Positions 1-64,000 of a stretch of 64,000 nt of DNA are shown here, in pieces. The notes beneath the pieces are model-generated. The model did not search any database. It had not been told where the DNA came from and saw nothing but the letters and a program-made list of their open reading frames with translations. Made by a program: the position numbers and the translations under genes. The stretch covers positions 1-64,000 of the forward strand of contig JAEUNM010000006.1 in NCBI GenBank assembly GCA_016791105.1, read 5' to 3'. Source of the DNA: Rhodocyclaceae bacterium (GTDB lineage: Bacteria > Pseudomonadota > Gammaproteobacteria > Burkholderiales > Rhodocyclaceae). Within the stretch, counting starts at the first letter, position 1; the number at the start of each line of letters is the position of its first letter.

Positions 1-1490
1 GAATACAGCACGGACGGCACGAACTGGAGCAGCAGCGCACCGACGGCTGCGGAAGGGTCGAATACCGTCTATGTGCGCCAGACTGATGTGGCTGGCAATA
101 CCAGCGCGGCCTCTGCAGCTTACAACTACACGCTGGATACCACAGTCGCGGCGCCGAGCTTCGCGCTGGCCAATGACACGGGCAGCAACGGTACGGATGG
201 CGTGACGAACGACGGCACGGTCAATGTGACGCTGGCGTCCGACGTCGCCTCCTGGCAGTACAGCACGGACGGGGGTGCGAACTGGACCAGCGGTTCCGGC
301 AGCAGTTTCACGCTGGCCGAAGGCACGTACGCCGCTGGCAGTGTCCTCGTGCGCCAGACCGATATTGCCGGCAACACCAGCAGCAATACCGGCAACGCGG
401 CCGCCATCACGGTGGACAGCAGTGCGCCGGCCGCCCCCGGCGTCGCGCTGACTACCGATACCGGCGCCAGCGGTTCCGACCGCATCACCAACACGGCCGG
501 GCTGACGCCCTCCGGCGTCGAAGCCGGGGCAACGCTCGAATACAGCACGGACGGCACGAACTGGAGCAGCAGCGCACCGACGGCTGCGGAAGGGCCGAAT
601 ACCGTCTATGTGCGCCAGACTGATGTGGCTGGCAATACCAGCGCGGCCTCCGCGGCTTATACCTACACGCTGGATACCACGGTCGCGTCGCCCAGCTTCG
701 CGCTGGCCAACGACACGGGGGGCAATGGCGCGGACGGTGTGACGAACGACGGCACGGTCAATGTGACGCTGGCGTCCGACGTCGCCTCCTGGCAGTACAG
801 CACGGACGGCGGCGCGAACTGGAGCAGCGGCTCCGGCACCAGTTTTACGCTGGCCGAAGGCACTTACGCTGCCGGCAGCGTACTCGTGCGCCAGACCGAC
901 ATCGCCGGCAACACCAGCAGCAACACCGGCAACGCCGCTGCCATCACGGTGGACGCTACCGTGCCCGCCGCACCCTCTGTGGCTCTGACCACAGACAGCG
1001 GCTCGAGCACCTCGGACCGCATCACGAATATCCAGGGACTCACATTAAGCGGCGTCGAACCCGGCGCGCTGGTCGAGTACAGCAGCGACGGCATCCACTG
1101 GAGCAGCAGTGTGCCGACCGCCGTGGAAGGGCCGAATACCGTCTATGTGCGCCAGACCGACGCCGCCGGCAACACCAGCGCGCCCTCGGCGGCTTACACC
1201 TACACCCTGGATAGTACGGTCGCAGCACCTGGCTTCGCGCTGGCGAACGACACGGGTACAAGCAATAGCGACGGTGTGACGCAGGACGGCACGGTCAACG
1301 TGACGCTGGTAGCGGACGTGGCTTCCTGGCAGTACAGCCTGGATGGCGGGCAAACTTGGAATACCGGCAGCGGCACGCAATTCATGCTGCCGGAAGGAAG
1401 CTATCCACCCGGCGCGATCATGTTGCGCCAGACCGATACTGCCGGCAACACCAGTGTGCCGGCGGCGATCGACACGCCCATCGTGGTTGA
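1..1490 (+). repeat. 537-bp in-frame tandem repeat, almost three copies
   Basis: The sequence beginning GAATACAGCACGGACGGCAC at base 1 recurs at 538 and, more diverged, at 1075, giving a period of exactly 537 bp (179 codons). Copies 1 and 2 are nearly identical in DNA. Copy 3 has many substitutions and loses similarity near 1490. Each unit encodes two Ig-like modules of about 90 residues. The array probably continues upstream of the window. Confidence 0.95.
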
Positions 1491-3711
1491 CCTCGCGCCG
1501 CCCGCTGCGCCCACCGTCGATAGTTTGCTCAGCACCAGCGGCACGCCGCTTCTGAGCGGCACTGCCGTGCTTGCACCGGGCGACACGCTCACGGTGGTGG
1601 TGGATGGTCATGCCTATCACCTCGGCGACGGACACCTGTTCCTGACGGGTACGCACTGGGCGCTGCAAATTCCAGCCGGAGATGCGCTACCTGACGGTGC
1701 ACACGACATTGCCGCGACGGTGAGCGACGCCGCCGGCCATTCGGCAAACGACGCGACTTCGGCGGAACTTGTTATCGACACGACAGCACCCGGCGCACCC
1801 ACGGTGGATGACGTCACGACGCAGTCCACCACTCCGGTGCTGGCCGGCACCGCGGCTCCGGGCGCAGGGGAAACGTTCAGCGTGACGGTGGACGGCATTA
1901 CCTATACGCCGGGCGATGGTTTCCTCAGTTTGAACGGCACCAACTGGACGCTCGCGATTCCGCCGGCGCACGCGCTGACGGCCGGCGCGACTTATACGGT
2001 TACTGCGACCATCAGCGACAGCGCGGGCCACCACACCAGCGCGACCGGTACGCTGGTGGTGATCACCGCGCCGCTGCAGCCGCTACCCGTGGTCGTGGAG
2101 CCACTGCCGCCGGAGCTGCCCGCGCCACCGGCCGAGCAGCCGCCGGTGCCCACGGTGAATTTCGTGCCGCCGCCGCTGGTGCCAGCGGAAATCGTGACGC
2201 CGCCGGCACAATCCAATCCTATCTTGTCGGATTCGCCGCCGCCGGCGCTGCCGGAATTGCTGCCGCCCCTGCCCAACACGGGCAGCTTCCTGGTGTCCGC
2301 GGGGCAGGACGGGGCGGCAGCCGATGCACGCTTGCTGGTGGTTACGGAGCCACCGGCGCGTCAGATCAACGTCGGTGAAGAATCCAATTTTCAGCTCCCC
2401 GCGAGCATATTCCGCAATACCGATCCGTCTGCTCGTACCGAAGTGAGCGCGACGCAGGCAGACGGTAGCCCGCTGCCGTCCTGGCTCCACTTCGATCCGG
2501 GTACGGGGCGTTTCAGCGGAACGCCGCCGCCCGGCAGCCCACCTTCTTTGGACGTGAAACTGAATGCGCGCGACGACCATGGCAATCGCGCTTCGACTCA
2601 GTTCGCGGTGCAGATCGGTGGCGCAGGCAGCGCACCGGCAGCGGGCGCCGCGGCCGGCGTGGCCACCGGCGCAACTGGCGAGGACGTGGTTGCTCCGGCT
2701 GGTGGCGGTACAGGCGAAGCAGGCGCGCCGGCCTCCGGCGGTAGCGGCGATACGCCTACCCCGCTGTCCGGTGGAGAGGGAGGTGTAGCGCCCATGCCGG
2801 GCGCAAGCGGTGCAAGTGGCGAGAACGTGATTGCTCCGGCTGGTGGCGGTACAGGCGAAGCAGGCGCGCTGTCCTCCGGCGGTAGCGGCGATACGCCTAC
2901 CACGCCGTCCGGTGGAGAGGGAGGTGTAGCGCCCATGCCGGGCGCAAGCGGTGCAACTGGCGAGAACGTGGTTGCTCCGGCTGGTGGCGGTACAGGCGAA
3001 GCACGCGCGCCGGCCTCCGGCGGTAGCGGCGGTACGCCTACCCCGCCGTCCGGCGGACAGGCAGGTGTAGCGCCCATGCCGGCCGCCAGCGGTGCAAGTG
3101 GCGGTACCGCGCTGCCCAAGGACTCTGCGGCCCCGCCCGAACTTGTCCTGCGCAGCGGTAGTGGCGCAACGGACGCCGGGCTGACCCTTGCCCTGCAAGC
3201 GACCGATCAGGAAGTGCGCCAGGGTCGCGAATTCAGTTTCGAATTGCCCAAAGGTATGTTCCGCCACAGCGACCCGGACATTGCGGTGCAGATCGAAGCG
3301 CGCTTGGCGGATGGCAGTCCCTTGCCGGAATGGCTGCATTTCAATGCCGAAACCGGGCGCTTCGCGGGCAAGGTTCCGCCCAGCCTGGATGGCGATCTGG
3401 AAATTAGCGTGATCGCGCACGATGCGACCGGAAAGCAGATCAGTACGCATTTCCGCCTGTCCATCGGCGATATCGAGCGTGCCGAGCCGCGTCCGCCGGC
3501 GCCGCCCGCGCGCGATGCGGGGGGCGATGGCAAGGTGGCGGAAAATGTCGATCCGGATGCGGTGCCGGCGGCCAAGCGCGGCCTGGCGCAAGGTCGTCCG
3601 GCACTTGCCGAGCAGATCGCGAAATTCGGCCGCAACTCGGCCCTGGTGCAGCGCCAGCAGCAGCTTGCCGCCAGTCTGGCGCGCTTGAGCCAGAGCCGGC
3701 GCGGCGGCTGA
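1..3711 (+). CDS. Large repetitive Ig-like surface or secreted protein, 5' end outside the window
   Basis: The frame is open from base 1, so the start lies upstream; 1236 residues are visible. The order is: about 500 residues of alternating Ig-like modules carrying the recurrent motif VRQTDxAGNTS; two further bacterial Ig-like modules ending near residue 685; a proline-rich stretch (about residues 690-760); a cadherin/putative-Ig module with LPSWLHFDPGTGRFSGTPP (about 780-870); a Gly/Ala/Pro repeat (about 875-1035); a second such module with LPEWLHFNAETGRFAG (about 1055-1155); and a basic, Gln-rich C-terminus. Such proteins are typically giant adhesins or biofilm proteins, often exported by type I secretion. 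No RTX repeat, LPXTG or autotransporter barrel is visible in this part. Exact function and export route are inference. Confidence 0.85.
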   Translation, partial: EYSTDGTNWSSSAPTAAEGSNTVYVRQTDVAGNTSAASAAYNYTLDTTVAAPSFALANDTGSNGTDGVTNDGTVNVTLASDVASWQYSTDGGANWTSGSGSSFTLAEGTYAAGSVLVRQTDIAGNTSSNTGNAAAITVDSSAPAAPGVALTTDTGASGSDRITNTAGLTPSGVEAGATLEYSTDGTNWSSSAPTAAEGPNTVYVRQTDVAGNTSAASAAYTYTLDTTVASPSFALANDTGGNGADGVTNDGTVNVTLASDVASWQYSTDGGANWSSGSGTSFTLAEGTYAAGSVLVRQTDIAGNTSSNTGNAAAITVDATVPAAPSVALTTDSGSSTSDRITNIQGLTLSGVEPGALVEYSSDGIHWSSSVPTAVEGPNTVYVRQTDAAGNTSAPSAAYTYTLDSTVAAPGFALANDTGTSNSDGVTQDGTVNVTLVADVASWQYSLDGGQTWNTGSGTQFMLPEGSYPPGAIMLRQTDTAGNTSVPAAIDTPIVVDLAPPAAPTVDSLLSTSGTPLLSGTAVLAPGDTLTVVVDGHAYHLGDGHLFLTGTHWALQIPAGDALPDGAHDIAATVSDAAGHSANDATSAELVIDTTAPGAPTVDDVTTQSTTPVLAGTAAPGAGETFSVTVDGITYTPGDGFLSLNGTNWTLAIPPAHALTAGATYTVTATISDSAGHHTSATGTLVVITAPLQPLPVVVEPLPPELPAPPAEQPPVPTVNFVPPPLVPAEIVTPPAQSNPILSDSPPPALPELLPPLPNTGSFLVSAGQDGAAADARLLVVTEPPARQINVGEESNFQLPASIFRNTDPSARTEVSATQADGSPLPSWLHFDPGTGRFSGTPPPGSPPSLDVKLNARDDHGNRASTQFAVQIGGAGSAPAAGAAAGVATGATGEDVVAPAGGGTGEAGAPASGGSGDTPTPLSGGEGGVAPMPGASGASGENVIAPAGGGTGEAGALSSGGSGDTPTTPSGGEGGVAPMPGASGATGENVVAPAGGGTGEARAPASGGSGGTPTPPSGGQAGVAPMPAASGASGGTALPKDSAAPPELVLRSGSGATDAGLTLALQATDQEVRQGREFSFELPKGMFRHSDPDIAVQIEARLADGSPLPEWLHFNAETGRFAGKVPPSLDGDLEISVIAHDATGKQISTHFRLSIGDIERAEPRPPAPPARDAGGDGKVAENVDPDAVPAAKRGLAQGRPALAEQIAKFGRNSALVQRQQQLAASLARLSQSRRGG
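2680..3102 (+). repeat. 141-bp in-frame repeat, three copies (Gly/Ala/Pro-rich linker)
   Basis: GAGGACGTGGTTGCTCCGGC at 2680 recurs as near-identical versions at 2821 and 2962, a strict 141-bp (47-codon) period. Each unit encodes a low-complexity stretch containing VAPAGGGTGEA, ASGGSG and GGVAPMP. The last copy diverges at its end. It lies between the two cadherin/Ig-like modules and probably forms a flexible spacer. Confidence 0.95.
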
Positions 3712-3712
3712 G

Positions 3713-3750
3713 CGGCTCCGGCTCCGGCTCCGGCTGGTGCGCGGGAGCCG
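3713..3750. repeat. CGGCTC hexamer repeat running into a stem-loop
   Basis: Immediately after the stop codon of the Ig-like gene the hexamer CGGCTC is repeated 3.8 times (3713-3735). Its last copy can pair with GGAGCCG at 3744-3750 (7-bp stem, 12-nt loop). There is no T tract, so intrinsic termination is uncertain. The site separates two convergent genes. Confidence 0.5.
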
Positions 3751-3788
3751 GTACGCGAAACCGCGCGTAGCGACGGCGGCGCGACGCC

Positions 3789-4202
3789 TCAGCCCTGCGG
3801 CGGGTGCTGCAGGGTGGAGGTATTGCGCATGTGGTCGGCAAGATCCGACAAAGCGCGGAACAGGCCCTCGCGTATGGCTTGGTCGGCGATGCATTCCTGC
3901 ATCGCCAGGTGCATGCAATGCAGCCACTGGTCACGTTCGGACGGGCCGATTGGAAAGGGCAGGTGGCGCGCGCGCAGGCGCGGGTGGCCGAAACGCTGCA
4001 CGAATAGCTGCGGGCCACCCAGCCAGCCGGATAGAAACATGAACAGCTTCTGCGCCGAGCCGGCCAGGTCGGGCGGGTGCAGTTTGCGTATGCCGTACGC
4101 TTCGGGCAGTTCGTCCATGTGGCGGTAGAAGGTGTCGACCAGCTTGCGCACGGCAAGCTCACCGCCTATCGCGTCGTAGGGGGTTTGGGCGGATTCGGGC
4201 AT
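3789..4202 (-). CDS. Group II truncated haemoglobin
   Basis: 137 residues, the size of trHb2/GlbO proteins. Visible family features are Phe25-Tyr26 at the B9/B10 positions, the proximal histidine His80 in LRARHLPFPIG, and the trHb2-typical Trp93 (G8) in ERDQWL. Such proteins bind O2 and are linked to oxygen, NO or redox chemistry. The start lies 18 bp downstream of the ETF-ubiquinone oxidoreductase stop on the same strand, so the two are probably co-transcribed. A role close to the electron-transfer chain is inference from that context. Confidence 0.9.
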   Translation of the reverse strand: MPESAQTPYDAIGGELAVRKLVDTFYRHMDELPEAYGIRKLHPPDLAGSAQKLFMFLSGWLGGPQLFVQRFGHPRLRARHLPFPIGPSERDQWLHCMHLAMQECIADQAIREGLFRALSDLADHMRNTSTLQHPPQG

Positions 4203-4220
4203 GGCAGCGGCGACTGCGCC

Positions 4221-5852
4221 TCACATACTTTGGTAGATCGGACCTTCGCCGCCCTGCGGCGCGACCCACACGATATTTTGCGTCGGATCCTTGATATCGC
4301 AGGTCTTGCAGTGCACGCAGTTTTGCGCGTTGATCTGCAGGCGTGGGTTGGAGCCATCCGCGCCACGCACGATTTCATACACGCCGGCCGGACAGTAACG
4401 TTGTTCCGGCGCGTCGAACACCCGCAAATTCGTGTCTATCGCCACGTGCGGATTTTTCAGCCTGAGGTGACAGGGCTGGTCTTCTTCGTGATTGGTATTG
4501 GACAGGAATACCGAAGACAGGCGGTCGAAACTGACCACCCCGTCCGGCTTCGGGTATTCGATGGGCTGGCAGTCCGCCGCCGGCAGCAATTTGGTGTGAT
4601 CGGGCGTCAGTTTGAGGGTCCAGGGCGCTTTGCCGCGGAACAGGGTTTGGTCCACGCCGACCATGAGCGCGCCGAAATACAGGCCTTTGCTCATCCACGG
4701 CTTGAAATTGCGCGCCTTGTGCAATTCTTCGTACAGCCAGCTGTTGCGGAACGCTTCCGGATAGGCCGTAAGTTCGTCACCGGCGCGGCCGGCGGCAAGG
4801 GCCTCGGCAAGCGCATCCGCGCACAACATGCCGGACTTGATGGCGCCGTGCGAACCTTTGATACGCGAAGCATTGAGGAAGCCGGCGTCGTCGCCGATCA
4901 GGGCGCCGCCCGGGAACACCAGCTTGGGCAGGGCCTGATAACCGCCCGCCGCGATGGCGCGGGCGCCGTAGGCGAGGCGCTTGCCGCCCTCGAACAGCGG
5001 ACGGATTTTCGAGTGCGTCTTGAAGCGCTGAAATTCTTCGAATGGCGACAGAAAGGGGTTGCTGTAATTGAGCCCCACCACGAAGCCGGCGGCGACCAGG
5101 TTTTCGCCATAGTGGTAGACGAAAGAACCGCCGTAAGTGGCGCCGTCGAGCGGCCAGCCGGCGGTGTGCATGACCAGCCCCTTGCGGTGCTGCGCCGGGT
5201 CCACCTGCCACAACTCCTTGATGCCTATGCCGTACACCTGGGGCTGGCAGTCGCGCCGCAGTTGAAATTTGGTTTCCAGTTGACGGCCCAGGTGGCCGCG
5301 GCAACCTTCAGCGAACAGGGTGTATTTGCCCAGTAGTTCCATGCCCGGCTGATAGGCCGGGGTGTGTTCGCCCTCGCGAGAAATGCCCATGTCCCCGGTG
5401 GCCACGCCGCGCACCGCGCCGGCGTCGTCGTACAGAATTTCGGCGCCGGCAAAACCGGGATAGATTTCCACGCCCAGGGCTTCCGCTTGCTGGCCCAGCC
5501 AGCGGCACAGCACGCCCAGGCTGATCACATAATTGCCGTGGTTCTTGAAGCAGTCCGGCAGCAGAAAATTGGGCACCTGGAAGCCGCCGCTGTCGCTCAG
5601 GAACAGAAAGCAGTCGTCGGCAACCGCGGTTTCCAGCGGCGCGCCCAGTTCTTTCCAGTCCGGAAACAATTCGTCGATGGCGCGCGGATCCATGATGGCG
5701 CCGGACAAAATGTGGGCGCCGATTTCGGCCCCTTTTTCAATCAGGCAAACATTCGTTTCGGGACTTTTCTGCTTGAGGCGTATTGCCGCGGCAAGTCCGG
5801 CCGGACCACCGCCGACGATTACCACGTCAAATTCCATGCTTTCGCGTTCCAT
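4221..5852 (-). CDS. Electron transfer flavoprotein-ubiquinone oxidoreductase
   Basis: 543 residues, full family length. The N-terminus has the FAD-binding motif VVIVGGGPAGLAAAIRL. The C-terminus carries the single [4Fe-4S] cluster ligands, with CVHCKTC followed by DIKDP and an upstream cysteine in RYCPAGVYE. The enzyme passes electrons from reduced ETF (acyl-CoA and amino-acid dehydrogenation) to ubiquinone at the inner membrane. The chosen ATG has GAGGGG just upstream; a second ATG five codons on (5837) is an alternative. The ETF subunits and acyl-CoA dehydrogenases are not in the window. The haemoglobin gene follows 18 bp downstream. Confidence 0.96.
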   Translation of the reverse strand: MERESMEFDVVIVGGGPAGLAAAIRLKQKSPETNVCLIEKGAEIGAHILSGAIMDPRAIDELFPDWKELGAPLETAVADDCFLFLSDSGGFQVPNFLLPDCFKNHGNYVISLGVLCRWLGQQAEALGVEIYPGFAGAEILYDDAGAVRGVATGDMGISREGEHTPAYQPGMELLGKYTLFAEGCRGHLGRQLETKFQLRRDCQPQVYGIGIKELWQVDPAQHRKGLVMHTAGWPLDGATYGGSFVYHYGENLVAAGFVVGLNYSNPFLSPFEEFQRFKTHSKIRPLFEGGKRLAYGARAIAAGGYQALPKLVFPGGALIGDDAGFLNASRIKGSHGAIKSGMLCADALAEALAAGRAGDELTAYPEAFRNSWLYEELHKARNFKPWMSKGLYFGALMVGVDQTLFRGKAPWTLKLTPDHTKLLPAADCQPIEYPKPDGVVSFDRLSSVFLSNTNHEEDQPCHLRLKNPHVAIDTNLRVFDAPEQRYCPAGVYEIVRGADGSNPRLQINAQNCVHCKTCDIKDPTQNIVWVAPQGGEGPIYQSM

Positions 5853-5904
5853 GTTCCCCTCGCAAAATTTGCGCCGCTGTCGGGCGTGTAGGCCAATTCG
5901 ACCT

Positions 5905-5914
5905 GATTATAATC
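5905..5914. promoter_or_regulatory. Palindromic -10 element shared by divergent promoters
   Basis: GATTATAATC is a perfect palindrome that places TATAAT on both strands (5908-5913 on plus, 5906-5911 on minus) in the 93-bp gap between the divergent ETF-QO and thioesterase genes. Predicted start sites would lie about 25 nt before the thioesterase ATG and about 45 nt before the ETF-QO ATG. No good -35 box is seen on either side, so the call rests on the -10 alone. Confidence 0.45.
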
Positions 5915-5945
5915 GTGCGTCCAAACTCAGTTTTCCAATCGCGCC

Positions 5946-6356
5946 ATGTTAGAAGATCGACGTCTGGTCCACATCACCCGGATTCCCATCCGCTGGGGCG
6001 ACATGGATGCCGTGGGCCATGTCAATAACACGATCTATTTCCGCTACATGGAACAGGCCCGCGTCGAGTGGCTGGAAGAACTGCGGCTCAAGGCCGGGCC
6101 GAAAGCGCCGTTTGCAGTGGTGGTCAATGCAAGTTGCACCTTTCTGATTCCGTTTGCCCATCCGGGTACCGTGGAGGTGCGGTTTTTTGCCGACAAGCCC
6201 GGGCGCAGTTCGCTGCAGACCTATTACGAATTGCGTCTGGTCGACGATGAACGGATTTACGCCGAAGGTTCCGCAAAAATGGTGTTTACCGATTCGGAAA
6301 GCGGCAAATCGATGGTGATTCCGGATAACTTGCGTCGTCTTATCGACCCGCAGTAA
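5946..6356 (+). CDS. Hotdog-fold acyl-CoA thioesterase (4HBT/YbgC-FadM type)
   Basis: 136 residues, typical of single-domain 4HBT thioesterases. The N-terminal motif WGDMDAVGHVNNTIYFRYM contains the conserved acidic residue and the HVNN turn of the family. It probably hydrolyses acyl-CoA thioesters in the cytoplasm; chain-length preference cannot be read. The ATG has no evident Shine-Dalgarno sequence and would follow a short leader if the -10 at 5908 is used. Context (ETF-QO on one side, acetoacetyl-CoA synthetase on the other) fits fatty-acid or ketone-body metabolism. Confidence 0.88.
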   Translation: MLEDRRLVHITRIPIRWGDMDAVGHVNNTIYFRYMEQARVEWLEELRLKAGPKAPFAVVVNASCTFLIPFAHPGTVEVRFFADKPGRSSLQTYYELRLVDDERIYAEGSAKMVFTDSESGKSMVIPDNLRRLIDPQ

Positions 6357-6468
6357 GACATTTTTCTGCAGATGCCGTGACCGGCCGTCAGGATCGCCTG
6401 AGCGCGACAGGTTCAGGCAATGCAGCGGCGTGCCGCAGGCGCAAGGTTTTTGCCGGACGGCAGGCAGA

Positions 6469-6491
6469 ACCGTAGAAACGGTATAGACCGT
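6469..6491 (+). promoter_or_regulatory. ACCGT-N4-ACGGT inverted repeat with extra half-site
   Basis: In the 188-bp gap before acetoacetyl-CoA synthetase, ACCGT (6469) and ACGGT (6478) form an inverted repeat separated by AGAA, and a further ACCGT half-site follows at 6487. The spacing resembles a regulator operator about 55 bp upstream of the start codon. No regulator gene is adjacent, so this is only a candidate. Confidence 0.25.
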
Positions 6492-6544
6492 AGCCGAAGG
6501 GGCGCACCCGCCGTCGCCAGCGACCCAGACACAAGGAGAACGCC

Positions 6545-8509
6545 ATGTCAGAACCCGACCAACAGCCAATGTGGAGTCCGTCCGCCGAGCGCATCGGCAC
6601 GGCCACGGTAACGCGCTTTGCCGCGGTGGCGGCGCAGCGCTGGGGCCAGCAACTGCCGGACTGGCACGCGTTGTGGCGCTGGTCGGTGGACCAGCCGGAA
6701 CAGTTCTGGATATCGGTGTGGGAATTTTGCGACGTGGTGGGCGAGCGCGGGGCGCTTGGCCTGGTCGATGGCGAGCGCATGCCGGGCGCGCGCTGGTTTC
6801 CCGACGCACGGCTGAATTTCGCCGAAAACCTGCTGCGTGTCCGCGATGCCGCTCCGGCGGTGGTGTTCTGGGGCGAAAACAAAGTCCGGCGCAGTCTGAC
6901 GCGGGCCGAACTGTATGTCGAAGTTGCCCGCTTCGCTGCCGCGCTGCGCGCGGCCGGCGTGGGGCAGGGCGATCGCGTCGCGGCCTACATGCCGAATATG
7001 CCGGAAACGCTGGTGGCCATGCTTGCGGCGGCATCACTGGGGGCTATCTTCAGTTCCGCCTCGCCCGATTTCGGTGTGCAGGGCGTGGTCGATCGGTTCG
7101 GGCAGATCGAGCCCAAGGTGCTGATCGCGGTCGACGGCTATTACTACAACGGCAAGACGGTGGACTGCCTGGGCAAGCTCGCCACCGTGGTGGCGGCCAT
7201 GCCCAGCGTGCAGCACACGGTGATCGTGCCTTATGTGTATGACTCACACGAGGTCGGCAACATTCGCGGCGCGGCAATCTGGGCAGATTTCTGCGCGCCG
7301 CACGCGGCTAGCACGGAGATCGATTTCGTTCGCCTGCCTTTCGACCATCCGCTCTACATCATGTATTCGTCGGGAACCACCGGTGTGCCCAAGTGCATCG
7401 TGCATTGTGCCGGCGGGGCCTTGCTGCAGCATTTGAAAGAGCATCAACTGCACGGCGATGTGAAGCCGGGCGACCGCCTGTTCTATTTCACCACCTGTGG
7501 CTGGATGATGTGGAACTGGCTCATGTCCGGCCTGGCCTCCGGCGCCACGCTCATGCTGTACGACGGCTCGCCGTTTCTGGATGGCGGCCGCGTGCTGTTC
7601 GATTATTGCGCTGCGCAGGGGATTACGCATTTCGGCACCTCGGCGAAATTTATCGACGCCCTGGCCAAAGAAGGTTTGCGCCCGATCGAAACGCACGATC
7701 TCAGCGCGCTGCGCGCCATCTTTTCGACCGGCAGCCCGCTGGTGGCGGAAGGGTTCGAATACGTCTATGCAAATATCAAGCAGGATGTGCTGCTCGCCTC
7801 GATTTCCGGCGGCACCGATCTGTTGTCCTGCTTTGTGCTGGGCAGCCCGGTCCTGCCGGTGTGGCGCGGCGAAATCCAGTGCCGCGGCCTGGGTATGGCG
7901 GTCGAGGTGTATGACGAGGACGGCGCGCCGGTGCGCGAACAGAAGGGCGAACTGGTGTGCACCAAAGCATTTCCGGTCATGCCCGTCGGCTTCTGGAACG
8001 ATGCCGACGGCTCGAAATACCGCGCCGCCTATTTCGAGCGCTTCGAAAACATCTGGTGCCACGGCGATTTTTGCGAAATGACCGCGCACGGCGGATTCAT
8101 CATTTACGGCCGCTCGGATGCCACGCTCAATCCGGGCGGGGTGCGCATAGGCACGGCGGAAATTTACCGCCAGGTGGAAAAGCTGCCTGAGGTGTTCGAA
8201 TCCATCGTGATCGGGCAGGACTGGCAGAACGACGTGCGGGTGGTGCTATTCGTGCGTCTGCGCGAAGGATTGGTGCTGGACGACGCGCTCATTGAACGCA
8301 TCAAACGCACGATACGCGAGAACACCACACCGCGCCATGTGCCTGCCAAAGTGCTGCAGGTGCAGGATATTCCGCGCACCAAAAGCAACAAGATCGTGGA
8401 ACTGGCGGTGCGCAAGGTGGTGCATGGCGAGGCCGTGAAAAACGTGGAGGCGCTCGCCAACCCGGAAGCGCTGGAATTTTTCCGTGCGCGCCCGGAATTG
8501 CAAAGCTGA
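6545..8509 (+). CDS. aacS: Acetoacetyl-CoA synthetase
   Basis: 654 residues, the size of acetoacetate-CoA ligases. It belongs to the ANL adenylate-forming superfamily: AMP-binding motif [10 protein letters not shown], a conserved [10 protein letters not shown] segment characteristic of the acetoacetyl-CoA/acetyl-CoA synthetase group, and a C-terminal [14 protein letters not shown] followed by the catalytic lysine region [11 protein letters not shown]. It activates acetoacetate with ATP and CoA, allowing ketone bodies or PHB breakdown products to be used. AAGGAG lies 7 nt before the ATG. A strong hairpin follows the stop. Confidence 0.95.
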
Positions 8510-8519
8510 TGCCTGATCG

Positions 8520-8545
8520 GCCCGGCCTGGCTGGGCAGGCCGGGC
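8520..8545 (+). terminator. Perfect 10-bp GC stem-loop after aacS
   Basis: GCCCGGCCTG (8520-8529) pairs fully with CAGGCCGGGC (8536-8545) around a 6-nt loop, 11 bp after the aacS stop. There is no downstream T run, so it may act with Rho or stabilise the 3' end rather than terminate on its own. Confidence 0.5.
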
Positions 8546-8576
8546 GGGCCGCACAATTGTCGCCGGGAGATTTTTC

Positions 8577-9116
8577 ATGCTGATGGACCGTAATCAGTCG
8601 CTGCTATTGCTGATCGATCTGCAGGAGCGTTTGCTACCCCACATCGACGACTGGCAGCGCGTACTCGACAATTCGATCTGGCTGCTGCAGGTTGCGCAAA
8701 AGCTGGGCGTGCCGGTATTGGCGAGCGAACAGTACCCGAAAGGGCTGGGGCATACCCATGCCGAGCTTGCGGCCTTGCTGCCGGCAAAATCCATCGTGAC
8801 CAAAGAGCATTTTTCCTGCGTCGCGGCGGCTTGCCTGCCGGCTACCGGCACGGAACGTGCGCAAGTAGTGCTGGCAGGTGTGGAGTCGCACGTTTGTGTG
8901 CTGCAGACGGCGCTGGAATTGATCGGCCCGGAGCGGCAGGTGTTCGTGGTCGATGATGCAGTCGGATCGCGTGAGGCGCGCTCCAAAGAACTGGCGCTGG
9001 AACGCATGCGTTCCTATGGCGTGGAAATCGTATCGCGCGAAATGGTGGCGTTCGAGTGGCTGCGCCGCGCCGGTACGGACGAATTTCGTACCGTCAGCAA
9101 GGAATTTTTGCGTTAG
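8577..9116 (+). CDS. Isochorismatase-family cysteine hydrolase
   Basis: 179 residues, single domain. The catalytic triad of the family is present: Asp14 (LLIDLQE), Lys76 (VTKEHFSC) and Cys107 (ESHVCVLQT). Members cleave isochorismate, nicotinamide, carbamates or related small amides; the substrate cannot be deduced, and no nicotinate or siderophore genes are nearby. GGGAG precedes the ATG at 8577; a second ATG lies two codons later. It is preceded by the aacS hairpin and convergent with the YcxB-like gene. Confidence 0.92.
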   Translation: MLMDRNQSLLLLIDLQERLLPHIDDWQRVLDNSIWLLQVAQKLGVPVLASEQYPKGLGHTHAELAALLPAKSIVTKEHFSCVAAACLPATGTERAQVVLAGVESHVCVLQTALELIGPERQVFVVDDAVGSREARSKELALERMRSYGVEIVSREMVAFEWLRRAGTDEFRTVSKEFLR

Positions 9117-9125
9117 CCGCCGGGC

Positions 9126-9150
9126 GAGGCACGGCTGCTGGCCATGCCTC
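9126..9150. terminator. Stem-loop between convergent genes
   Basis: GAGGCA (9126-9131) pairs with TGCCTC (9145-9150), with additional GGC/GCC pairing towards the loop. It lies in the 53-bp gap between the converging isochorismatase and YcxB-like genes and could serve both. No strong T tract is seen. Confidence 0.4.
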
Positions 9151-9169
9151 TCGTGTCACGCCGCTTCCA

Positions 9170-9778
9170 TCAGTCGCGCTGGCCGCCGCGCCGCCGCGCG
9201 ACCGGCATGGTCAGCACCGAATTTGCAGCCTGCGGCGCTTCGTGCATCGGTTCGCTTTGGGCCATGGCGATATGTTCGCGCACCGTGGTCAGAAAGGCGT
9301 TCTTTTCCGCCATGTCATTGAAGGCGCTGTGCGGAATCGGGCAGAAGTTGAGGCCATTGATGCACAGCAGGACGCAGTCGCGTTCGTCGAAAATGTCGGC
9401 GACGGCGCTCCAGCGCGTGAAAACTTCGCTATCCGGGCCAAATTCGCGCAGACCCTCCGCTTCCACCTCGACGCCACGGGTGACACCGGGATAGCCGCTT
9501 TTTTCCACCAGCGCGCGCCGGTAGGCGAACTGGAACAGCAACTCCTTGCCGTGCAGCCCTAGCAGTACGAGGCCGATGCCGGCCGCCATCAAAATTCCTT
9601 GCGGTGAAGAATCCTGCAGCGCGCGTACCAGCAGCACGAGCAATAACAGGCTGATCCCGAGGGCGATCGTTCGCGCGAAGGCAATTCCTCTCACGCCGTG
9701 CAAAAAACGGCGCGATTGGCAGTGCAGCATCGAAGCAAACAGATCGTCCGAAAGGGTGAACTCGAATCGTTTGCGCAT
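9170..9778 (-). CDS. YcxB-like small membrane protein
   Basis: Starting at MRKRFEFTLS (ATG at 9778) gives 202 residues; the longer open frame upstream (to 9964) has no protein-like character. Two hydrophobic segments are visible (about residues 34-52 and 60-78), followed by a soluble C-terminal half of the type seen in YcxB-like proteins (FTRWSAVADIFDERDCVLL, then FCPIPHSAF). The function of this family is unknown. The gene stands alone on the minus strand, convergent to the hydrolase and divergent from the mla operon. Family assignment is moderate. Confidence 0.75.
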   Translation of the reverse strand: MRKRFEFTLSDDLFASMLHCQSRRFLHGVRGIAFARTIALGISLLLLVLLVRALQDSSPQGILMAAGIGLVLLGLHGKELLFQFAYRRALVEKSGYPGVTRGVEVEAEGLREFGPDSEVFTRWSAVADIFDERDCVLLCINGLNFCPIPHSAFNDMAEKNAFLTTVREHIAMAQSEPMHEAPQAANSVLTMPVARRRGGQRD

Positions 9779-9912
9779 GATTGAGATGTTCCGTCCGGAT
9801 GGATGTTGCTGCGCGGGTGGGCCATGTATTGCGCGGAAAGTGTGGGCGCCAGACGCTGCTTGTTGTAGGCCACGGCCAGGAAGCGCAGAGTGATTTGTGC
9901 GTTTTTGGGTGT

Positions 9913-9940
9913 ATTTTACTTCAATGCGTGTCCGGTGCAA
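9913..9940 (-). promoter_or_regulatory. Possible sigma-70 promoter for the YcxB-like gene
   Basis: On the minus strand TTGCAC (9940-9935) is followed after 16 nt by TAAAAT (9918-9913), a one-mismatch -10 box. The leader would be about 130 nt. The -35 match is poor, so confidence is low. Confidence 0.3.
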
Positions 9941-10070
9941 GGGGGCGGTCGTGAGCCTACGCACGCTGTGGCGTGCTGATGATGTTTTGCCGGTTCGTTA
10001 CGTCATCGGCCTTCCGGCCGCCTTTGGGACGATCTGGTAACATTCAAAACTTTGTCTTCGGGTATTCATC

Positions 10071-10880
10071 TTGTCTGCGGAACAGTTGGTCGAGGTCGAT
10101 GACGTCAGCTTTGCGTACGAACGCCGGCCGATTCTTACCGGCGTAAGCCTCAAAATTCCGCGCGGCAAGGTAATCGCCATCATGGGAGCCAGCGGTTGCG
10201 GTAAAACCACCTTGCTACGCCTGATCAGCGGTCAGGTCCGCCCTACCCGCGGTACGGTGCGGGTGGATGGTCAGGTGGTGCATGAACTTGATCGCGAAGG
10301 CTTGTATCGCCTGCGCCGCCGCATGGGCATGCTGTTTCAGTTTGGCGCCCTCTTTACCGATATGTCGGTATTCGACAACGTGGCTTTCCAGATCCGCGAA
10401 CACACGGATTTGCCGGCGGAATTGGTGCGCGATCTGGTCATGATGAAACTGCACGCGGTCGGACTGCGCGGTTCGCACGCGTTCATGCCGTCCGAACTGT
10501 CCGGCGGCATGGCGCGTCGCGTCGCGCTGGCACGCGCCATTGCGCTCGATCCCATGCTCATCATGTATGACGAACCGTTTACCGGGCTGGACCCGATATC
10601 CATGGGCGTGATCGGTCAGCTCGTGCGGGCGCTCAATGCGGCGCTGGGGGCAAGTTCCATCATCGTTACGCACGACGTGCAGGAAGCGCTACAACTTGTC
10701 GATTACGTTTATTTCGTGTCGGAAGGACGCATCGTGGCGGAAGGCACGGCGGACGAGGTGCGTGCGTCGCGCCATCCCTACGTGCATCAGTTCGTGTGGG
10801 CCGAGCCGGACGGGCCGGTGCCCTTCGATTATCCCGCGGCAGCATTCCGCGACGAATTGCTGAGGGCGCCGCATGTTTGA
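10071..10880 (+). CDS. mlaF: Phospholipid ABC transporter ATP-binding protein MlaF
   Basis: 269 residues. Walker A GASGCGKTT, ABC signature LSGGMARRVALARA, and Walker B LIMYDEPFTGLDP are all visible. It energises the MlaFEDB inner-membrane complex that moves glycerophospholipids between the inner membrane and the periplasmic carrier MlaC. The start is a TTG at 10071 with only a weak ribosome site; no upstream ATG exists in frame. It is the first gene of a long co-directional block and overlaps mlaE by 8 bp. Confidence 0.95.
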   Translation: MSAEQLVEVDDVSFAYERRPILTGVSLKIPRGKVIAIMGASGCGKTTLLRLISGQVRPTRGTVRVDGQVVHELDREGLYRLRRRMGMLFQFGALFTDMSVFDNVAFQIREHTDLPAELVRDLVMMKLHAVGLRGSHAFMPSELSGGMARRVALARAIALDPMLIMYDEPFTGLDPISMGVIGQLVRALNAALGASSIIVTHDVQEALQLVDYVYFVSEGRIVAEGTADEVRASRHPYVHQFVWAEPDGPVPFDYPAAAFRDELLRAPHV

Positions 10881-11667
10881 CGCCGTACTGCGCGGCCTGC
10901 GCCTGATCGGCCGCAACGTGATCGACCGCATCTGGCGCCTGGGCTATGCCAGCCGTTTTTTCGCCGCGGTGCTGATGCATTCGGGAACGGCGCTGCGGCG
11001 CTACAACCTGACCATACGCGAAATCTATTTCGCGGGCGTACTGTCGCTCATCATTATCAGCGTTTCGGGGCTATTCGTCGGCATGGTGCTGGGCCTGCAG
11101 GGCTATGACACTTTGCAGCGCTATGGCTCATCCGATTCGCTGGGGGTGCTGGTCGCGCTGTCGCTGGTGCGCGAACTGGGTCCGGTGGTGGCCGGGCTGC
11201 TGTTTGCCAGCCGGGCCGGATCCGCCATCACCGCGGAAATCGGACTCATGAAAGCGACGGAACAAATTACCGCCATGGAAATGATGGCGGTCGATCCGAT
11301 CGCCCGCGTTGTCGCGCCGCGTTTTTGGGGCGGCGTAATTTCGATGCCGCTGCTTGCGGCGCTTTTTTCCGCGCTGGGTGTATTCGGCGGCTGGCTGGTC
11401 GGCGTTGTACTGATCGGTGTCGATGACGGTTCGTTCTGGGCGCAAATGCAGGCGGCGGTGGATTTTCGCCAGGACATCGTCAATGGCGTGATCAAAAGTG
11501 CCGTATTCGGGATGGCCGTGGCGTGGATCGCCGTATTCGAAGGCTATGACGCCATCCCGACGGCCGAGGGCGTGTCGCGCGCGACAACGCGCACGGTCGT
11601 GACATCCTCACTTGCCATACTGGCGCTCGATTTTGTACTTACTGCATTCATGTTTCGGGGGATTTGA
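10873..11667 (+). CDS. mlaE: Phospholipid ABC transporter permease MlaE
   Basis: 264 residues with about five hydrophobic segments and the MlaE/permease signature LVRELGPVVAGLLFASRAGSAITAE split around residues 100-125. It forms the membrane core of the Mla complex with MlaF. The ATG lies inside the mlaF 3' end and its TGA overlaps the mlaD ATG, indicating translational coupling. Confidence 0.96.
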   Translation: MFDAVLRGLRLIGRNVIDRIWRLGYASRFFAAVLMHSGTALRRYNLTIREIYFAGVLSLIIISVSGLFVGMVLGLQGYDTLQRYGSSDSLGVLVALSLVRELGPVVAGLLFASRAGSAITAEIGLMKATEQITAMEMMAVDPIARVVAPRFWGGVISMPLLAALFSALGVFGGWLVGVVLIGVDDGSFWAQMQAAVDFRQDIVNGVIKSAVFGMAVAWIAVFEGYDAIPTAEGVSRATTRTVVTSSLAILALDFVLTAFMFRGI

Positions 11668-12164
11668 TGAACCGTGCCACGATCGACCTGTGGGTCGGCA
11701 TATTCGTCGCGCTGGGGCTGGCGGCGCTGTTGGTGCTGGCACTCAAGGTGGGCAACCTGGCGTCGGCCAATATTTCGGACACCTATACCGTGCAAGCCAA
11801 CTTTGCCAACATCGGCGGCCTCAAGGTGCGTGCGCCCGTCAAAAGCTCCGGCGTGGTGGTGGGGCGTGTCGCCGGGATTTCCTTTGATGCCAAGGAATAT
11901 CACGCTGTTGTAAGCTTGCAAATAGACCGCCGTTATGAATTCCCGCGCGATACCATCCCATCCATACTTACTTCAGGCTTGCTTGGTGAGCAATATATCG
12001 GCCTCGAAGTGGGCGGCGATCCCAAGGTATTGAAAGACGGCGATACCTTCAAGATCACTCAGTCGGCGGTCGTGCTCGAAAAGCTGATCAGCCAGTTCCT
12101 GTTCGACAAAGCCGCCGAAGGCGAGCCGAAAAAGCCTGCCGCGGCGGGAGCGGAAACAAAATGA
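11667..12164 (+). CDS. mlaD: MCE-domain substrate-binding protein MlaD
   Basis: 165 residues. An N-terminal membrane anchor (about residues 6-28) is followed by one MCE domain: TVQANFANIGGLKVRAPVK and later LLGEQYIGLEVGG. MlaD forms the hexameric periplasmic lipid pore on MlaFE. The ATG at 11667 overlaps the mlaE stop by one base; a TTG one codon earlier is less likely. The tail after the MCE domain is short, Lys/Ala-rich and hydrophilic. The mlaA ATG overlaps this stop (ATGA). Confidence 0.94.
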   Translation: MNRATIDLWVGIFVALGLAALLVLALKVGNLASANISDTYTVQANFANIGGLKVRAPVKSSGVVVGRVAGISFDAKEYHAVVSLQIDRRYEFPRDTIPSILTSGLLGEQYIGLEVGGDPKVLKDGDTFKITQSAVVLEKLISQFLFDKAAEGEPKKPAAAGAETK

Positions 12165-13024
12165 AACCCTCAAAAATCGCGAGCATTCTGGCCTTGGGCC
12201 TGTTGGCCGGATGTGCCAGTACCAATAACCCGCACGATCCTCTGGAAGGGTTCAACCGTGCCATGTTTTCGTTCAACGAAGGCGTGGATAAGGTTGCACT
12301 CAAGCCCATCGCCAAGGGCTACGACGCTGCCGTACCGCAACCGGTGCGGACCGGGGTTTCGAATGCCTTTTCCAACGTCGGCGATCTTTGGGTCGGCGTG
12401 AATGACCTGTTGCAGGGCAAGCCCGGCGCCGCGGCGACCGACCTGTTCCGCGTGCTCGTCAATTCCACCATAGGCATTCTGGGCCTGTTCGACGTCGCGA
12501 GCGAAATGGGGCTGGAAAAGCACAACGAAGATTTCGGGCAAACGCTGGGACGCTGGGGCGTCGGTTCGGGCGCCTATATCGTGCTGCCGTTTTTCGGGCC
12601 GCGCACGCTGCGCGACAGCCTTGGCCTGGGCGTGGACCTGTACGTGGATCCGGTTGCCAATCACGATCCGGTTGATGTGCGCAATAGCTTGCTGGCGCTG
12701 CGCGCAGTGAGCGATCGTGCCGAATTGCTGCCGCTCGATCGGACCATAGAAGAAGCATCCACGGACAAATATGCGTATGTGCGCGACGCCTATCTGCAGC
12801 GCCGCCGCAGCCTGATTTATGACGGCAACCCGCCGCGCGAAAAGCTCGACTACGGTGCGCCGTTGTACGTGTCCCCGCTCGCCATGAGCCCGGTGCAGGA
12901 TTTGCATCGCCTGGCCCTGGTGTCCCCCGGCGAGGTGATTGAACCCGAACCGGCAAGCGCGCACCAAACGGAAGCTGCTGTGCCGCTTGCCGCAGAGGCG
13001 GCGCCCCAAGCTGCGTCCGAATAA
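12161..13024 (+). CDS. mlaA: Outer-membrane lipoprotein MlaA (VacJ)
   Basis: 287 residues. A lipoprotein signal with lipobox LLAGC places Cys18 as the lipidated residue. The family signature DPLEGFNRAMFSFNE follows directly, then VLPFFGPRTLRDSLG. MlaA sits in the outer membrane and withdraws mislocalised phospholipids from the outer leaflet for MlaC. In E. coli mlaA is unlinked, whereas here it lies between mlaD and mlaC. It overlaps mlaD by 4 bp. The C-terminal ~40 residues are Ala/Glu-rich and probably disordered. Confidence 0.96.
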   Translation: MKPSKIASILALGLLAGCASTNNPHDPLEGFNRAMFSFNEGVDKVALKPIAKGYDAAVPQPVRTGVSNAFSNVGDLWVGVNDLLQGKPGAAATDLFRVLVNSTIGILGLFDVASEMGLEKHNEDFGQTLGRWGVGSGAYIVLPFFGPRTLRDSLGLGVDLYVDPVANHDPVDVRNSLLALRAVSDRAELLPLDRTIEEASTDKYAYVRDAYLQRRRSLIYDGNPPREKLDYGAPLYVSPLAMSPVQDLHRLALVSPGEVIEPEPASAHQTEAAVPLAAEAAPQAASE

Positions 13025-13042
13025 GATTCTCGCGGAGTTTTC

Positions 13043-13669
13043 ATGCTTAAACGTTTGTTATTTTGTCTCGCCTTGTGGGTCGGCCTGGTGCCGGCCGTCA
13101 TGTCCGCGCAGCAGTTGGCGCCGGACGAACTGGTGCGCAGTGTCGGCAACGAAGTGCTGTCCATCGTGCAGAAAGACCCTGATCTGGCCAGCGGCAACAG
13201 GAAAAAAGTGCTGCAACTGGTGGAAACGCGGGTGTTGCCGCACTTTGAATTCGGCCACATGACAGCGCTGGCTGTCGGCCGCGACTGGCGCCGCGCCACG
13301 CCGGACCAGCAAAAACAGCTCACCGACGAGTTCCGTACCCTGCTGGTGCGCACCTACTCGAATGCGTTCACGTCCTACCGCAACCAGACCATGGACGTGA
13401 AGCCGCTCAATGCGCAGGCTGGCGACACCGATGTGACGGTGCGCACGCTCATACGCGAATCCGGGCGTCAGCCGATCGCGATCGACTACAACCTCGAAAA
13501 GACCGATGGCGGCTGGAAGGTATATGACGTGGTGGTGGCCGGCGTAAGCCTGGTGACGAATTACCGCGAAACGTTCGCGGCCGAAGTGCGCAACAGCGGC
13601 ATAGACGGCCTGATCAAGTCGCTCGCTATGCGCAACAAGACCAACGAAGGCGCCGCCGCGGCCAAATGA
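13043..13669 (+). CDS. mlaC: Periplasmic phospholipid carrier MlaC
   Basis: 208 residues with a cleavable signal peptide ending near VMSAQQ. The fold signature is clear: FGHMTALAVGRDWRRATPDQ, then EFRTLLVRTYSNAF and VYDVVVAGVSLVTNYR. It ferries lipid between MlaA and MlaFEDB. It lies 18 bp after mlaA, and its TGA overlaps the mlaB ATG. Confidence 0.96.
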   Translation: MLKRLLFCLALWVGLVPAVMSAQQLAPDELVRSVGNEVLSIVQKDPDLASGNRKKVLQLVETRVLPHFEFGHMTALAVGRDWRRATPDQQKQLTDEFRTLLVRTYSNAFTSYRNQTMDVKPLNAQAGDTDVTVRTLIRESGRQPIAIDYNLEKTDGGWKVYDVVVAGVSLVTNYRETFAAEVRNSGIDGLIKSLAMRNKTNEGAAAAK

Positions 13670-13950
13670 TGCGCATTTCCGCTGGCCGTATGGAACTGGA
13701 AGGTCCAATGACCTTCGCGACGGCGCGCGCGTTGTCCGAACAAGGAGCGGCGGCGCTCGGGCCGGGCGCCTGTGTGATCGACCTCGCGGGCGTGAGCGAT
13801 ATTGATTCATCCGCGCTCGCAGTATTGTTTGCCTGGGCGCGTGCCGCGGCCAGCCGCGGTGGTTCGATTACCCTCGCCCATGTCCCCGCCAACCTGAGCA
13901 GCCTTGCCGAGTTGTACGGCGTCAGCGATTTGCTGCCGGCGGCTGCCTGA
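13666..13950 (+). CDS. mlaB: STAS-domain protein MlaB
   Basis: 94 residues, a single STAS domain with CVIDLAGVSDIDSSALAVLF, where the Asp-Ser-Ser element matches the region phosphorylated in anti-anti-sigma relatives. In the Mla complex MlaB binds MlaF and is needed for assembly. It overlaps mlaC by 4 bp (ATGA), which supports the MlaB assignment over a regulatory STAS protein. Confidence 0.92.
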   Translation: MMRISAGRMELEGPMTFATARALSEQGAAALGPGACVIDLAGVSDIDSSALAVLFAWARAAASRGGSITLAHVPANLSSLAELYGVSDLLPAAA

Positions 13951-13967
13951 ATTACCCGTCCCGCCTC

Positions 13968-14870
13968 ATGAACGCCGCGATACGCGTGCGCCAGGTGGCC
14001 AAGCGCTATGGCAAGGTGCAGGCGCTGGCCGGCGTCGATCTCGATGTCACCAGCGGCGAGTTCTTTGGCCTCCTGGGGCCCAATGGTGCCGGCAAAACCA
14101 CCCTGATTTCTGCGCTGGCAGGCTTGGTACGGCCGGACCAGGGCACGCTCGAAGTGATGGGCTACGACGTGATACGCCAGTATCGCGACGCGCGCCGCAA
14201 CCTCGGCGTGGTGCCGCAGGAGCTGGTGTTCGATCCGTTTTTCACCGTCCGCGAAACTTTGCGCCTGCAGTCCGGTTATTTCGGCATTCGCCACAACGAT
14301 GACTGGATAGACGAAATCCTCGCCCATCTCGACCTGACGCCCAAGGCGGATGCCAATATGCGCGCCCTGTCGGGTGGCATGAAGCGCCGCGTGCTGGTGG
14401 CTCAGGCCCTGGTGCACAGGCCGCCGGTGATCGTGCTCGACGAACCCACGGCAGGCGTGGACGTGGAATTGCGGCAGGGCCTGTGGCAATTCGTGCGGCG
14501 GCTCAATCAAGCCGGTCACACCATCGTGCTCACCACGCACTACCTCGAAGAAGCGGAAACCCTGTGCGGTCGTATCGCCATGATGAAAGCGGGCAGGGTC
14601 GTCGCGCTCGATACCACGGCCAATTTGCTGCGCCTGCATTCGCAGCACAGCCTGAAAATCCGTCTGGCGAATGCCGGGGCGCTACCTGAACGGCTGGCCG
14701 AACGGGCGAAATCGATTGCGCCGGGGCAATTTGTGCTGCCGCTCGAAAGTTACGACGAAATGGGCGGCATTTTTGCGGCACTGCAGGCGGCCGGGCTGAG
14801 CATCGACGATTTCGATCTGGCCAAACCCGATCTGGAAGACGTGTTCGTGGCCGTCATGGCGGGCGCGTGA
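13968..14870 (+). CDS. yadG: ABC-2 type transporter ATP-binding protein (YadG-like)
   Basis: 300 residues. Walker A GPNGAGKTT, signature LSGGMKRRVLVAQAL and Walker B VIVLDEPTAGVD are present, followed by an ABC-2-type C-terminal extension. It pairs with the permease 42 bp downstream. Substrate is unknown. The pair sits between mlaB and ibaG, and the linkage to cell-envelope genes suggests an envelope-related export role, which is inference. Confidence 0.93.
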   Translation: MNAAIRVRQVAKRYGKVQALAGVDLDVTSGEFFGLLGPNGAGKTTLISALAGLVRPDQGTLEVMGYDVIRQYRDARRNLGVVPQELVFDPFFTVRETLRLQSGYFGIRHNDDWIDEILAHLDLTPKADANMRALSGGMKRRVLVAQALVHRPPVIVLDEPTAGVDVELRQGLWQFVRRLNQAGHTIVLTTHYLEEAETLCGRIAMMKAGRVVALDTTANLLRLHSQHSLKIRLANAGALPERLAERAKSIAPGQFVLPLESYDEMGGIFAALQAAGLSIDDFDLAKPDLEDVFVAVMAGA

Positions 14871-14912
14871 GCATAAAGATAATCCCGGACCGACCGAGCC
14901 ACTGAATCCGCC

Positions 14913-15668
14913 ATGCATGGTTTTCGCACATTGCTGTACAAGGAAGTGCTGCGCTTCTGGAAGGTGGGTTTCCAGACTGTGGCTGCGCCGGTGCTCACCG
15001 CTCTGCTGTATCTGCTGGTGTTTTCGCACACGCTCGAACGTCAGGTCAGGGTGTATGAAAACCTGTCCTACACCTCGTTTCTGGTGCCCGGGCTCATCAT
15101 GATGAGCGTGCTGCAGAACGCATTCGCGAACAGTTCGTCGTCGCTCATACAGTCCAAGGTGACGGGAAACATCATTTTCGTGCTGCTGCCGCCGCTGTCG
15201 TACCGCGAATTTTTTTCCGCTTACGTGCTTGCCGCCGTGTTGCGCGGCGCGGTGGTTGGGTTCGGCGTGTGGCTGGGCACCTGCTGGATGGTTGATCTGC
15301 AATATGCCGCGCCCTGGTGGATCGTGGTATTCACCTTGCTGGGCGGCGGCATACTTGGCGCGTTGGGCGTGATCGCCGGCATATGGGCGGACAAATTCGA
15401 TCAGCTTGCGGCGTTCCAGAATTTCATTATCATGCCGCTCACTTTTCTGTCCGGCGTGTTTTTTTCCATCCATTCGCTGCCGGCCTTCTGGCACGGATTG
15501 TCGCGCGTGAACCCGGTGTTCTACATGATCGACGGGTTTCGCTATGGATTTTTCGGCCGTTCGGACGTGTCGCCCTGGATCAGTTTTGCCGTGACGGCCT
15601 GCTTCTTTCTGCTGCTGGCGGCCGCCACGCTCAGAATGCTGGCCAGGGGATATAAATTGCGCGGCTGA
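14913..15668 (+). CDS. yadH: ABC-2 type transporter permease (YadH-like)
   Basis: 251 residues with six predicted membrane segments and the ABC-2 motif PLTFLSGVFFSIHSLP followed by NPVFYMIDGFRYGFFG. It is the membrane partner of the preceding ATPase. No clear Shine-Dalgarno sequence precedes the ATG. Confidence 0.94.
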   Translation: MHGFRTLLYKEVLRFWKVGFQTVAAPVLTALLYLLVFSHTLERQVRVYENLSYTSFLVPGLIMMSVLQNAFANSSSSLIQSKVTGNIIFVLLPPLSYREFFSAYVLAAVLRGAVVGFGVWLGTCWMVDLQYAAPWWIVVFTLLGGGILGALGVIAGIWADKFDQLAAFQNFIIMPLTFLSGVFFSIHSLPAFWHGLSRVNPVFYMIDGFRYGFFGRSDVSPWISFAVTACFFLLLAAATLRMLARGYKLRG

Positions 15669-15699
15669 GCGCGCGATAGGTACAGGTTCAGAATTCACC

Positions 15700-17284
<1,585 letters not shown>

Positions 17285-17316
17285 GTGCGCCTGCCACGCT
17301 AAAATCAGTCGCTGCA

Positions 17317-17336
17317 GCGCCATGCAGGCATGGCGC
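17317..17336 (+). other. Stem-loop in the murA-hisG gap
   Basis: GCGCCATGC (17317-17325) and GCATGGCGC (17328-17336) are perfectly self-complementary; with a realistic 4-nt loop the stem is 8 bp. There is no T tract and no run of His codons, so it is not a classical his attenuator. It could mark the murA transcript end or a hisG leader structure. Confidence 0.35.
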
Positions 17337-17425
17337 GGCGCGCGCCGGACCAACTCGTTGTTGCAATCTGCCGGGGAACTGGCAGCCGTGCGGCGCGGCG
17401 CTTCACCCTACCCGAGGAATTTCAC

Positions 17426-18067
17426 TTGAATGGCATTACGCTGGCGCTGTCGAAAGGGCGCATTTTTACGGAAACCTTGCCGCTGCTGGCCGCGGCCGGC
17501 ATCGTGCCGACCGACGATCCGGAAACGTCCCGCAAACTGATCCTGGCGACCAATCGTCCGGACGTGCGCCTGGTGATCGTGCGCGCCAGCGATACCCCTA
17601 CCTACGTACAGCATGGCGCTGCCGATCTGGGGATTGCCGGCAAGGACGTGCTGCTCGAACACGGCGGCACCGGCCTGTATCAGCCGCTCGATCTGAAAAT
17701 TGCGCGTTGCCGCATGTGCGTCGCGGTGCCGGACGGCTTCGATTACGAAACCGCCGTGCGGCGCGGCGCGCGCCTGCGCGTTGCGACCAAGTACATCCGA
17801 ACCGCGCGCGAACATTTTGCGGTCAAAGGCGTGCATGTGGATTTGATCAAGCTGTACGGTTCCATGGAACTTGCCCCGCTGGTCGGTCTGGCCGATGCCA
17901 TCGTCGATCTGGTGAGTACCGGCGGTACTTTGAAAGCCAATCGCCTGGTCGCGGTGGAGGACATCATGCCCATCAGTTCGCGCCTGGTCGTGAATCAGGC
18001 CGCGCTAAAAATGAAGCGCGAAGTGCTGCAACCGATACTTGACGCTTTTGCGGGGGCGGTGGCGTGA
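17426..18067 (+). CDS. hisG: ATP phosphoribosyltransferase, short catalytic form
   Basis: 213 residues from the TTG at 17426 ([12 protein letters not shown]), which has CGAGGAA 7-8 nt upstream; the open frame reaches 17330 but the extra residues do not resemble HisG. The protein lacks the C-terminal regulatory domain of the long form (about 290 residues), so it should need HisZ as regulatory subunit. [12 protein letters not shown] and the PRPP-binding segment [12 protein letters not shown] are visible. First step of histidine synthesis. It overlaps hisD by 4 bp. hisZ is not in this window. Confidence 0.96.
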
Positions 18068-19395
18068 AGCCCGAGGCGGCTTTTCCCGGCGTGCGCGTGC
18101 TGGATGCGCAAAGTCCGGATTTTGGTGCCCAGCTCGATGCGCTGCTTGCGTTCGACGCCAGTACCGACGAAGGCATAGAGCAAACCGTCGCCGCCGTGCT
18201 GGCGGACGTGCGTGCGCGCGGCGATGCGGCGGTGCTTGATTACACGCGGCGGTTTGACAAGCTGGACGCCGCCAGCGTGGCCGAACTGGAACTGCCGCGC
18301 AGCCTGTTGAGCGAAGCACTCGACGGCCTGCCGGCGCAACGCCGTGCTGCGCTGGAACAAGCTGCGGCGCGCGTGCGCGCCTACCACGAGCGGCAGATTG
18401 CAACATCCTGGGAATACGCCGACACCAGCCCCGGCCTGGAAGGGACGCGCCTGGGCCAGATGGTGCAGCCGCTGGATCGTGTCGGCCTTTACGTGCCGGG
18501 CGGCCGCGCCGCCTATCCGTCTTCGGTGCTCATGAATGCCATTCCGGCCAAGGTGGCTGGCGTGGGCGAATTGATCATGGTGGTGCCGACGCCGCGCGGC
18601 GAGCGCAACCCGCTGGTGCTGGCGGCGGCGGCGGTAACCGGCGTGGACCGTGTATTCACCATAGGCGGCGCGCAGGCCGTGGCGGCATTGGCCTATGGCA
18701 CGGCCAGCATTCCGCAGGTGGACAAGATCGTCGGGCCCGGCAATGCTTACGTTGCCAGCGCCAAGCGGCGCGTATTCGGCACGGTGGGCATAGATATGGT
18801 GGCCGGCCCGTCCGAAGTGCTGATCATTTCGGATGGTCACGGCGATCCGGATTGGGTGGCCATGGACATGTTCGCCCAGGCCGAACACGACGAGTTGGCG
18901 CAGGCCCTGCTGCTATGTACGTCGGCTGACTTCATCGCTGCGGTGCAGGCCAGTATCGCCCGCCTGTTGCCGGAAATGCCGCGCGCGGCGGTGATAGGCG
19001 CATCGCTTGCCCGGCGCGGTGCGCTGATACGGGTGCCCAACCTCGATGCAGCCTGCCGCATCGCCAATCGCATTGCGCCGGAACACCTGGAAGTGTGCAC
19101 CGCCGCACCGCGCGATCTGTTGCCGCAACTCAAGCACGCCGGTGCGATTTTCCTCGGTCATTATTCCGTCGAGGCGCTGGGCGACTACTGCGCCGGCCCC
19201 AACCACGTGCTGCCCACCATGCGCAGCGCGCGGTTTTCCAGCCCGCTGGGCGTGTACGACTTCCAGAAGCGCAGCTCGGTGATAGACATTTCCGAAGCCG
19301 GCGCCCAGGTGCTGGGGCGTATCGCGGCCGAACTGGCGCTGGGCGAAGGCCTGCAGGCGCACGCGCGCTCCGCTTCGATGCGCATCAAATCATGA
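18064..19395 (+). CDS. hisD: Histidinol dehydrogenase
   Basis: 443 residues from a GTG that overlaps the hisG stop. It oxidises L-histidinol to L-histidine in two NAD-dependent steps. Signature segments are [23 protein letters not shown], split around residue 140-160, and the Zn/catalytic region [13 protein letters not shown]; the paired catalytic Glu-His lies in RIAPEHLEV. The stop overlaps the hisC ATG (ATGA). Confidence 0.97.
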
Positions 19396-20471
19396 ATACG
19401 CCGCAGCAGTTGATCCGTCCGGAAATTCTCGACTTGTCGGCCTATCACGTGCAGCCCGCGGCGGGCTACGTGAAGCTGGATGCGATGGAAAATCCCTTCG
19501 GCCTGCCGGATGCGTTACGTGCCGAATTGGGCGCGCTTGCCGGCAATGCGCCTTTGAATCGTTATCCGGATGCCGGCGCCGCGGCGCTCAAACAGCGCCT
19601 GCGCGAGGCGCTGGATTTGCCCGCGCAATGCGATCTGTTGCTGGGGAACGGCTCGGACGAAATCATCCAGATCGTTGCCCTGGCCCTGGCCCGGCCCGGC
19701 GCCTGCCTGCTCGCGCTGGAACCCAGTTTCGTCATGTACCGCATGATCGCAACGTTTTGCGGCATGCGTTATGTCGGCGTGCCGCTCAATGCCGATTTCA
19801 CGCTGGACCGCGCGGCCCTGCTGGATGCGGTACGGCGCGAACAGCCTGCGCTGGTGTTCATCGCCTATCCCAACAACCCGACCGGCAATCTGTTCGCACG
19901 CGACGATCTGCTCGAATTGCTGGCCGTGGCGCCGGGTGTGGTGGTGATGGACGAGGCCTACCACGCCTTTGCCCAGGACAGTTTCATGGGCGAATTGGCG
20001 CGGCATCCCAATCTGCTGGTCATGCGCACCCTGTCCAAGCTCGGACTGGCCGGGTTGCGGCTGGGCTTCATGGCCGCGGCGCCGGAGTGGATAGGCCAAT
20101 TCGATAAACTGCGCCTGCCGTACAACATCAACGTGCTGACGCAATTGCTGGCCGGGCAGGTGTTGCGCGACGTGGACGTGCTCAATGCGCAGGCGTCCCT
20201 GTTGCGGATCGAACGCGCGCGTCTGGCGGGTGCGCTCGCCGCGCTGGGCGGCGTAGAGGTATTTCCGTCCAGCACGAATTTCATTCTGTTCCGCGTTGCC
20301 GGCGCGGCAGGAGTATTTGCGGCGCTCAAATCGCGTAACATACTGATCAAATGTCTGCACGGCGCACACCCTCTGCTGGCAGACTGTTTGCGCGTCACCG
20401 TCGGTGCGCCGCAAGAAAACGACGCCTTCATGGCCGCGCTGGTTGCCAGTCTGGCCGCAGCGGCAGCCTGA
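19392..20471 (+). CDS. hisC: Histidinol-phosphate aminotransferase
   Basis: 359 residues from the ATG at 19392; the open frame extends further upstream inside hisD and that part is not protein-like. A PLP fold-type I enzyme: [15 protein letters not shown], and the Schiff-base lysine in [13 protein letters not shown]. It converts imidazole-acetol phosphate to histidinol phosphate. It overlaps hisD by 4 bp and is followed 24 bp later by hisB. Confidence 0.96.
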
Positions 20472-20495
20472 AAGGCGTCGCGTACAGGAAAATCG

Positions 20496-21089
20496 ATGAG
20501 AATCGCCGAAGTTACCCGTAACACGCTGGAAACGCAGATCAGCGTCAAAATCAATCTGGACGGCAGCGGCAGCGCCGCGCTTGCAACCGGCGTACCGTTT
20601 CTGGACCACATGCTGGACCAGATTGCCCGTCATGGCATGGTCGATCTGGAAATCAGCGCGCACGGCGATTTGCACATCGATGCCCACCATACCGTCGAAG
20701 ACGTCGGCATCAGCCTGGGGCAGGCGGTGGCGCGTGCATTGGGCGACAAACGCGGCATACGCCGCTACGGGCACGCCTATGTGCCGCTCGACGAAGCGTT
20801 GTCGCGCGTGGTGATCGATTTTTCCGGGCGCCCGGGCTTGACCTATAACGTCGATTACACGCGGGCGCGCATCGGTGATTTCGACGTCGATCTGGTGCGT
20901 GAATTTTTCCAGGGCTTCGTAAATCATGCCCAGGTCACGCTGCACGTAGACAATCTGCGCGGCGTGAACGCGCATCACCAGTGCGAAACCATATTCAAGG
21001 CATTCGGCCGTGCATTGCGCATGGCGGCTGAACCCGACGCGCGGGCGGCGGGTTCCGTGCCTTCCACCAAAGGCAGCTTGAACGGCTGA
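20496..21089 (+). CDS. hisB: Imidazoleglycerol-phosphate dehydratase (monofunctional)
   Basis: 197 residues, so only the dehydratase and not the bifunctional enterobacterial form with a phosphatase. Metal-binding motifs [23 protein letters not shown] and the later [10 protein letters not shown] are intact. A separate histidinol-phosphatase must be encoded elsewhere. AGGAAAA precedes the ATG. Confidence 0.97.
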
Positions 21090-21139
21090 TTTCCCATACG
21101 CTGCCAGGATGGCGGCGCCTGCTGATCCGAACCAACAAC

Positions 21140-21775
21140 ATGGGCATCGTCGCAATCGTCGATTACGGAATGGGCAACCTGCGCTCGGTTGCCAAGGCCG
21201 TCGAACATGTCGCGCCGCACGCGCAGGTCCTCATCACGTCCAGCGCGGCCGAAGTGGCACGCGCCGAGCGCGTCATTTTTCCCGGTCAGGGCGCCATGCC
21301 GGACTGCATGCGCGAGCTGGCGGCGCGCGGTCTGGCCGAAGCCGTGGTGGCCGCGGCGCGCGAGAAGCCTTTCCTGGGCATTTGCATAGGTCTGCAAATG
21401 CTGTTTCGCCACAGCGCCGAAGGCGATGTGCCGGGGCTGGGCGTGCTGGCAGGCGAGGTGGTGCGCTTTCCGGCGCAAATGCAGGATGCCGGCGGCGCCC
21501 GCCTGAAGGTTCCGCACATGGGCTGGAATTGCGTCAATCAGGCGCGGCCACACGCGCTATGGGCCGGCATTCCCCCGGCGGCGCGCTTTTATTTCGTACA
21601 TAGTTATTTTGTACAACCCGAACAACAGGAAGTGATCGCAGCCAGTGCCGAGTACGGCATACCCTTTACCTGTGCAGTGGCAAGCGATAACATTTTCGCC
21701 GTGCAGTTTCACCCGGAAAAAAGTGCCCAACACGGCCTTGCCTTACTGGGTAATTTCTTGAACTGGAATCCTTGA
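21140..21775 (+). CDS. hisH: Imidazole glycerol phosphate synthase, glutaminase subunit
   Basis: 211 residues, a class I glutamine amidotransferase. Nucleophile Cys in FLGICIGLQMLF and the C-terminal His-x-Glu of the triad in AVQFHPEKSA are present. It supplies ammonia to HisF. The gene is separated from hisA by 187 bp, the longest gap within the his cluster, in which no gene is seen. Confidence 0.96.
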   Translation: MGIVAIVDYGMGNLRSVAKAVEHVAPHAQVLITSSAAEVARAERVIFPGQGAMPDCMRELAARGLAEAVVAAAREKPFLGICIGLQMLFRHSAEGDVPGLGVLAGEVVRFPAQMQDAGGARLKVPHMGWNCVNQARPHALWAGIPPAARFYFVHSYFVQPEQQEVIAASAEYGIPFTCAVASDNIFAVQFHPEKSAQHGLALLGNFLNWNP

Positions 21776-21962
21776 GAACCAATAAATCGCGGGTTACCGC
21801 CAGACGCGGCCCCGGGTCACGATGGATGCGGCATTTCAGATTTCTATCGGGCCGGTGCCGTTTGCGTATCGAGCAGGGTCGCAAGCTACCGCTGGCGTCC
21901 CGGCACTTGCGCAACAAGTCTGCTTGCCCTGCGCCACACGCTTCTGATTACCTTTCCATCCC

Positions 21963-22706
21963 ATGTTGCTGATTCCCGCCATAGACATCAAGGACGGCCA
22001 CTGCGTGCGCCTCAGGCAGGGCGATATGAGTGCCGCCACGGTTTTTTCCGACGATCCCGCCGCAATGGCCGCGCACTGGCTCGCGCAGGGCGCGCGCCGG
22101 CTGCATCTGGTCGATTTGAATGGCGCAGTGGCCGGCAAACCGAAAAACGAAAAAACCATACGCAGCATCGTTGACGCCCTGGGCGACGAAATTCCCATTC
22201 AGTTGGGCGGCGGCGTGCGCGATCTGGACACCATAGAGCGCTACCTCGACGACGGCATTTCTTACGTCATCCTGGGTACCGCGGCGGTCAAAAGTCCGGG
22301 CTTCCTGCACGATGCCTGCAGCGCATTCCCGGGCCACATCATCGTCGGGCTGGATGCCAAGGACGGCAAGGTGGCGGTGGATGGCTGGTCAAAACTGACC
22401 GGGCACGATGTCATCGATCTGGCGGTCAAATTCGAAGACTATGGCGTCGAAGCGGTCATTTATACCGATATCGGCCGCGACGGCATGTTGAATGGCGTCA
22501 ATGTCGGTGCCACCGTCAGGCTGGCGCGCGCGCTGCGCATACCGGTCATCGCCTCGGGCGGAATTACCAACCTGACCGATATCGACGCCCTCTGCGCCGT
22601 CGAAAACGAAGGCATCAATGCGGCGATTACCGGGCGCGCCATTTACGAAGGCACGCTTGATTTTGCCGCTGCGCAACGCCGTGCGGATGAATTGAGCGCG
22701 CAGTGA
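21963..22706 (+). CDS. hisA: ProFAR isomerase
   Basis: 247 residues, (beta/alpha)8 barrel. [18 protein letters not shown] at the N-terminus has the catalytic Asp, and the second catalytic Asp is in [10 protein letters not shown]. It isomerises ProFAR to PRFAR. Phosphate-binding loops GGGVRDLD and ASGGITN are typical of the HisA/HisF pair. Confidence 0.97.
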
Positions 22707-22725
22707 TGCGCGCGCGGGGCTTGCA

Positions 22726-22745
22726 GGCGCGCCTTGCGGCGCGCC
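22726..22745 (+). other. Stem-loop between hisA and hisF made of two GGCGCGCC sites
   Basis: GGCGCGCC occurs at 22726-22733 and 22738-22745, separated by TTGC, and forms an 8-bp stem. Each 8-mer is also a palindrome by itself. No T run follows. It could attenuate or stabilise the his transcript. Confidence 0.35.
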
Positions 22746-22803
22746 GCGCGTTTTGCCCTTGTCGATGCCAACTGAAATCCCTTATTTGAATCCATCGCCA
22801 TCC

Positions 22804-23562
22804 ATGCTCGCCAAGCGCATCATTCCTTGTCTGGACGTCAATGCCGGTCGCGTCGTGAAGGGCGTCAATTTCATCGAATTGCGCGATGCCGGCGATCCGG
22901 TTGAAATCGCGCGGCGCTACGACGAGCAAGGTGCGGACGAGCTGACATTTCTGGACATCACTGCCAGTTCCGATGCCCGCGACATCATTCTGCACGTGGT
23001 CGAACAGGTGGCCGAGCAGGTGTTCATACCGCTTACCGTAGGCGGCGGCGTGCGCGCGGTCGAGGACGTGCGCCGTCTGCTCAACGCCGGGGCGGACAAG
23101 GTGAGCATGAATACCGCCGCGGTGCAGAACCCGCAATTGGTTGCGCAGGCGTCCGACAAGGTGGGTGCGCAGTGCATCGTGGTCGCCATCGACGCCAAAC
23201 AGGCCGCCCCCGGGCGCTGGGAAGTGTTCACACACGGCGGGCGCAAGCCGACGGGGCTGGACGCCGTGGCCTGGGCGCGTGAGGTGGAGCGCCTGGGTGC
23301 CGGCGAAATACTGCTCACCAGCATGGACCGTGACGGTACGAAAAACGGTTTCGATCTGGCGCTTACGCGCGCCGTGGCCGATGCTGTGTCGATTCCCGTC
23401 ATCGCCAGCGGCGGAGTGGGAAATCTGGAGCACCTTGCGCAGGGTGTGAGCGCAGGGCGTGCCGATGCGGTACTGGCCGCCAGCATCTTCCATTACGGCC
23501 AGCACACGGTGCGCGAAGCCAAGCAATACATGCGGGAGCGCGGGATAGAGGTGAGGTTGTGA
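22804..23562 (+). CDS. hisF: Imidazole glycerol phosphate synthase, cyclase subunit
   Basis: 252 residues from the ATG at 22804 ([20 protein letters not shown]); upstream in-frame ATGs would add residues not found in HisF. The catalytic Asp residues sit in PCLDVNAG and [13 protein letters not shown]. With HisH it converts PRFAR and glutamine-derived ammonia to IGP and AICAR. It overlaps hisI by 4 bp. Confidence 0.97.
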
Positions 23563-23960
23563 ACAAGCGAAATTCCGCGAAGTGGCTCAACGAAGTGAAG
23601 TGGGACGACCACGGCTTGCTGCCGGTTATCGTGCAGGAAGCGGCGAGTGGGGACGTGCTCATGTTTGCCTGGATGAATCGCGATGCGCTGGCCATGACGG
23701 CCGAAACCGGCGAGGCGGTATTCTGGTCGCGCTCGCGCCGCAAGCTGTGGCACAAGGGCGAAGAATCGGGTCATACGCAAAAGGTGCTGGAAATGCGGCT
23801 CGATTGCGACAATGACGTATTGCTGCTGAAGGTGGAACAGGTGGGCGGCATCGCCTGCCACACCGGGCGGCACAGTTGTTTTTTCAACAAACTGCAGCAG
23901 GGCGACCACTGGGAAGCGGTAGAGCCGGTATTGAAAGATCCGGGCGACATTTACCAGTGA
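23559..23960 (+). CDS. hisI: Phosphoribosyl-AMP cyclohydrolase
   Basis: 133 residues, from a GTG overlapping the hisF stop. It is monofunctional, with hisE as a separate gene. Motifs: [25 protein letters not shown], the metal-binding RLDCDND, and the Zn-ligand cysteines in [14 protein letters not shown]. It opens the purine ring of PR-AMP. Confidence 0.97.
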
Positions 23961-24056
23961 GTCGAGGCGCCGGATATGGCCAGCCGCGCGCAGCCAAAGT
24001 CAATTTGGCGCGCTGGCAGTCGTCCCGCGCTGGCGACAATAGGACAAGGAATCCAG

Positions 24057-24380
24057 ATGATAGACATAGAAGTTTTGCACCGCGTATCCGAAACACTGAC
24101 CGAGCGGCGCCACGCCGACGAAAATTCGTCCTATGTCGCGAGCCTGTATGCCAAAGGCACTGACGCGATCTGCAAGAAGGTGGCCGAAGAAGCCGCGGAA
24201 ACCATCATGGCGGCCAAAGACGCCAACCGCCTGCATCTGGTGAATGAAGTTTGCGACCTGTGGTTTCATTCCCTGGTGCTGCTCACGCACATGGGCTTGT
24301 CGGTGGATGACGTGCTGGCCGAATTTCGCCGCCGCGAGGGCATTTCCGGCATAGACGAAAAGAAATCGCGCAAGGGCTGA
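24057..24380 (+). CDS. hisE: Phosphoribosyl-ATP pyrophosphohydrolase
   Basis: 107 residues from the ATG at 24057, which has AAGGA upstream; the frame opens earlier at 23976 without HisE similarity. The alpha-helical NTP-pyrophosphatase motif KKVAEEAAETIMAAKD and the LWFHSLVLLTHMGL segment are clear. It performs the second step of the pathway. The gene is last in the his set, 27 bp before hinT. Confidence 0.96.
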   Translation: MIDIEVLHRVSETLTERRHADENSSYVASLYAKGTDAICKKVAEEAAETIMAAKDANRLHLVNEVCDLWFHSLVLLTHMGLSVDDVLAEFRRREGISGIDEKKSRKG

Positions 24381-24407
24381 TCGGCCAAAGGCCAGGAGGG
24401 GCAAGCG

Positions 24408-24761
24408 ATGAGCGCAGGCGCCTGCATTTTCTGCAAGATTGCACGCAACGAAATTCCGGCGAAAAAGGTCTATGAAGACGCGGAGGTTTTCGCGTTCAAC
24501 GACATACGGCCGCAGGCTCCGGTGCATTTTCTGGTCGTGCCGCGCCAACACATCGTGTCGTTGGCCGAGGTGGATGCCACGCATGCTGCGCTGCTGGGGA
24601 AGATGTTCACGCTGATCGGGCAGCTCGCGCGTGCGCAAGGCTGCGAAAACGGCTTCCGCACCATCGTCAATACGGGGCGGGTCGGCGGGCAGGAGGTGTA
24701 TCATCTTCACGTACACGTGATCGGTGGTTCAGAACCGCTGCCGGCCATGCTCAAATGGTAA
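24408..24761 (+). CDS. hinT: HIT-family purine nucleoside phosphoramidase HinT
   Basis: 117 residues. N-terminal [19 protein letters not shown] is typical of the HinT branch, and the histidine triad appears at HLHVHVIGG. It has a strong GGAGGGG ribosome site. HinT-type genes following hisE are common in betaproteobacteria. It hydrolyses adenosine phosphoramidates. Confidence 0.95.
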
Positions 24762-24777
24762 GTTTCAGGAGGATTCA

Positions 24778-25002
24778 ATGGGCGGGTTGAGTATCACCCA
24801 CTGGCTGATCGTGTTGGTCATCGTGCTGGTTGTGTTCGGCACGAAAAAATTGCGCAACATCGGGTCTGACCTCGGCGGCGCCGTCAAGGGCTTCAAGGAC
24901 GCAGTCAAAGAAGGTGCCGAAAAGCCATCGGTGGAGTCCATTCCGGACCACACCTCGGGGCGCACCATAGACGTTAAAGCAGAACAAAAAAGCCAGCACT
25001 GA
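24778..25002 (+). CDS. tatA: Sec-independent translocase protein TatA
   Basis: 74 residues from the ATG at 24778, preceded by AGGAGG. One N-terminal membrane helix ([20 protein letters not shown]) is followed by an amphipathic helix ([20 protein letters not shown]) and a charged tail. It oligomerises to form the Tat pore. It lies 16 bp after hinT. Confidence 0.95.
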
Positions 25003-25149
25003 ATTGAGGCCGGCGCGTTCGGTTCGCAGGTCTGATTGCGGGGCCGCGGCGCCGTCCGGACATTTTGCTGCTGTTGCCGGCAGGGCGGTGCTTGCTGCCC
25101 TTCCATCCCATCCACGCATCATTCCACCTTTTTTCCCGGAACAAGCCAA

Positions 25150-25563
25150 ATGTTCGACATCGGCTTTACCGAGCTGATCGTCATCGGGCTCGTTGCGCTC
25201 ATCGTGCTCGGCCCGGAAAAATTGCGTACCGCCGCCATTACCACGGGCCGTCTGTTGGGCCGGCTGCAGCGCTACGTGAACGACGTCAAATCCGAAATCA
25301 GCCGGGAAATGCAGCTGGAAGAACTTAAAAAGCTGCAACAGCAGGTGGAAGCTCAGGCCCGCGCCGTGGAAGCGACGCTCAACGCGCACTCGCGCGCGCT
25401 GCAGACGGATTTTGACAAAACCGCTGCGGAAGTCAGCAGCGAAACCACCGCCGCGACCCCTGAGCCGGTCGCGCCCGCCGGCACGGCGATCGCCGGCTCG
25501 GAAGCCGCCGCGCTGGTTACCGCACCCGACCTGCCCGCAGCGCGCGAAAGCAGCCCGAAATGA
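25150..25563 (+). CDS. tatB: Sec-independent translocase protein TatB
   Basis: 137 residues from the ATG at 25150; the upstream open frame is cysteine-rich and not TatB-like. MFDIGFTELIVIGLVALIVL with the conserved Glu8 and LGPEKL are diagnostic for TatB over TatA. A long amphipathic and coiled-coil segment precedes an Ala/Pro tail. Its stop overlaps tatC (ATGA). The tatA-tatB gap is 147 bp. Confidence 0.95.
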   Translation: MFDIGFTELIVIGLVALIVLGPEKLRTAAITTGRLLGRLQRYVNDVKSEISREMQLEELKKLQQQVEAQARAVEATLNAHSRALQTDFDKTAAEVSSETTAATPEPVAPAGTAIAGSEAAALVTAPDLPAARESSPK

Positions 25564-26321
25564 GCGACCAACAGGAAACCTTCCTGTCTCACCTGGTCGA
25601 GCTGCGCGATCGCCTGTTGCGCTGCGTGATCGTGGTGGGCATCGCATTCGTGTGCCTGATGCCCTGGTCGGCGAATATTTACGATTTTCTCGCCGCGCCC
25701 ATGATGAACACCCTGCCGGAAGGCACGCGCATGATCGCGACCGGTGTGGTAACGCCGTTTTTCGTTCCGATCAAGGTGACGCTGCTGGTAGCATTTATCG
25801 GCAGCCTGCCTTTCGTGCTGTACCAGTTGTGGGCCTTCGTTGCGCCCGGCCTTTATGTGCATGAAAAGCGCTTTGCACTGCCGCTGGTGGTGGCCAGCAG
25901 CCTGCTTTTCCTGGCCGGCATGGCGTTTTGCTACTTTCTGGTGTTCGGCACGGTATTCAAATTCATTGCCAGCGTGGCACCCAAAAGCATTACGCCAGCG
26001 CCGGACATCGAGCAGTACCTGGCTTTCGTGATGACCATGTTCCTGGCCTTCGGCGTCACCTTCGAGGTGCCGGTGGTGGTGCTGGTGCTGGTCAAGGCCG
26101 GACTGGTGAGCGTCGCCAAGCTGCGCGAGGTCAGGTCTTATGTCATCGTGGGTGCGTTCGTGATCGCGGCGGTGGTGACGCCGCCCGACGTCACCTCGCA
26201 AATCATGCTGGCGATACCCATGTGCGTGCTGTACGAAATAGGCCTGTTGTTGGCACGTCTGGTCGAAAAATCTGCGCCGGCGGAGGATGCGCCCGAAATG
26301 GGCGAGGACAGCGGGAAATAA
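25560..26321 (+). CDS. tatC: Sec-independent translocase protein TatC
   Basis: 253 residues with six membrane segments. N-terminal FLSHLVELRDRLLRC carries the conserved HLxELRxR motif that binds the twin-arginine signal, and FGVTFEVPVVV contains the conserved Phe/Glu region. With TatAB it exports folded proteins. It overlaps tatB by 4 bp, and a GC hairpin follows the stop. Confidence 0.96.
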   Translation: MSDQQETFLSHLVELRDRLLRCVIVVGIAFVCLMPWSANIYDFLAAPMMNTLPEGTRMIATGVVTPFFVPIKVTLLVAFIGSLPFVLYQLWAFVAPGLYVHEKRFALPLVVASSLLFLAGMAFCYFLVFGTVFKFIASVAPKSITPAPDIEQYLAFVMTMFLAFGVTFEVPVVVLVLVKAGLVSVAKLREVRSYVIVGAFVIAAVVTPPDVTSQIMLAIPMCVLYEIGLLLARLVEKSAPAEDAPEMGEDSGK

Positions 26322-26332
26322 TCCGCCGCCTT

Positions 26333-26350
26333 GGCGGGCGCCGGCCCGCC
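26333..26350. terminator. Stem-loop between convergent tatC and HtrA genes
   Basis: GGCGGGC (26333-26339) pairs perfectly with GCCCGCC (26344-26350) around a 4-nt loop. It lies 11 bp after tatC and about 30 bp beyond the end of the opposing protease gene. No T tract on either strand. Confidence 0.45.
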
Positions 26351-26380
26351 GCCAGATCATGGCCGGTGCCGACGCGCGAC

Positions 26381-27562
26381 TTAGTCTTCTTCGTTGCGAT
26401 CGCGCCGTAACAGCGGGCGTTTGGCGACCTGTATCGCCAGTTCGATTTCGCTGCCGGAACGCCGCAGTTTGAGTGTGGCGGGCGCCCCGGGCGGCAGGGC
26501 GGAAATCAGGTTGAGCATGGCAGAGGCGTCTGCCACCGGCTTGCCGGCCACCGCCACCGCCACGTCGCCCGGCTTGATGCCGCCCTTGTCGGCTGGACTC
26601 CCGCGCATCACCCCGGCAATCAGCGCACCCTGCGTGGAGTTCAGATTGAATGATTCGGCCAGTTCGGGCGTCAATTCCTGAATTTCCACACCTATCCAGC
26701 CGCGCGTGACCGAGCCGGTGGCGATCAGTTGTTCCATGATGCCGCGCGCGTTGGCGGCCGGCACGGCAAAGCCTATGCCCAAAGAGCCGCCGCTCTGTGA
26801 ATAGATCGCGGTATTGATGCCTATCAGGTCGCCGCGCGCATCGACCAGTGCGCCGCCCGAGTTGCCGGGATTGATGGCGGCATCGGTCTGGATGAAATTT
26901 TCGAAAGTATTGATACCCAGGTGCGAGCGACCCAGCGCCGACACGATGCCCATGGTGACGGTCTGGCCGACGCCGAAAGGGTTGCCGATCGCCAACACGA
27001 CATCGCCCACGCGCACGCCGTCCGATGCGGCAAAGGTGATGGCGGGCAGCTTTTCGGCGCTTTCTATGCGCAACACGGCAAGATCCGTATCCGGATCGGC
27101 GCCGACCAGCTTGGCGGAACGTTTGCTGCCGTCGGCGAGCGACACTTCGATTTCGTCAGCTGCCTCGATCACATGGTTGTTGGTGAGTACGTAGCCTTCC
27201 GGACTTACGATCACGCCCGAGCCCAGTCCGGACTGGCGGCGTGTGCCGGTGCCGTTGCGATCGCCGAAAAAGTGGCGGAAAAACGGATCGTTGGCGAGCG
27301 GATGACGGCGCAGCTTCACTTCTTTGGTGGTGAAAATATGCACCACGGCCGGCAGTGCGTGCTGCGCGGCATCGGCATAGGAGGGCGCGGTTACCGCAGC
27401 AGCGTCGGGCCGCGGCGCCGGTGCGGCGGCGGTGAGCGTGGCCGTAGTCGGCGGCGCGGCCGGACGGCGTTCGAACCACTGCGGTGCGAACACCGATGCT
27501 GCAAGCAACACGCCCAGGGCGATGGTGCTCGCCTGCGCGAACAGCAGCCAGATTTTGCGCAT
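26381..27562 (-). CDS. HtrA/Deg-family periplasmic serine protease, one PDZ domain
   Basis: 393 residues. An N-terminal hydrophobic segment (about residues 5-26) acts as signal anchor, followed by a Pro/Ala linker. The trypsin-like domain has the full triad: His130 (TNNHVIEA), Asp160 (DTDLAVL) and Ser235 (NPGNSGGALV). One C-terminal PDZ domain (about 285-385) is present. Uncleaved anchor plus a single PDZ resembles the DegS/AlgW class, which starts envelope-stress sigma-E signalling, but simple quality control is equally possible. The tatC-htrA neighbourhood is typical of betaproteobacteria. Confidence 0.93.
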   Translation of the reverse strand: MRKIWLLFAQASTIALGVLLAASVFAPQWFERRPAAPPTTATLTAAAPAPRPDAAAVTAPSYADAAQHALPAVVHIFTTKEVKLRRHPLANDPFFRHFFGDRNGTGTRRQSGLGSGVIVSPEGYVLTNNHVIEAADEIEVSLADGSKRSAKLVGADPDTDLAVLRIESAEKLPAITFAASDGVRVGDVVLAIGNPFGVGQTVTMGIVSALGRSHLGINTFENFIQTDAAINPGNSGGALVDARGDLIGINTAIYSQSGGSLGIGFAVPAANARGIMEQLIATGSVTRGWIGVEIQELTPELAESFNLNSTQGALIAGVMRGSPADKGGIKPGDVAVAVAGKPVADASAMLNLISALPPGAPATLKLRRSGSEIELAIQVAKRPLLRRDRNEED

Positions 27563-27709
27563 GGGCCTAAATTCCGCTGCGGTCCAGGCCGGCTGGCCGG
27601 AGCGCGCTTGCGATGAAATGAGCGATCATTGCGAAATCATACCGCCCGCGCTACCGGGTCGGGGTGCCGGACGCGGTAGGCGGCGGCGGGAATTTTGTGG
27701 AGCGACGAC

Positions 27710-28456
27710 ATGCGGCGCAGCGAACTGCAACAGTATCTGGATAAATTGCTGGAAAATATGCGGTTCAAAGATTATTGCCCAAATGGACTGCAGGTGGAAG
27801 GCCGGGCCGAAATACGTCGCGTGGTGTGCGGCGTGACGGCATGCCAGGCCCTGGTGGATGCCGCGATTGCGCTCGATGCCGACGCCATCCTGGTCCATCA
27901 CGGCTGGTTCTGGCGTGGCGAGGACGGGCGCGTGACCGGAACGCGCAAGCAGCGCCTGGCCAGCATTCTGGCGCACGACATCAATCTATTTGCCTATCAT
28001 CTGCCGCTCGATGCCCACCCGGAACTGGGCAACAACGCGCAACTGGCGTTGCGGCTGGGCTGGAAGGCCGATGCCCGCTTCGGCGAACAGGATTTGGGCT
28101 GCGCCGGCCAACCCGAGCGTGCGCTTAGCGCGGCGGAACTGGCGGCCGAAGTCGGCCGTCGCTTGTTGCGCGAGCCGCTGCTGGTGGGTGACGGCGAGCG
28201 CCAGGTGCGCCGCGTGGCGTGGTGCACCGGGGCAGCCCAGAACATGTTCGAAGCGGCCATTGCGGCGGGCGCAGATCTTTACCTGTCGGGCGAAATATCC
28301 GAGCCCACGGTGCATCTCGCGCGCGAATCGGGCGTGCCCTATATTGCTGCCGGGCACCACGCGACCGAACGTTACGGCGTCCAGGCCCTGGGCAGCCATC
28401 TTGCGCGCAGTCTGGGGCTGGAAGCCCGTTTTGTCGATATCGATAATCCTGTGTGA
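27710..28456 (+). CDS. Nif3-like dinuclear metal centre protein (YbgI family)
   Basis: 248 residues from the ATG at 27710; an in-frame TTG at 27695 is less likely. Metal-ligand motifs are His63-His64 in ILVHHGWFW and the C-terminal GHHATERYGVQAL, as in the hexameric YbgI/DUF34 proteins. Biochemical function is not settled for the family. The gene stands alone, divergent from the protease. Confidence 0.93.
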   Translation: MRRSELQQYLDKLLENMRFKDYCPNGLQVEGRAEIRRVVCGVTACQALVDAAIALDADAILVHHGWFWRGEDGRVTGTRKQRLASILAHDINLFAYHLPLDAHPELGNNAQLALRLGWKADARFGEQDLGCAGQPERALSAAELAAEVGRRLLREPLLVGDGERQVRRVAWCTGAAQNMFEAAIAAGADLYLSGEISEPTVHLARESGVPYIAAGHHATERYGVQALGSHLARSLGLEARFVDIDNPV

Positions 28457-28564
28457 TATTTTCGCCAGTTTCGGTGTCTCATGACGGATGATTCGTGCGC
28501 TGCGCTCGTCGATAATTGTCACTGAGTGTTGTGTCCGGCTCGCACACTGACGGGCTTATGTGAG

Positions 28565-28972
28565 ATGGAAATGGATAGCGGTTTTTCGGTTCTGGTCGTG
28601 GATGACGATGTGCGCCAAAGCGCGCCGCTGATCGCGCTATTGCGCGCGGCCGGCGCCACGGACGCCTATTCCGCCGAAAATGCCGCCGCCGCCCTCAACT
28701 TGCTGAAAAGCGGCACGGCGGTGGACCTTGTCGTGACCGATCTGGAATTGTCCGGTGCATCCGGTTACGAATTGATGGAAGCTTTGGGCGAGATCGAAAA
28801 CGCCCCGCTGGTGGCCATCGTGAGCGGCGCCAGCGCCGCCGACCTCGATGATGCCATGGTGCTCGCCCAGGCCTACGGCGTAAAGCCGCTGCTGGCGCTG
28901 CGCAAACCGGTGCTGGCGGCGGAGATCGAAACCCTGCTCGATCTGTACCGCGCGCGTCGCGCAGCAAGCTGA
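28565..28972 (+). CDS. Stand-alone receiver-domain protein
   Basis: 135 residues from the ATG at 28565 (another ATG is at 28571). A single receiver domain with the acidic pocket Asp13-Asp14-Asp15, phosphoacceptor Asp59 (LVVTDLEL), a Ser switch residue (AIVSGAS) and the conserved Lys in ALRKP. No output domain and no histidine kinase next to it. Its partner cannot be deduced. A short terminator follows. Confidence 0.85.
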   Translation: MEMDSGFSVLVVDDDVRQSAPLIALLRAAGATDAYSAENAAAALNLLKSGTAVDLVVTDLELSGASGYELMEALGEIENAPLVAIVSGASAADLDDAMVLAQAYGVKPLLALRKPVLAAEIETLLDLYRARRAAS

Positions 28973-28999
28973 ATTCCGCCTGCGCGGGGGACGCGGCTA

Positions 29000-29021
29000 G
29001 CCCTCGGCAGGGCGTTATTTT
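29000..29021 (+). terminator. Short intrinsic terminator after the receiver gene
   Basis: GCCCT (29000-29004) and AGGGC (29009-29013) form a 5-bp stem with a CGGC loop, followed by GTTATTTT. It lies 28 bp after the receiver gene stop. The stem is short, so efficiency may be modest. Confidence 0.5.
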
Positions 29022-29049
29022 GCGTACACTGCCGCGAGCTTCGTACAAT
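29020..29049 (+). promoter_or_regulatory. Possible promoter of the FAD monooxygenase gene
   Basis: TTGCGT (29020-29025), an 18-nt spacer and TACAAT (29044-29049) give a one-mismatch -10 box with a partial -35. The leader would be about 28 nt. The -35 overlaps the T-rich end of the preceding terminator. Confidence 0.35.
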
Positions 29050-29083
29050 TGCCTGTCGAAGCATTTTTGGTCATGGCGTACGA

Positions 29084-30769
29084 ATGAACGCCTCTGCTTA
29101 CGTGAGCGCACCTGTCATCAGCCGCTATTTCTACCGCCGCTCGCCCGATCAGAACGCGGCGCAGCCGGCACGCCATCCGCTGGTGGTGGTCGGCGCCGGC
29201 CCGACCGGCCTGTGTGTGGCGATAGACCTCGCCTTGCGTGGTAACAAGGTGGTGTTGCTGGACGCTGACGACTGCCTCAGCGACGGTTCGCGTGCCGTGT
29301 CCTACGCCCGCCGTAGCCTGGAAATTCTGGACAGGCTGGGCTGTGGCGCCAAAGTTGTGGAACGCGGGGTGGCCTGGAGTTCCGGCAAAATATTTTTCAA
29401 GGACCACCACTTATACAGTTTCAACCTTGCTCAGGCGGATCGGGTGGGGCGGCCGGCATTCATCAACCTGCAGCAGGCCCGCTTCGAAGAAATACTGGTG
29501 CAGCGCGCGCTCGCGCTGGGTGTCGATCTGCGCTGGAAAAACTGCCTCGCCACGCTGAGCCAGGATGCCGCCGCGGTGCATTTGCAGATCGACACGCCGG
29601 ACGGCAGGTACGCCATGGACTGCGACTGGCTTATCGCCTGCGACGGTGCCAACAGCCCGATCCGCGCCATGCTGGGCCTGGATTTCAAGGGCCAAATATT
29701 TCGCGACCGCTTCTTGATTGTCGATGTGCGCATGCAGGCCGATTTTCCGGTGGAGCGCTGGTTCTGGTTCGATCCGCCGTTTCACCCGGGGCGTTCCGTG
29801 CTCATGCACCGTCAGGCCGACAATGTGTGGCGGGTGGATTTTCAACTCGGCTGGGAGGCCGAGCCGGCCAAGGAAAAGCAGGAAGAACCGGTGCTGGAAC
29901 GGCTCACCGCGATGCTCGGCTCGCACGAATTCGAACTGCTGTGGAGCAGTGTCTATACCTTCCAGTGCCGCCGCATGGAACAGTTCCGTCACGGTCGTGT
30001 CCTGTTCGCCGGCGACTCCGCGCATCAGGTATCGCCACACGGCGCGCGCGGTGCCAATTCCGGCATGCAGGACGTGGACAACCTGGCCTGGAAAATCGAC
30101 CTGGTGCTGAAAGATCAGGCGCCGCTCGATCTGCTGAATAGCTATGGCGTCGAGCGCGAATACGCGGCCGAAGAAAATTTGCGCAATGCCAAGCGCGCCA
30201 CTGCCTTCATCACGCCGAAAAACAAACATGCGCGGCGTTTTCGCGACGCCGTGCTGGCGCTCGCGCGGCGCCAGCCGTTTGCGCGCCGGCTGGTCAATTC
30301 CGGGCGCCTGTCGGTGCCGGTGATACTGCTCGAGTCGCCACTCAATACGCCCGACGCCGAACCCATGACGAACGGTCCGGTGCCCGGCAGCCCGTTGCTC
30401 GACGTGATGTTGTCCGAACATGGTGAATCCCTACGCCTCGCGCAGGCGGTCGGCAGCGGATTTTGCCTGTTGCTGTTTTGCGGGCGCGATGGTGTGCCCG
30501 ACGAAGCCGATGTGCTGGCCTTGCAAGCCGCCGCCGGCGAAGTGGCGGCGCTGGGCATGCTGGCCTTGACCGGCGCCGCTGCCGCGTGCCGGCCCGGTCT
30601 GCGCATCCTGCACGATGCCGAACTGGCCGCCCACGCAGCTTACGATGCGCTGCCCGGCACGGCGTATTTGCTGCGGCCGGACCAGCACGTGTGCGCGCGC
30701 TGGCGCCGGCTGGAGCCTGCGCTGTTGCGCGCGGCCTTGCTGCGCGCCACCGCTGCTACGCCAAACTAA
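29084..30769 (+). CDS. FAD-dependent aromatic-type monooxygenase (MhpA/UbiH-like flavoprotein)
   Basis: 561 residues. The FAD dinucleotide motif is VVVGAGPTGLCVAIDLALRG (Gly37-Gly42), the second FAD motif is LFAGDSAHQVSPHGARG, and a middle DCDWLIACDGANSPIR segment contains the conserved DG. This is a class A flavin hydroxylase, resembling 3-(3-hydroxyphenyl)propionate hydroxylases in length; the C-terminal ~150 residues take the place of the thioredoxin-like domain of phenol hydroxylases. Substrate unknown; no ring-cleavage genes are nearby. No clear Shine-Dalgarno sequence. Confidence 0.85.
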   Translation: MNASAYVSAPVISRYFYRRSPDQNAAQPARHPLVVVGAGPTGLCVAIDLALRGNKVVLLDADDCLSDGSRAVSYARRSLEILDRLGCGAKVVERGVAWSSGKIFFKDHHLYSFNLAQADRVGRPAFINLQQARFEEILVQRALALGVDLRWKNCLATLSQDAAAVHLQIDTPDGRYAMDCDWLIACDGANSPIRAMLGLDFKGQIFRDRFLIVDVRMQADFPVERWFWFDPPFHPGRSVLMHRQADNVWRVDFQLGWEAEPAKEKQEEPVLERLTAMLGSHEFELLWSSVYTFQCRRMEQFRHGRVLFAGDSAHQVSPHGARGANSGMQDVDNLAWKIDLVLKDQAPLDLLNSYGVEREYAAEENLRNAKRATAFITPKNKHARRFRDAVLALARRQPFARRLVNSGRLSVPVILLESPLNTPDAEPMTNGPVPGSPLLDVMLSEHGESLRLAQAVGSGFCLLLFCGRDGVPDEADVLALQAAAGEVAALGMLALTGAAAACRPGLRILHDAELAAHAAYDALPGTAYLLRPDQHVCARWRRLEPALLRAALLRATAATPN

Positions 30770-30916
30770 GGGGCTGGCGGAAAGCCTTCGGGGTGCGTTT
30801 TGCCTCATCGCAGCAGCAAGTCACACCTTGGGTGATCTGGCGCGCCGTTGCGCGCTCGAAGGCCTGGGTAATGCGGGATAATGTGCGCGTTTTCTATGCT
30901 TTCGGAGCGTCCCTGC

Positions 30917-31915
30917 ATGGCCCGCATCACCCTTACGCGTTATCTCATCGAACAACAGCGCAAGCAGAACATCACGGCGGATCGCCGCCTGCTGATCGAA
31001 GTGGTCGCGCGCGCCATCAAATCCATTTCCGTCGCCGTGTCGCGCGGAGCCATCGCCGGTGTGCTGGGCGAAGCCGGCAGCGATAACGTACAGGGCGAGG
31101 CGCAAAAGCAGCTGGACGTGATCGCAAACGAAACTTTGCTGGAAGCGAACGAGTGGGGCGGTCATCTGGCCGCCATGGCGTCGGAAGAAATGGACCAGCC
31201 CTATGTGATTCCGACCGACTACCCCAAGGGCGGTTACCTGTTGCTATTCGACCCGCTGGATGGTTCGTCGAATATCGACGTGAATATTTCGGTCGGGACG
31301 ATTTTTTCCGTTTTGCGCGCGCCGGACAGCGGCGCGGCGGCGGACGAAAAAAGTTTCCTGCAGGCGGGCCGCACCCAGCTCGCAGCCGGTTATGCCGTGT
31401 ATGGGCCGGCCACCATGTTGGTGCTGACGGTGGGCGACGGCGTGCAGGGCTTCACACTGGATCGCGAAACCGGCGGCTTCGTGCTCACCCACGCCGATAT
31501 GCGCGTTCCCGAAGAAACCCGCGAATATTCCATCAATGCTTCGAACCGGCGCTTCTGGGAAGCCCCCGTGCAGCGCTATATCGAAGAACTGGAAGCCGGC
31601 AAGAGCGGGCCGCGCGGCAAGGATTACAACATGCGCTGGGTGGCCTCCATGGTGGCCGACGTACATCGCATCCTCACGCGCGGCGGCGTGTTCATGTACC
31701 CCAAGGACAACAAGGACCCCGGCAAGGCCGGCAAATTGCGCCTCATGTACGAAGCCAATCCCATGGCCATGATCATCGAACAGGCCGGCGGCGCGGCTAC
31801 GACCGGGCGCGAACGCATCCTCGACATCGAGCCGGACAAGCTGCACCAGCGCGTGCCGGTCATTCTGGGCTCCAGAGCCGAGGTCGAGCGCGTCACGGCG
31901 TACCACAAGGTCTGA
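30917..31915 (+). CDS. fbp: Fructose-1,6-bisphosphatase class I
   Basis: 332 residues from the ATG at 30917 ([10 protein letters not shown]), with GGAG 8 nt upstream; the longer frame to 30881 is unlikely because a GATAAT -10-like box overlaps it (30877-30882). Signature [18 protein letters not shown] carries the metal-binding residues; the sugar-phosphate region is [19 protein letters not shown], split, and [18 protein letters not shown]. It hydrolyses fructose-1,6-bisphosphate for gluconeogenesis, or the Calvin cycle in autotrophs. No other Calvin genes are present here. Confidence 0.96.
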
Positions 31916-31923
31916 AGCGGCCG

Positions 31924-31950
31924 GGCGCCGGATCGGGCCTGGCCGGCGCC
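31924..31950. terminator. Stem-loop between convergent fbp and mscS-type genes
   Basis: GGCGCCGG (31924-31931) pairs with CCGGCGCC (31943-31950), loop 11 nt, starting 9 bp after fbp. A third GGCGCCGG copy follows at 31958. No T tract is present. Confidence 0.4.
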
Positions 31951-31981
31951 GAGCTATGGCGCCGGCAGCAGGTGTGCGGGA

Positions 31982-32800
31982 TCAGCCCGCGCGCTGAATC
32001 AATACGCTGTGCGGTGCCGGTACCGGGTAGCCGGCTTCGCCGCAAGCGGCCAGGATGGCATTGTTGGTATCGAAATAAACCTGCCAGTAATCCTTGTTGT
32101 GGCAGTAGGGGCGCACAGCGAGCAGGGTGCCGGCCGGGTTGAATTCGATGATTTCGACGTCCGGCGCGGGCGTATTCATCACATTGGGAATTTGCGCAAG
32201 TTTGGCCTTGATGCGCGCCGCCGCGTCCTTGGGGTCCACCGTATGCGCCAGTTGCGCTTTCAGGTCCACGCGGCGATACGGATTGTTGGTGTAATTGATG
32301 ATGTTGTCGGAAAAGATTTTGTTGTTTCCGACCGTCACGCGCACGTTGTCCGGCGTATCCAGCGTGGTTGCGAACAGGCCGATTTCGCGCACGTCGCCGG
32401 TTACGCCGGCGGCGCTGATCATGTCGCCCACTTTGAAGGGGCGCAGGATGATCAGAAATATGCCGGCCGCGAAATTGGCCAGCAAGCCACCCCAGGCGGC
32501 GCCTATCGCCACACCGGCAGCTGCGGCGAGCGCCACGAAACTGGTGGTTTCGACACCGAATACCGACAACACGGCAAGCAGCAGCACGATGCGCAAAATG
32601 ACGCGCAGCGAGGCGTCGACATAGGCCGTCAGCGTGTTGTCCAGCTTGCGTGCGGACATGGCTTCGCGCAGCACCCGGCTGGCGAAGCCGATCAGCCAGC
32701 CGCCGACGATCCAGAGCAGGATGGCGCCGACCACTTTCCACAATACCGGCACCAGTATGGTCGTAAATAGATATTCCGCTTTGGTCAATGTTTCCTGCAT
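31982..32800 (-). CDS. Small-conductance mechanosensitive channel, MscS family
   Basis: 272 residues, like E. coli MscS. Three membrane segments (about 18-38, 60-82 and 88-110) end with the pore-lining helix rich in Gly/Ala (AAAAGVAIGAAWGGLLANFAAG), followed by the conserved IILRPFKVGDMISAAG of the beta domain. It releases solutes on hypo-osmotic shock. AAGGA precedes the ATG. The gene is divergent from the unrecognised anchored protein, across a 461-bp gap. Confidence 0.94.
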   Translation of the reverse strand: MQETLTKAEYLFTTILVPVLWKVVGAILLWIVGGWLIGFASRVLREAMSARKLDNTLTAYVDASLRVILRIVLLLAVLSVFGVETTSFVALAAAAGVAIGAAWGGLLANFAAGIFLIILRPFKVGDMISAAGVTGDVREIGLFATTLDTPDNVRVTVGNNKIFSDNIINYTNNPYRRVDLKAQLAHTVDPKDAAARIKAKLAQIPNVMNTPAPDVEIIEFNPAGTLLAVRPYCHNKDYWQVYFDTNNAILAACGEAGYPVPAPHSVLIQRAG

Positions 32801-33261
32801 GGCAATTCCTTATTGAGCTTGGTTTGGTGAAGCGAGGAGGGGGTGGCCTGGTCGGGCCGCGAGGTGTGGTGAAATCCGGGCAGCCTGAAATGATCTGTAG
32901 GGCGGGTAGCGCGCGTTGCCACAAAAATTGGCGCCAATTGCGGGCGTTGCTGTGGGTGTGCATTCCTTTTCTGTAGCGCGCATCGTATTCCGTGCGGAAC
33001 GCTAACCTTGCGCGTTGCCGCGGCGCGAAATTTGCTACGTCCAGCGTCACCTGAAGTTTTGGGTGACAGAAAGCTTGTGCGCGGATGCTAGCACCGCCGC
33101 GCCCTGTTGTGGAAAAAATGTGCACTTGCAACATGGTCGTCCATGACGCCCATGCCGGGCAAATGCACTGCGATGCAGCCAAATTGCGCGCTGGATATTG
33201 CGCTGGCGGCGCGTTCGCCGTATGGTTGCGCCCGACTTCACTCAACCGGAAAGGAAATCCG
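32801..33261. other. 461-bp divergent intergenic region without a gene
   Basis: No credible gene is seen. It holds the 14-bp perfect palindrome AATTGGCGCCAATT at 32926-32939 and an inverted repeat GTCACC-N10-GGTGAC at 33046-33067. Open frames crossing it on both strands lack start sites and protein-like composition. Confidence 0.6.
32926..32939. promoter_or_regulatory. 14-bp perfect palindrome, candidate operator
   Basis: AATTGGCGCCAATT is fully self-complementary and lies about 125 bp upstream of the mscS-type start, in divergent regulatory space. No known regulator site is assigned to it. Confidence 0.3.
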
Positions 33262-33933
33262 ATGCGTGTGTTTACACGTCTGGTTTTTGCCCTCTGCATC
33301 ACGCTGGCCGGGATGACCGCCCGGGCCGACCAAATCAATTTCGACGAGGTGGCCGACGCTACCGATATTTCGTATCACTACTTTTCCCGCGGCGTACTGA
33401 TTTTCTGCGCCGGACCCAGTTCCGCGTGCAAAACGCTATCTGTCTATGCGCGCGCGGCGGAAGGCGCGCACAGCGGCAAAAACGTGATTTCCACGCGCAA
33501 GACGGACGCCCCGGTGGTGCATGGCAGCACCACCGGCGCCATCCTGATGCTGTTTCCGGACAAGGTGAGCCGCGTGTCGATCGCGGCGCGTTCGATTCCC
33601 CGTGCCGGCGAGGAAAGTTCGCCCGATCACGTGCTGATCGGCGCCTTCGATTCGAACCGCAAGCGGGTTGGCGAAGTCGTAGCCGGGACGGCGCACAATA
33701 CCTGGGAAAAGTTGTCCATCAGCGCACCGGACAATCGCATCGAAGCGCTGTTGTTGGGTGTGGATGAAAGCCACGGCGGCAACGTCGAGGCGCAATTCGA
33801 TACGCTGCGCTTTGAGCGCGTGTGGCGCCCGCTGGGCTGGATACCCGTGGTGATCGTGATCGTGCTGCTGGGCGTTGTGGGCGCGATCTACGTCAACCGC
33901 AAACATCCGCCCGCCGATTCCGCTCGCGCATAA
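33262..33933 (+). CDS. Unrecognised exported, C-terminally membrane-anchored protein
   Basis: 223 residues from the ATG at 33262, with GGAAAGGA upstream. A signal peptide (about 1-23, ending ARA) is followed by an ectodomain of about 165 residues. Its layout, INFDEVADATDISYHYFSRG at the start and FDTLRFE at the end, resembles the jelly-roll domains of PEP-CTERM-type exported proteins. Two cysteines (FCAGPSSACK) could form a disulfide. The C-terminus has one membrane helix (WIPVVIVIVLLGVVGAIYV) and a short basic tail, but no PEP motif. It precedes tamA by 82 bp. Function unknown; I do not recognise a named family. Confidence 0.8.
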   Translation: MRVFTRLVFALCITLAGMTARADQINFDEVADATDISYHYFSRGVLIFCAGPSSACKTLSVYARAAEGAHSGKNVISTRKTDAPVVHGSTTGAILMLFPDKVSRVSIAARSIPRAGEESSPDHVLIGAFDSNRKRVGEVVAGTAHNTWEKLSISAPDNRIEALLLGVDESHGGNVEAQFDTLRFERVWRPLGWIPVVIVIVLLGVVGAIYVNRKHPPADSARA

Positions 33934-34015
33934 CGATCGCATTGACGGCAAGCGACGCACGGCGCCAGATTTTCGCCTGAGCAGGGTAAGGCGCCGGCAC
34001 GTCGCGGAGGGACAT

Positions 34016-35734
34016 TTGCTGCACAAGAATTGCGGCTGGGCGCTTGCCTGCGCCCTGTTTGCGCCCGTTCAATGCGCGCTGGCGGCGGTGCAGATCGAAG
34101 CGCCGCCAGCGGTGGCCGAACTGTTGCGCCGCTACCTGCTGGTGGCCGCGCAGGACATTGATTCGTCCGATCCGCTCGCGCGCGCCAACTTTCTGCGTGA
34201 GGCGCGCCGCGAGGCAGGTAATTTGCTCGCCGCCGAAGGCTATTTTTCGCCCACCCTGCAGCTAGGCGCCGGGCTGCGCCCGGTATTGAAGGTGGAGCCG
34301 GGCGAACGCGCACACATCGCTTCCGTTCGCATCGAATTTTCCGGCGCCATTGCAGCCCGGGCCAGTGCGCAGCCGGAGCGCATGGAGCGCCTGCGCAAGG
34401 CCTGGTTGCTGCCGGCCGGCGCCGCATTTCGCCAACTGAGCTGGGACGAAGCGAAAGACGCTCTGCTGGCCGATTTGACCAGCCTGGATTTTCCGGCCGC
34501 GGCGTACACCCTCACGCGGGCCGAGGTCGATCCCGCCGCCGCCAGCGTGGAAATTCTGGTTGAAGTGGATAGCGGGCCGGCGTTTCGTTTCGGCAGGACG
34601 GAAATCGAAGGTGTCAAGGAATATCCAGCCGGATTGCCGCAGCGCTACGGCAGCATCGCGCCAGGCAGCCGGTATAGCCGCGAACGACTGCTGGACTTGC
34701 AGCGCGCGCTGCAAAATACGCCGTACTTTTCCACCGCCCTGGTCGATATCGATACCGATCCCGCCCAGTCCGAAGCGGCTACCGTACATGTGCGGGTGGT
34801 CGAATCCACGGCGCGGCACATCTCTTTCGGCGCCGGTTATTCCAGCAACAACGGCGCGCGCGGGGAAATCAGCTACCGCCAGCCCAATCTGTTCGGCCGC
34901 GCCTGGAACCTGCAATCCACGCTACGCCTGGAGATGCGGCATCAACTTGCGTTTACCGACGTGCTGCTGCCGCCCGCCGCGGGCGGCTTCCGCGATGGAT
35001 ATGGCGCGCTGGCGGAAAGTACCGACAGCAACGGACTGGACACCCGGCGCGTCAAATTGGGCTGGTTACGCACCCGCACCCTGGGTGCGCTGGAAACCTC
35101 CTATGGCCTCAGCCTGCAGCGCGAACTACACGACGTTACCGATGGCGACTACACGCGGCGCGATGCGCTGGCGGCAAACGCCTCATGGACCTGGCGCAGT
35201 GTTGATAATTTGCTCGATCCGCGCAGCGGGCAGGTGATCAATCTGCAACTGGGGGGCGGTTTGAAATTGCTGGCGTCGGACCAGAATTTCGTCCGTGGCT
35301 ATGTGCGCTATCAGCGCTATCAGCCGGTCGGTGCACGCGACACCCTCATGCTGCGTGGCGAACTGGGCATGACGCGCGCTGCCAGCAGCGATGGCATACC
35401 GGAAGAATTTCTGTTCCGTGCCGGTGGCACCGGGTCGATACGCGGCTACGCCTATCAAAGTCTGGGGCCGCGCGAAGCCGGCGCGGTGGTGGGCGGGCGC
35501 CTGCTCGCCATCGCCAGTGTCGAATACGTGCATTGGCTGCAGGGGGACTGGGGCGTCGCCGGCTTTGTCGATAGCGGCAATGCGGTGGATAGGCGCGGCG
35601 ATTTCGTCGCGCGCACCGGCTACGGCGTGGGGCTGCGCTGGAAAAGCCCGGCCGGGCCGCTTGCGTTCGACCTCGCCTATTCCCGGCACGAGCAAAAATT
35701 GCGACCCCACGTGGCGGTCGCGATTGCGTTCTGA
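34016..35734 (+). CDS. tamA: Outer-membrane assembly protein TamA (Omp85 family)
   Basis: 572 residues from a TTG at 34016, chosen because GCGGAGGGA lies just upstream and a signal peptide follows directly (CGWALACALFAPVQCALAA). Three POTRA domains (about 25-265) precede a 16-strand Omp85 barrel; the conserved barrel segment GGTGSIRGYAYQSLGPRE near residue 465 contains the RGY motif, and the last strand ends in Phe, as outer-membrane barrels do. It works with TamB, 5 bp downstream, in autotransporter assembly and envelope lipid transport. Confidence 0.93.
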   Translation: MLHKNCGWALACALFAPVQCALAAVQIEAPPAVAELLRRYLLVAAQDIDSSDPLARANFLREARREAGNLLAAEGYFSPTLQLGAGLRPVLKVEPGERAHIASVRIEFSGAIAARASAQPERMERLRKAWLLPAGAAFRQLSWDEAKDALLADLTSLDFPAAAYTLTRAEVDPAAASVEILVEVDSGPAFRFGRTEIEGVKEYPAGLPQRYGSIAPGSRYSRERLLDLQRALQNTPYFSTALVDIDTDPAQSEAATVHVRVVESTARHISFGAGYSSNNGARGEISYRQPNLFGRAWNLQSTLRLEMRHQLAFTDVLLPPAAGGFRDGYGALAESTDSNGLDTRRVKLGWLRTRTLGALETSYGLSLQRELHDVTDGDYTRRDALAANASWTWRSVDNLLDPRSGQVINLQLGGGLKLLASDQNFVRGYVRYQRYQPVGARDTLMLRGELGMTRAASSDGIPEEFLFRAGGTGSIRGYAYQSLGPREAGAVVGGRLLAIASVEYVHWLQGDWGVAGFVDSGNAVDRRGDFVARTGYGVGLRWKSPAGPLAFDLAYSRHEQKLRPHVAVAIAF

Positions 35735-35739
35735 GTCCC

Positions 35740-38700
35740 ATGACGGCCACCGAAACCGCTACCAGGCCGCCCCGGCGCCGCGCCTGGCTGTACGCGACGG
35801 CCCTGGTCGCGCCAGGTCTGGCGCTGCTGCTGGGGTTTTTGGTGGCGACCACGGCCGGCCTGCGCTTCCTCTGCGCGCGGCTTGGCACCATGACCGATGG
35901 CGCGATCGAGGCGGAAGCGAGCGCCGGCAGCTTGCTGGCCGGGCCCGAATTTGCGCGCCTCAGCTTGCGCCAGGAAGGCGGCCGCTACAGCCTGGAGGGC
36001 TTGCGCGTGGATTGGGCGCCGGGCGAACTTTTGTCGGGGCGGCTCCACGTCCGCGAAGTCCTGATAGAGCGCGTGCTCGTCAAACCATCCGACTCGCAGA
36101 CGCCGTCGCAAGCACCGCAAAATCTGGCTGCGCCGCTGCCCATCCGAATCGACGCCATCGCCTGTGGCAGCCTGCACATCGAGGGCTACCCGCAGGCCGA
36201 ATTGAACACTTTGCGCGGCCGCCTGCAGGCCGGCGCGGGTAAGTGGCAGTTCGAGCTGTCTGCGCAGGCGCCATTCGGGCCGCTGGATATTCGCGCTGAC
36301 GTGGATCAGGCCGCGCCATTCACCACGACCGCCGAAATTCAGGCGCGCGGCGAACTGGATGGCCGCGACTGGCAAGCCGAGGCGAAGGTGCAGGGAGCGC
36401 TGGCGCAGCAACTCGTACTGCGCCTGGATGCGCGCGGGCTGGGTTTGGCCGGGCGTGCCCAGGCGCGCGTGGCGCTGTTCGGCGAGCAGGCCTTGCTGGG
36501 CGCGGAACTGGCCTTGGACCGATTCGATCCGGCTGCATTGGCGCCGCAATTGCCGCATGCGGCGATTAGCGCCAAGGCCGATCTGGCGCCGCTTGCTGGC
36601 AGGAGCGAGGTTGCCGGCAAGCTCGAAATACTCAATGCCGAGCCCGGGCGCCTCGACGCCGGCCGCATACCTCTCGCGCAATTGCGCGGTCGCTTGACGC
36701 TTGGCGAGGCCGGCGCGAGCCTGAAGGATATGCAGCTCGCGCTGGTGCCCGGTGGTAGCGCCAAAGGCAGCGTTGAGGTACGCAAGGGGCGCCTGGCGGC
36801 GGAACTTCAACTGGCCGGCATCGATGCGGCGGCCTGGGATGCACGCTTCGTGCGTACGCAGCTTGCCGGCCGCCTGAGCCTGGACGCCCAGCCGGAGGCG
36901 CAGCAGTTACGCCTGGATCTGCGCGAGCCGCGCTTTCGCGTGCAGGCGTCCGCGCGGCGCGAGGGCGATACGCTGGCGCTGGAACAGTTCGCGTTGCTGG
37001 CCGGGTCAGGCCGTCTGGAACTTACAGGGACGCTGGGTTTGGCGGCGGCGCAGGTGCTGTCTCTGCGCGGCCGGCTGACCGATTTCGATCCGGCGCGGCT
37101 GGGGCAATTTCCGGCCGCGCGCATACACGCTGATTTGCGCGCCGACGGCACCTTGTCCCCGCTCGCCGGCAAGCTCGACTTTCGCCTGCAGGATAGCCAG
37201 TTGGCCGGCAAGCCTTTGAGCGGCGCCGGCAACATAGCGCTGGAGCGTGCGCGTATAAGCGCCGCCGAAATTGCGCTCGATGCGGCCGGCAATCGGCTGC
37301 GCGTGCACGGCGCCTATGGCGCGCCGGGCGACCGGCTGGATTTTGCGATCGAGGCGCCCCACCTGGAGGCCCTGCCGGGCGCACTGGCCGGCAAGCTCGC
37401 CGCCAACGGCTGGGTGGGAGGCAGCGTGGACCATCCGGCCGGCGAATTGGAAGCCGAAGCCGCCGGCTTGGCCCTGCCGGATGCCTGGCGCCTGGCATCG
37501 GCCAGACTTAAGTTGCGTTTGCCCGCCGATGGCGCGGCTTTCACGGCCAGCCTGGAAGCGGGTACGTTTGCGCATGCGGAGCGCGCGTTTTTCGAATCGG
37601 CAACTGCGCAATTGGACGGTACGCGCAGCGCCCACCATATCAGTCTGAATGCCCAGTTATCCGAGCATGACAAGCTGTCTGGCAGCGCCGACGGGGCTTT
37701 GCGGGACGGCCCGCGGTGGGACGGCAGCATCGCCGCGCTGGTGCTCAGCGGCAGCACGCCTTTCGCGGCCCGGCTGATGGAGCCGGTCGCCCTGAAGCTG
37801 GGGCCCAAGCGTCTGGAACTGGGCGCCGCGCGAATTGCCGGGCCACAAGCCAGCCTGCGCCTGCTGGAAACGCGCTGGGACGGTGCCCGCTTCACCAGTC
37901 GCGGCGAACTGGCCGGCCTCGGGTTTGCGCCTGCGCCCCTGCAGGGCGATTTGCGCTTGCGCGGGCAGTGGGATCTGCGCGTGGGCGACACGCTGGACGG
38001 AGAACTGGCGCTCGAACGCGCAAGCGGCGACCTGCGCATGCCGGGTGAAGGCGGCCCTGCACTAGGGCTGGCGGAACTCAAGCTGAGCGCTGCGGCCGTT
38101 GCGAGCCGACTGCGCGCGGAATTGTCCGCCCGCGGCGAGCCGTTCGGGAACCTGCAGGCGCAGGCGGCCGTGCGCGCCGAGCACGCGCCGGACGGATGGC
38201 GCATCGCCCCTGCGGCGGCCCTTTCCGGCAGCGCGACATTGGAAATAGGCCGCCTCGACTGGTTGGGCCCGCTCATTGACCCGAATACCCGATCTGCCGG
38301 CCGCCTGCGCGGCCACATGGACCTCGCCGGGACCATGGCCGCGCCACGGCTGGAAGGGCGCCTGGAAGGGGAAGCGCTCGAACTGGCGCTGCTCGACACC
38401 GGTGTGCGCCTGTCCGGCGGCAGCCTCAAGGCGCGCTTTTCAGCGGACAGGCTGTGGCTGGACGAATTGCGCTTTTCCAGTCCTCTGCAGGTGCGTCCGC
38501 GCGAGGTGCGGCTGCGGCTGGCCGAATTCGAAGCCAATCCGGGCACGCTGGCGCTGAGCGGCAGCCTGAGCATTCCGGAACTGCGTGCCGACCTCAGTCT
38601 GCACGCCGAGCGCCTGCTTGCCTTGCAGCGGCCGGATCGCTGGGTGGCACTGAGCGGCACCGCCGCGCTTGCGGGCGAGCGTGGCCGGGGCTACCAAGTG

Positions 38701-39576
38701 TCCGGGGCGTTCAAGGCGGACGCCGGCTACGCGGAAATACCGGATACGGGCGCGCCGCAGTTGTCCGAAGATGTGCTCATCAAAGGGCGCGGATTGGCGC
38801 AGCCCGCGCCGCTGCGGCTCGGCTATGCGCTGGAGGCGGATTTCGGCAAATCCTTTTATCTGAAGGGCAGGGGCCTGGATACGCGGCTCACCGGCGCCGT
38901 GAAATTGCGCGCCGAAGCCGGCGGGCGTCTGTATGCGACCGGATCGATTGCGACCCAGGGTGGCAGTTTCGACGCCTACGGCCAGGCACTGCGCATCGCG
39001 CGCGGCATCGTGAATTTTCAGGGTGCGCTGGATGATCCCGGGCTCAACGTGCTGGCCCTGCGCGACGGACTGCCGGTGGAAGCCGGCGTGGAAGTGGGCG
39101 GCACGGCGCGCCGGCCCAAGGTGCGGCTGTATTCGGAGCCGGCCATGCCGGACAGCGAAAAACTGTCCTGGGTCGTGTTGGGACATGGCCAGGAACAGGG
39201 CGGTGATACCGGGCTGCTGATCGCGGCGGCCGGGGCATTGCTGGGTGGCCAGTCGGGGGGGATTTCGCACCAGCTTGCCGGCGCGCTCGGGGTGGACCAG
39301 ATTACCCTGACCCAGGGCAATCTGTCGGGCAGCGGGCTGGGCCGGGGCGGCAGCGCCGTGGTGGGCGGGTCGAGCAGTCACGCCCCGCTGGCGTCGCAAA
39401 TATTCACGGTAGGCAAGCGTCTGGGCGACAAGCTATATCTGTCCTACGAACAGAGTCTGGCCGGCGCGCAGAACATCGTCAAACTGTCCTATCAGTTGTC
39501 GCGCCGGCTCGAATTGATAGGCCGCGCCGGCACCGACAACGCGCTCGATCTGCGCTATTCGTTTTCGTTCAAATGA
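35740..39576 (+). CDS. tamB: Translocation and assembly module protein TamB
   Basis: 1278 residues. An N-terminal signal anchor (about 15-40) is followed by a very long beta-helical/AsmA-like region rich in Leu, Ala and Arg, and the C-terminal TamB (DUF490) domain with FYLKGRGLDTRLTGAVKLR and a final FSFK. TamB spans the periplasm and forms a hydrophobic groove for lipids, partnered with TamA. The 5-bp spacing from tamA supports co-translation. A terminator for the opposing rpmG gene lies just beyond. Confidence 0.94.
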   Translation: MTATETATRPPRRRAWLYATALVAPGLALLLGFLVATTAGLRFLCARLGTMTDGAIEAEASAGSLLAGPEFARLSLRQEGGRYSLEGLRVDWAPGELLSGRLHVREVLIERVLVKPSDSQTPSQAPQNLAAPLPIRIDAIACGSLHIEGYPQAELNTLRGRLQAGAGKWQFELSAQAPFGPLDIRADVDQAAPFTTTAEIQARGELDGRDWQAEAKVQGALAQQLVLRLDARGLGLAGRAQARVALFGEQALLGAELALDRFDPAALAPQLPHAAISAKADLAPLAGRSEVAGKLEILNAEPGRLDAGRIPLAQLRGRLTLGEAGASLKDMQLALVPGGSAKGSVEVRKGRLAAELQLAGIDAAAWDARFVRTQLAGRLSLDAQPEAQQLRLDLREPRFRVQASARREGDTLALEQFALLAGSGRLELTGTLGLAAAQVLSLRGRLTDFDPARLGQFPAARIHADLRADGTLSPLAGKLDFRLQDSQLAGKPLSGAGNIALERARISAAEIALDAAGNRLRVHGAYGAPGDRLDFAIEAPHLEALPGALAGKLAANGWVGGSVDHPAGELEAEAAGLALPDAWRLASARLKLRLPADGAAFTASLEAGTFAHAERAFFESATAQLDGTRSAHHISLNAQLSEHDKLSGSADGALRDGPRWDGSIAALVLSGSTPFAARLMEPVALKLGPKRLELGAARIAGPQASLRLLETRWDGARFTSRGELAGLGFAPAPLQGDLRLRGQWDLRVGDTLDGELALERASGDLRMPGEGGPALGLAELKLSAAAVASRLRAELSARGEPFGNLQAQAAVRAEHAPDGWRIAPAAALSGSATLEIGRLDWLGPLIDPNTRSAGRLRGHMDLAGTMAAPRLEGRLEGEALELALLDTGVRLSGGSLKARFSADRLWLDELRFSSPLQVRPREVRLRLAEFEANPGTLALSGSLSIPELRADLSLHAERLLALQRPDRWVALSGTAALAGERGRGYQVSGAFKADAGYAEIPDTGAPQLSEDVLIKGRGLAQPAPLRLGYALEADFGKSFYLKGRGLDTRLTGAVKLRAEAGGRLYATGSIATQGGSFDAYGQALRIARGIVNFQGALDDPGLNVLALRDGLPVEAGVEVGGTARRPKVRLYSEPAMPDSEKLSWVVLGHGQEQGGDTGLLIAAAGALLGGQSGGISHQLAGALGVDQITLTQGNLSGSGLGRGGSAVVGGSSSHAPLASQIFTVGKRLGDKLYLSYEQSLAGAQNIVKLSYQLSRRLELIGRAGTDNALDLRYSFSFK

Positions 39577-39610
39577 AACTGGCCGTCCGCGCGCCATAAG
39601 CGCCGGGCGC

Positions 39611-39634
39611 AAAAAAACCCGCGCGCGGCGGGTT
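39611..39634 (-). terminator. Rho-independent terminator of the rpmB-rpmG operon
   Basis: Read on the minus strand, AACCCGC and GCGGGTT form a 7-bp stem around CGCGC, followed by an uninterrupted T run (the A tract at 39611-39617 on plus). It starts 23 bp after the rpmG stop and is the best intrinsic terminator in the window. It may also catch tamB transcripts through the same stem. Confidence 0.85.
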
Positions 39635-39656
39635 CTTTGCGGGCGCGCGGACCGGC

Positions 39657-39824
39657 TTACTTCAGCTTCACTTCCTTGTACAGGACGTGCTTGCGCGCCT
39701 TCGGGTCGAATTTCATGAACTCCAGCTTTTCCGGCGTGGTGCGCTTGTTTTTGCTGGTGGTGTAGAAATGCCCAGTGCCGGCGGTGGATTCCAGCTTGAT
39801 TTTTTCTCGGGTACCTTTGGCCAT
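39657..39824 (-). CDS. rpmG: 50S ribosomal protein L33
   Basis: 55 residues, read directly from the sequence: it begins [18 protein letters not shown] and ends [10 protein letters not shown], matching the cysteine-free (zinc-independent) L33 form. GGAGAG precedes the ATG. It is 54 bp downstream of rpmB, the usual order. Confidence 0.96.
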
Positions 39825-39878
39825 GATGCTCTCCGGGTAATGATTATTCGCGTGCGGGCGTGGGCGCAGTGGTTGCGC

Positions 39879-40115
39879 TTATACCTTCTCGCCGCGCGCG
39901 CGCATTTCGGCCAGCACCACTTCGAGGCCTTTCTTGTCTATCGTGCGCAGGCCTCGCGTGGATACGCGCAGGCTTACGAAGCGCTTCTCGGACTCGAGCC
40001 AGAAGCGGCGCTGCTGCAAATTCGGTAGAAAACGGCGCTTGGTCTTGTTGTTCGCGTGGGAAACGTTGTTCCCGACCATGGGCGCTTTTCCAGTTACTTG
40101 GCAAACGCGGGACAT
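39879..40115 (-). CDS. rpmB: 50S ribosomal protein L28
   Basis: 78 residues from the ATG at 40115 ([20 protein letters not shown]), the standard L28 length; a seven-residue upstream extension is not expected. GGGAG lies 7-8 nt before the start. The pair with rpmG is ended by the terminator at 39611-39634. Confidence 0.97.
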
Positions 40116-40196
40116 CGCGTGCTCCCTCGGATTCAAAAAGTCGTAGATTATAGCCGGTAAATTGCGTGCTGTTCAAACATTTACGCGCGCGTGGCA

Positions 40197-40877
40197 TTAC
40201 AACAGGCCGCGTTCGGAAAATGACAGCGGCTGGGCCATGCCGGCCACGATGAAATGATCGAGTACACGCACGTCGATCAGCGCCAGGGCTTGTTTGAGCG
40301 TCTGCGTCAGGCACTCGTCGGCGCGGCTGGGTTCGGCCGTGCCGCTCGGGTGGTTGTGCGCGAATATGACGCCCGAAGCATTACGCGCCAGCGCCAGCTT
40401 CACCACTTCGCGCGGGTACACGCTGGTCTGCGTGAGGGTGCCGCGGAACAGTTCGGACGCTTCGATGAGGCGGTTTTGCGCGTCCAGCAGCAGCACCATG
40501 AAAACTTCGTGGCCGAGATGGGCAAGTTTCAGGCGCAGCCAGTCGCGCACGGCGGCCGGCGAACCGAGCATATCGCGCTCGGCCATGGTTTGCAGCAGCG
40601 CCCGGCGCGAAATTTCCAGGCTGGCTTTGAGCTGCGCCGCCTTGGCCGGACCCAGCCCGGTTTGGGACGATAATTCTGCAATCGGTGCTTCGATGAGCGG
40701 CAGCAGGCGGCCTCCGTAACGCTCGAGCAGATCGCGCGCGACATCCACTGCACTTTTGCCGCGCACGCCGGTACGCAGGCAAATTGCCAGCAGTTCCGCC
40801 GGCGACAGCGCCTGCGCGCCGTGCTGCAGCAGTTTTTCGCGCGGGCGTTCGGAAACCGGCCAGTCGCTGATGGTCAT
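40197..40877 (-). CDS. radC: RadC-family (JAB/MPN metalloprotease-like) protein
   Basis: 226 residues from the ATG at 40877 ([16 protein letters not shown]), preceded by GGAG; the frame opens far upstream in coaBC antisense sequence. A helix-hairpin-helix region (about 45-75) is followed by the JAB motif with metal ligands in [16 protein letters not shown]. The name derives from an old DNA-repair assignment that has not held up; function remains uncertain. It is divergent from coaBC by 114 bp, and 81 bp upstream of rpmB. Confidence 0.95.
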
Positions 40878-40991
40878 GAAATATTCTCCGGCATTCGGGG
40901 CAGGCCGGCCGACACGGTAAAATCGCCGTCCATCGCGCACCAAGCCGGCGCGCGAGCTTACGCTAGTGTAATTCGAGAGGTGACATTTGTC

Positions 40992-42248
40992 ATGGCGGCA
41001 GGCGAACTTTCCGGGCGGCGCATCGTACTGGGCGTGAGCGGCGGCATCGCCGCCTACAAGTCGGCGGAGCTGACACGCCTTCTGGGCAAGGCAGGGGCGG
41101 GCGTGGATGTGGTGCTGACGGAAGGCGGCGCACGCTTCGTCACGCCGGTCACCTTTCAGGCGCTGTCGGGCAACTATGTGTGGACCGACCTGTGGGATCC
41201 CAGGCGCCCGGCCAATATGGCCCACATCGACCTCAGCCGCGCCGCCGATGCGGTATTGGTGGCGCCGGCCAGCGCGGATTTTCTGGCCAAACTGGTGCAG
41301 GGCATGGCGGACGATTTGCTCACTACGCTCTGTCTGGCGCGTCCGCGGGCTGGCATCGAGGGCGCTGAGCGTGACTGCCCGCTGTTGGTGGCGCCCGCGA
41401 TGAACCGCCAGATGTGGGAAAACCCGGCCACCCAACGCAACATCGAACAATTGCGGCGGGACGGCATAAGCGTGCTGGGTCCGGCTGCCGGCGACCAGGC
41501 CTGCGGCGAAATCGGCATGGGGCGCATGCTGGAGCCGGAAGAACTGTTGGAAGAGGTGGTGGCGTTCTTCCAGCCCAAGCTATTGGCGGGGCGGCGCGTG
41601 CTCATTACGGCCGGCCCGACCCAGGAGGCGCTCGATCCGGTGCGCGTCATCACCAACCTCAGTTCCGGCCGCATGGGCTACGCGCTGGCGCGTGCCGCGC
41701 AACAGGCCGGTGCCGACGTGACCTTGGTGAGCGGGCCGGTAGACCTCGCCGCGCCGCGTGGTGTGGCGCGTGTTGCCGTGCGTTCGGCGCTGGACATGCA
41801 CGGCGCGGTCATGCAGCGCGTGCACGGCCAGGATTTTTTCATCGCCGTCGCTGCCGTGGCGGATTACCGCCCGGCCGCGGCACAAGGGCACAAAATAAAG
41901 AAAAGTTCTGCCCCGCTCAGCGTGGCGCTGGCACCCAATCCGGACATACTGGCTGCCGTGGCGGCGCTGCCGGATGCACCCTTCTGCGTCGGCTTCGCGG
42001 CGGAAAGCCGCAACCTGGACGAATACGCCGAAGGCAAGCGGCGCGCCAAACGCCTGCCCATGGTGGTGGGCAATCTGGTGCAGGATGGTCTGGGCGGCAC
42101 GGACAATAGCATCGTGATTTACGACGAGGCCGGCCGCCATGCGCTGGAGCGCGCGCCCAAAGAAGAACTGGCGCGCAAAATCATTGCCCACGCGGCGGCC
42201 TGTGCCGGCGCCTGGCGCGAACGCCGCGGCGCCTTGCCGGGGGCGTGA
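40992..42248 (+). CDS. coaBC: Bifunctional phosphopantothenoylcysteine decarboxylase/synthetase
   Basis: 418 residues from the ATG at 40992 ([18 protein letters not shown]). The N-terminal CoaC flavoprotein has [15 protein letters not shown] with the active-site His in NMAHIDLSR, and [14 protein letters not shown]. The C-terminal CoaB begins near 190 with [19 protein letters not shown] and has VADYRPA. It makes 4'-phosphopantetheine for CoA. RadC-CoaBC-Dut is a conserved neighbourhood. An in-frame extension upstream to 40821 is not supported. Confidence 0.96.
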
Positions 42249-42252
42249 AGAA

Positions 42253-42268
42253 GGCCGCGCCCGCGGCC
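42253..42268 (+). other. Small GC stem-loop between coaBC and dut
   Basis: GGCCGC and GCGGCC pair around a 4-nt loop just after the coaBC stop. Without a T tract its role is uncertain; dut has its own strong ribosome site (GGAAGGAG) farther on. Confidence 0.3.
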
Positions 42269-42349
42269 ATTTGGCAGCCGGCGTGATGTTCAATTGGGGC
42301 CAATGGCCAATGAGGGCCCCGCCACGGTCATTTCAGGAAGGAGCCAGCC

Positions 42350-42796
42350 ATGCATCGCATCGACGTCAAAATTCTCGATCCACGGCTGAAAGAACATCCG
42401 CCGCATTACGCCACCGAAGGTTCGGCCGGGCTCGATCTGCGCGCCTGCCTGGATCAGCCGCTGCATCTCGAACCCGGCGCCAGCGTGCTGGTACCGGCCG
42501 GGCTGGCCATCCACCTGGCCGATCCGGGCCTGGCCGCGGTGATTTTGCCGCGCTCCGGACTGGGCCACAAACATGGCATCGTGCTGGGCAATCTGGTCGG
42601 GCTGATCGATTCCGACTACCAGGGCGAAATATTCATTTCGATGTGGAATCGCGGGCGCGATACCTATACCGTCAGCCCCATGGAGCGCGTCGCGCAACTG
42701 GTGGTGGTGCCGGTCATCAAGGTAGCGCTGAACGTGGTGGATGAATTTGAAGCCAGTTCGCGCGGTGACGGCGGCTTCGGCAGTACCGGGCGTTAG
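42350..42796 (+). CDS. dut: dUTP diphosphatase
   Basis: 148 residues, trimeric dUTPase. Conserved motifs in order: [34 protein letters not shown] and the C-terminal [10 protein letters not shown] arm that closes over the substrate. It prevents uracil incorporation and supplies dUMP. Its stop overlaps the end of the convergent MATE gene by 4 bp. Confidence 0.97.
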
Positions 42797-44178
42797 CCAG
42801 GCGCCGACTTGCCGGGCACTCCAGCGCTGTCCGCGGACGCCATTGGGGCGTAGGCGCGCCGGGCGACGAATTCCAGCAGAGCCAGCACCAGTAGCGCCGC
42901 GGCCAGGGTGCCCAATACGGCCATGAGCCAAAAACCGGCGGCGCCCATAGGCGCGGCGGTGCGAAAGCACAGCCACCAGCCGCCGCCCAGCGCCACTACC
43001 CAGAAGCACACCACGTGTATCAGCATGGGGATGGCGGTCACCTTGTAGCCGCGCAGCGAAAACGAAGCGACCGTGTGCGTGCCGTCTATCGCCAGAAATA
43101 CCATCACATAGGGCAGCAGGGTGCGCGCCACGCGGCGCACGTCCGGGTCCGCCGTGTAGGCCGCGACCAGCGTATCGCCCCAGGCCCACAGGGCGGTACC
43201 GAGCGCCGCGCCGCAAACGGCTGCGGTGGCTACCCCGGCGTGGGCGGTGGCGCGGGCGCGCCCTGCGTCCTGAGCGCCACAAGCCTGACCCACCAATACC
43301 AGCGTACCGGACGCCAAGGCGAGCGGCAGCATGTAACAGAGGGCGTACAGGTTCGCCACGATGCGGTGACCGGCGACCACTTCCGCGCCCAGACTGGCTA
43401 CGAATAGCGCAATGAACGTAAAACTGGTGGTTTCGACGAAACTCGAAAAGCCCATCGGCAAACCCAGCCGCACCAGTTGCCACAGGCGCTGAGGCTGTGG
43501 CCGGCGCCAGTCGCGGAACAGATTCAGGCCGGACAAAAACCGGCTGTGCGTGGCATAGAGCGCGCCCGCGCCCAGGCTGGCCCAATTCAAAGTGGCGGTG
43601 GATATGCCGCAGCCCAGGGCGCCCAGCGGCTGTCCGGTCAGACTGCCGGAAACCAGACTCCAGGCCAGCGGAATATGGCCGGCGGTGGCGCCCAGGCTGA
43701 TGTACATGAGCGGCCGTGGCCGCCCCAGGCCGTGATTGGTGGCGTGAAAGGCGCGGTACAGCAACACCGCCGGCAGCCCGCAGGCTAGCGCGCGCAGGTA
43801 GGCGCGGGCTTTCATTTCCACCTCGGGGCTAAGCTGCGTCAGGGCCAGCAGAGGGTCCGGCGCCAATAACAGGCTCACGCCCGGCAGCGCCAGCATGAGG
43901 GCGAGGCAGGCGCCGTGCTGGAACTCGGGCGCTACCTGGTCCAGCCTGCCGGCGCCGAAATGGTGTGCGACGGTCGGCGATACGGCTTGCGTGACCGCGG
44001 CGAGCGATATCACCACCGATATGTAGATGCCGCTACCGACCGCCACGGCGGCCAAATCCGTGGTGCCGAATCGGCCCACGATTACCGTGTCGGCCACATT
44101 CATGGCCATGGACGCGAGTTGCGCGATCAGCATGGGCCATGCCAATCCTGCGATGCGCAAACTGATGGCGGTGCGCAC
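42793..44178 (-). CDS. MATE-family multidrug/sodium-coupled efflux transporter
   Basis: 461 residues from a GTG (an in-frame stop lies three codons upstream, so no longer start is possible). About twelve membrane segments; the MATE signature is seen in [20 protein letters not shown] near residue 30 and [13 protein letters not shown] near residue 235. Probably exports cationic drugs or dyes in exchange for Na+ or H+. No ribosome site is obvious. Drug range cannot be read from sequence. Confidence 0.93.
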
Positions 44179-44481
44179 GCTGGTTCAGACCGCGGCGGAG
44201 GTGTGCCGGTGCTGCAGTGGTGCTCCGCACCGGTAGCTGGCGACGCGACAGGACAGGGACAAGGCGGCAGGTTGGCGCCGGCTGGCCGCGGACGGCCGCT
44301 GCCGCGCGCGACTGCCCGCGGGCTGAATGGAAGTCGGCATGGAACTGCCTATTTTAGGCGTCGATGCGCACTGCCGGCCACCCGACGGATGCGCGAATCA
44401 CGGCAACTGCAGTTCCCTGCAAGCAGGGGCGGAGCGTTCTGGCCTGCAAGAAGCAGATGGCAGCGGCCTGGCGGCGGGTAA
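44179..44481. other. 303-bp gap without a recognisable gene
   Basis: It lies between the MATE start and the end of the minus-strand receiver gene. A small stem-loop (CCCTGC/GCAGGG at 44415-44428) is the only structure seen. Open frames crossing it on the plus strand are antisense extensions of neighbouring genes. Confidence 0.5.
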
Positions 44482-44934
44482 TCAATCCTCGCCGTTGCCT
44501 TCTATGGGTTCGTTGAGCGACAGCCAATACACCGCCATTTGCCCGACGGCGCGCAAAAATCGCTCGAAATCCACCGGCTTGCGTATGTAGCTATTGGCTC
44601 CCAGCGTGTAGGCCATGTGCAAATCCTGCGCCTCGCGCGAAGTGGTCAGCACGACCACGGGCAAAAGCCGCGTGCGCGGATCGCTACGTATGCGCCGCAG
44701 CACTTCCAGCCCGTCCAGACCGGGCAATTTCAGGTCCAGCAAAATCACGGCGGGCATGACGCTCATGTCGCGGCCGGCGAAAGGTCCGGTGCCGAACAGA
44801 AATTCCAGCGCTTCGAGACCGTCGCGCGCCACGATGACCGGGTTGGTGATACGGTTCTTGAAAATCGCGCGCAAGGTCAACGCCTCGTCGTCCGGATTGT
44901 CTTCCACGAGCAATATAGGGCGTTTGGTTACCAT
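44482..44934 (-). CDS. Stand-alone receiver protein of the Rcp1-like type
   Basis: 150 residues with an excellent AGGAGA ribosome site. The receiver has acidic residues in LLVEDNPDDEALTL, phosphoacceptor Asp67 (VILLDLKLPG), the switch Thr in VVLTTS, and Lys in YIRKPVDF. The EDNPDDE start and the insertion before the phosphorylation site are typical of the small receivers partnered with phytochrome-like or hybrid kinases. No kinase lies beside it, so its partner is unknown. Confidence 0.9.
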   Translation of the reverse strand: MVTKRPILLVEDNPDDEALTLRAIFKNRITNPVIVARDGLEALEFLFGTGPFAGRDMSVMPAVILLDLKLPGLDGLEVLRRIRSDPRTRLLPVVVLTTSREAQDLHMAYTLGANSYIRKPVDFERFLRAVGQMAVYWLSLNEPIEGNGED

Positions 44935-45752
44935 CGAGTTCTCCTGAATTGAAAATTCATCGGGCGCGTATCGGTGCCGGGCGCGTATTCACACTACCCA
45001 TGGCGTCTGCTGAGCGTCCGCCAGCGCCAGCGCGCGCTTGCGGCGTTGCGGCATGCTTGTTGATTTTCCCGGGCATGCGCGCGGTCTACATGTCGCCCTG
45101 GGCTGAACGGGCAGCTCCGGGCCGTAAGATTCTAATGAATAATAAACGCATGTGTACCAAACCTCCAACTGCATTGGCGCGCGTAGCGCTGTCCTGGCGC
45201 CGTCATGCCAAGAATCGTATGAATACTGTCGCGCCTCTGTGCGGGCGATCGAGTTGTCAAGCTCCAGGCTGCGCAACGTCGTAAAGTAATGGCATATCGC
45301 TACGGAATTCTATTAACGCCGCAAAATATTAATGCGGAACAATAAAACGTAATGTTTTCAAGGTGTGGGAAGCATACATCTACTCATCCTTGAAGCTAAT
45401 ACAGGCCTGTTCCAAGAAAATTATTTGAAGCGCATAGTGGAGGATAGAAGTTATGCATAGAAATTACCAGATTCAGGCAGTTTTTCTGCAATAAATTCAC
45501 AACTTCAAGAAGGTAACCGGCAAATTTTGGCTGGATCGTGAAATGCTTTGCGCATGGTCCCGCGGCTATGCCAATGCCCTCGTGCGGGTCGATGTAGCGG
45601 AACCGGATGACGCCCGCTGAAATTTTCCGAAATGCGCCGCGATGCGCCTCTCCATCACGCTGTAGGGCCACAACAACGGCGCGCGGCGGCAGATCGGGTG
45701 GCGCGGCTGGCATGCGTAGCCGCTACTGCCATGGCGCTTGCAAAGACGCAGG
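44935..45752. other. Long AT-richer region with no convincing gene
   Basis: About 820 bp upstream of the receiver gene and downstream of prmB. The stretch 45270-45540 is clearly AT-richer than the rest of the window. A 105-residue open frame on the minus strand (45396-45713) has no recognised domain and mixed composition. A short inverted repeat CCGCA-N9-TGCGG sits near 45320. It may hold promoters, a small RNA or decayed foreign DNA. Confidence 0.5.
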
Positions 45753-45774
45753 AATTGCCCTGCTCAGGGCAATT
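45753..45774 (-). terminator. Stem-loop spanning the prmB stop codon
   Basis: AATTGCCC (45753-45760) and GGGCAATT (45767-45774) pair perfectly around a 6-nt loop that contains the prmB stop codon. On the minus strand the following sequence is only moderately T-rich. Confidence 0.45.
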
Positions 45775-46678
45775 GGCTCTGCTCGAGCACGAAAACGCTG
45801 CCGCTACTCGACTCGGTATCCAGCCAGAGCAGGGGCAGATCGGGCAGGGCGGTTTCGGCCTGCGCGCGGTTATGGCCTACTTCCACCACCAGTATGCCGC
45901 CCGGCTCGAGGTGGCGCGCTGCGTCGCAGACGATGCGGCGTACCAAATCCATGCCGTCCTCGCCCGCGGCGAGCGCCATTGCGGGCTCGTGGCGATATTC
46001 CTGCGGCAATTCGGACATCGCTTGCAAGGTTACGTAGGGCGGGTTGGAAATGATCAAGTCGTAGCGGCGGCCGCCCAGCGCTGCGAACAGGTCGCCCGTT
46101 TGCGTATGCACGCGATCGGCCAGGCCGTAGTCGGCGATATTCTGCTGCGCCACTTCCAGCGCCGCGGCGGATAGATCGATCGCGTCCACGTCGGCGTCCG
46201 GAAATGCGTGCGCCAGCAATATGGCAAGGCAGCCCGATCCGGTGCAAAGATCCAGCGCGCGGTGGATGCGGGCGGGGTCGTCGATCCAGGGCGCGAACTG
46301 GTCGCGCAGTAATTCGGCGATATAGGAGCGCGGCACGATCACCCGCTCGTCCACGCGAAAGCGGAATTCTCCCAGCCAGGCTTCACCCGTGATGTAGGCG
46401 GCCGGCCGGCGTTGCTCCACGCGCTGGTGCAGCACCGCGGCAAGCGCTTCGCGTTCGCTGCGCAACAGGCGCGCCGGCAGGAAAGGTTCCAGGCGGTCCA
46501 GCGGCAGGTGCAGGGTGTGCAGCAGCAGGTAGACCGATTCGTCCCAGGCGTTATCGCTGCCGTGGCCGAAAAACAAGCCGGCCGCGTTGCTGCGGCTGAC
46601 GAAATAGCGCAGCCAGTCCTGCACCGTGCAAAGCTCGTCCACGGCCGCCAGGGCTGTCATGTCGGGCTGCGAACTCAT
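45764..46678 (-). CDS. prmB: Ribosomal protein L3 N5-glutamine methyltransferase
   Basis: 304 residues from the ATG at 46678, which overlaps the dapE stop (ATGA); the longer frame upstream overlaps dapE fully. SAM motif [12 protein letters not shown] and the glutamine-MTase signature IISNPPYVT are present. The N-terminal [11 protein letters not shown] is typical of PrmB rather than PrmC. It methylates L3 during ribosome assembly. Confidence 0.95.
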
Positions 46679-47835
46679 GGCTGCGGCGCACCCAACAACT
46701 GGCGCAGCGCGGATTCGTATATGCGGGCGAGCGGTTCCAGATCGGCCAGCCGCACGTGTTCGTCGATTTTGTGTATCGACGCATTGACCGGCCCCAATTC
46801 CACCACTTGATCGCACAGGGGCGCGATGAAGCGCCCGTCCGAGGTGCCGCCGGTGGTGGATAGTTCCGTGGTGATGCCGGTTTCGGCGAGTACGGCGGCG
46901 GCCAGCGCTTCGACCAAAGTTCCGCGCGGCGTCAGAAACGGACGTGCTGACAGGTTCCAGACGATTTCGAATTGCAGGCCGTGGGCATGGAGTATCGATT
47001 CGACCCGCGCCTGCAGGCGCTCCGGCGTGGACGCCGGGCTGTAGCGGAAGTTGAACAGTACCTCCAGCTTGCCCGGAATCACGTTGCCGGCACCGGTGCC
47101 GCCGTGGATATTGGATACCTGCCAGGTGGTCGGCGGAAAGTACTCGTCGCCGGCATCCCAGCTTTGCGCGGCAAGTTCTGCCAGGGCCGGCGCAAAAAGG
47201 TGGATGGGGTTTTTCGCCAGATGCGGATAGGCGACGTGGCCCTGCACGCCCAATATGGTGAGCCGCGCGTTCAGGGAGCCACGGCGGCCGTTCTTGATCA
47301 TGTCGCCCAGGGTCGACACCGCGGTGGGCTCGCCCACCACGCAGTAATCCATGCGTTCACCACGTTCGGCGAGTGTCTGCACCACCGCCACGGTACCGTC
47401 CGCGGCGTCGCCTTCTTCGTCCGAGGTGAGCAATAGCGCGATGGAACCGGCGTGATCGGGGCAGGCCGCCACGAAACGTTCGATGGCGACCACGAACGCC
47501 GCCAGGGATGATTTCATGTCCGCCGCGCCGCGCCCGTACAACAGCTCGCCGCGCAGTTCGGGCTCGAACGGATCGGATTGCCATGCTTCGCGCGGCCCCG
47601 GCGGCACCACGTCGGTATGGCCGGCGAACACCATCAAAGGTTTGACACTGCCGCGCCGTGCCCACAGGTTGGACACGCCATTGCGGTCGATGCGCTCGAG
47701 CACGAAGCCGAGAGGCTCCAGCCGGTCAGCGATGAGGTCCAGACAGCCGGCGTCGGCCGGCGTTACCGAGGCGCGTCGCATGAGCGCGCAGGCCAGCTGT
47801 GCAACCGGCAGTTCAGCGGGGGGATCGAATGCCAT
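46675..47835 (-). CDS. dapE: Succinyl-diaminopimelate desuccinylase
   Basis: 386 residues, M20 di-zinc peptidase family. Zn ligands are visible in [11 protein letters not shown] and [13 protein letters not shown], and the catalytic Glu-Glu in TSDEEGDA. It releases succinate to give LL-diaminopimelate for peptidoglycan and lysine. The start is only 6 bp after the pilU stop, and the stop overlaps prmB, so the three are likely co-translated. Confidence 0.96.
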
Positions 47836-47841
47836 GCGCGC

Positions 47842-49032
47842 TTAACTGCCGTCCAGATTGAGCGTGAATTCGGTAAACGAGGCACCGGTGCCCGGCACGG
47901 TCTTTTCGAATTCGTTGCGCGCCGCCGTGGGTGCCGGCTCGGAACGCTGGGCGCCTATGGTTTCGGTGGGGCCGAATTGGGAATTGTTGATGAGCCAGGA
48001 CAGATTGGTCGGCGAATCGGAATTGGCCAGTGCTTCTTCCAGCGTGATGAAGCCTTCGCGATAGAGGCGGAACAAATCCTGCTCGAAGGTTTGCGAGCCC
48101 GGCGCCAGGCTTTGTTCCATGGCTTCCTTGATGGCGTTGATGTCGCCGCGCTGCACCAGTTCGCTCACGTGACGCGTGTTCAGCAGCACTTCCACGGCCG
48201 GTATGCGCTTGCCATTGGGCTTCTTGACCAGGCGTTGCGACACGATGCAGCGCAGTGTCACCGCCAGATCGAGGAACAGCAGGCCGCGGCTGTCGTGCGG
48301 GAAAAAATTGATGATGCGGTTCATCGTGTGGTAGGCGTTGTTCGAGTGCAGCGTGGCCATGCACAGGTGGCCGGTTTGCGCATAGGACAGCGCCGCCTGC
48401 ATGGTTTCGCGGTCACGAATTTCGCCGATCAGGATGCAGTCGGGCGCCTGCCGCATGGCGTTTTTGAGGGCGGCGTCCCAATCCATCGTGTCAATGCCGA
48501 TTTCGCGCTGATTGACGATGGATTTTTTGTGGCGGTACAGGTATTCGATCGGGTCTTCGACCGTCAATATATGGCCCGCGCGATTGGAATTGCGGTGATC
48601 GATCATGGACGCGATGGTGGTCGACTTGCCCGAGCCGGTGGCGCCCACCACCAGGATGAGGCCGCGCTTTTCCATGATCATGTCGGCCAGCACGGGCGGC
48701 AGCCCGAGCTGTTCCAGCGGCGGGATTTCGTGCGAAATGTAGCGCACCACGATGCTGATGCTGCCGCGCTGGTAAAACATGTTCACGCGGAAATTGCCGA
48801 CGTCGCGCCGCCCGAAAGACAGGTTCATTTCGCGCGTTTCCTCGAAACGCTTCACCTGTTCCGGGTTGAGAAACTCGTAGGCCATGCGGCGCACGGTTTC
48901 CGGATCCATGACTTTCTGATTGATCGGAATCGTGCTGCCCTGAATCTTGATATTGATCGGGGCGCCAGCCGAAATGAAAATGTCGGAGGCCTGTTTCTCC
49001 GCCATTACCTGAAACAATTTGTCTAGGATCAT
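47842..49032 (-). CDS. pilU: Type IV pilus retraction-associated ATPase PilU
   Basis: 396 residues from the ATG at 49032 (MILDKLFQVMAEKQASDIFI); the frame upstream to 49242 lacks similarity. Walker A GATGSGKST, Asp box IEYLYRHKKS region, Walker B CILIGEIRDRETMQ and the His box HSNNAYHT identify a PilT/PilU retraction ATPase; ASDIFISAGAP and the long C-terminal extension favour PilU. It acts with PilT in twitching motility. pilT itself is not in the window. Confidence 0.92.
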   Translation of the reverse strand: MILDKLFQVMAEKQASDIFISAGAPINIKIQGSTIPINQKVMDPETVRRMAYEFLNPEQVKRFEETREMNLSFGRRDVGNFRVNMFYQRGSISIVVRYISHEIPPLEQLGLPPVLADMIMEKRGLILVVGATGSGKSTTIASMIDHRNSNRAGHILTVEDPIEYLYRHKKSIVNQREIGIDTMDWDAALKNAMRQAPDCILIGEIRDRETMQAALSYAQTGHLCMATLHSNNAYHTMNRIINFFPHDSRGLLFLDLAVTLRCIVSQRLVKKPNGKRIPAVEVLLNTRHVSELVQRGDINAIKEAMEQSLAPGSQTFEQDLFRLYREGFITLEEALANSDSPTNLSWLINNSQFGPTETIGAQRSEPAPTAARNEFEKTVPGTGASFTEFTLNLDGS

Positions 49033-49078
49033 TATTGCCGCCTTCGACCGTGCAGAACTGGTGAGCCTACTCGCGCGG

Positions 49079-49097
49079 GCGGGTGCTGCCCACCCGC
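49079..49097. other. Stem-loop in the dapD-pilU gap
   Basis: GCGGGTG (49079-49085) pairs with CACCCGC (49091-49097), loop CTGCC, about 45 bp upstream of the pilU start on the minus strand. No U tract follows, so attenuation rather than termination is possible. Confidence 0.35.
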
Positions 49098-49163
49098 GCA
49101 TGCTTTGCTTGGTTTTCCGGTACTTTTTTCTGTCACCCGCCCCTTGCTGCGCCGAGCCGCCTG

Positions 49164-49985
49164 CTAATCGCCGCGCAACAAGTCGTTGATGCCGGTTTTG
49201 GCGCGCGTTTGCGCGTCCACCTTTTTCACGATGACCGCACAATACAGGCTGTACTTGCCATCTGCCGCGGGCAGATTTCCGCTTACCACGACTGATCCGG
49301 GCGGAATGCGGCCGTACAGAACTTCACCCGTGGTGCGGTCGTAAATGCGCGTGCTCTGGCCGATATAGACGCCCATCGAAATGACCGAATTTTCGCCCAC
49401 GATGACGCCTTCGACGACTTCCGAGCGGGCGCCGATGAAGCAATTGTCCTCGATGATGGTCGGATTGGCCTGCAGCGGCTCCAGCACTCCGCCTATGCCC
49501 ACGCCGCCGGACAAATGAACGTTTTTGCCGATCTGCGCACAGGAGCCCACCGTGGCCCAGGTGTCGACCATCGTGCCTTCATCTACGTAAGCGCCGATAT
49601 TGACGTAGGACGGCATGAGCACCACGTTGCGCCCGATGAAGGCACCGCGCCGCGCGGTGGCGGGGGGCACGACACGAAACCCGCCGGCCTGGAAGCGTGC
49701 GCTGTCGTAATCGGCGAATTTGGTCGGCACCTTGTCGAAATAGCGCATGGGGCCGCCATCCATCACGCAGTTATCTTCGAGCCGGAACGACAGCAGCACG
49801 GCTTTCTTGATCCACTGATGGGTTACCCAGTCGCCATCCCGTTTTTCTGCGACACGCAGGCGACCCGCGTCCAGTTCCGCGAGCACGCCATTGACGGCCT
49901 CGACCAGATCTGCCGGTGCGGCGCCGGGCTTGAGGGCGGCGCGCTCTTCCCAGGCGGATTCGATCAGGCTACGGTAATTGTCCAT
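49164..49985 (-). CDS. dapD: 2,3,4,5-tetrahydropyridine-2,6-dicarboxylate N-succinyltransferase
   Basis: 273 residues, left-handed beta-helix acyltransferase with hexapeptide repeats (about 105-235), for example [20 protein letters not shown] and [22 protein letters not shown] precedes the ATG. It succinylates tetrahydrodipicolinate, defining the succinylase branch together with dapC and dapE. It is 15 bp after dapC. Confidence 0.97.
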
Positions 49986-50000
49986 CGTGCAAACGCTCCT

Positions 50001-51191
50001 TTATAAAGTTCTGCAGAAATTCACGATGCGCGCTATTCCTTCCGCGCACTCGGCAGGTTCGGCGACCAGCGCGATGCGCACGAAACCGGCACCGGGATTG
50101 ATCCCGGCCGATTCGCGTGCCAGATAGCTTCCCGGCAGTACGCTCACCCCGGTGGCGGCCAGCAGGTCGCGCGCGAAATCCGTATCCGCGCCGGGCGTGC
50201 GTGCCCACAGGTAGAAACTTGCGTCCGGCATCGGGGCGGGCATCACGGCGCCGAGTATAGGCTGCAGTTGCGTAAATTTCTCGCGGTAAAGACGGCGGTT
50301 TTCCACCACGTGCGCCTCATCGTTCCAGGCCCGGATGCTGGCTTCCTGCACCGGCGGGCTGAGCGCGCAGCCGTGGTAGGTGCGGTAGAGCAGGAATTTT
50401 TCGATAATGGTTGCGTCGCCTGCGACAAAACCGGAGCGCAGCCCCGGCACGTTGGAACGCTTGGACAGGCTGGAAAACACCACCAGGCGCTGAAAATCGA
50501 GCCGCCCCAGGGCGCGCGCGGCGCTCAGGGCGCCTAGTGGCGGGTTGGATTCGTCGAAATATATTTCGGAATAACACTCGTCGGCGGCCACCACGAAGCC
50601 GTGGCGGTCCGACAACTCGAACAGGGTGCGCCATTCGTCCAGGCTCAGTACGCGGCCGGTCGGATTGCCGGGCGAACAAACATAGACGAGCTGGGTGCGC
50701 GCCCATTGTTCGGTGGGGATGTTTTCCCAGGCACAGGCAAAGCCATTTTCCGGCGTCTGGTTGTAGAACACCGGCCGGCTGCCGGCCAGCAGCGCCGCAC
50801 CTTCGTAAATCTGATAGAACGGATTGGGGCACAGCACCAGCGCGCCGGCGCGCGAGCGATCGATCACGCACTGCGCGATGGCGAATAAGGCTTCGCGCGT
50901 ACCGGCTGCCGGCAATATCTGCTTGTCGGGGCTCAAACTCACCCCGAAACGGCGCTCCACCCAGGCGGCAATCGCTTGGCGCAGGGCCGGCGTGCCCAGT
51001 GTGGCGGGATAGTTCGCCAGCCCGGCAAGATTGGCGGCCAGCGCGTCCTTGATGAATTGCGGCGTGGCGTGCTGCGGTTCGCCGATAGACAGGCGGATGG
51101 GCTTGCAACCCGTGGGCGCTTCCACCCCGGCGGTCAGCGCGCGCAGCTTTTCGAACGGGTAGGGCTGCAGGAGCGCAAGGTCTGGATTCAC
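50001..51191 (-). CDS. dapC: Succinyldiaminopimelate transaminase
   Basis: 396 residues from the GTG at 51191 (VNPDLALLQPYPFEKL), which begins where related DapC proteins begin; a TTG at 51224 would add 11 residues but overlaps a -10-like TATAAT. PLP fold-type I: CSPGNPTGRVL, AADECYSEIYF and the Schiff-base Lys in SSLSKRSNVPGLRSG. It produces succinyl-diaminopimelate. First gene of the dapC-dapD run. Confidence 0.93.
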   Translation of the reverse strand: MNPDLALLQPYPFEKLRALTAGVEAPTGCKPIRLSIGEPQHATPQFIKDALAANLAGLANYPATLGTPALRQAIAAWVERRFGVSLSPDKQILPAAGTREALFAIAQCVIDRSRAGALVLCPNPFYQIYEGAALLAGSRPVFYNQTPENGFACAWENIPTEQWARTQLVYVCSPGNPTGRVLSLDEWRTLFELSDRHGFVVAADECYSEIYFDESNPPLGALSAARALGRLDFQRLVVFSSLSKRSNVPGLRSGFVAGDATIIEKFLLYRTYHGCALSPPVQEASIRAWNDEAHVVENRRLYREKFTQLQPILGAVMPAPMPDASFYLWARTPGADTDFARDLLAATGVSVLPGSYLARESAGINPGAGFVRIALVAEPAECAEGIARIVNFCRTL

Positions 51192-51224
51192 GGTGTCGGC
51201 CGGCGGAAGGTTGAAAACCGGCAA

Positions 51225-51230
51225 ATTATA
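51225..51230 (-). promoter_or_regulatory. TATAAT box upstream of dapC
   Basis: Minus-strand TATAAT lies about 34 bp upstream of the preferred dapC GTG. A matching -35 box is not evident. If used, transcription would begin after the TTG at 51224, which supports the GTG start. Confidence 0.3.
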
Positions 51231-51247
51231 AGGAGTTCGGCCCGCCA

Positions 51248-51273
51248 GCCGGGCTTACCGTTGCAAGCCCGGC
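51248..51273. terminator. Perfect 9-bp stem-loop between dapC and the rhomboid gene
   Basis: GCCGGGCTT (51248-51256) pairs with AAGCCCGGC (51265-51273), loop 8 nt, in the 121-bp gap. It lies 40 bp after the rhomboid stop on the minus strand and before dapC. No T tract. Confidence 0.45.
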
Positions 51274-51312
51274 ATGCTGCCCTGCCGGCCCGCGGCGGCG
51301 GGCTAGGCCGGA

Positions 51313-52809
51313 TCAACTATGCGTTGCGGCGGCCGGCGTTTTGCCGCGCATTCTTTGCGCGTCGCGCGCGGCGTCGGAATCGGGGTAGAAGGCTGCCAGC
51401 AGGCGTGCGTGGCGTTCGGCGCGCTCGTGGTCGGCGCGCTTGTCGCAGGCAAGCACCAGGGCCAGCAGGGCCGGCGGCACGCCCGGATGGTCCGACTTGC
51501 GGCGCAACAGCGGCAGCAACGCGGCTTCGGCATCCGCCACCAGGCCGCGCCGCGCAAAACGCATCGCAAGTGCAGTGGCGATACGGCGCGGCAACCGCGT
51601 GCCGGGTTCCACCAGCTTCATGTATTCGCGATAGGTACGCAAAATCAATTCGTCGGTGGCGGCGTCATCCTGCTTGAGCGCCATGATGCGCAGCGCCGAG
51701 TGGTGAAACTGATCGTCGCCGGGCTCGAGCTTGCAAAGGTTGTAATGGCTTTGCAGCAGATGGCGGTCGTCCGGCCGCTGTTCCACCAGACGCGCGAAGG
51801 CGCTGCGCGCTTCCGCCATGCGCATTTGCGCGACCAGCTGGTGCGCCTTGGCAATCGCCGACTGTAATTCGCGCTCGGCCTCGTCACGTTCGGCGGCCGT
51901 GACGATGGCGCTGGACGCCTGTGCGCGGTCGCGCCTATGCGCTGCCGCCAGCAGCGCGCCGCTCAGAAAACCGCCTATGTGCGCGAGGTAATTGGTCGTT
52001 CCGCCCGCGCTGTAGAGCTGCCAGGCCTCATTGGCCAGCCACAGCGGCAACAGATAAATGGCGCGGCCGCGTATGTAATCGAAATAGACGAAGGCGAAAA
52101 AGAAAAAATTGATGCGCCGCATGCCGAGCAGCACCACATACATGGCCATGACGCCGGCGATGGCGCCGGAAGCACCCAGGCAAAGCGACTGGTCGTCCGG
52201 ATGCACGGCCCAGAACAGGGTGGTCGCGGCGACGCCGGAAATCAGGTAGTACAGCGCGAAGCGCAGCGGCCCGAGCATGCGCTCGACCAGGAAAGCGACC
52301 AGGAACAGCATCACCATATTGCCCAGCAGATGGTCCGCGCTGCCGTGCAGAAACATGTGCGTCACAAACGTGAGCGGCCGGTGTTCGGCCGCGACGAAGC
52401 TATAGACGGGCGTGAACTGGCGCGCCATGAGGTGCTCGAACTGCGCCCGGTCGCGCTTCCAGCCTGCCGCCCGGTCATCGCCCGCCGGTACCAGGCCGGA
52501 TTGGATGCGCGCCTTGAAGCCGTTGTCGTGGTGCAGAACCAGTACCGCCATTGCGGGTTTCTGCACCGAATAGGCCTGGTAGCTCGCCGCGGCCGCCTGT
52601 TCGCTGCGGCTGTCGAGGAAGGCGGCGTAGGCCGGAAATTCGATGTCGGGCAAACTGCTGTTCAGATAAAACCTGAGCGCTTCGGCCTGGTAGCGCTCAT
52701 CTTTGGTCTGCACACCGAAATAGACGCAGACATTGACAAGAATGATCAGTAATGCGGCAATCGGCGGTTTGCGCCAATCCAGCCGATCGGCCATGGGGAT
52801 AAGTAACAT
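51313..52809 (-). CDS. Rhomboid intramembrane serine protease with C-terminal helical-repeat domain
   Basis: 498 residues. Catalytic Ser214 lies in LGASGAIAG and His277 in YLAHIGGFLSG; the oxyanion-side HxxxN is His160-Asn164. About six membrane segments occupy residues 145-295, with an extra N-terminal helix (15-33). A hydrophilic insert (about 35-140) separates the first helix from the core, and about 200 C-terminal residues (from 300) form predicted helical, TPR-like repeats. Substrate unknown. The start is the ATG at 52809; a second ATG is five codons later. Confidence 0.92.
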   Translation of the reverse strand: MLLIPMADRLDWRKPPIAALLIILVNVCVYFGVQTKDERYQAEALRFYLNSSLPDIEFPAYAAFLDSRSEQAAAASYQAYSVQKPAMAVLVLHHDNGFKARIQSGLVPAGDDRAAGWKRDRAQFEHLMARQFTPVYSFVAAEHRPLTFVTHMFLHGSADHLLGNMVMLFLVAFLVERMLGPLRFALYYLISGVAATTLFWAVHPDDQSLCLGASGAIAGVMAMYVVLLGMRRINFFFFAFVYFDYIRGRAIYLLPLWLANEAWQLYSAGGTTNYLAHIGGFLSGALLAAAHRRDRAQASSAIVTAAERDEAERELQSAIAKAHQLVAQMRMAEARSAFARLVEQRPDDRHLLQSHYNLCKLEPGDDQFHHSALRIMALKQDDAATDELILRTYREYMKLVEPGTRLPRRIATALAMRFARRGLVADAEAALLPLLRRKSDHPGVPPALLALVLACDKRADHERAERHARLLAAFYPDSDAARDAQRMRGKTPAAATHS

Positions 52810-53132
52810 GCCGGTATTTTCTCAGCTTAGTTGCGCCCAGTCCAGAAGGCTATATGGCACTCGCTGGTTTTCCGCCCTAGCCCGCCCGGGCAGGCCAGGG
52901 CGCTCATTTCAGCGGTGGATGAGAGTACATTGGCTGCAATGCGGCAGGGCGCCCGCGTGCCCGCGCGACAATGCCGCAAGTCTGCCCGACCGTACTGGCG
53001 GACAGCCGGCAGAACAGCGCGCCGTGCGCGAACTGCAGTTTTGTCTGTGGGCAAAATTTCGCTCCGTTGCGCCCACTGGCGGCGCACAGGATTGTTACCG
53101 GTTTGCGTCCCGACCGGTCCGGCGATTCAGGC
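52810..53132. other. Intergenic stretch before the chemosensory operon, no gene seen
   Basis: It lies upstream of the divergent rhomboid gene. Short overlapping open frames on both strands have no ribosome sites or recognised domains. The operon promoter follows at 53133. Confidence 0.5.
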
Positions 53133-53159
53133 TAAAGCTTTGCGCCTTGTTGCCGTAAT
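53133..53159 (+). promoter_or_regulatory. FliA (sigma-28) type promoter of the chemosensory operon
   Basis: TAAAGCTT (53133-53140), an 11-nt spacer and GCCGTAAT (53152-53159) closely match the flagellar sigma-28 consensus TAAAGTTT-N11-GCCGATAA, with correct spacing. The start site would fall about 45 nt before the STAS gene ATG at 53214. It would place the chemotaxis genes in the late flagellar regulon. Confidence 0.65.
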
Positions 53160-53213
53160 GCGCCCACGGACTAATTTTGGTCAAGTCGGCACTTCGCCGC
53201 CAAGGAGAATCGA

Positions 53214-53519
53214 ATGGAAGCAAATGTCGTTTATCAGGACCGCCGTGCAGTCATCCGTCTGGGTGGCCGTTTTGATTTTAACGCCCACCGCGAATTTCGC
53301 GAGGCCGCCGACGCCGCCATGGGTCGCCAGGATGTGCGCGAGGTGCATGTCGATATGAATAACGTGGTGTACCTGGACAGTTCGGCCCTGGGCATGTTGC
53401 TCATGCTGCGCGACAAGGCCAAATCGGCGCAAAAAGAACTGGCGCTCGCCAATTGCGGCGGCAACGTGCGTCAAGTGCTGGATATCGCGAATTTCACCAA
53501 GTTATTCCGCGTGGTGTGA
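53214..53519 (+). CDS. STAS-domain protein (anti-sigma-factor-antagonist type)
   Basis: 101 residues with AAGGAG upstream. Single STAS domain; the segment NVVYLDSSALGMLLMLRDKA carries the conserved Asp-Ser-Ser whose first Ser is the phosphorylation site in anti-anti-sigma factors. It leads the chemosensory operon, 63 bp before the first receptor. A kinase or phosphatase partner is not in the window, so a link between partner-switching signalling and chemotaxis is inference. Confidence 0.9.
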   Translation: MEANVVYQDRRAVIRLGGRFDFNAHREFREAADAAMGRQDVREVHVDMNNVVYLDSSALGMLLMLRDKAKSAQKELALANCGGNVRQVLDIANFTKLFRVV

Positions 53520-53582
53520 ATGGTCGTCTGGCCCGAACACTGGAGGGGCGGGCCGAAGGACTTGAAAGATGGAGACAGATAA

Positions 53583-55286
53583 ATGGCCGAAATCGGCGGA
53601 AAACATGTGTGCTGGGTGCTGCCTGCGCTGACCGGCGCAACTGGCGCATTGGCGTCCGGCGTTGCAGTATGGGGCGCTTTGAGCGGTCACCCTTGGCTGG
53701 AATGGAGCGGTATTGCAGCGGCTGGCCTGGGTAGTGCGGCGATTGCCGGCGCTCTGGTGAGGGCCTGGGTGACGAGGCCTGTGGAGCACCTCACGAGCGT
53801 GCTGCGCACCATGTACCGCGACGGCGACCTGTCGCGGCGCGCCACGCCTGCCGGGGCCGGGCAGGCGCGCCAGCTTGCGGTGGCCACGAATGATCTGATC
53901 GGCAGCTTTCAAAGCATGATAGGGCGCATCGTATTCAGCGCCGGCCAGCTGGGCGCAGCGTCGGAAAAGCTGTGCGCATCGGCGCGTTCCATGAATGACT
54001 CATCGGCCCGCCAGGGGCAGGCCGCCGAAGCGACAACCCATTCCATGGACGAAATGAACCGCGGCATAGCCGAAGTGCGCGAAAACGCTCGTTACGCCGC
54101 CGACAGCGCGGCGGACGCGCGCGGGCACGCCGTGCGCGGGGCGGAAATTGCCGATCGCGCGGCGCAGGAAATCGAGCGCATCGCGCGCAATGCCAGTGCT
54201 TCGGCGCAATTGATCGAACAACTGGGCGGGCGCACCCAGGCGATCAGCGGCATATTGCAGGTGATTCATGACATTGCCGAACAGACCAATCTGCTCGCCT
54301 TGAATGCCGCAATCGAAGCGGCGCGGGCGGGCGAACAGGGGCGTGGGTTTGCCGTTGTGGCCGACGAAGTGCGCAAGCTGGCCGAGCGCACGTCCAGCGC
54401 GACAGGGGAAATTCGCAGTGTGATCGTCGCCATTCAGGACGAAACCCACAAGGCCGTGCTGGCAGTGCAGGAGGGCAGCGCCCAGGCGCATTCCGGTGCT
54501 CAGCTTGCGGCCTCCGCCGCCGACGCGCTGGAACAAATTCGTGCTGGCGCCGAAACAACCATGGCGAAAGTCGATTCCATCGCGACGACCATAGGCGAAT
54601 ACGCCGCGCGCGGTGCCGACATTGCCAATCATGTGCACGAAATCCTGCACATGGTGCAGGGCAATACCGCGAACGCGGCGCGCACCTTGTGCGAATCTGG
54701 TCAGGTCGAGCACATAGGCGCGAATATTCAGGAAGTGCGCAACGTGTTCAAACTGGGGCAGGTGGGCGAGGCTGCCCTGGCCCTGCACGAGCGTATGCCG
54801 GAGGTGGTGCAACGGGTGGCGGCATCTGTCGGGCGTGCGCTCGAAGAGGCCATGGAGCGCGGTGAAATTACTGAACACGCGCTATTCGATACGACTTACA
54901 CGCCGATCGCGAATACCTACCCGCAAAAATTTCACTCGCCCTGCGACGCGCTGGCGGACCGGCTGCTGCCGGGACTGCAGGAGCCCGTCCTGGAACAAAA
55001 TCCCATGGTGGTGTATGCCTGCGCGGGCGACATCAATGGCTATCTGCCGACGCACAACCGCCGCTTCAGTCAGCCGCTCACCGGCGACCGCGAGCGCGAT
55101 CTGGCCGGCAATCGCACCAAGCGCATATTCGATGACGCGGTATCCAAACGCGGCGCCAAGCACGAACTGCCCTTCCTGCTGCAAACCTACCGCCGCGATA
55201 CGGGCGAAGTCATGCATGACATTTCCGCGCCGATTTACGTGCGCGGCCGGCATTGGGGCGGTTTCCGCGTCGGCTACCGGGCCTGA
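53583..55286 (+). CDS. Methyl-accepting chemotaxis protein with C-terminal cytoplasmic sensor domain
   Basis: 567 residues. Two N-terminal membrane helices (about 10-32 and 38-58) leave almost no periplasmic loop. A HAMP-like region follows, then the signalling domain with the tip [19 protein letters not shown]. After the signalling domain come a short helical link and a C-terminal domain (about 440-567) with [36 protein letters not shown] and [18 protein letters not shown], a conserved PAS/Cache-like ligand module known from other bacterial receptors. Sensing is therefore probably intracellular. Ligand unknown. Confidence 0.92.
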
Positions 55287-55339
55287 CACTTACCGCCCGG
55301 GACCGGTCGTGTTTCCGTCACCGCTACGAAGGATGATCC

Positions 55340-56587
55340 ATGCAAACACTGAAAGGCCGGCTGCTGGTGGTGCTGGCCGTACTTGCCGGCGCCACGCTGC
55401 TTGCCAACGGCTACAGCCTGTACACGTTTTTCGATCTGGCGGGCCGTGCCGCGGCGGCACTTTCCGGTGATGGTGTGAGCGGCGCGACGGCGGCCGCCGA
55501 GTTGCAGGCCAGCGCGGCGCGCGCGACGTGGATCATGCTAGGGATGATTACCGTCGCGTCGGTAGCCGGGCTGGTGGCTTTCATGTCGCTGTGGCGTTCG
55601 CTGGACCGCATGCTGGGCGGCGAACCCGAGGTGGTCCGTGCCGCCATGCGGCGCATGGCGGGCGGCGACCTGTCGCAGGAAATTCCCGATCGTGGCGACA
55701 GCCTGCTCGGTGCCGCCGGCACCATGCAGGAAAACCTGCGCGGCATGGCCATGCGGCTCAACCTGAGCGCGGCCGACGTGCAACGCCTGGCCGGGCAGTT
55801 TGCCGACGGCACCGCGGCGGTTGCGCGCGCCACCGAAGAACAAAGCGACACGGCCGGACGCGCGGCCAATTCCATGCACGAACTGGCGTCGGCCATCGAT
55901 GGCGTGACGGGCACCGCCGGAGCGGTTGAACAACTGAGCGACAGCGGCCTGCAACATACCGATGCCGGCCGCGCCGCGGTACGCCAGATGGGGGGCGAAC
56001 TGGCCGAGGTCGAAACCATCGTGAAGGACATGGTGGGCGCCAGCGCGCAGTTTTCCGACGCAGCCGGGGCCATCACGCGCATGACGCGGCAGGTGCGGGA
56101 AATTGCCGACCAGACCAATCTGCTCGCGCTCAACGCGGCCATCGAGGCCGCGCGCGCCGGCGAACAGGGGCGCGGTTTTGCCGTGGTGGCCGACGAAGTG
56201 CGCAAATTGGCGGAAAAATCCGCGCTCGCGGCGGCCGACATAGATGGCGTGACACGCCAGCTCGCCGAGCGCGCCGGTTCGGTGGATGCCGTCGTGCAGC
56301 GCGGGCTGCAGTCGCTCGACAGCACCAGCAAACACTTGGTTTCGGTCGAGGGCGTGCTGGATCAGGCCTCGCACGCCGCGCACGAAACCGCGAACGGCAT
56401 GCGCAGCATCAGCGAAGCCGTGCGCGGCCAGGTACGCGCCAGCCATAGCGTCAATGATGCCGTCGATCGTATCGTTGCCATGGCGCAGTCCAACGCGCAC
56501 GAAGTACAACAGTCCGCCGCCCAGGCGCGCCGCCTGCAGGAACTCGCCGGCAGCCTGGCGGAAGTGGCCGGCCGCTTCCGCACCTGA
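55340..56587 (+). CDS. Methyl-accepting chemotaxis protein with short periplasmic loop
   Basis: 415 residues. Membrane helices at about 8-30 and 63-85 enclose only some 30 residues outside. A HAMP-like region (86-140) leads to the signalling domain with [19 protein letters not shown] and [19 protein letters not shown]. No ligand domain is present, so it may sense membrane state or redox, or work with a partner. AAGGA precedes the ATG, 53 bp after the first receptor. Confidence 0.92.
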
Positions 56588-56820
56588 CTTCGTCCCTGCG
56601 CGCGGCGGCTACGGTCGCGCGGTCTGGGCCGGTCTCATTGCCGGCCCATCAATTTCATTTCCCCTTTACCCGCCCCCACGGACTGCGTGGCCGGCGGAAG
56701 TTCGTGCGATCTGCACGGACATGGTGCGCGCGCCATGCCCGATTTGTGTCGCAAATTCAAGCAGCGCGCGGCGCGGCCGTAAATACACGCCAATACAGAT
56801 ATTTTCGAAAGGAATCCGAA

Positions 56821-58851
56821 ATGAGACCGCATCCATTGCTGGCCCCGGCGGCTGCGCTCATGGGCAACCTTGGCTTTCGCGCCAAAATGTTCTTGATCAT
56901 AGGCATCGTGACCATCACGTGCGGTGCCCTGTCGGCCATACTCGTGTCGGATCGAGTGGCCGCCCTGCGCCAGGCGGAACAGGAAAAAGTCGGGGCGGAA
57001 TACGCGGAAATCGTGATGCGCACCATTCTTGGCCTGCAGCAACATCGCGGCTTGGCGGCAGCCTGGCGCAATGGCGACGAATCCGCAAAGGCACGCGTGA
57101 TGGCCAAACAGCAGGAAGTTGACGCCAGTTACGTAGAAATTCTCAAAGCAGGAAAGGCGCGCAGCGAACTGTCCGTCATCGTGGCTGATCAGGCCCGTCT
57201 CGAAGCCGACTGGAAAGCGATCAAGGCCGACCTGGCGCAGCAGACGGCCGCGCAAACTTTCGCGCGGCATACGCAATTGGTCGAAAAGTGGATTTCCCAC
57301 ATACGCGACTTTGCCGATGCCACGGGGCTTTCCTACGACCCCTATCCAGATAGCTATACGGTCATGGACACCGCGCTGAACTGGGTGCCGGGCTTCATCG
57401 AAAGTGCCGCACGTTTGCGCGGACGCGCGGCGTCCCTGGAGGCCAAGAAAAGCCTGAACCAGGCCGAAGCGGTGGAACTGGGGGCGATGCTGGTGACGGC
57501 CGAGCGCTACGTGGCCGACATGGACGGCCTCGCGCGCAGGCTCAAAGCCGTGCAAGGTGACACCACCGTTGCGCAGTGGAATGCAGCGCTGCGCGACATG
57601 CGCGAAGGTGTGAGCGCGGTTTCGGCCACAGTGCGCGAACAGGTGCTGGAGCAGAAATTTGCCATGCCGGCGGGCGAACTGTTCGATCTTGCGACGCGGC
57701 CGGTACAGGCCGGTGGGGAGTTTTCCAAGGTCTTGTTGCAGGAACTGAATCGCGACGTCGATGCGCACACGGCGCGCACCTTGCGCGACGTTTGGGTGGC
57801 CGGCGGTGGGGCTGCGCTGGCCGTGGCCGCACTTATCTATTTCGTGACCGGGTTTTTCGCGTCGCTGCGCGCTTCCATCAGTGCCACCGTAGAAGGCGGC
57901 CGCCGGCTCGCTGCCGGAGAGCTTTCCACCCGCGTGGTAATTCCGACCCGCGACGAAATGCAGGAAATCGGTGCTGCGTTCAACGACATGGCCGACGGCT
58001 TGCGCGGCGTGATTACCGAAGCGCGTACCGGCGCGGGCGATTTGACCCAGGCCGCAAACGGCCTCGCAATGACCACCTCGGCAGTACGCGATGCGTCCAA
58101 CGCGCAAAGCGAGTCGGCTGCCTCCATGGCGGCCGCCATGGAACAAATGTCGGTCAGCATTTCCAGCGTTTCGGATGCCGCAGCCGATGTGAATCGCGAA
58201 TCCGCCGCCGGCTTGCAAAGCACGCGCCAGGGTAACCAGGCGGTGGCCGTGATGCGCCAGGACATTTCGCGCGTGGAATCGGTGGTGCACGAAATATCCA
58301 GCGCCGCGGCCGGATTCGTGGCCAGTACGCGGGCCATCAACGACATGACCCAGCGCGTCAAGGAAATTGCCGAACAGACCAATCTGCTGGCATTGAATGC
58401 CGCGATCGAAGCGGCACGCGCCGGCGAACAAGGCCGCGGTTTTGCGGTGGTGGCCGACGAGGTGCGCAAGCTGGCGGAAAAATCCTCTCTGGCGGCGGCC
58501 GAAATCGAGCGCATCACGCGCGAACTGGATAGCAGCGCCGGCAATGTCGATGACGTGGTGCGCCAGGGCGGTGCCGCCATCGCCGCTACCACGGCTGCGC
58601 TGGAGCGTGTAGGAGAGGTGCTGCTGGCGGCCAACGGGGCAGTGGAACGCAGTGCCAACGGCATGCAGGAAATCAGCGCCTCGACACGCGAACAGACCAT
58701 CGCCGGACAGGATATCGCGCGCAACGTGGAACACATAGCGCAGCGCGCGGAGCAGAACAGCCACTCCGTCGCCGACGTGGCGCAACAAGCGGACCGGCTC
58801 AAACAACTGGCCGCGCGCATGGAAAACACGGTGGGGCGCTTCCGGCTCTAG
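56821..58851 (+). CDS. Methyl-accepting chemotaxis protein with large periplasmic domain
   Basis: 676 residues from the ATG at 56821, with AAAGGAA upstream; the open frame reaches 56638 but that part overlaps spacer DNA. One membrane helix near 24-46, a helical periplasmic domain of about 280 residues beginning [17 protein letters not shown] (reminiscent of nitrate/nitrite-sensing NIT helices), a second helix near 325-346, HAMP, then the signalling domain with [19 protein letters not shown]. The NIT resemblance is tentative. Confidence 0.92.
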
Positions 58852-58858
58852 TGTGCCT

Positions 58859-58883
58859 TACGCCTGCTCAAGAAGCAGGCGTA
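58859..58883 (+). other. Perfect 10-bp stem-loop between the third receptor and cheV
   Basis: TACGCCTGCT (58859-58868) pairs with AGCAGGCGTA (58874-58883) around CAAGA, 8 bp after the receptor stop. No T tract follows. It could process or stabilise the long operon mRNA, lowering or separating expression of the downstream cytoplasmic genes. Confidence 0.5.
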
Positions 58884-58936
58884 GAGGCCGTAAAGCAACA
58901 ACGGTCGGGTTTGTGCCGGTCCCAGGAGATTAAACG

Positions 58937-59902
58937 ATGTCCGAACTGCTCAAGAACATAGATGCGCGCACCCGGCTTGCCGGGACGAACAAGCTGGAAA
59001 TCCTGATGTTTTCGCTTGGCGTGGATAGCCGCACCGGGCGTCGCGAAACGTTCGGCATCAACGTGTTCAAGGTGCGAGAGGTGATGCGCACGCCGCCCAT
59101 CGCCGCCGCGCCGGAAATGCCGCACGCAGTGCAAGGCATGGTCAGTCTGCGCGGCGTGCTGGTGCCGGTGGTGGATTTGGCAAGTTTTGCGCACTTTTCC
59201 ACCGAGTGCTCGCGCGACGTGATGATCGTGACCGAATACAACGGGCACACGCAGGGCTTCCTGGTGGAATCGGTGGACACCATATTGCGCCTGGACTGGG
59301 CGCAAATGCGCGTGCCGCCGCAAATGCTCACGGCCAATCTGGCCAGCCTGGTGACCGCCGTGACGGAACTGCAGGACGGCCGCCTGGTGATGATGCTGGA
59401 CGTCGAAAAGGTACTTGCCGAAACCGCCCAGATCGACAACGACCTCGCTTACCAGGACATCAAGCCGCTGGAAATGGAAGGTGCGACGGTGCTGTTCGCC
59501 GACGACTCATCCGTTGCCCGCGCGCAAATCGTGCGCACCCTGGATCGCATGGGCGTGCGCCACTACGCCGCCATCAACGGCCGCCATGCCTGGCAGGAAT
59601 TGACCAAACTCGCCGCCTATGCGGATACCCAGAACCGGCGGGTACGCGATCTGGTGCAGCTCGTGCTGACCGACGTCGAAATGCCCGAGCTGGATGGCTA
59701 CATGCTCACGCGCAACATTAAGAACGACCCGCGCTTCGCCGGCATACCGGTGCTGATGCATTCGTCCCTGTCGTCCATGTCGAACCGCAAGTTGGGACGC
59801 GCCGTGGGCGTGGATGAATACGTGTCGAAATTCGAACCGCACCGGCTTGCCGAAACGCTGGCGCGCATGCTCGGCCAGGCCGCCGCCGCCGAGGCGGCCT
59901 GA
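58937..59902 (+). CDS. cheV: CheV coupling protein (CheW-receiver), first copy
   Basis: 321 residues. An N-terminal CheW-like domain (about 1-165, with FGINVFKVREVMRTPPIAA and GMVSLRGVLVPVVDL) is joined to a receiver domain (about 175-310) with LFADDSSVAR, phosphoacceptor Asp in LTDVEMPELDG, and switch Ser in LMHSSLSSM. CheV couples receptors to CheA and may tune adaptation by being phosphorylated. The second copy follows 36 bp downstream. AGGAG precedes the ATG. Confidence 0.95.
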   Translation: MSELLKNIDARTRLAGTNKLEILMFSLGVDSRTGRRETFGINVFKVREVMRTPPIAAAPEMPHAVQGMVSLRGVLVPVVDLASFAHFSTECSRDVMIVTEYNGHTQGFLVESVDTILRLDWAQMRVPPQMLTANLASLVTAVTELQDGRLVMMLDVEKVLAETAQIDNDLAYQDIKPLEMEGATVLFADDSSVARAQIVRTLDRMGVRHYAAINGRHAWQELTKLAAYADTQNRRVRDLVQLVLTDVEMPELDGYMLTRNIKNDPRFAGIPVLMHSSLSSMSNRKLGRAVGVDEYVSKFEPHRLAETLARMLGQAAAAEAA

Positions 59903-59938
59903 AGCCGCGGCCGGCGCCTGCAACACAAGGACAAACAA

Positions 59939-60877
59939 ATGGATATCGCAGATACCTCCCTGCTCGAAGCGGTCGACGCGCGTACCCGGCTCGCCGGCAG
60001 CAACTGCATGGAAATCCTGCTGTTTTCGCTGGGCACGCACGAAACTTTCGGCATTAACGTGTTCAAGGTGCGCGAAGTGTGCCGCACCCCCATGATTACG
60101 CCGGCGCCCAACATGCCGGGCGGCGTGGAAGGCTTGATTTCCCTGCGCGGCAACGTCATTCCGGTCATGAATCTGGCCAAAATCATGCAGCTCGACGGCG
60201 CCGAGCGGCCTACCGCCTCGATGATGGTGACCGAATACAGCAAGCGCACGCTGGGCTTCCTGGTACATGGGGTGGACCGCATCATCCGCGTCGATTGGGA
60301 CAGGGTGCGCGCGCCCGAAGACGTGCTGTCGGGCGACCAGCATTTCATTACTGCCATTACCGAGCTGCCGGATGGCCGGCTGGTATCGATACTGGACGTG
60401 GAATCCATCCTGGCGGCCACCTTCGGCGAAGCCGTTACCGGTGAAATTCTGCCGATAGGCGGCGAGCGCGATTACAACGTGTTTTTCGTCGATGACTCTT
60501 CGGTGGCGCGCCGCAAGATCGCCGAAGTGCTGGACAAGCTGGGCGTGCGCCACAAGCACGCCGTCAATGGCGCGGAAGCCTGGACCCGGCTGCAGGCCAT
60601 GGCGGCGCATTTTTCCAATATTCAGAACTCGATGGGCGAGGAACTGGACGTAATCCTCGTCGATGCCGAAATGCCCGAAATGGACGGCTACGTACTCACC
60701 CGCAACATCAAGGCCGACCCACGCTTTGCCGGCATACCGGTGGTGATGCATTCGTCCTTGTCGTCGCAGGCCAACCGCGCCATGGGCAAAAGTGTGGGGG
60801 TTGATGCCTATGTCGCGAAATTCGACGCCGAGGTGCTCGCCGACACCTTGCGGCCGCTGCTTCGCTCCAAAGATTGA
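59939..60877 (+). CDS. cheV: CheV coupling protein (CheW-receiver), second copy
   Basis: 312 residues, colinear with the first cheV and clearly paralogous (FGINVFKVREVCRTPMITPA; GLISLRGNVIPVMNL; LTRNIKADPRFAGIPVVMHS). The receiver keeps VDDSSVAR and the phosphoacceptor Asp in LVDAEMPEMDG. The first-domain sequences differ enough to suggest different receptor preferences, which is inference. The pair arose by tandem duplication. Confidence 0.95.
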   Translation: MDIADTSLLEAVDARTRLAGSNCMEILLFSLGTHETFGINVFKVREVCRTPMITPAPNMPGGVEGLISLRGNVIPVMNLAKIMQLDGAERPTASMMVTEYSKRTLGFLVHGVDRIIRVDWDRVRAPEDVLSGDQHFITAITELPDGRLVSILDVESILAATFGEAVTGEILPIGGERDYNVFFVDDSSVARRKIAEVLDKLGVRHKHAVNGAEAWTRLQAMAAHFSNIQNSMGEELDVILVDAEMPEMDGYVLTRNIKADPRFAGIPVVMHSSLSSQANRAMGKSVGVDAYVAKFDAEVLADTLRPLLRSKD

Positions 60878-60921
60878 CCTTACCCGGCCCATCCGCCGCT
60901 TGATACAGACGGGAGATTTTT

Positions 60922-61320
60922 ATGGCTGACCCGAAAATGAAATTCCTGGTCGTGGATGACTTCTCGACCATGCGCCGCATCGTGCGCAACCTGCTCAAAG
61001 AGCTGGGCTTCACCAATGTCGACGAGGCCGAAGACGGCGTCGCGGCGCTGCAAAAGCTGCAGGCCGGCGGCATCGAATTCGTGGTGACGGACTGGAACAT
61101 GCCGAACATGACCGGCCTGGAACTGCTGCAGGCGATACGTGCCAATGCGCAGTTCAAACACCTGCCGGTATTGATGATTACCGCCGAGGCGAAGAAGGAA
61201 AACATCATCGCTGCGGCCCAGGCGGGTGCATCCGGCTACATCGTGAAGCCTTTCACGGCCGCCACGCTGTCGGAAAAGCTCACCAAGATTTTCGAAAAAA
61301 TGGAAAAGAAAGCCGCCTGA
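60922..61320 (+). CDS. cheY: Chemotaxis response regulator CheY
   Basis: 132 residues, single receiver. All key positions match E. coli CheY numbering: Asp12, Asp13, phosphoacceptor Asp57 ([12 protein letters not shown]), Thr87 (MITAEAKKE), Tyr106 and Lys109 (YIVKPFTA). CheY-P binds the flagellar switch. GGGAG precedes the ATG. cheZ follows 36 bp later. Confidence 0.97.
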
Positions 61321-61356
61321 ACGGGCGCTTTTGCCGGCCTACGAGCAGGAGGTCCC

Positions 61357-62208
61357 ATGGCCAAAAAGTTGAAATTCGACGATTCCGGCGACAGCGACGA
61401 ATTGCAGGCGCTGTTCGACAATATTGCCGCCACATCCGGCCCCGCTGCCAAGCCGCGCCTGGAAGTGATAGAGCGTGCCCCGGCGGGCACCGCCGATACG
61501 GCCGATCTGCAGGATTTGTTCGACCAGACCGCCGCCGCCTATGACGACGCCCACCCGGACGCAGCGGCTGTCGGCGAACTGGACGAAGAAGGCGACGCAC
61601 ATAGCTGCGACCGCGTATTCAATCGCGTCGGGCATATGGCGCGCGCACTGCACGACACCCTGAGCCAATTGGGCTATGACCGCGCCCTGGAAGATGCCGC
61701 GCGCACCATACCGGATGCACGCGAACGCCTGTCCTACATCGGGCAACTGACCGAACAGGCGGCTTGCCGCGTGCTCAATGCCACCGACGTGGCCATCCCG
61801 CTGCAAAACGCGCTCGGGTCGGACAGCACGGCACTGACCGCGCGCTGGGATCGCTTGTACGCCAACCAGATGGGCGTGGACGAATTCAAAACCCTGGCGG
61901 CCGAAACGCGCGAATTTCTGCGCGGCGTGCCCAAGCGCGCGCAGGACACCAGCACGCAACTGCACGAAATCATGATGGCGCAGGACTTTCAGGATTTGAC
62001 GGGCCAGGTCATCAAAAAAATCGTCGAACTTGCGCAGCAGCTGGAAACCGGGCTATTGCAGGTGCTCATCGAAGCGATGCCGGCCGACAAACGGCCGGAA
62101 GCGCCGACCGGTTTGCTCAACGGTCCGGTCATCAACTCGGCCGGCCGCACCGACGTGGTGACCAGCCAGGAACAGGTGGACGATCTGTTGGAAAGCCTGG
62201 GTTTCTAG
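61357..62208 (+). CDS. cheZ: CheY-P phosphatase CheZ
   Basis: 283 residues, longer than the E. coli protein (about 214). The catalytic helix has MAQDFQDLTGQVIKKI, with Asp213 and Gln217 at the positions of E. coli Asp143/Gln147. The C-terminal CheY-docking peptide is QVDDLLESLGF. The N-terminal extension of about 70 residues contains two similar short motifs, DELQALFDNI and DLQDLFDQT. AGGAGG precedes the ATG. Confidence 0.95.
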   Translation: MAKKLKFDDSGDSDELQALFDNIAATSGPAAKPRLEVIERAPAGTADTADLQDLFDQTAAAYDDAHPDAAAVGELDEEGDAHSCDRVFNRVGHMARALHDTLSQLGYDRALEDAARTIPDARERLSYIGQLTEQAACRVLNATDVAIPLQNALGSDSTALTARWDRLYANQMGVDEFKTLAAETREFLRGVPKRAQDTSTQLHEIMMAQDFQDLTGQVIKKIVELAQQLETGLLQVLIEAMPADKRPEAPTGLLNGPVINSAGRTDVVTSQEQVDDLLESLGF

Positions 62209-62268
62209 CCCAGCCGCCGTGCGCATGGGCGAAGCCTGCGCCGGCCGGGAAATTTGGAGAAGCAGAAC

Positions 62269-64000
62269 ATGAGCGATTTCGCAGGTATGGACGATCTGTT
62301 GCAAGACTTTCTGGTCGAAGCCAACGATCTTCTGAGCGGTGTGGATTTCAAGCTGGTCGATCTGGAGCGCGCCCCGGGCGACCGCGGCCTGCTCAACGAC
62401 ATATTCCGCGGCTTCCATACCATCAAGGGCGGGGCGGGCTTCCTGAATGCGGCGGAACTGGTGAACCTTTGCCACCTCACGGAAAGCCTGTTCGACAAGC
62501 TGCGCAACATGGAACTGCACCTGAGCCCGCCGCTCATGGACGTCATTCTGGCGGCGACGGCGGCGGTGCGGGACATGTTCGGGCACCTGGAGCGCGGTGC
62601 GCAGCCGCCGGCGGCCGAGGCAGACATTATCCATCGGCTGCAGGCCGCCTTGCGCGGCGAAGCGCTGGAGGCGGCCCCGGCTCACGTCGCGGCAGTGCCT
62701 GCTGCAGCGCCTGCCGCAGTCCCTGCCGCACCTGCGGCGGTCCCTGCAGCCGGCGAACCGGATTGGGAATTGCTGCATCGTGCCGTCACCGGCGTGGTGC
62801 CGCAGGCCGCGCCCAGCATGCCCCCGGAAGCGCAGCGCGCAGCGAATCAGCCTGCCGACCCGGCTGCGCATCCATTCGGCCGCCGCGCGTCCGACCATCC
62901 CGGCTTCAGCGGCCCGAACGGCCGCCGCGACCTCGAACGCGGTCGCGATACTTCCATCCGCGTCGATACTTCGCGGCTGGACCAGGTGCTGAATCTGTCC
63001 GGTGAAATCGGCCTCACGAAAAACCGCCTCACCGCGCTGCGTGCCGATATTTTGAACGGCCGCTCCGATACCGAAACCATGCACGCGCTGGACGTTGCGG
63101 TAAGCCAGCTCGATCTGCTGGTGTCCGACCTCCAGAACGCGGTCATGAAAACGCGCATGCAGCCCATAGGCCGCCTGTTCCAGAAATATCCGCGCATTGC
63201 GCGTGATCTGGCGCGCAGTCTGGGCAAGGACGTGGAACTCGATCTGGCCGGCGAAGATACCGAAATCGACAAGACCATGATCGAGGACTTGTCCGACCCC
63301 ATCATCCACCTCATACGCAATGCCATAGACCATGGCGTGGAGCCGTCTTCGGAGCGGCTGGGGCTGGGCAAGCCGGAAAAATCCCTGGTGCGGCTGGAAG
63401 CCCGCCAGGAAGGCGATCACATCGTAATCATCGTGGCCGACGACGGCCGCGGCATGAACCCGGAAAAGCTGCGCGCCAAGGCGCTGGAAAAAGGCGTCAT
63501 TACCGATGAAGAAGCGAATACGCTGGATGAGCGCTCCAGCCTCAACCTGGTTTTTCTGCCCGGCTTTTCGACTGCAGACAAGGTGTCCGACGTATCCGGG
63601 CGCGGCGTCGGCATGGACGTTGTGCGCACCAATATCCAGAAACTGAACGGCACCATAGATATCCGCTCGACAGTGGGCAAAGGCACCACCTTCATGATAT
63701 CGCTGCCGCTCACGCTGGCCATTTTGCCCGTGCTGCTGGTGAAACTGGGTGACCAGCCGTTCGCGGTACCGCTTTCGATGGTGCGCGAAATATTGCCCAT
63801 AGAGCCGGCCGGGGTACAGGAAATCGGCGGCCGCGCCACCATGGTGGTGCGCGGCGAAGTGCTGCCGGTGCTGCCGCTGCCCTATCTGCTGGGCTGGCCG
63901 CCCAGCCAGAACCCCGAATATGGCGTGCTCATGCAGACCGCCGAACACACTTTCATCCTGGCCATTGATAGTTTTGCCGGGCGCGAAGATGCCGTCATCA
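62269..64000 (+). CDS. cheA: Chemotaxis histidine kinase CheA, 3' end outside the window
   Basis: 577 residues are visible from the ATG at 62269 (GGAGA upstream); no stop before the window ends. The Hpt domain has phosphorylated His50 in FHTIKGGAGF. A low-complexity Ala/Pro linker (about 110-225) replaces a clear CheY-binding P2 domain. The dimerisation helices follow, then the ATPase with N box HLIRNAIDHGVEP, G1 DDGRGMN and G2 SGRGVGMDVV, and the start of the CheW-like regulatory domain. It autophosphorylates and feeds CheY and the CheV receivers. Confidence 0.96.
   Translation, partial: MSDFAGMDDLLQDFLVEANDLLSGVDFKLVDLERAPGDRGLLNDIFRGFHTIKGGAGFLNAAELVNLCHLTESLFDKLRNMELHLSPPLMDVILAATAAVRDMFGHLERGAQPPAAEADIIHRLQAALRGEALEAAPAHVAAVPAAAPAAVPAAPAAVPAAGEPDWELLHRAVTGVVPQAAPSMPPEAQRAANQPADPAAHPFGRRASDHPGFSGPNGRRDLERGRDTSIRVDTSRLDQVLNLSGEIGLTKNRLTALRADILNGRSDTETMHALDVAVSQLDLLVSDLQNAVMKTRMQPIGRLFQKYPRIARDLARSLGKDVELDLAGEDTEIDKTMIEDLSDPIIHLIRNAIDHGVEPSSERLGLGKPEKSLVRLEARQEGDHIVIIVADDGRGMNPEKLRAKALEKGVITDEEANTLDERSSLNLVFLPGFSTADKVSDVSGRGVGMDVVRTNIQKLNGTIDIRSTVGKGTTFMISLPLTLAILPVLLVKLGDQPFAVPLSMVREILPIEPAGVQEIGGRATMVVRGEVLPVLPLPYLLGWPPSQNPEYGVLMQTAEHTFILAIDSFAGREDAVI

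Follow-up and report, generated by a model that had tools for sequence, protein, structure and literature searches.

In the window, which is the whole 64,000-nt stretch of Rhodocyclaceae DNA analysed here, the last genes form a chemosensory operon headed by a STAS gene. The operon and its predicted promoters are laid out as follows.

53133–53159, + strand: P1, sigma-28 (FliA)-type promoter predicted from sequence, TAAAGCTT-N11-GCCGTAAT
53214–53519, + strand: STAS-domain protein of the anti-sigma factor antagonist superfamily, HsbA-like (Pfam STAS, TIGR00377)
53583–55286, + strand: methyl-accepting chemotaxis protein 1, MCP1 (Pfam MCPsignal)
55340–56587, + strand: methyl-accepting chemotaxis protein 2, MCP2 (Pfam MCPsignal)
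56757–56782, + strand: P2, predicted sigma-28-type promoter, exact match, TCAAG-N14-GCCGTAA
56821–58851, + strand: methyl-accepting chemotaxis protein 3, MCP3, HAMP and MCP signal domains (Pfam)
58868–58893, + strand: P3, predicted sigma-28-type promoter before cheV1, exact match, TCAAG-N14-GCCGTAA
58937–59902, + strand: CheV1, CheW and receiver domains (Pfam)
59939–60877, + strand: CheV2, CheW and receiver domains (Pfam)
60922–61320, + strand: CheY, above the curated NCBIfam CheY cut-off
61357–62208, + strand: CheZ phosphatase (Pfam, NCBIfam)
62269–63999, + strand: CheA kinase, incomplete at the window end (Pfam)

The cheA gene extends to position 64164 of the contig (C26), and it is followed by two small genes of 116 and 105 residues (C26 64260–64977, L061:15260–15977), which are found in the same place in the Methyloversatilis loci L161 and L162. 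For MCP3, the start codon ATG 56821 was chosen over the listed TTG 56638. CheA, CheY and CheZ, the combination used here to recognise flagellar chemotaxis, are encoded together, and the operon is without its own cheW, cheR and cheB. On the upstream side, the STAS gene shares a 419-nt intergenic region with a divergent rhomboid-family gene (51313–52794).

The initial annotation had described FliA-type halves with exact spacing about 55 bp before the first gene. Direct reading confirmed both halves, TAAAGCTT at 53133–53140 and GCCGTAAT at 53152–53159, separated by N11; the -35 core is of TAAAG/TCAAG type, the -10 core is GCCGATAA-like, and the 14 nt between the cores match the spacing of the Escherichia coli tar (TAAAGTTTCCCCCCTCCTTGCCGATAAC) and tsr promoters, as given in Table 2 of PMC4183435. 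The gap from P1 to the STAS start codon (ATG 53214, preceded by AAGGAGA) is 54 nt. P2 is located 38 nt upstream of the MCP3 start codon, and P3 sits 43 nt before cheV1. The pattern TMAAG-N14-GCCGWWA has three exact matches in the window, compared to 0.07 expected, and none of the 100 shuffled controls contained three. All three are on the + strand within the STAS-cheA operon, before the STAS gene, the third receptor gene and cheV1, respectively. This chance estimate rests on the window shuffles, as a 5 Mb Markov simulation gave 0 exact sites, too few for use. No sigma-70-like site was seen in 52700–53300, and no sigma-54-like site (TGGCACG-N4-TTGCW, at most two mismatches) was seen near P1. 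P1 is supported as a FliA-type promoter of the chemosensory operon; as a refinement, the operon has three such promoters, of which the one preceding cheV1 is conserved.

The STAS protein is matched in 106 of 199 family genomes. We compared gene order in stretches from 40 of the STAS-bearing genomes, several of which end early. On the same strand as the STAS gene, these 40 loci encode CheB (39), CheV1 (33), CheZ (30), CheA2 (30), FlhB and FlhA (19 each), and FliA, MotC and MotD (18 each); FlhB was not found on that strand in 16 of the 35 loci longer than 14 kb. Genes of the relatives were labelled via BLAST to genes of our own genome, where the labels FlhD, FlhC, MotA, MotB, MotC, CheR, CheD, CheB, PPX, FlhA, FlhB, FlhF, FlhG and PilG are presumed identities, assigned by eye on the basis of gene order and of how the proteins begin rather than by a profile. 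In most relatives cheB directly precedes the STAS gene, and in Rhodocyclales the block often lies between cheB and flhBA-flhFG-fliA-motCD. The Methyloversatilis discipulorum locus L161 reads cheD-cheB-STAS-MCP-MCP-MCP-cheV-cheV-cheY-cheZ-cheA-two small genes-flhB, the arrangement of the window operon with the flanking genes still joined to it on either side; the Dechloromonas loci L207 and L209 are further named examples of the block inside a flagellar cluster. Some relative loci carry other genes after the STAS gene or after CheA2, and among 80 named loci with CheZ, 35 had a STAS match at the threshold used. Across the relatives (L161–L240, L092–L131), the cheV-cheV-cheY-cheZ-cheA part is nearly constant, while STAS and cheV1 enclose anything from no receptor gene to three, and these receptors differ in kind as well. 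The block is associated with flagellar genes in relatives, but the two are not adjacent in this genome. Most simply, the compared gene orders suggest that the window operon once belonged to the flagellar cluster and was severed from it on either side.

P1 and P3 differ in their conservation. For the STAS gene, 300 nt upstream were compared at 70 loci, representing 66 distinct genomes of the 106 matched. A P1-like site within one mismatch is present in 8 of the 66 upstreams, our own included: five are exact (our own, G075, G074, G087 and G028), all 30–55 nt from the start codon, and three have one mismatch (G012, G065 and G145); the other 58 have at least two. For cheV1, 250 nt upstream were compared in 107 distinct upstreams taken from the 40 and 80 loci, excluding our own genome and keeping a few near-identical genomes. 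Here 44 of 107 have a site with at most one mismatch (27 exact, 17 with one), and 63 have more. The cheV1 site of G001, a genome of the same genus, is exact and at the same distance, with a differing 14-nt spacer. Elsewhere in the block, sites within one mismatch are found before cheV2 in 0/108, cheY in 0/104, cheZ in 1/102 and cheA2 in 0/106. Judged from these upstreams, P3 before cheV1 is the predicted conserved late-class promoter of the block, and P1 is lineage-restricted and patchy in evolution, since it is found within one mismatch in just 8 of 66.

These counts bear on the reading that the main FliA control is exerted at P3, with P1 and P2 being recent minor additions made as the STAS and receptor end left cheB. 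We consider the odds of it to be about even. It is favoured by the 44/107 at cheV1 against 8/66 at the STAS gene, by the position of cheB directly before STAS in most relatives, and by G087 (L072/L206), where no cheB was found upstream and the site before STAS is exact. Against it, G075, G074 and G028 keep an exact STAS site despite an upstream cheB, which indicates that separation is not required.

Whichever site dominates, the output of the operon could be something other than the flagellar motor, for example c-di-GMP, even if its expression depends on FliA. Besides the ChpA-type locus (C11), two more CheA loci occur in the genome, C59 and C73; C59 reads flhDC-motAB-MCP-cheY-cheA-cheW-MCP-cheR-cheD-cheB and has a PPX-like gene at its end, most of these names being assigned by eye. 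Outside the operon, CheW-domain loci are found at C59, C73, C77 and C11. The additional kinase loci, the missing cheW, cheR and cheB, and the many c-di-GMP and HDOD genes behind genome-wide sites would fit such an output. However, CheY and CheZ of the operon are above NCBIfam cut-offs, its CheZ is the only one found in the genome, and relatives carry the block within their flagellar cluster. The co-occurrence across the family points the same way. FliA is above cut-off in 176 of 199 family genomes; CheZ is present in 166 of these 176, whereas 22 of the 23 FliA-negative genomes lack it (Fisher p ∼1e-20). CheZ was called at E <1e-10, giving 167 genomes; a threshold of 1e-3 gave 171 matches, of which the weak ones in G062, G101, G149 and G161 were excluded. 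The lone FliA-negative genome with CheZ is G001, whose assembly of 1240 contigs yielded no FliA and which also has the cheV1 site. The STAS gene is present in four FliA-negative genomes (G007, G067, G070 and G113). On balance, an output other than the motor is unlikely.

To place the motif in its genomic context, we classified its exact matches across the genome (G000; 5.13 Mb, 147 contigs). The raw count, 35 versus 29 for a reversed-pattern control, shows little excess and is thus uninformative; it is the placement that is informative. Among the 35 motif sites (30 from search loci and 5 from fetched stretches), 33 are outside genes, each pointing towards the gene that follows, and 28 of the 35 have a same-strand gene starting no more than 150 nt downstream. 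One of the 29 control sites could not be classified. Of the other 28, 27 are inside genes and one is intergenic, and no control site outside genes has a same-strand gene starting within the next 150 nt. The differences have Fisher p values of ∼2e-14 (intergenic) and ∼1e-11 (within 150 nt upstream). The TAA stop in the motif somewhat disfavours coding DNA, a bias that the reversed control does not share, but the orientation test is unaffected by it. Genes were called with a home-made caller trained on 13 window genes, so errors are possible in small genes and in the choice of start codons. The possibility that the letters of P1 are accidental and that the operon is read from another promoter, although compatible with the near-control genome count and the few orthologous STAS upstreams within one mismatch, is very improbable and was rejected on the placement statistics and shuffles, together with the three same-strand sites in one operon, the lack of sigma-70-like or sigma-54-like sites in the regions searched around P1, and the narrow 30–55-nt placement of the exact orthologous sites.

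The genes behind the motif include known late flagellar functions. A fliA gene is encoded on C64 (5338–6000; 285.5 bits versus a cut-off of 189.6 in the profile search), next to flhB-flhA-flhF-flhG and a motC-like gene, and flgM and fliC are also present. Exact sites precede flgM, the motB-type gene motD, cheW, MCPs, MCP-like sensors, cheV1 and the STAS gene. The fliC upstream carries TAAAGCTTGCTCCCGCCGCACCGTAA, with one mismatch, at 88 nt, its first eight letters being identical to those of P1, and the motA upstream has a site with one mismatch at 36 nt; no site within two mismatches was found upstream of flgK or flgL. The same motif recurs at late genes and its sigma factor is encoded. A type IV pilus output was rejected, since all matches upstream of pilG and chpA (C11) have at least four mismatches.

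Exact sites were also found before five HDOD genes and before GGDEF, EAL and HD-GYP-type genes. Of the 13 HDOD-domain genes, 5 (on C59, C36, C141, C54 and C17; loci L258, L260, L261, L263 and L267) have such a site 8–61 nt upstream, which suggests that the late flagellar class of this genome takes in HDOD signalling proteins. Seemingly unrelated genes behind sites encode a subtilase, a TonB receptor, a carbonic anhydrase, a pilin-like protein and a DUF4347 giant protein. The last is a very large gene of DUF4347/Ig-like giant-surface-protein type (L040; C145:3000–14000, minus strand), with an exact site 49 nt upstream.

Taken together, P1 is very probably a FliA-dependent late promoter of an operon that serves the flagellar motor and belongs to a block displaced from the flagellar supercluster. 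The computed basis comprises the motif, the placement statistics, the presence of fliA, flgM and fliC, synteny, conservation and the single CheZ. The assignment of this chemotaxis set to the flagellar late class rather than to a pilus system, as first proposed, is upheld by these flagellar genes, by the sites at late genes and by the place of the block in relatives. We infer that FliA transcribes from the predicted sites, that the operon genes form one transcript, and that the operon CheY and CheZ act on the flagellar motor. After completion of the hook and export of FlgM, RNA polymerase with FliA would initiate at P1 and produce a STAS-MCP-MCP-MCP-cheV-cheV-cheY-cheZ-cheA transcript serving the motor; the internal FliA promoters before MCP3 and cheV1 would act as re-starts, and that of cheV1 would be the ancestral one. 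The supercluster order in relatives is cheB-STAS-...-cheA-flhB-flhA-flhF-flhG-fliA-motC-motD, and in this genome the operon would have been separated from both neighbours.

As a late flagellar chemotaxis operon, the locus is well supported, ordinary and largely expected. In the E. coli FliA regulon (tar-tap-cheRBYZ, motAB-cheAW and tsr), as described in PMC4183435, chemotaxis genes likewise stand behind sigma-28, with TAAAG and GCCG halves and spacing as here. The FlhD- and FlhC-like genes on C59, which we take to be such by eye, are a further likeness to the E. coli system. Different from E. coli, three FliA-type sites are found in one operon, which contains two cheV genes along with a second cheA and is headed by a STAS gene. 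In Laribacter hongkongensis, clusters CA and CC have the same gene set and order, cheV-cheV-cheY-cheZ-cheA, and more than one CheA is present as in this genome; the available text of PMC3180692 mentions no STAS gene or promoter for these blocks and reports FlhDC to be absent. A literature search, narrow in reach, returned no title in which this Rhodocyclales block was assigned a FliA promoter.

The STAS protein itself may add a regulatory layer. It is above the cut-off of TIGR00377 (anti-sigma factor antagonist), and its nearest solved chains are TM1442 and SpoIIAA-type antagonists. Its DSS motif begins at residue 55, so that the first serine is Ser56, which is a serine in all 66 orthologues; the protein combines a STAS domain with a candidate phosphorylatable serine, as expected of the HsbA type. 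As described in the available parts of PMC5085249 and PMC6482189, Pseudomonas aeruginosa HsbA of the HsbA/HsbR/HptB switch is a STAS protein encoded among flagellar and chemotaxis genes, as here; it is phosphorylated on Ser56, and in its unphosphorylated form it binds FlgM and frees FliA. The phosphorylatable serine is thus at number 56 in both proteins (PMC5085249), the HsbA likeness being drawn from the published description. In 6 of the 40 relative loci, a gene of 525–589 residues directly follows STAS. Eight post-STAS proteins were scanned, six from these loci and two from named loci: SpoIIE was found in eight, a receiver in seven, HATPase_c_2 in six (counting L131, just below its cut-off) and all three domains in five. 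Such receiver-SpoIIE-ATPase proteins adjoin STAS in some relatives, which may resemble the P. aeruginosa linkage, whereas here the 564-residue protein is unlinked to STAS, on C33 (L243:961–2655); it is 35% identical to the L131 protein over its length and is a candidate HsbR-like partner.

By analogy, the FlgM binding of HsbA, Ser56 and the C33 protein make a FliA-HsbA-FlgM feedback plausible, and flgM itself is behind a FliA-type site in this genome. In this tentative and rather doubtful scheme, the STAS protein would titrate FlgM, FliA would drive its own release, and phosphorylation of Ser56 by an HsbR-like kinase/phosphatase would be the gate.

The findings assign one of the four chemosensory kinase loci of this genome to the late flagellar genes, and they show a regulon, marked by one sigma-28 motif, in which chemotaxis, c-di-GMP and HDOD genes are abundant. 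The STAS protein points to an anti-anti-sigma link from a chemotaxis operon to FlgM outside Pseudomonas; if true, positive feedback on FliA would be built into a Rhodocyclales chemotaxis operon.
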